A stretch of DNA of 20,117 bases from a virus, in IMG/VR virus record IMGVR_UViG_3300032235_000462, positions 1-20,117 of that record, one strand, 5' to 3'. Below, piece by piece: positions 1 through 20,117 of the stretch. The translations under genes were made by a program, and so were the position numbers. Within the stretch, counting starts at the first letter, position 1, and every line of letters starts with the position of its first letter. The notes below the pieces were generated by a model. That model made no database searches. It saw only the letters and a program-made list of their open reading frames with translations, and was not told the origin of the DNA.

Positions 1-63
1 AATAGATATCTAACTGACCCCATGAGAAAAGTAGTTGGCAACCAGCGCCGCTCAATCAGGTAG
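1..63 (+). CDS. C-terminal end of an upstream phage protein (partial)
   Basis: Frame 1 is open from the first base to a TAG at 61-63, encoding 20 residues that end in the basic stretch GNQRRSIR. The other two forward frames hit stops within the first dozen bases. The fragment sits just before the tail-assembly chaperone. In siphoviruses that place usually belongs to the major tail protein or a small tail gene, so it could be the end of one of those. The piece is too short to identify, and this is a positional inference only. Confidence 0.45.
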   Translation, partial: NRYLTDPMRKVVGNQRRSIR

Positions 64-89
64 CTGGCTTTACGGTAAAATTAATAAGT

Positions 90-104
90 GCCGAGGAACT
101 CGGC
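90..104 (+). other. Short perfect hairpin before the chaperone gene
   Basis: GCCGAG and CTCGGC form a 6 bp GC-rich stem around a GAA loop, in an AT-rich gap between two genes. No T-run follows, so it is a poor intrinsic terminator. It could stabilise an mRNA end or mark a processing point. It lies about 20 bases upstream of the chaperone ribosome binding site. Confidence 0.4.
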
Positions 105-125
105 CGCTAGTGATATTAGAGAAAT

Positions 126-132
126 AGGAAAG
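126..132 (+). promoter_or_regulatory. Ribosome binding site that sets the chaperone start
   Basis: AGGAAAG lies 6 bases before the ATG at 139. An in-frame GTG at 88 would add 17 residues, but it has no comparable purine-rich sequence and overlaps the hairpin at 90-104. The ATG at 139 is therefore the better start. Confidence 0.7.
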
Positions 133-138
133 ACTAAC

Positions 139-471
139 ATGACAAAATTTAGAGATTTTGGATCGCCAGTACTGGAGAACGCTGAGCCAATTTCATTCAA
201 GCTTTTTGATGAAGAGTTTATTTGTGTGCCTGCAATGCCTGGAAAGGTTATGTTGGACATGGTTGCCAAGTCAAACTCTTCCGAAGCTGCTGAGCAAGCT
301 GCAATTATTAACGATTTCTTCTCTACTGTGCTTACAGCAGAGAGCTTAGTGAGATTCAACGTACTACTAGTTGACAAGGAGCGAGTAGTTACTACTGAAA
401 CTCTGGGAGAGATTACCGGGTGGCTTGTAGAGCAGTACGCAGAACGCCCAAATCAGCAGCCAGAGGTCTAA
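139..471 (+). CDS. Tail assembly chaperone, short (gpG-like) product
   Basis: This encodes a 110-residue acidic, mostly helical protein. Its position directly before an overlapping second frame and a tape measure gene is the classic place for the lambda G/T-type tail assembly chaperone. Those proteins bind the tape measure protein and recruit major tail protein during tail-tube assembly, and are absent from the virion. The start at ATG 139 is supported by AGGAAAG six bases upstream. The reading frame ends at the TAA 469-471, 16 bases past the slippery heptamer at 447-453, where some ribosomes should move into the -1 frame. Identification rests mainly on gene order, length and the two-frame layout rather than on a sequence motif. 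Confidence 0.8.
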   Translation: MTKFRDFGSPVLENAEPISFKLFDEEFICVPAMPGKVMLDMVAKSNSSEAAEQAAIINDFFSTVLTAESLVRFNVLLVDKERVVTTETLGEITGWLVEQYAERPNQQPEV

Positions 472-827
472 CAGAATGGGCCATTGATCTCTGGCCATAT
501 GTAAACGGAAAAGCGCTAACCTTAGGCCTAAGGTTGGCAGACATGGAGTTGCGGGACATGCTAGACGTCGTGCATTACTTCTTCGAAGAGGATTCTAGAT
601 ATAAATCCGCTGAAGAAGCAGAGACGGTTAGCGCTGTGCGCTCTTCACTCTATGGAAACATGTACGGGACATACTACAAATATGCCGTTAAGTCTAAGAA
701 CACTAGATCAACTCCTAGTGACACTTATAGTGACCCAAACGAGCTTAAGCCGTATATCCCGCCGACTCAATTTGACGCAAACTCTGCCAATCCTTTTGGC
801 TCTGTATTAGATGCACCGATTGGATAG
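139..827 (+). CDS. Tail assembly chaperone, long frameshifted (gpGT-like) product
   Basis: The predicted product joins 139-453 to 453-827 by a -1 frameshift, giving 229 residues (105 from the first frame, 124 from the second). At the junction the short protein reads ERPNQQPEV and stops, while the shifted protein reads ERPN-SAARGLTEWAIDLWP. The -1 frame is open from about 420 to the TAG at 825-827. It has no well-placed ribosome binding site of its own, as expected for a T-type extension made only as a fusion. The shifted part carries the helical W/Y-rich and acidic segment (about residues 112-170) typical of the tape-measure-binding extension. It ends 3 bases before the tape measure ATG. The frameshift is inferred from sequence, not demonstrated. 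Confidence 0.75.
447..453 (+). promoter_or_regulatory. -1 ribosomal frameshift slippery heptamer CCCAAAT
   Basis: The heptamer is phased C CCA AAT, matching the X XXY YYZ rule in the frame of the short chaperone. Re-pairing one base back gives CCC and AAA, preserving most anticodon contacts, and leads directly into the open -1 frame. A possible stimulatory stem lies 22 bases downstream: ATGG plus CCA pairing with TGG plus CCAT at 476-498, with a one-base bulge. That is further away than usual, so the heptamer is the firmer part of the call. Confidence 0.75.
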
Positions 828-830
828 TAA

Positions 831-3701
831 ATGGCTGTAATCGGACATGCAGAGATAGTTGTTAGGGCAATAACTAACAACTTTGAAAAAGAACTAAAAG
901 GCACACTAAGTAACATCTCTAAAAGCATCTCTATAGGTGCTGGTAGAAAAATTGGTGACGGTTTTGCAGACGGCTTCAATAGGAGCCAAGCTAAGACTAC
1001 ATTTGGTCAACTAGCCGATGGTCTAAATAGCTTGGTCCCTGAAGCCGAGTCTGCTAGAGAGAAATTCCAATCTCTGATGAGAACTGGATATGTTCTCCAG
1101 GGAGTTATGGGATCCCTAGTTGGAGCTATATCCTCCGTAGTAGTTTCCATTGGCCCTCTAATTGGATCTCTACTCAAGGCAGCACCAGCTGCTGCCGGAC
1201 TGGCCGGCGCTTTTGTGACTCTAAAAGTTGCAATGGCTGTGGCTAAAACGTCTTTCGGTGGAATATTTGAAGCAGTCAAAAAGTCTACGAAACAAAATAG
1301 CGGCTATAAAAAATCTCTAAAAGAAATTAGAGAAGAATGGCAACAGCTACTCTTTGACGCAGAAGCTGCAGCATATGGCGAAGAAGAAGCTGCTTTAAAT
1401 CTAGAAAAGGCTCTAGAAAACTTACGCAGAACCGCGGACTTGCCACCAAACTCTGCTGCTAGACGAGAAGCCGAGTTAGATTATAAGAAAGCTGATCTAG
1501 CTTACAGACGGGCGAAAGACAAAACTAAAGATCTAAACGAAGTAGTCAAGGATGGCTACAGCGCGTTTAAAGAGGCCCAGAAAGATAAGAGTGCTGGCTC
1601 TGATCCATTTGATGGGCTGAATAAAGCTCAAAAAGAATTTGCTCAGCGTCTAATCAAGTTAACTCCAAAACTTGACGCTATGAAGCTTAAGATGTCTGAG
1701 GCATTCCTCACTCCTCTATATACCTCTGTAGATGTATTTGAGAAAAACCTATTCCCGATTCTCGATCAGAGGCTTCCCCAGATTGCCGGGCAGGTTGGGC
1801 AGGCAATCAACCAGGTTTTCTCTAACATAGACTTTAGCGGAGTAGATAGAATTCTGGCCGAGATGGCCGAACCGTTTGAAGAGGGCGGACGCAGTAACCT
1901 TCAACTATTTGGTGACCTGCTTCAAAATGTTCTAGACATCTTTATCCTGATCCTCGATGCTACCGGGCCTCTTGTTAACGATATTTTGACTGGATTAGTC
2001 GAGCTAACTGGCGACTGGGCCGACAGCATGAAAGCAATGGACTTAGAGAAGTTCTTCACTGATGCCGGAGCGGAAGCTGGTAACTGGTTCGAGATTATTA
2101 AGAATGTTTTCGGTGGCTTTGGCAATCTAATTAAGCTAACTACTGGTCCTGGTAGCGCAGGCGAGTACATGTTGACCTGGTTCAAAGAAGCATCTGAAGG
2201 ATTCAAAAACATGTTCTCCGAGGATCCGGAGGCTGGCAAAAAGTTCTTCAAAGATGCCATGGTCAATGCAAGAGCTGTTTTGTCATCTATTGGTGCTTTA
2301 GTTAAAGAAGTTCTAGGGGTTGCGGACAACCCAAATATTGCAAATACATTTAACAAACTAGCCGAAGGTGCTCCATACATCGGTAAAATGTTGGACGCAT
2401 TTATTGATGCTGGGCCATCTTTCGCTGATCTAGTTGTTAACGTTGTAAGAATCCTTGCTGCTTTGACAGATTCTGATCAGCTCTCTGGCTTCTTTGACAC
2501 GCTTAGCATAGCCGCTGGCAAGCTAGCAGACTTCTTAGAGCTGCCTGGCACGCAGGACTTCATGAGTAAGCTTGCCCCAATAATTGGAATTCTGTCCGGT
2601 CTGGGTGTAATTATTGATGTAGTGTCATTTGGATTCCAAGTCTTCATCGGGTACCTAGCATTCGCATTCCTAAAAGCCAATGATATGTTGGGACCATTTA
2701 CTAAGTTATTTGGTAACAAGCCTGGTGGTGGTATTTTTGGAAACCTGGCAAAAACGCTAAAAGCTGGCGGTATAGTCGGAATTATTATCCTCATAATCAC
2801 CAAGATCATCGAGTTCTACAACAAGTTTGAAGACTTTAAGACTATGGTAGACAACGTTATGGCAAACGTTGGTGATGCTTTCGGAGAGTTCTTTAACCAG
2901 GTAGGTATTCTATTTGACAACCTATTTGGTGATCAGGGTCTTGGTGGCATTATGACTGCACTAGATCCAGTTATTAAATTCTTACTAGAGTTCTTTATCC
3001 CTATCGCTGGGTACATAGTAGAACGATTTGTTAATGCGTTCACATTTATTGTGAGCGTAATTAATACGTTTGTGTCGCCAATTATGGCAATTATTAAGGG
3101 CCTTGTAGAGGGTATAGTTCTGCTATTTACCGACTTCCCTAAGGGTCTAGGAAAAATCCTTACTTCTGTTGTTCTTATCTTTGTCGGCATCGGCGAGATT
3201 ATTGCAAATATCTTTGTTGACCTAGTCAACTGGGTGCTAGGCGGAATTGAAAACCTAGTTAGAGCGGTAGGAAATACTCCACTTGGGAGCCTGATCAAGG
3301 ATATTACCGGTATTAATCTGTCTGGCGTTAAGTTGGTTCGTTTGGAGAAGGTGTCCTGGGTTAAGGATGCAATGGCCAATGTTGACAAAAAACTTGGAAT
3401 TGATAAGGGTAAGGCTACTCAGACGAAGGCCAATGGGACCCCTAAGCTTGCTCTAGGTGGAACAGTGTACCCTTCTTCTGGCGGAACTATGGTCACAGTG
3501 GCCGAGGCCGGTCGCCCAGAAAGAATCGAGCCACTAAACCCTAACGGTCTATCAGACCGCGACATTGCTCTAATCAACCAGATGGGCGGTGGTAGCGGTA
3601 TCAACATAACAGTTAACCCAGCGCCGGGCATGGACGAGAAAGAGCTTGCAGCCGCGGTGTCTCGCCAGTTGGCATTCGAGATGCGTAAAGGAACTATCTA
3701 A
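831..3701 (+). CDS. Tape measure protein
   Basis: This 956-residue protein should set tail length and occupy the tail tube before DNA ejection. It is the longest gene of the tail module and follows the chaperone pair directly. A strongly hydrophobic stretch (about residues 87-138) is followed by a charged helical, coiled-coil-like region (about 158-250). Several membrane-like segments come later (about 581-612, 646-662, 715-768 and 775-808). The C-terminus (about 873-902) has the LALGGTVYPS...AEAGRPERIEPL pattern common at the end of actinophage tape measures. I see no lysozyme, peptidase or NlpC/P60 domain. At about 1.5 angstrom per residue it would imply a tail near 140 nm, which is a rough inference. 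Its stop shares one base with the next ATG (TAATG). Confidence 0.93.
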   Translation: MAVIGHAEIVVRAITNNFEKELKGTLSNISKSISIGAGRKIGDGFADGFNRSQAKTTFGQLADGLNSLVPEAESAREKFQSLMRTGYVLQGVMGSLVGAISSVVVSIGPLIGSLLKAAPAAAGLAGAFVTLKVAMAVAKTSFGGIFEAVKKSTKQNSGYKKSLKEIREEWQQLLFDAEAAAYGEEEAALNLEKALENLRRTADLPPNSAARREAELDYKKADLAYRRAKDKTKDLNEVVKDGYSAFKEAQKDKSAGSDPFDGLNKAQKEFAQRLIKLTPKLDAMKLKMSEAFLTPLYTSVDVFEKNLFPILDQRLPQIAGQVGQAINQVFSNIDFSGVDRILAEMAEPFEEGGRSNLQLFGDLLQNVLDIFILILDATGPLVNDILTGLVELTGDWADSMKAMDLEKFFTDAGAEAGNWFEIIKNVFGGFGNLIKLTTGPGSAGEYMLTWFKEASEGFKNMFSEDPEAGKKFFKDAMVNARAVLSSIGALVKEVLGVADNPNIANTFNKLAEGAPYIGKMLDAFIDAGPSFADLVVNVVRILAALTDSDQLSGFFDTLSIAAGKLADFLELPGTQDFMSKLAPIIGILSGLGVIIDVVSFGFQVFIGYLAFAFLKANDMLGPFTKLFGNKPGGGIFGNLAKTLKAGGIVGIIILIITKIIEFYNKFEDFKTMVDNVMANVGDAFGEFFNQVGILFDNLFGDQGLGGIMTALDPVIKFLLEFFIPIAGYIVERFVNAFTFIVSVINTFVSPIMAIIKGLVEGIVLLFTDFPKGLGKILTSVVLIFVGIGEIIANIFVDLVNWVLGGIENLVRAVGNTPLGSLIKDITGINLSGVKLVRLEKVSWVKDAMANVDKKLGIDKGKATQTKANGTPKLALGGTVYPSSGGTMVTVAEAGRPERIEPLNPNGLSDRDIALINQMGGGSGINITVNPAPGMDEKELAAAVSRQLAFEMRKGTI

Positions 3702-4666
3702 TGACTGAATACTACGACTACTCGATAGATCCTGTAGCTCAGGGTGAAGAAAATAAATTAGTTAATACAGCCCTAACTAAGCAACCAGAACCCTACCTGT
3801 CAGGCCTAAAGCTTAGAGAAGATATTGTTTTTAATGATTTAGTTTTAAACAAAATTGACAGCAACGGCGTCGTTTGGATTGTGACTGAAATAGAGGGATG
3901 GTGGACTCTACCGGAGCCAGAGCTTCCTGATCTGCCTAGAGGATGGGGTGACGGCTCGTACGATGCTAAGGGCCGCTGGGCAAACAGAATTATTACATTG
4001 AATGGGTCCTTCTTGCCGCAGAGACCGGAAGACGCCGCGGCAGCTAGAAACTCCTTGATTCAAGCTGCAAACTTGGTCAAAACTGGTGGCTGGCTAGTTG
4101 TTTACGAGGACGGTACAAGTACTAACGGTAAGGCCGCATATGTGCGACTTAGCGGAGCGCCTCAAATTACTAGCGTAAATGCTAGAGGTAGACATGACTT
4201 TTCTATCGGCCTTAAGGCTGTGGATCCTATAAAGTACGAATATGTTGACGGTAATCCGGACGGCTATAATTCAAACACTATAACTCTAGGGGCACAGACT
4301 ACAGTAGTAAATACAGGAAACGTACCTGTTCCGGTTGTCTTCTCACTTACTGGTGGCGTTAACGCTTCAGACGCTAACTACTGGTCTATCGTAAATAACA
4401 CCACTGCTGAGAGCATAAACCTGATATCCACGGTATCTTCCTCGGATGTCTTGGAGATTGACACCTATAATCGTGAGGTAATTAAAGTTACCCCCGTTAG
4501 CGGGTCTGACGACATCGTCCTAAATGCTCGTAGCAAGGCTTCTGTTCTTGTCGACTGGATATATCTACAACCAGGCAATAACGTAATCAAATATGAAACT
4601 GACAACAATACAGTGAGCAGCAGCTATAGCTGCGAGATTTTATGGAGATCTGGCTGGATCGGATAG
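3701..4666 (+). CDS. Distal tail protein (Dit-like minor tail protein)
   Basis: This 321-residue protein probably forms the ring joining the tail tube to the baseplate. It follows the tape measure with a one-base overlap, the standard place for Dit. Recognisable Dit-type sequence occurs at about residues 64-105: EGWWTLPEPELPDLPRGWGD, then GSYDAKGRWANRIITLNGSF. That is the short loop and strand pattern seen in actinophage minor tail proteins of this position. The C-terminal half is beta-rich and ends in YSCEILWRSGWIG, with VPVPVVFSLTGG near residue 208 suggesting a second galectin-like or jelly-roll domain. The assignment rests on gene order and this local pattern. Confidence 0.82.
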   Translation: MTEYYDYSIDPVAQGEENKLVNTALTKQPEPYLSGLKLREDIVFNDLVLNKIDSNGVVWIVTEIEGWWTLPEPELPDLPRGWGDGSYDAKGRWANRIITLNGSFLPQRPEDAAAARNSLIQAANLVKTGGWLVVYEDGTSTNGKAAYVRLSGAPQITSVNARGRHDFSIGLKAVDPIKYEYVDGNPDGYNSNTITLGAQTTVVNTGNVPVPVVFSLTGGVNASDANYWSIVNNTTAESINLISTVSSSDVLEIDTYNREVIKVTPVSGSDDIVLNARSKASVLVDWIYLQPGNNVIKYETDNNTVSSSYSCEILWRSGWIG

Positions 4667-4702
4667 CTGCTAAACTAATAGAAAGACAACCAAGGACATA
4701 AG

Positions 4703-6814
4703 ATGCCAGTATCAACCTCGCCAGGCAACCAAGCGGTAGACTATCGCTATTTTGTTTGCGACCTAATGAGCAATCAGCTACTAGCTGAAGTTCCATTTAA
4801 GGGCGTCTCATACTCTAGATCGCTAACTGAGGCCGGTAAGTTTACCGGCGACATTGCTGTAACCGAAGACACCTACAACTTAAGTCTCTACGAGAACACG
4901 TTGCCAGCAAAGACTGCTCTATATGTTGTAAGAAATGGCGTATGTGTTTGGGGAGGCATTATTTGGGGTAGAACTTATAGCCTTGTCGATAAAGTTTTAT
5001 CGATCACAGCTGCAGAATTTACTAGCTATCTGTCTCACAGAATTGTGTGGAAAACCTGGAATAGTGCATACGAAGCCACTGCGGTTGTGTCTGGCAATAC
5101 ACTGACAGTAACCCTGATTGGCGGTCAATATAATTTCACGGTGGGCGAGGGGGTCTACCTTGATTGGATCAAAGATTATGCAAAATACAGTGGGTATTTC
5201 GAGGTACTAACTGTAGGCACTACTGATGACAATAGATCTGTAATAACCGTGCCTGCAACTTATGTCAACGAGCAGGGGGATACAAAGACTATTCCAGAAA
5301 TCTCTATAGGAACAGATAATCCGATAACCGTAGAGACTCGTCAGGATACCTACCAATTTGCTCAGGACTTGCTGCGGGAGCTTAATACTGACTTATTTGA
5401 TTTTGACTTTGCTAATGATGCCATTAGACCTGGAATTGACTTGTTCAATGAGATTGCAAGCGTGAGCCGCTCCAATAACGTTGCTACAGTTGTCACTACT
5501 AAAAAACATGAAATGGTTCCTGGTCAGAAGGTCAGCATTGCGGACGTAGAAGTAGACGCTAACTTTGATAATAAAGAAGCTGTTGTTTTAAGTATCCTAA
5601 GTGATTACTCCTTCTCTTATGCAAATACTGGTAACAATGTCTCGACTACTAATCTAGTTAATTATGAAAGAACTGTAAGTAGCTTTAAGAGATACGGCAA
5701 TATCGCAACCTTCGAGACAACTACAGAGCACCCATATGTAGATGGTGACATTGTCTACATCAGCAACGTGAGCGAGACTTTTGACGGCTACTACACAATA
5801 TATGTAGATCCAGACACTCCATCATCGGATACTGTCTTTAAGGTAGTAATGTACGGCGCAAATGTTGCAAAGAGCTACACTGAAACAGCCTCCACTACAT
5901 TCCCGCCTAAGGTTAAACGCAGAGGTTCCGCTACCTATGGCACATTTGGAGAGCACTCTACTTTAGGAGATATCGGGCTGGACCTAAGCTTTAATGACGA
6001 CTTTAGCTCCCACAGGGAGGCTAACCCAGTAATTAGAGGCTACGAACTAAAAACTGTTGCAGATATTTTTGAAGACTACTCGACTAAACCTAACGGCTTT
6101 GAGTATCGAGTGGACTGCGCATATGATGAAGCCACTAATTCATTTAAGAAATACTTTAAATTCTTGCCTATAGTCCCTGCAACACTGAGCGCGTGGCTAG
6201 ATGAGCAAGAGGCTGGCTTCTCCGGGTCAATCCCAGCCAGTGCATACGGCGCAACAAACATTATTTTTGAGTACCCTGGAAATATTTTACAGGCGGAGTT
6301 TGAGGAAAATGCCGATGATGCCGCCACTAGATTCTTCATCCAGGGTAAGGACGATAGGTTGTCTTCTGATGCTAGCCAGCCTTACGCTGCAGCGTCTAAC
6401 CACAAGCTGCTGCGGGAGGGATGGCCGCTTTTGGATGCTTCAGATAATCTAGATTCCCCTGACGAAACAGTTCTATGGAAGCAAGCGTCTAGATTGCTCT
6501 CCGAATCTGTACCACCAATCAGCACTTTTACAATTTCTGTTAATGGATCTGCGCACCCTCGCCTCGGGACCTACAATCCAGGAGACTGGTGCTCTGTTAA
6601 ATTAAATGATGACTTTGCATCACTACGCGCAGATAGCTACTTAGAGCAGGACTACGGAACCGATAACGGCGTGCTGGTCAGAAAAATAGTGTCTTATGAC
6701 GTGTCTGTTCCAGATGGTCAGGGTTACCCAGAAGAGGTGTCTCTGGAGCTCATAACAGAGCCATCGGTCCCGATCTCTGGAATTATGATTATTGATGGAA
6801 AGGCTATTATCTAA
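4703..6814 (+). CDS. Baseplate hub / Tal-like minor tail protein with inserted beta modules
   Basis: This 703-residue protein follows Dit, where the tail-associated hub protein is expected. Residues 1-125 resemble the N-terminal hub fold of siphovirus Gp37-like/Tal proteins (LTEAGKFTGDI, then TLPAKTALYVVRNGVCVWGGII and a segment ending TSYLSHR). Residues about 400-700 hold the rest of the hub, including a SVPPISTFTISV and GDWCSVKL region. Between them lie three related beta modules at about 127-185, 249-318 and 321-390. Their shared pattern is (N/G)-x-(V/I)-AT/TVT ... H/F ... V-x-G-x-x-V-x-(I/L) ... F/Y-x-V. Similar modules occur in the next gene. The ATG at 4703 has AAGGAC upstream. No lytic domain is seen. 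Confidence 0.78.
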   Translation: MPVSTSPGNQAVDYRYFVCDLMSNQLLAEVPFKGVSYSRSLTEAGKFTGDIAVTEDTYNLSLYENTLPAKTALYVVRNGVCVWGGIIWGRTYSLVDKVLSITAAEFTSYLSHRIVWKTWNSAYEATAVVSGNTLTVTLIGGQYNFTVGEGVYLDWIKDYAKYSGYFEVLTVGTTDDNRSVITVPATYVNEQGDTKTIPEISIGTDNPITVETRQDTYQFAQDLLRELNTDLFDFDFANDAIRPGIDLFNEIASVSRSNNVATVVTTKKHEMVPGQKVSIADVEVDANFDNKEAVVLSILSDYSFSYANTGNNVSTTNLVNYERTVSSFKRYGNIATFETTTEHPYVDGDIVYISNVSETFDGYYTIYVDPDTPSSDTVFKVVMYGANVAKSYTETASTTFPPKVKRRGSATYGTFGEHSTLGDIGLDLSFNDDFSSHREANPVIRGYELKTVADIFEDYSTKPNGFEYRVDCAYDEATNSFKKYFKFLPIVPATLSAWLDEQEAGFSGSIPASAYGATNIIFEYPGNILQAEFEENADDAATRFFIQGKDDRLSSDASQPYAAASNHKLLREGWPLLDASDNLDSPDETVLWKQASRLLSESVPPISTFTISVNGSAHPRLGTYNPGDWCSVKLNDDFASLRADSYLEQDYGTDNGVLVRKIVSYDVSVPDGQGYPEEVSLELITEPSVPISGIMIIDGKAII

Positions 6815-9609
6815 TGGGCATTAGAAAACGTCGCAGAAAACTAACGACCCTGATGAGCAGGCTCGATCAGAGAGTTAAATCTGTAGAGCTTAGACCGATC
6901 AGCCTGCTGACTCAGGATCAAATCAATGCAGCAGTAGCTACCGAGGATACGGCTGGCAATGACCCTACTACCGTTATCTCGATTAATGCCCCTAAATTTG
7001 TAAAAGTCTTCGATGCTATTGCTTACCCCAAGTCAGTTACTGGTACCACTGATCTAGTTGAAATTTATCTGGAAGCTAGCTTGGGTGTATCTAAGGGGGA
7101 CAGAATTGAGGTTAGCGGCATACACGGAACTGATACCGCAATCCTAGATGCAAGTAGCGACAACTTTAAAGTTGTTGATAGCGACACTCCTCCATGGACT
7201 GACAGGGTGTTTAGTACCAAGAAGTCTAGACACAATCCGTCCAACACCACCTGGGCTACCGTATCTAATACCTATTCTTTTAAACCAGAGACAGCTGCTC
7301 CGTCAACTTGGACTAGCTATAAAAGACTTCAGACTCGAAAAAAAGTAGACTCTTACGCTATAACTGGTACCACTGTGACCCTCACGCTCAACAGTGCTCA
7401 TAAGTTTCTGGCTGGCGAAGTTTTCTTTGTAGACATATTTCAGGAAGATTCTCGTGCTTACGGTATTGACGGTCTATTCAGGATCGATAGCGTAACGAGT
7501 AATACTATTGTCTACACTCTAGATGCTGGTGGCGTTGACACTCCTATCCCTACAACCGTCCCTGATGCGGATGTATATGTATATCCTGTAGCTAGAAAAT
7601 ACCTAGCCGTAGGATCTACCTGGGCTGACAGTGGAAACAATAAAATTTACTACTGGGATGGCATTAGGTGGATTGACTATTCTCAGGTTACTGACCCTGT
7701 TCGCGATGGCGATCCTCCTGCTCCGCCAACAGGACTAACGGCTACTGATACTCCATCAATTAGTAATACTTTATATGTCCCGTACGCTAAGGTTAAGTTG
7801 TCTTGGACAGCTCCAACAAAAACTGCTGCTAATAAAGATTTAACTGACTTAGTCGGATACACAATTCGGTGGAGAAAATCCAATCTAGACGACTGGGCCG
7901 AAAAGGATGTTAAAGGGCTCAATGTAACGAGCTATACCTTTGATGAAGAGACCATGCTGCTTCAAGGTCAACAGTATACTTTCCAAGTCTACGCTTATGA
8001 CTCCGGACTTCAGCCGTCAACAGCAGCAACTACAACTATAACCACAAAGCAGCGAAAGGGTAGCATAGAAAACTACCCTCCGACTGCACCAACTGCTACA
8101 AGTAGACTTGGAACGGTAAAAGTTGCCTGGGATGGCAAGCTACAGAGCGGGCCATCTTCAGTAATTAGTGCATCGTCTGATATTCGCATAATGAAAATCT
8201 ATGCGTCTACAGTGTCGGGATTCACTCCTTCGTCTAGCAATTTAGTGAAAACAGTTAGAGTATTTGGGTCGGATGGCGGATTTGATGTTCTGACCGACCT
8301 CTCGTATACCACCACTTACTACATTAAAATAACACTAGTAAACAGCTCGGGATTTGAGAGTGCACCGTCTACACAGGTTTCAGCTCAAGTTACACCACTC
8401 GTTAACACTGACTTAATTGCGAATACTCTGACTACTTGGCCTTTTGCTGGTCAAGTTGTTTCAGCCGGGTCCCTAGCCAATGGGGCTGTAAATGCGTCCA
8501 GTCTTCTGGGCCCGAATGTTGTCACTCAAGCTGCTATTTCAGCCAATGCCATCGGTGCAGACCAAATCGCCGCTGGGTCTATCATTGCTGGAAAGATTGG
8601 CGCTAATGCGATCACGTCTAACACAATAGCTGCTAACGCAATCACAGCAGGGAAAATTGATGCCAATGCTGTAACTGCAGACACTATTAATGCTGGTGCT
8701 ATTACGGCAGTAAAAATCGATACTGATGCTGTTACTGCTGACAAAATTCAGGCTGGTGCAATCACTGCTGACAAGATAGTTTCTGACTTTGTTCTAGCTA
8801 ACGTAATTAGAACAGCAACTTCAGGTGCAAGAATAGAGATTAGAGGGGCTCAGCACGCCGCTCCTGGAATCGTATCCTTTAAGTCGTCCGGTACATCATT
8901 TAGATTCTACTCAAACGGGCTGAGCTACCTAGATGACGTCAACATATCAGGTGACGTTAAAATCACGAGCGGTGGCAACTTAATTGTTCAAAGCGGTGGT
9001 GATATATCAGTAACCAGTTCTGGATTTATTACTGGTGGAACAATTAGAACATCTGCTAGCTACCCTCGTCTTGAGCTGAGCCAGTCTACCCAGTCGCTAA
9101 GAGCTCGTTGGTCGTCGACTATCGATGCTTCTTTGATTGGCGCTTCCTGGGGAATGTTTATAGACTCTGGCTTCTCGGTGAGCGGTATAGCCACCGGTAC
9201 AACCGCTGCTTATGACGTTGTAGCGGCTCCATTTTCAGGTGTATTTGTGCGAGGCGGTCTGGTTTCTTCTGATATTAGACTGAAGAAAGACATCTCTAGT
9301 TCGCCCCTTGGTCTTGATTTTATTAACCAAATTCAGACTGTTGAATACGTCTGGAAGACCGACAAAACTGGCGCTAAAAATATAGGTGTGATAGCGCAAG
9401 AAGTTAAGCAGGTACTCGACGAAAACTACCCAGAGTTTTCGGATTACTTTGTCCAAGCTGATGGCGTTGGACTACTCCCCGGTGGCGAGAATGCTTATGG
9501 AGTAAACTACAATAAGTTTATTCCAGTTCTTTTGAACGCAGTTAAGGAGCTCTCTTCTCAGGTATCGGAACTTAAATCAGAAGTAGAGAGACTAAAGGAA
9601 AATAGGTAA
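6814..9609 (+). CDS. Tail fibre/spike with FN3 domains, decad repeats and C-terminal S74 chaperone
   Basis: This 931-residue protein is the probable receptor-binding fibre. Residues 1-30 are basic and helical, suited to docking on the hub. Two beta modules (about 45-110 and 178-245) resemble those in the preceding gene. FN3-like domains follow at about 300-415 (starting PPAPPTGLTA, with VKLSW and YTFQVYAYD) and 420-527 (starting YPPTAPTA). Eight 10-residue repeats (578-657) probably form a trimeric rod. After a beta-rich region, the C-terminal 113 residues match the peptidase S74 intramolecular chaperone: SSDIRLKKDI (Ser819-Asp820), IGVIAQEVKQV, YNKFIPVLLNAVKEL and a final coiled coil. Family members trimerise and then self-cleave before that Ser-Asp. 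The start shares one base with the previous stop. Confidence 0.9.
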   Translation: MGIRKRRRKLTTLMSRLDQRVKSVELRPISLLTQDQINAAVATEDTAGNDPTTVISINAPKFVKVFDAIAYPKSVTGTTDLVEIYLEASLGVSKGDRIEVSGIHGTDTAILDASSDNFKVVDSDTPPWTDRVFSTKKSRHNPSNTTWATVSNTYSFKPETAAPSTWTSYKRLQTRKKVDSYAITGTTVTLTLNSAHKFLAGEVFFVDIFQEDSRAYGIDGLFRIDSVTSNTIVYTLDAGGVDTPIPTTVPDADVYVYPVARKYLAVGSTWADSGNNKIYYWDGIRWIDYSQVTDPVRDGDPPAPPTGLTATDTPSISNTLYVPYAKVKLSWTAPTKTAANKDLTDLVGYTIRWRKSNLDDWAEKDVKGLNVTSYTFDEETMLLQGQQYTFQVYAYDSGLQPSTAATTTITTKQRKGSIENYPPTAPTATSRLGTVKVAWDGKLQSGPSSVISASSDIRIMKIYASTVSGFTPSSSNLVKTVRVFGSDGGFDVLTDLSYTTTYYIKITLVNSSGFESAPSTQVSAQVTPLVNTDLIANTLTTWPFAGQVVSAGSLANGAVNASSLLGPNVVTQAAISANAIGADQIAAGSIIAGKIGANAITSNTIAANAITAGKIDANAVTADTINAGAITAVKIDTDAVTADKIQAGAITADKIVSDFVLANVIRTATSGARIEIRGAQHAAPGIVSFKSSGTSFRFYSNGLSYLDDVNISGDVKITSGGNLIVQSGGDISVTSSGFITGGTIRTSASYPRLELSQSTQSLRARWSSTIDASLIGASWGMFIDSGFSVSGIATGTTAAYDVVAAPFSGVFVRGGLVSSDIRLKKDISSSPLGLDFINQIQTVEYVWKTDKTGAKNIGVIAQEVKQVLDENYPEFSDYFVQADGVGLLPGGENAYGVNYNKFIPVLLNAVKELSSQVSELKSEVERLKENR
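8545..8784 (+). repeat. Eight in-register 30-base repeats encoding a decapeptide rod
   Basis: Residues 578-657 of the fibre fall into eight consecutive 10-residue units with no insertion or deletion. The consensus is (N/G/D)-A-(I/V)-T-A-x-K-I-x-A. DNA conservation is lower than protein conservation, since alanine and isoleucine codons vary, so the repeats are old or kept by protein-level selection. Alternating small and beta-branched residues suit a trimeric beta-helix or coiled rod ahead of the S74 domain. Confidence 0.85.
9268..9273 (+). other. Predicted S74 autocleavage site (Ser819-Asp820)
   Basis: The TCT GAT codons encode the Ser-Asp of the SDIRLKKDI block. In the endosialidase-type chaperone family, cleavage occurs just before this serine, releasing the C-terminal chaperone from the folded trimer. 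Cleavage here would leave an 818-residue mature fibre and a 113-residue chaperone. Both flanking motif residues are intact. Confidence 0.65.
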
Positions 9610-9613
9610 TATT

Positions 9614-9937
9614 ATGGCATCCGTAGAATATACAGTTAAATTAAGCGATGGATTTGTAACTACTATGTATCGTCAAATTGTTGACGAAGACGGATCGGTC
9701 TTAGCAGAGTCCCCTGTAAAAATGGCTGAAGTACGCAGCGTACCGGGAGCCACGGCAGTAGATGAGTATCTAGAGGCAGTCGCTGACAGACTTATGGAAG
9801 CTGTGACAGCTCTTAGGGATGCGGACAATAGACCAGACTCCGCTACCTTCGAAGCTTGCGGTAGGGCATATGTAGATTTGCAGCAGTTAATTACTGACTT
9901 CGACACTACACTGCTTCCCCCGATTAATACGCTTTAA
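9614..9937 (+). CDS. Small protein of unknown function after the tail fibre
   Basis: This 107-residue acidic protein starts 4 bases after the fibre stop, with AGGTAAT upstream of the ATG. The first 35 residues look like beta strands (VEYTVKLSDGFVTTMYRQIVDEDG). Residues about 48-95 should form helices (AVDEYLEAVADRLMEAVTALRDA and a second helix to ITDF). It has no signal peptide, membrane segment, cysteine pair or recognisable catalytic motif. The tight link to the fibre suggests a tail-related role such as an accessory or assembly factor, but that rests on position only. Confidence 0.75.
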   Translation: MASVEYTVKLSDGFVTTMYRQIVDEDGSVLAESPVKMAEVRSVPGATAVDEYLEAVADRLMEAVTALRDADNRPDSATFEACGRAYVDLQQLITDFDTTLLPPINTL

Positions 9938-9947
9938 GGGGTTCGGC

Positions 9948-10421
9948 ATGCACTCCATACGAGACGGCGATAGAACACTTCAGTTCAATGGCAAACTTTT
10001 AGCTAGATCTACTTCAGAGAGACATCAAGCACTGCGCTGGGTGGAGTTCGAACTCTATAAAACCGAAAGCGGATCTTATATTCTTTCTAGAGTTGGTGTC
10101 TCGATTATGTTCCACGGTGCGGCTTGCCCTATGGTTAAAAAGTATAAGCTGACTGAAGCTCCCACTGAAGGAATAAATAGTAGGGCTGTACCTTGCCCAG
10201 AGTGTTCCCCGGATCTGAGCCTAGACCTAGTTTTCCCTGAAAAATACAGGTACTGGGCAATGGTAACTTCGGACCCAGCTGCTATTCTCGATTCTCTGTA
10301 TAAGTATGACGAAGACACTGATAACTACTACTTGACATCTGTAGCTCAAAGACTGCTTTCGGAAGCATCCAAAGTTGACTCTGAAATTGCTAATGTGTAT
10401 ACTGTGGAGATAATCCCGTAA
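9948..10421 (+). CDS. Unknown protein with a possible zinc site
   Basis: I do not recognise this 157-residue protein with certainty. The ATG at 9948 is preceded by AAGGGG at good spacing. The N-terminal half looks beta-rich, with RWVEFELYKTESGSYILSRVG. It holds a candidate metal site made of His56, Cys60, Cys83 and Cys86 (HGAAC, then CPEC). The C-terminal half is helical and acidic (AILDSLYKYDEDTDNYYLTSVAQRLL in two adjoining stretches). No catalytic motif is apparent. It lies between tail and replication genes, 19 bases before the polymerase start. It could be a small nucleic-acid-binding or regulatory protein, but function is open. Confidence 0.75.
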   Translation: MHSIRDGDRTLQFNGKLLARSTSERHQALRWVEFELYKTESGSYILSRVGVSIMFHGAACPMVKKYKLTEAPTEGINSRAVPCPECSPDLSLDLVFPEKYRYWAMVTSDPAAILDSLYKYDEDTDNYYLTSVAQRLLSEASKVDSEIANVYTVEIIP

Positions 10422-10440
10422 CACAAACAGAAAGACAAAA

Positions 10441-12261
10441 ATGACAACTGGCCTAGATGGAGTCCAGCTCCACTTGGTCGATAGTGTAGACAAAGCTGCA
10501 GAGTTTATGTCTTGGCTAGGGGAGCGTCGCCCCTTAAACGCCATTGCTATCGATACCGAAACCGGTGAACTTCCCGGAAACCCAAGAAAAGATGCTCTAT
10601 CTCCATGGCACGGACGTCTACGTTTGGTCCAGGTAGGCGATGGCATGACCGGCTGGTCTATCCCTTGGGAGAACTGGAAGGGCGTCTTCTATGATGCAAT
10701 GAATAAATTTGATGGCCCACTTGTCTGCCACAATATTGCCTTCGAGGCAAAGTGGTTTGAGATCCAATCGGAATGGTCTATCCCTTGGCACCGTGCGCAT
10801 GACACCATGATTATGGCAAAAATTATTGACCCTCTTGGCACTGGTGCATTGAAAAAGCTAACAGAGCAATATGTAGACCCAACTGCGGCAGCTCTTCAGT
10901 CGATTCTAGATTACGGGCTATCTGACAATGGCTGGACTTGGGGAACGGTTCCAATTAACTATGAACCTTACTGGTCTTATGGTGCACTAGACACTGTTCT
11001 TACCATGCGGCTCTTTGAGATGTTCTGGCAGAAAACCGCTCCTGGTCAGCCCTACAGCATTCCGTATGAGTTGGAAATGAATACTCGTCGCATAACCACC
11101 AAAATGGAGCTCAATGGTGCTCGTCTTGACTTGGACTACTCCAAGAAGAAGTATCAGGAGTTGATTGACTATACCGATCAAGTGGCCGAGTGGGCTAAAA
11201 CTAATTACGGCCTATCAATTGGAAGTAACCAACAGCTAGTCCGACAGTTTGAGAATCTTGGCTTTGAGATAACAGAGCTTACCGATAAGGGGCAGAAGTC
11301 TGCCTCTAAGGACCAGCTAAAGTTGATCTCTCGTGACGGCAACTCCGAGTCTAAGCAGTTGGCGGATACTACTCTTAAATACAGGCAGGCCCTAAAGTTG
11401 GCAAATACCTATTTTGCTAACTTCATTAATGACAACACGGATGGATTCGTACACCCATCTATCAACACAATGGGTGCTCGTACTGGACGTATGTCTATCC
11501 AGAACCCTGCACTTCAGACTCTTCCTAAGGGTGACGATACTGTACGCCGTGCGTTCTTGCCGAAGGACGACGAGCATGTCATCGTAACCTCTGACCTCGA
11601 CCAGGTTGAGTTCCGCATGTTTGCATCTCTATCCCAGGATCCCAACCTCATCCAGCTATTCTTGCGCTCTGACGCAACTGGGTCTGACCCATTTACCGAA
11701 ATCGGTCGCGAAGTCTATCAGGACCCGTCAATGCAGAAATCTGATAAGCGTCGTGGTCTCATTAAGGGCGTAGTTTATGGACGTCTGTATGGAGCAGGTG
11801 TCTCTAAGCAGGCGCTTACAGCTGGCGTGCCAGAGGAGCAAATGCGTGCCGTGTCTAATGCATTCGACGAGAGATATCCTGGTATGCAGCGCTTCCAGAA
11901 GTATGTGGAGCAGACTGGATCAGCTCGACTCGAAGCTGAGGGTCAGGGGTATGTGCACACTTGGACCGGTAGACGAATTCCGTGCGATGAAGATCGCGTA
12001 TACACTCTTGTTAACTACCTAATTCAAGGTGGAGCGGCAGAAGTTTTCAAGTCAAATCTGGTTAAATTGGACCAAGCTGATCTAACTGACTTGTTAATTG
12101 TCCCCGTGCATGATGAAATTGTGCTAAATGCTCCGCGTAAAGACGCGGAAGAAATCAAGCAATTGGTTAGGAAGTGTATGACTACTACCGAAAACTGGTC
12201 AGTACCTTTGACTGCTGACGTAGACGGTCCACTAGAGAACTGGGGTGCTAAGTATGTCTAG
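10441..12261 (+). CDS. polA: Family A DNA polymerase with 3'-5' exonuclease
   Basis: This 606-residue protein is the probable replicative polymerase. The N-terminal proofreading domain shows Exo I (IDTE, Asp38 and Glu40), Exo II (HNIAFE, Asn98 and Glu102) and Exo III (YGALD, Tyr180 and Asp184). The polymerase domain has the GARTGRMSIQNPALQTLP segment, motif A (SDLDQVEFR with catalytic Asp385 and Glu390), motif B (RRGLIKGVVYGRLYG with Arg438, Lys442 and Tyr446) and motif C (HDE 557-559). There is no 5'-3' exonuclease domain, and the length fits actinophage and T7-type replicative enzymes. Tyr446 sits where Taq has Phe667 and T7 polymerase has Tyr526. The ATG follows AGAAAG. The resolvase start lies inside its last codons. 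Confidence 0.97.
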   Translation: MTTGLDGVQLHLVDSVDKAAEFMSWLGERRPLNAIAIDTETGELPGNPRKDALSPWHGRLRLVQVGDGMTGWSIPWENWKGVFYDAMNKFDGPLVCHNIAFEAKWFEIQSEWSIPWHRAHDTMIMAKIIDPLGTGALKKLTEQYVDPTAAALQSILDYGLSDNGWTWGTVPINYEPYWSYGALDTVLTMRLFEMFWQKTAPGQPYSIPYELEMNTRRITTKMELNGARLDLDYSKKKYQELIDYTDQVAEWAKTNYGLSIGSNQQLVRQFENLGFEITELTDKGQKSASKDQLKLISRDGNSESKQLADTTLKYRQALKLANTYFANFINDNTDGFVHPSINTMGARTGRMSIQNPALQTLPKGDDTVRRAFLPKDDEHVIVTSDLDQVEFRMFASLSQDPNLIQLFLRSDATGSDPFTEIGREVYQDPSMQKSDKRRGLIKGVVYGRLYGAGVSKQALTAGVPEEQMRAVSNAFDERYPGMQRFQKYVEQTGSARLEAEGQGYVHTWTGRRIPCDEDRVYTLVNYLIQGGAAEVFKSNLVKLDQADLTDLLIVPVHDEIVLNAPRKDAEEIKQLVRKCMTTTENWSVPLTADVDGPLENWGAKYV

Positions 12262-12724
12262 TTATATCTTGGCCCTTGACCCGGGCAAGCTCACTGGAGT
12301 TGCACTGCTTCGCAGAGAAGCAGGAGTAGTGGACCCAATCCTTGAGGGATCTTGGGAGCTTCAACAGGATGAAATAGCTCCTATTGTTAGGGACATTATC
12401 TGGAACCCCATAATTAAAAACGATATTGATATCGTATGTGAGAGATTTATCATTAACGCTCAGACCGTTAGAAACTCTCAAGCGCCCTACTCGCTGGAGG
12501 TAATTGGAATTCTAAAGCAGTGTCTATTTGATAATGGCAAAACTGCTGAAGAAATATACTTCCAGGCACCAGCAAATGCGATGGCGATGTTTACCAATGA
12601 AAAGCTCAGAAAGCTGGGCTACTGGCACCGAGGCGGGGCTGGCCACGCCCTGGATGCAATCCGACACGCCCTACTCCGCGCTGTAAATAGTGGCTGGAAA
12701 CCAGTAGGATTACTAAAAGATTAA
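12254..12724 (+). CDS. RuvC-like Holliday junction resolvase
   Basis: This 156-residue RNase H-fold nuclease probably resolves branched DNA during replication or before packaging. The acidic residues expected of RuvC are present: Asp9 in ILALDPGKLTG, Glu63 in IVCERF and Asp134 in HALDAIRHAL, with His131 beside the last. Size is close to bacterial RuvC. I chose ATG 12254, which overlaps the polymerase stop by 8 bases. GGGG at 12242-12245 is a modest ribosome binding site 8 bases upstream. A GTG at 12245 would use those same bases as coding. Overlap with the polymerase gene suggests coupled translation. Confidence 0.88.
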   Translation: MSSYILALDPGKLTGVALLRREAGVVDPILEGSWELQQDEIAPIVRDIIWNPIIKNDIDIVCERFIINAQTVRNSQAPYSLEVIGILKQCLFDNGKTAEEIYFQAPANAMAMFTNEKLRKLGYWHRGGAGHALDAIRHALLRAVNSGWKPVGLLKD

Positions 12725-12726
12725 AA

Positions 12727-12771
12727 ATATTATCAAAAAACACTTGCACTGGTAGTTTTTTCTGATAATAT
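12727..12771. repeat. Large imperfect inverted repeat in the helicase promoter region
   Basis: The left arm 12727-12741 (ATATTATCAAAAAAC) pairs with the right arm 12755-12771 (GTTTTTTCTGATAATAT), with only a two-base bulge (CT at 12762-12763). The loop is 13 bases. The 77-base gap is the largest intergenic space here besides the window ends. Because the right arm carries the -10 element, the dyad could be an operator. It could also fold in mRNA from the resolvase gene as a weak terminator. The stem is AT-rich. Confidence 0.7.
12744..12771 (+). promoter_or_regulatory. Probable sigma70-type promoter with extended -10 for the helicase operon
   Basis: TTGCAC (12744-12749) and TAATAT (12766-12771) are separated by 16 bases. 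TGA directly before the -10 gives the TGn extended -10 form. Transcription would start near 12778, leaving a leader of about 24 bases with a strong ribosome binding site. The promoter would drive helicase, nuclease, ATPase and SSB-like genes up to the terminator at 16896-16926. It overlaps the inverted repeat at 12727-12771, which suggests control by a dimeric repressor or activator. Confidence 0.65.
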
Positions 12772-12790
12772 AGATACAGCAACAACAGAT

Positions 12791-12796
12791 TGGAGG
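12791..12796 (+). promoter_or_regulatory. Strong ribosome binding site that sets the helicase start
   Basis: TGGAGG precedes the ATG at 12802 by 5 bases. It rules out a TTG at 12790 in the same frame, which would place the start codon upstream of this site. Confidence 0.75.
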
Positions 12797-12801
12797 CTGT
12801 A

Positions 12802-14631
12802 ATGGCCGTTTTTGTAGAATTAGATGGCGAGCACATCATAATTAACGCCGAATGGCGTTTAAAGGAAGTTTGTCGGGCTCTGCCTGGCTCCCGATGGGAC
12901 GCTGAGGCAAGTGTCTGGAGGATTCCAGTATCTTGGACTGGCTGCTTATCACTTAGGTCCACCTTTGGCGCACAGCTGGAGATTGGCCCTAAGCTGGCTG
13001 AATGGGCTAAAAACGAAAAAGCAAATAGAATCGATCCATCCAATGCTCTAAGGGAAATAGAGGCAATAGATGAGGGTGATCAGGACCTATTCCCGCACCA
13101 GCGTGCTGGCGTTGAGTTCCTCTCTAAGGCCCGTAGAGCGCTCTTAGCAGACGAGCCTGGTCTCGGGAAGACTGCCCAGGCTATTAGGTCTCTAAAGCGA
13201 CTACATGACCGCGGAGAGCAGGTTTTTCCAGCTCTTATCGTGTGCCCAAACACCCTAAAAACTAACTGGGAACGAGAATTTGACCGCTGGTGGCCAGGTA
13301 TCGATGTTCAGGTTGTTAAGGGGTCAGCTACCCAGCGTCGCAAGGCATTCGATCACGAGGCCCAGGTCTACGTGATCAACTGGGAATCGCTTAGGACTCA
13401 CTCAAAGCTTCTATCTTATGGGTCAATTGCATTAGCACGTTGCACTGACTGTGGAGGCCATGACTCTAAGATTACTGCCTCAAGATGCGAAGTACATCAG
13501 CGTGAATTGAATGTCATCGACTTTAAGGCTGTAGTTGCAGATGAAATTCACCGCTCTAAGGACCCTAAATCTAAGCAGACTCGTGCGTTTTGGGCTGCTT
13601 CAGGTAATGCAGACATTAGATTTGCCCTAACTGGAACTCCAATTGCTAATACTGTGGTTGACCTGTGGCCAATTCTTCACTGGCTAGACGCTAAAGAGTG
13701 GCCAAGTAAAACTAAATGGCTAGACCGCTATGTCAACACAATGATGAACGCATTTGGTGGTCTAATGATTCTGGGACTCAAGCCAGCTATGGAATCCGAG
13801 TTCTTTGCCGGAATCCACCCTCGCATGCGTCGCATGTTGAAGCAGAAAGTGCTTCCTTGGCTACCAGAGGTAATTAACGACCGACGAGATGTTGAGATGG
13901 GTGCGAAGCAGGCTAAGGCTTACAAGCAGATGCTAGAAAACATGATTGCTGAACTTAGTACTACTCCGGAAGAGCGATTCCAGGAAGCATTTGAACAAGG
14001 TGAGACTGACATTGTCGTCGCACCTAATCCTCTAACTCAGACCATGCGTCTTCTTCAGTTTGCTAGCTCATACGGAACCATGGAGCTAGTGGACGGTCAA
14101 GAAAAAATGATTTTGTCAGACCCTTCTTGTAAGGTTGATGCTCTGATGGATGATATTGAAAATGGAGACTTTGGTGACGACTCTGTTGCGGTTTGTGCAG
14201 TGTCTCGTCAGCTCATTGAGCTGCTAAGTGCTCGCCTAACTAAAGAAAAGATTGCTCATGGACTTATCACTGGTGCTCAGAGCGGTGACGAGCGCCAAAG
14301 GGCTATCGATGACTTCCAGGCTGGTCGCACAAAGTGGATCCTTTTCACGGCTCAAGCGGGTGGTGTTGGTGTTACCTTGACAGCAGCACGTCGACTTGTT
14401 ATGCTTCAAAGACCATGGTCTCTTGTTGACTACAAGCAGGCCCTGGACCGAGTTCACAGAATTGGTTCTGAGATTCACGATTCGATTCTTATTACTGATT
14501 ATGTGACCGAGGGAACCATCGAAGAGCGGGTAATTGAGGCGCTAGACGGGAAGTCTGAAAACTTCCAGCAAGTTGTGCGCGACAAGGACCAGCTAATTAA
14601 GATGCTAAACGACAACAAGAAGGAGCTCTAA
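12802..14631 (+). CDS. SNF2-type DEAD/DEAH-box helicase with Cys/His cluster
   Basis: This 609-residue superfamily 2 ATPase of the SNF2/RapA kind probably remodels or unwinds DNA during replication and recombination. An N-terminal domain of about 75 residues (SRWDAEASVWRIP) precedes the motor. Motif Q is LFPHQRAGVEFL, motif I DEPGLGKT (Lys123), motif II DEIH (247-250) and motif III ALTGTP. The second RecA-like lobe has GGVGVTLTAARRLVMLQRPW and motif VI QALDRVHRIG (546-555). Cys214, Cys217, Cys229 and His232 form a CxxC-x11-CxxH cluster between motifs Ia and II and could bind zinc. DEIH replaces the common DEAH. The stop overlaps the next ATG by one base. Confidence 0.93.
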   Translation: MAVFVELDGEHIIINAEWRLKEVCRALPGSRWDAEASVWRIPVSWTGCLSLRSTFGAQLEIGPKLAEWAKNEKANRIDPSNALREIEAIDEGDQDLFPHQRAGVEFLSKARRALLADEPGLGKTAQAIRSLKRLHDRGEQVFPALIVCPNTLKTNWEREFDRWWPGIDVQVVKGSATQRRKAFDHEAQVYVINWESLRTHSKLLSYGSIALARCTDCGGHDSKITASRCEVHQRELNVIDFKAVVADEIHRSKDPKSKQTRAFWAASGNADIRFALTGTPIANTVVDLWPILHWLDAKEWPSKTKWLDRYVNTMMNAFGGLMILGLKPAMESEFFAGIHPRMRRMLKQKVLPWLPEVINDRRDVEMGAKQAKAYKQMLENMIAELSTTPEERFQEAFEQGETDIVVAPNPLTQTMRLLQFASSYGTMELVDGQEKMILSDPSCKVDALMDDIENGDFGDDSVAVCAVSRQLIELLSARLTKEKIAHGLITGAQSGDERQRAIDDFQAGRTKWILFTAQAGGVGVTLTAARRLVMLQRPWSLVDYKQALDRVHRIGSEIHDSILITDYVTEGTIEERVIEALDGKSENFQQVVRDKDQLIKMLNDNKKEL

Positions 14632-15563
14632 TGGCAGAGCCAATTAGAATCTCTAACTCAGAGATTCAAACATTTAAGGATTGCCGACGTCGCTGGTGGT
14701 TTACGTACTACCGCAGGCTGCGTCCAAAGGTAGAAGAGTTTACAGGTGCACTTGCTCTAGGGTCTCGTATCCACGAGGCGTTGGATAGACACTATTCGAC
14801 TGGTCAGGATCTGCTAGAAGCGCACGCTGAGCTTGTCCGCGAAGACCTAAAAAAGATGAACGACTCATTTAGGGATACAACTAACTTAGAGTCAGAGGCC
14901 GAGCTAGGTCGAGTCATGCTGGAGGGCTATCTAGAGTGGATCGAACTTAACGGAATTGACGCTGAGCTTGAGATGATCTCTACAGAAGAGATTATTGAGC
15001 GACCTATGCTTAATGGGAGAGTCACGCTACAAGGAAAAATTGATATGCGCGTTCGCCGTAAAATCGATGGTGCTCGTATGTTCCGTGACTTCAAGACCGT
15101 AGGCGGGTCTTTCGCTGACTTTGGTTCAATCTCTCACATGAATGAGCAGGTTCTTACGTACATGATTCTTGAGGAAGCTCAGAATCGAGACGGGGAGCGC
15201 TCAGATGGTGCTATCTTCACGATGCTTCGTAAGGTTAAGCGCGGTGCTTACGCCAAGCCACCGTTCTACGACCAGATCGAGGTACGTCACAATAAGTTTG
15301 CTCTCCGCTCTTTCTACGAGAGATTGGAAGGCACCCTAGAGGATATGATGCGCGTGCGCGATGCTCTAGATGCCGGGGAGAGCCACTTCCGCCACGCATA
15401 CCCGAAACCAAGCCGGGACTGCAAGTGGAAGTGCCAATTCTTCGCTATTTGCCCGCTGGTTGACGATGGTTCGGCAGCTGAAGCAGCAATTAGTGATGCG
15501 TTCGTGGTCGCCGACCCGTACGGATACTATGGAATAAATGATGAACAGAAGGGAAGTGAGTAA
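14631..15563 (+). CDS. Cas4/RecB-like PD-(D/E)XK nuclease with Fe-S cysteines
   Basis: This 310-residue protein of the PDDEXK_1 / RecB-exonuclease group probably trims DNA ends for recombination. The catalytic set is visible: His48 (GSRIHEAL), Asp138 (QGKIDMR), Asp153 and Lys155 (FRDFKT) and Gln173 with Tyr177 (EQVLTYM). Cys18 near the N-terminus (FKDCRRRWWFTYY) and Cys264, Cys268 and Cys274 near the C-terminus (CKWKCQFFAIC) match the one-plus-three arrangement that ligates a 4Fe-4S cluster in Cas4 and AddB. No helicase domain is attached, but the adjacent SNF2 gene could supply one. TAATG overlaps on both sides imply translational coupling. No CRISPR array is present, so a Cas4 role in adaptation is not supported. 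Confidence 0.92.
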   Translation: MAEPIRISNSEIQTFKDCRRRWWFTYYRRLRPKVEEFTGALALGSRIHEALDRHYSTGQDLLEAHAELVREDLKKMNDSFRDTTNLESEAELGRVMLEGYLEWIELNGIDAELEMISTEEIIERPMLNGRVTLQGKIDMRVRRKIDGARMFRDFKTVGGSFADFGSISHMNEQVLTYMILEEAQNRDGERSDGAIFTMLRKVKRGAYAKPPFYDQIEVRHNKFALRSFYERLEGTLEDMMRVRDALDAGESHFRHAYPKPSRDCKWKCQFFAICPLVDDGSAAEAAISDAFVVADPYGYYGINDEQKGSE

Positions 15564-16333
15564 TGAGTAACGCAGTTGATCGCAGTTTAACAATTATGGT
15601 TTATGGCGAATCTAAAGTTGGTAAGTCCAGCTTTGCTGTAACAGCTCCATACCCACGTCTAATGCTCGATGTTGAGGGAGGCCACCGCTTCCTACCAATT
15701 AACATTAAGTATTGGGACCCCATGACTGAAGAACCACCGCTAGCTGATGGAACTTGGGACACTGCTGTAGTCAAGGTAAATGACTATGACGTTGTTATGA
15801 AGGCCTTCCAGTGGCTTCAGTCTGGAAAACACCAGTTCAAGTCCTTGATCATCGACTCGATTTCCGAGTTGCAGGTCAAGTGCATGGACAACATCGCAGG
15901 TACTGAGCAAATGAAAATGCAACAGTGGGGCGAATTGCTTCGCCACATGGGAGCACTTCTTCGCGACCTCCGTGACCTTACGATGCACCCAACTCAGCCT
16001 CTTGAGGCTGTAGTGCTGACAGCTATGGCTCGTAAGGGTCAGGATGGTGTGTACCGTCCGTACCTACAGGGTCAGCTAGCGATTCAGGCCCCGTATTTCT
16101 ACGACATTCTGGGAGCAATCACTGTTGAAACAGTGCCTAACCCAGACCCAATGCAGTCACCGTACAAGGTGAGACGCATGTATGTAGAGCGAACTCCGGA
16201 ATATGAAGCCGGAGAGCGCGTACAGGGACGTCTAGGAAAAATTGTCGAGCAGCAGGACCTCGGGGTCGAGCGCATGCTAGACATCGTCTTCGGTGAAACG
16301 AAGGCTCAACCAACAACAAAGAAAACTAACTAA
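15563..16333 (+). CDS. RecA-fold ATPase, Sak4-like recombinase
   Basis: This 256-residue P-loop protein resembles the AAA_24/Sak4 group of phage single-domain recombinases related to Rad51/RecA core. Walker A is GESKVGKS (15-22) and Walker B is SLIIDS, with Asp98 as the likely acidic residue. DVEGGHRFLP (36-45) follows a strand as in this family. There is no RecA-type N-terminal oligomerisation domain or C-terminal domain. Its neighbours, a nuclease and an SSB-like protein, are the usual partners of Sak4 proteins in single-strand annealing or strand exchange. It overlaps the nuclease stop by one base. An alternative is a general phage AAA ATPase loader. Confidence 0.87.
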   Translation: MSNAVDRSLTIMVYGESKVGKSSFAVTAPYPRLMLDVEGGHRFLPINIKYWDPMTEEPPLADGTWDTAVVKVNDYDVVMKAFQWLQSGKHQFKSLIIDSISELQVKCMDNIAGTEQMKMQQWGELLRHMGALLRDLRDLTMHPTQPLEAVVLTAMARKGQDGVYRPYLQGQLAIQAPYFYDILGAITVETVPNPDPMQSPYKVRRMYVERTPEYEAGERVQGRLGKIVEQQDLGVERMLDIVFGETKAQPTTKKTN

Positions 16334-16341
16334 GGAAGATA

Positions 16342-16884
16342 ATGACTACTGTCAATTTCGCAGAGCTAGTTAAGCAGGCAGGAACTGCCGCTTCATCTAG
16401 CAACAGCTATGCACCACTGCCTGATGGCGATTACGACCTAAAGGTAATCGAAGCTCAGGCTACAACTACATCTACTGGTAAGTTGATGTTTAAGATCACC
16501 AACGAGGTTCAGGGTGGCGCACACGACAAGCGCCGCGTCTGGGACCAGCTTGTGGTAACTCAGGACAACCCTAAGGCGATGAACATGTTCTTCATGAAGG
16601 CATCTGCAATGGGTCTACCTACTACCTACTTCGAGCAGAACCCTTCGCCAGCTCAAATCGAGCAGGCTCTATTGGGTCGTAGCTTCCGAGGAACTCTTGG
16701 TACCCGTACCTATAACGGAAACCAGAGCAACGAGATCAAGCGTTACTACCCAGCTAGCGGTGCAAGCGTTCCTGCTGCACCTGCTGCTGCTCCTGTAGCT
16801 GCTGCACCTGCACCAGCTCCAGCTCCAGCACCTGCACCAGCTCCAGCTTCACCAGTTGCTGGCGCAGAGGATGCTCCATTCTAG
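16342..16884 (+). CDS. SSB-like single-stranded DNA-binding protein (DUF669-like)
   Basis: This 180-residue protein probably coats single-stranded DNA and recruits partners. Residues about 27-137 form a beta-rich domain (PDGDYDLKVIEAQ, GKLMFKITNEV, RVWDQLVVT, then SFRGTLGTRTYNG) like the DUF669 proteins found beside Sak4 recombinases. Residues 143-172 form a Pro-Ala linker. The last residues, AEDAPF, copy the acidic hydrophobic tip of bacterial SSB (DDIPF type), which docks replication and repair proteins. GGAAG lies just before the ATG. A strong terminator follows 12 bases after the stop. The DNA-binding role is inferred from family resemblance, context and the tail. Confidence 0.82.
   Translation: MTTVNFAELVKQAGTAASSSNSYAPLPDGDYDLKVIEAQATTTSTGKLMFKITNEVQGGAHDKRRVWDQLVVTQDNPKAMNMFFMKASAMGLPTTYFEQNPSPAQIEQALLGRSFRGTLGTRTYNGNQSNEIKRYYPASGASVPAAPAAAPVAAAPAPAPAPAPAPAPASPVAGAEDAPF
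16768..16857 (+). repeat. Low-complexity Pro-Ala linker repeat
   Basis: CCTGCT- and CCAGCT-type hexamers encode 30 residues that are almost all Pro and Ala (143-172), between the SSB-like domain and its acidic tip. The direct repeats could change in number by replication slippage, so linker length may vary among relatives. Confidence 0.85.
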
Positions 16885-16895
16885 TAAACTGATTG

Positions 16896-16926
16896 AGCGG
16901 GGTGGGCAACCACCCCGCTTTTTCTT
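16896..16926 (+). terminator. Strong intrinsic terminator with GCAA tetraloop
   Basis: AGCGGGGTGG (16896-16905) pairs perfectly with CCACCCCGCT (16910-16919), giving a 10 bp stem closed by the GNRA-type loop GCAA. TTTTCTT follows. It lies 12 bases after the SSB-like stop and ends the replication/recombination transcript. It is the only strong terminator I see in the window. Confidence 0.95.
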
Positions 16927-16937
16927 AGAAGGTTAGT

Positions 16938-17948
16938 ATGAAAATTCTTATGACCGGCATGGCGTCCGCCCACTGCTCAACCAAGGGAAATACAACATTT
17001 TTTAGCGGACTGTATTTAGCATTCTCGGAGTTTGCCGACGTCACGCTGTGTGAACCAAAACTAACCTGGACAAGAGCTGAATTAGAAGAATATGACCTAG
17101 TTGTCATCGGGCTAACTCCGCCTACATCACTTGCTGCGAATAAAATCTATGGCGCATTGCATGCATTGAATCTCTTATATGAGTCACCTAAGCTCAGGGT
17201 TGTGGTGGATGGTCCGCAGGTTTGGCAGTTCAAGAATAGTTTTGCATCTTACAGAAAAAACCCTTTGCAAATTTTTTCCTCGATGAACTCTGCTAGAAAG
17301 AATTTCAACGACGCAAAAACTAAGAATTTAAATGATTTTAAGGCTCTAGCAGATAAGATGAATTCTTTGCTATGGCCAAAAACATATGTCCCAATTCTGC
17401 CCTGGGGCTCCACTCAAAAAGCAGCTGAAGCCCTGGGATTTATCCCTGCTGACAGGGTAATTGGCATTCAAATAGACTCTTTCTTATTGGATAAGCAGTC
17501 CGCTGTACACACCGTAAAGAATCAGGTCTGGGCCGTGGACAACATTAAAAGCTCATGGTGGTCTACGCTATCTAAGACTCTAAGAATTCCTGGCATATCA
17601 GTTGCTGCTACTCGGAAGCCTAGAGATTTTGAAGTAGAATTAAATATGTCTAAAGCTATAGGGCTGGTTGTCACTCCTCAAGACCGGAAAGTCGGAACTT
17701 GGTGGACTTATAGATATATTCAAGCCCTTAACTCAAACACCCCCGTAGTGACTTATTGGCAAGATACTGCAGCTTTTTCCGACGCCTGGGCAAAGCTTGC
17801 ATATCAGGTAGAGGATATGGACCCTTATGATCGACAAGAACTAGCTAGGGCGCAATTCAAGGATTATGTAGATAACATTCCGCAAACTAACCAGGTGGTA
17901 CACACTCTAAGGACAGACCTGGTAGAATCGACTCAGGAGAGAATATAA
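16938..17948 (+). CDS. Putative GT-B-type glycosyltransferase
   Basis: This 336-residue protein looks like a two-Rossmann-domain glycosyltransferase, but no single motif settles it. The N-terminus MKILMTGMAS (1-10) with FFSGLYLAF has the strand-loop-helix of a GT-B acceptor domain. YDLVVIGLTPPTSLAANKIY (52-71) and VVVDGPQVW (88-96) continue alternating strands and helices. The C-terminal part VGTWWTYRYIQAL...TPVVTYW (from about residue 252) resembles the donor-sugar region of GT-B enzymes. A basic helical middle (about 97-130) could contact nucleic acid. Possible substrates are phage DNA, virion proteins or the host envelope. AGAAGG precedes the ATG. No promoter is visible after the terminator, so it may rely on read-through. 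Confidence 0.5.
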   Translation: MKILMTGMASAHCSTKGNTTFFSGLYLAFSEFADVTLCEPKLTWTRAELEEYDLVVIGLTPPTSLAANKIYGALHALNLLYESPKLRVVVDGPQVWQFKNSFASYRKNPLQIFSSMNSARKNFNDAKTKNLNDFKALADKMNSLLWPKTYVPILPWGSTQKAAEALGFIPADRVIGIQIDSFLLDKQSAVHTVKNQVWAVDNIKSSWWSTLSKTLRIPGISVAATRKPRDFEVELNMSKAIGLVVTPQDRKVGTWWTYRYIQALNSNTPVVTYWQDTAAFSDAWAKLAYQVEDMDPYDRQELARAQFKDYVDNIPQTNQVVHTLRTDLVESTQERI

Positions 17949-18386
17949 ATGCCAGAAATAAACCGTGAATGGATCGTAGAGCAGCTACAAGCTGCAAAGA
18001 TTAAAGTCGGATCAGGGAAAGCCATAATGAAGCTCCTTGAGGCCTGGGAGACCGTACCCAATCTCAGCGAGGCTATGACGGAAGAAGTTCTTCGCGTATT
18101 TCCACTGGTTGCCAGGGGAGTAGTCCTTAAGGTGGAAGAAGACGAGAATGATTACGCATGGATTCCACTGCAGCCAGGACAAATTAGTGTAGGGGACGTG
18201 GTTCGAGTTAAGGCAGACGCTTTTGCCGACAAACTTGGGCCGCTTCATAACGGCCGCCGCGGGACGGTTGCTGCTGTTCGCTACGGCGATGTTATCTTCA
18301 ATGACACTGATGGAAAGAAGCCTGAACTTAAAGGCGTCCACTACTCCCCATACAAGCTGGAAAAGCGAGTAAGAAAGGCAAACTAG
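17949..18386 (+). CDS. Unknown protein with possible SH3/KOW-like C-terminal barrel
   Basis: This 145-residue protein starts at the base after the previous stop (TAAATG). Residues about 1-60 should be helical (NREWIVEQLQAAKI). Residues about 76-140 look like a small beta barrel: GDVVRVKADAF, then GRRGTVAAVRYGDVIF and a final YSPYKLEKRVRKAN. The VGDxVRV...G..GTV..V pattern is typical of SH3- or KOW-like domains that bind nucleic acid or protein. The basic tail fits nucleic-acid contact. I do not recognise the whole protein. Its direct junction to the upstream gene suggests a shared function. Confidence 0.72.
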   Translation: MPEINREWIVEQLQAAKIKVGSGKAIMKLLEAWETVPNLSEAMTEEVLRVFPLVARGVVLKVEEDENDYAWIPLQPGQISVGDVVRVKADAFADKLGPLHNGRRGTVAAVRYGDVIFNDTDGKKPELKGVHYSPYKLEKRVRKAN

Positions 18387-18640
18387 TGAGAACATCATTC
18401 GAACTTAAACTAGTTGCATCAACTCTAAGCGAGGCAAAGGAAGTTGCTAGTAAAGAGATTTGTAAATTTCTAGAGATCTCGGAAGCCGAGCTTGAGAACA
18501 TAGTTTCGGTGGAGCTAAAAGTCACATATCCGAAAGCGGAGACTGTAGTTGAAATTGAACAGGGAGTATCGGCTGGAGTATTTCAAGTTACTGCATATGG
18601 ATCAGTTAAGCAGAGTGTAGTTAGACCGTTTGGCGCATAA
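18386..18640 (+). CDS. Small protein of unknown function (GTG start)
   Basis: This 84-residue protein starts with GTG at 18386, overlapping the upstream TAG by one base (TAGTG), with AAAGG upstream. Predicted structure is strand, helix (LSEAKEVASKEICKFL), strand, strand, as in small dimerising alpha-beta folds. Residues FELKLVAS and VSVELKVTYP would form paired strands. No catalytic or metal-binding residues stand out. Overlap coupling makes it a genuine gene despite its size. Function is unknown. Confidence 0.7.
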   Translation: MRTSFELKLVASTLSEAKEVASKEICKFLEISEAELENIVSVELKVTYPKAETVVEIEQGVSAGVFQVTAYGSVKQSVVRPFGA

Positions 18641-18652
18641 GTCTTACTGAAT

Positions 18653-19552
18653 ATGTCAATAATAGGTAACGACGGAGAGACCCTTCACCCGCATCTTAGA
18701 GGGTTAGAGTGGATAGATTCTCTTGGGCAAAATGTTTTACTAAACTTGTTTACTAGTAATTTTATAGTTACTAAAGATACGTATATCCCTAGAGGTCAAG
18801 ACTTTACTAAACAGTATCCAATAATTTTTGGTGGGTGCTCTGAAACTCATGGTAGCTATCTATCTGACAACGACAATAACTATTCCGGGAGAGACATCTG
18901 GGGATTTTTACTTGCTAAGTACCTAAATAAGCCTGCTGTAAATTTGGGATCCGGCGGAAAGTCTGCCCAGGACATAGTTAGGGTCATCTTAAACTACATC
19001 TCACTAGAAAGTAAACCAGAATACATATTCTGCCTTTTTCCTGATTTAAATAGGTTAAATATGCCAAATGATCCAAATATATTGATAGACAAGTTTTTCG
19101 ATAGAGATGGTGACATATATAATAATTTATCTACATCAATCCCTGACCCTAAAATTATCCCGAACTATACAAAAAAGCCACACCTCAAAGAGGATGTTAT
19201 ACCTAGAATTGTCCCAGTTTGGTCAAATCTACAGAGCATCTTGCTTCTAGAAAAGCTCAGCTCTTTAGCCGGTATTAAGTTAAAGTACTCTACGTGGAGC
19301 GAGCAAACACATTCGATTATTACCGGGATAACTGAATTTGAGAGGGCTTTAGGTAAGCCTAGTTCATATCCCAACTACGTAAGCACTGATCCAGTTACCT
19401 GGCTTACAGATAAACAAGAAAAGTGTGACGGCAACCACATTGTAGATATCGACACTGGCCATAAATACTTCCACATCGGGTCAGACGCCCTACACATGGG
19501 TGCGCATAGGCATGCCCATATTGCCGACGAGCTTATAAAAAATTTAACGTAA
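18653..19552 (+). CDS. SGNH/GDSL hydrolase-like protein
   Basis: This 299-residue protein has the layout of an SGNH hydrolase, a group that removes or transfers ester-linked groups on sugars or lipids. Block I is FGGCSETHG (Ser63 as nucleophile), block II NLGSGGKSAQD (Gly99 and Gly101), a block III-like FPDLNR (Asn133) and block V DALH (Asp278 and His281) near the C-terminus. No signal peptide is visible, so it should act in the cytoplasm or on the virion. The gene is clearly more AT-rich than its neighbours (16 G+C in 60 bases at 19021-19080) and uses many ATA codons. No convincing ribosome binding site precedes the ATG. Possible roles include deacylating surface glycans or acting with the upstream glycosyltransferase-like protein. 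Confidence 0.68.
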   Translation: MSIIGNDGETLHPHLRGLEWIDSLGQNVLLNLFTSNFIVTKDTYIPRGQDFTKQYPIIFGGCSETHGSYLSDNDNNYSGRDIWGFLLAKYLNKPAVNLGSGGKSAQDIVRVILNYISLESKPEYIFCLFPDLNRLNMPNDPNILIDKFFDRDGDIYNNLSTSIPDPKIIPNYTKKPHLKEDVIPRIVPVWSNLQSILLLEKLSSLAGIKLKYSTWSEQTHSIITGITEFERALGKPSSYPNYVSTDPVTWLTDKQEKCDGNHIVDIDTGHKYFHIGSDALHMGAHRHAHIADELIKNLT

Positions 19553-19556
19553 TAAC

Positions 19557-19585
19557 TTGACAAATACTTTTCTATTTGCTATTTT
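19557..19585 (+). promoter_or_regulatory. Near-consensus sigma70 promoter for a leaderless mRNA
   Basis: TTGACA (19557-19562), a 17-base spacer and TATTTT (19580-19585) form a strong promoter. The next ATG is at 19592, about 7 bases after the -10, so transcription should begin at or next to the A of the start codon. There is no ribosome binding site between them. Leaderless mRNAs are common in Actinobacteria. Confidence 0.8.
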
Positions 19586-19591
19586 TAGCTT

Positions 19592-20080
19592 ATGCAAACA
19601 TTTGTCCCGCTGTTTGGCTCAGCAGATACAGCCAAAGTACTAGACCGTGCCCGCTTAAATAAGCAAGCTTTAGAGGGCTGGCAAATTCTAATGAATCTTG
19701 TAGAACTTGATCCTCAAGGGAACCATCGAACCGCAAAGGGGTGGCGTAATCATCCAGCAGTCAAAATGTGGCGAGGCCACGAAGGAGCTTTGGTCTCGTA
19801 TATCCTTAAGATGGTGCTCGAATGGGAAAAGCGTGGATACAAATCCACAATCGGTGAAAAGACCCTTCAGACATATATTCAAGCTGTAAAGCTAGGTCGA
19901 ATTACTAGAGAAAGCCATCGTCTTCCAGATTGGATGCGTGACAGTCAGCTTTTTGAGCAAATAGCAGCTAGCCATAGAATGGCCCTGCTTACCAAAGACT
20001 ACGAGTGGTACTCACAGTTTGGTTGGGCTGAAGATACTGGCTCTAGACCTGATTCGTACGAGTACGTATGGCCTGTTTAG
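19592..20080 (+). CDS. Pyrimidine dimer DNA glycosylase (DenV/Pyr_excise)-like
   Basis: This 162-residue protein resembles T4 endonuclease V and the actinobacterial MSMEG_6728-type relatives, which cut DNA at UV-induced pyrimidine dimers. MQTFVPLFGS, then VLDRARLNKQALEGWQIL, gives the conserved N-terminal helix with Arg21, Gln25 and Glu28, where T4 uses Glu23. HPAVKMWRGHEGAL and the helix ending EWEKRGY resemble the central T4 helix ending CLKRGF. KDYEWYSQFGW resembles the T4 C-terminal WYKYYG. T4 uses the amino group of Thr2 as nucleophile, while here Gln2 precedes Thr3, so the nucleophile is uncertain. Its own strong promoter suggests expression apart from the upstream cassette. Confidence 0.78.
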   Translation: MQTFVPLFGSADTAKVLDRARLNKQALEGWQILMNLVELDPQGNHRTAKGWRNHPAVKMWRGHEGALVSYILKMVLEWEKRGYKSTIGEKTLQTYIQAVKLGRITRESHRLPDWMRDSQLFEQIAASHRMALLTKDYEWYSQFGWAEDTGSRPDSYEYVWPV

Positions 20081-20117
20081 TTATTTTGTAATTTACGGTA
20101 AGGTTACTACTCTGCAC
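20081..20117. other. Window end with no visible gene
   Basis: These 37 bases after the DenV-like stop hold no complete reading frame, hairpin or clear promoter. They are probably the start of an intergenic region cut by the window edge. Confidence 0.5.

What the first reader, a model, noticed from the sequence alone, without database searches (positions are those of the whole stretch)
16938..19552. Accessory cassette pairing a glycosyltransferase-like and an SGNH-like protein
After a strong terminator come a GT-B-like protein, a possible SH3/KOW-like protein and an 84-residue unknown joined by direct or overlapping junctions, then an SGNH hydrolase-like gene. Sugar transfer plus ester hydrolysis suggests modification of a glycan on DNA, virion or host envelope. 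A basic segment in the GT-like protein and the basic possible SH3/KOW domain would fit DNA as a substrate. This is the best candidate for an undescribed system here.
Basis: inference. Interest (0 to 1): 0.65.

Follow-up and report, generated by a model that had tools for sequence, protein, structure and literature searches.

The report
Core sugar-transferase in actinophage replication operon
The gene is a sugar-transferring enzyme folded like the one phage T4 uses to put glucose on its DNA, kept in the DNA-replication operon of every related lake actinophage examined; the neighbouring ester-hydrolase gene is only an occasional guest, and most of these phages, apparently including this one, show no known enzyme to make the DNA base that such a transferase would decorate.

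Summary
The 336-aa protein models as GT-B (pLDDT 91), with T4 DNA beta-glucosyltransferase as nearest solved structure (Z 17.9); the 299-aa protein models as an SGNH hydrolase. "Cassette pairing GT and SGNH" is wrong. The GT lies between SSB and KOW genes in 155/155 related loci (102 distinct) and is among 28 genes shared by six 107-135 kb relatives. The SGNH gene is a rare insert upstream of the PDG promoter, at a slot usually empty or holding other cargo. A subset of relatives carries an inserted cytosine-hydroxymethylation module (kinase, dCMP-hydroxymethylase-like ThyA homologue with the Asn-to-Asp change, dCMP deaminase, MazG), always with an extra GT. Phages like the window have the core GT without it. 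Best reading: an inverting, UDP-sugar-dependent glycosyltransferase, probably acting on phage DNA, acceptor unidentified. Fold, conservation and absence of the hmC module are shown by computation; DNA as substrate is inference (about 50%). The novel possibility is a widespread DNA glycosylation pathway whose acceptor-making enzyme is unknown.

The parts
16938..17948 (+). core GT: GT-B glycosyltransferase of the T4 beta-glucosyltransferase fold type, 336 aa; probable catalytic base Asp91
   Evidence: AF2 pLDDT 91.4; T4 BGT best match, Z 17.9, rmsd 3.9 A, 296 residues; Asp91 invariant in 111/111 distinct homologues; 155/155 loci between SSB and KOW
17949..18386 (+). KOW/SH3-like protein, 145 aa, conserved replication-operon gene
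   Evidence: PF00467 E 0.014, below cut-off; homologues in Microbacterium phages without GT
18386..18640 (+). 84-aa conserved protein of unknown function
   Evidence: present between KOW and PDG in most close relatives; no family match
18653..19552 (+). SGNH-fold hydrolase-like protein, 299 aa; accessory insert at a variable slot
   Evidence: Foldseek/VIA matches to SGNH/GDSL enzymes; conserved GCSxTxG block and terminal His motif; same slot in L081/L163, L092, L125; empty in L002-L007
16895..16920 (+). terminator-like hairpin between SSB and GT
   Evidence: equivalent hairpins in 13 relatives
19557..19585 (+). sigma-70-like promoter of the next gene (PDG); in relatives it directly follows the 84-aa gene, so the SGNH gene sits just upstream of it
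   Evidence: TTGACA-17-TATTTT; TTGACA conserved upstream of PDG in L002-L007 and L030
19592..20080 (+). pyrimidine-dimer DNA glycosylase-like gene (PDG)
   Evidence: PF03013 E 2.8e-19
16342..16884 (+). ssDNA-binding protein-like gene upstream of GT
   Evidence: DUF669 and phrog_378 'single strand DNA binding protein' E 5e-14
10441..16333 (+). replication/recombination operon: PolA, RuvC-like, helicase, PD-(D/E)XK exonuclease, Sak4/RecA-like
   Evidence: PHROG matches for helicase, exonuclease, Sak4; annotated orthologues in DSL-LC01 for PolA and RuvC

Best explanation
The GT is a phage-encoded inverting GT-B glycosyltransferase of the T4 beta-glucosyltransferase fold type that takes a sugar from a UDP-sugar and most likely transfers it to phage DNA during or after replication, protecting the genome from host nucleases. 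Asp91 would act as the catalytic base (position of BGT Asp100) and the C-terminal domain (Arg259) would bind the nucleotide. It is a core gene of a large group of lake actinophages. One sub-group has added cytosine hydroxymethylation and a second GT. In the group containing the window the acceptor on DNA must be something else, made by an enzyme not yet recognised. The KOW and 84-aa genes are operon neighbours; the SGNH gene is an occasional passenger without a required role. Shown by computation: fold, conservation, distribution, absence of the hmC module. Inferred: UDP-sugar donor, inverting chemistry, DNA as acceptor, protection.
For: T4 BGT is the best solved-structure match (Z 17.9 versus 16.2 for the next family; T4 AGT 14.6) and takes most of Foldseek's top ranks. 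Asp91 follows the same strand as BGT Asp100 and is invariant in 111 sequences. Gene between SSB and KOW in 155/155 loci, core in six large genomes. Profile homology (E 5.6e-33) to the GT1 family, whose members lie beside UDP-galactopyranose mutase in DSL-LC01 and Erwinia FBB1 and inside an RB69-like arabinosylation gene cluster in Morganella Rgz1. All seven relatives in which a dCMP-hydroxymethylase-like gene was found also carry GT1 or a GT25-like gene. GT is one of the fastest-diverging genes of the operon (51% identity where Sak4 is 96%), as expected under an arms race.
Against: No thymidylate-synthase-superfamily gene in eleven contigs of 96-154 kb of the single-GT kind, no UDP-galactopyranose mutase, one cytosine-5 methylase among them, no TET/JBP match above cut-off. 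Profile match to BGT itself is not significant (probability 3.9%). BGT's Glu272 is replaced by Gln262. Other close fold matches (SenB, MshA, BshA) act on small molecules. The extra GT, not the core GT, tracks the hmC module.
Confidence: 0.5

Rival explanations
1. The core GT glycosylates something other than DNA: a virion protein (such as hydroxylated collagen-like fibres), a host envelope glycan or a small molecule.
For: No base-hydroxylating enzyme is detectable in single-GT phages. Close relatives encode collagen-like fibres and 7-15 2OG-Fe(II) oxygenases of PF13640. Small-molecule GTs are near fold matches.
Against: Single-GT genomes G021, G024, G025, G027 and G029 keep the GT but have no PF13640 gene. 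The gene is in the replication operon, away from the fibre genes. Nearest structure and sister family are linked to DNA modification.
Confidence: 0.3
2. Ordinary T4-like system: the phage makes hmC and this GT glycosylates it; the hydroxymethylase gene lies outside the 20-kb fragment.
For: Fold like T4 BGT; some relatives do carry a dCMP-hydroxymethylase-like gene upstream of PolA.
Against: In the window PolA is preceded by the 157-aa gene and tail genes, as in single-GT relatives, with no module inserted. Eleven large single-GT contigs lack PF00303 altogether. Where the module exists there is always a further GT.
Confidence: 0.12
3. GT and SGNH hydrolase form one glycan-modifying system (sugar transfer plus ester hydrolysis).
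For: Adjacent, same strand; SGNH homologues recur at the same slot in L081/L163, L092 and L125.
Against: GT is present in all loci, SGNH in very few; the slot otherwise is empty or holds an HNH gene, a methyltransferase, a C5-methylase or a GT25-like gene. SGNH also occurs in L069, where no GT was recognised in the 6.6-kb stretch. It is more AT-rich than its surroundings.
Confidence: 0.06

Closest known systems
Phage T4 DNA beta-glucosyltransferase (BGT)
   Same: GT-B fold over 296 residues, Asp after the same N-domain strand, similar size, replication-gene context
   Different: No significant sequence or profile match; Glu272 replaced by Gln262; no hmC pathway in single-GT relatives
GT1 / phrog_14998 glycosyltransferases (DSL-LC01 93284-94330, Erwinia FBB1, Morganella Rgz1, Aeromonas T4-likes, Gordonia phages)
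   Same: Full-length profile homology (E 5.6e-33), same N-terminal MKILMTG and WW..R motifs; members neighbour sugar-nucleotide genes
   Different: Separate clade with 100/100 support; GT1 accompanies dCMP-hydroxymethylase-like genes, core GT does not need them
RB69-type cytosine arabinosylation module (PMC6024577, PMC13390438)
   Same: A GT1 relative in Rgz1 sits in the equivalent gene cluster between DNA polymerase and uvsX
   Different: RB69 ORF003c shows no profile match to core GT; no arabinose genes in the window
SGNH/GDSL hydrolases (CgnD, TesA, GDSL esterases)
   Same: Fold, GCSxTxG block, terminal His
   Different: No sequence-family match; block III Asn not conserved; long low-confidence insert

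Membership tests
GT-B glycosyltransferases | Two Rossmann-like domains, GT-B fold | tested here: met
   AF2 pLDDT 91.4, pTM 0.90; top 50 VIA matches all glycosyltransferases with Z 13 or more
T4 beta-glucosyltransferase family | Sequence or profile homology to BGT | tested here: inconclusive
   hhalign probability 3.9%, N-terminal 64 columns only; structure is closest
T4 beta-glucosyltransferase family | Catalytic Asp at BGT Asp100 position | tested here: met
   Asp91 after the equivalent strand, invariant 111/111; position judged from sequence and strand order, not from superposed coordinates
T4 beta-glucosyltransferase family | Glucosylation of hmC in DNA | not testable with these tools
   Needs biochemistry
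Phage hmC glycosylation system | Phage-encoded dCMP hydroxymethylase | tested here: not met
   None in the window or in eleven 96-154 kb single-GT contigs; present in a different subset only. Caveat: the window is a fragment
GT1 / phrog_14998 family | Homology | tested here: met
   hhalign probability 99.9%, E 5.6e-33
GT1 / phrog_14998 family | Falls within the GT1 clade | tested here: not met
   Core GT forms its own clade, 100/100
SGNH hydrolases | SGNH fold | tested here: met
   Z 12-13.8 to many SGNH structures; model confidence moderate
SGNH hydrolases | Ser in block I and His in block V | tested here: met
   GCSxT invariant; H(M/P/S)GxHxHxH motif in all members complete at that end
SGNH hydrolases | Gly of block II and Asn of block III | tested here: inconclusive
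   G102 invariant; the block III position varies N/D/Q
KOW/SH3-like DNA- or RNA-binding proteins | KOW motif above cut-off | tested here: inconclusive
   E 0.014, 15.7 bits versus cut-off 22.3
Conserved GT-SGNH cassette | The two genes occur together | tested here: not met
   GT 155/155, SGNH in the window and a handful of other contigs

The most novel reading that the evidence does not exclude
A widespread DNA hypermodification pathway in lake actinophages: the core GT glycosylates a base hydroxyl that is made not by a thymidylate-synthase-type hydroxymethylase or a TET enzyme but by an unrecognised enzyme, perhaps encoded by one of the core genes of unknown function (157-aa gene before PolA, KOW gene, 112-aa gene after PDG); cytosine hydroxymethylation was added in one branch together with a second GT.
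Probability: 0.28. Interest if true: 0.8.

Novelty: new variant of a known kind. Interest (0 to 1): 0.5.

Why it matters
These phages appear to infect abundant lake actinobacteria. A glycosyltransferase kept in every genome examined, next to the ssDNA-binding protein and with the fold of the T4 DNA glucosyltransferase, suggests that DNA or another replication-linked target is routinely glycosylated in them. Most of them lack the known routes to a hydroxylated base, so either a new route exists or the enzyme has another target; both outcomes are testable with cultivated actinophages.

Tried and rejected
Family searches of GT: no Pfam, PHROG, NCBIfam or PDB-sequence match. Full-length SGNH query found no relatives in viral contigs, phages or genomes; an 83-aa fragment and a wider neighbourhood survey did, so my first impression that SGNH was unique to the window was wrong. 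RB69 ORF003c as a relative: no profile match. TET/JBP: only sub-cut-off matches at the 2OG-oxygenase core. 2OG oxygenases as the general acceptor-maker: rejected, several single-GT genomes have none. A gene confined to single-GT genomes that could replace the hydroxymethylase: only one 95-aa gene, membrane-protein-like on reading its sequence. Basic charge as a DNA-binding mark: not conserved. The paper on biosynthesis of glycosylated 5-hydroxycytosine (PMC13326640) is not held. Rfam and tRNA scans of the window: nothing.

Full report
What is there. The four ORFs and the terminator are at the stated coordinates. Upstream lies a replication operon (PolA, RuvC-like, helicase, PD-(D/E)XK exonuclease, Sak4/RecA-like, SSB-like, and annotated orthologues in Actinomycetia phage DSL-LC01); downstream a pyrimidine-dimer glycosylase gene, PDG.

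Fold of the GT. No sequence library knows the protein. An AlphaFold2 model from 25 relatives has pLDDT 91.4. The best solved matches are all T4 DNA beta-glucosyltransferase (1QKJ Z 17.9, rmsd 3.9 A, 296 residues), ahead of SenB (16.2), MshA (15.5) and T4 AGT (14.6); Foldseek agrees. Asp91 follows the strand that carries the catalytic Asp100 in BGT and is invariant in 111 distinct homologues; Arg259 lies in a motif resembling BGT's R269xxE272, with Gln in place of Glu. These residue matches rest on sequence and strand order, since coordinates were not at hand. The functional roles of the BGT residues are from general knowledge.

Conservation. A survey built from three baits (GT, Sak4, PDG) gave 155 loci holding both SSB and KOW genes; GT lies between them in all 155, 102 of them distinct. 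In the loci that Sak4 (48 distinct) or PDG (53 distinct) brought in, without GT bias, the result is the same. Across six genomes of 107-135 kb GT is one of 28 shared genes. It diverges faster than almost every neighbour: where Sak4 is 96% identical, GT is 51%, SSB 64%, PolA 90%. More distant Microbacterium phages have the same operon with KOW directly after the SSB position and no GT there, so GT is core to this group only.

Relation to DNA-modification GTs. Some relatives carry a second homologous protein, GT1 (profile E 5.6e-33 to the core GT), of phrog_14998. GT1 relatives lie next to UDP-galactopyranose mutase in DSL-LC01 and Erwinia FBB1 and, in Morganella Rgz1, between an arabinose-5-phosphate isomerase and a nucleotide-sugar gene in the place of the RB69 arabinosylation cluster (RB69 chemistry from PMC6024577 and PMC13390438). 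Core GT and GT1 form separate clades (100/100).

The hydroxymethylcytosine module. In DSL-LC01 and contigs G008, G009, G011, G016, G039 and G044 a thymidylate-synthase homologue was found, upstream of PolA. In those aligned it carries Asp where thymidylate synthases have the pyrimidine-reading Asn, and Cys-Thr rather than Cys-His, as do T4 dCMP hydroxymethylase and the RB69 homologue. In G011 and G016 it is inserted with a P-loop kinase-like gene and a dCMP deaminase between the 156-aa gene and PolA, and MazG lies after GT. All seven also carry an extra GT, GT1 or a GT25-like gene. In contrast eleven single-GT contigs of 96-154 kb have no such gene, no UDP-galactopyranose mutase, one cytosine-5 methylase among them and no TET/JBP match over cut-off. 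The window has the single-GT arrangement. So the extra GT tracks hmC, and the core GT has an acceptor that does not depend on phage-made hmC. These contigs are not certified complete, so absence is strong but not final.

The SGNH gene. The model is weak overall (pLDDT 60) but its core matches SGNH enzymes almost exclusively. In close relatives the 84-aa gene is followed directly by the PDG promoter; in the window SGNH lies between the two. Homologues (about 32% identity) occupy the same slot in L081/L163, L092 and L125. The slot otherwise is empty or holds an HNH gene, a small methyltransferase, a GT25-like gene, or DUF6378 with a C5-methylase. SGNH genes are AT-rich relative to their surroundings. 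It is an accessory gene at a variable site, not a partner of the GT.

Verdict. Folds right, pairing wrong, DNA as substrate plausible at about even odds. The interesting remainder is a BGT-fold enzyme kept in every related phage examined, without a recognised acceptor-making enzyme in most of them. A 2023 report on cultivated Nanopelagicales phages already mentions glycosyltransferases and proposes genome protection (PMC10202952); whether those are this family could not be checked here.

Noticed in passing
G002 (IMGVR_UViG_3300036945_000699, L059-L061), G020 (L224-L229): Close relatives encode 7-15 2OG-Fe(II) oxygenases of PF13640 per genome beside collagen-like (GPT-repeat) fibre genes; other single-GT and the three hmC-type genomes tested have none. 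Suggests hydroxylated collagen-like virion fibres.
   Followed up: partly
DSL-LC01 OQ999401.1 85361-86221 (L050): Annotated 'thymidylate synthase' carries the Asn-to-Asp and Cys-Thr signature of dCMP hydroxymethylases; probably misannotated.
   Followed up: yes
G011, G016: between the 156-aa gene and PolA: A hydroxymethylcytosine-type module (kinase-like, hydroxymethylase-like, dCMP deaminase) inserted at one point of an otherwise constant operon.
   Followed up: yes
window 18640-19592: Variable cargo slot between the 84-aa gene and the PDG promoter, holding different DNA-related genes in different phages.
   Followed up: partly
window 9948-10421: 157-aa protein of unknown function upstream of PolA, core in all six large genomes.
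   Followed up: no
G002 reverse complement 14483-15133; G020 17051-18487: Sulfotransferase-like and carbamoyltransferase-like genes recognised by eye; not tested with a family library.
   Followed up: no
window 16895-16920: The hairpin between SSB and GT persists in relatives with changed sequence but kept stem; GT has almost no room for a promoter after it, so readthrough may set its level.
   Followed up: partly
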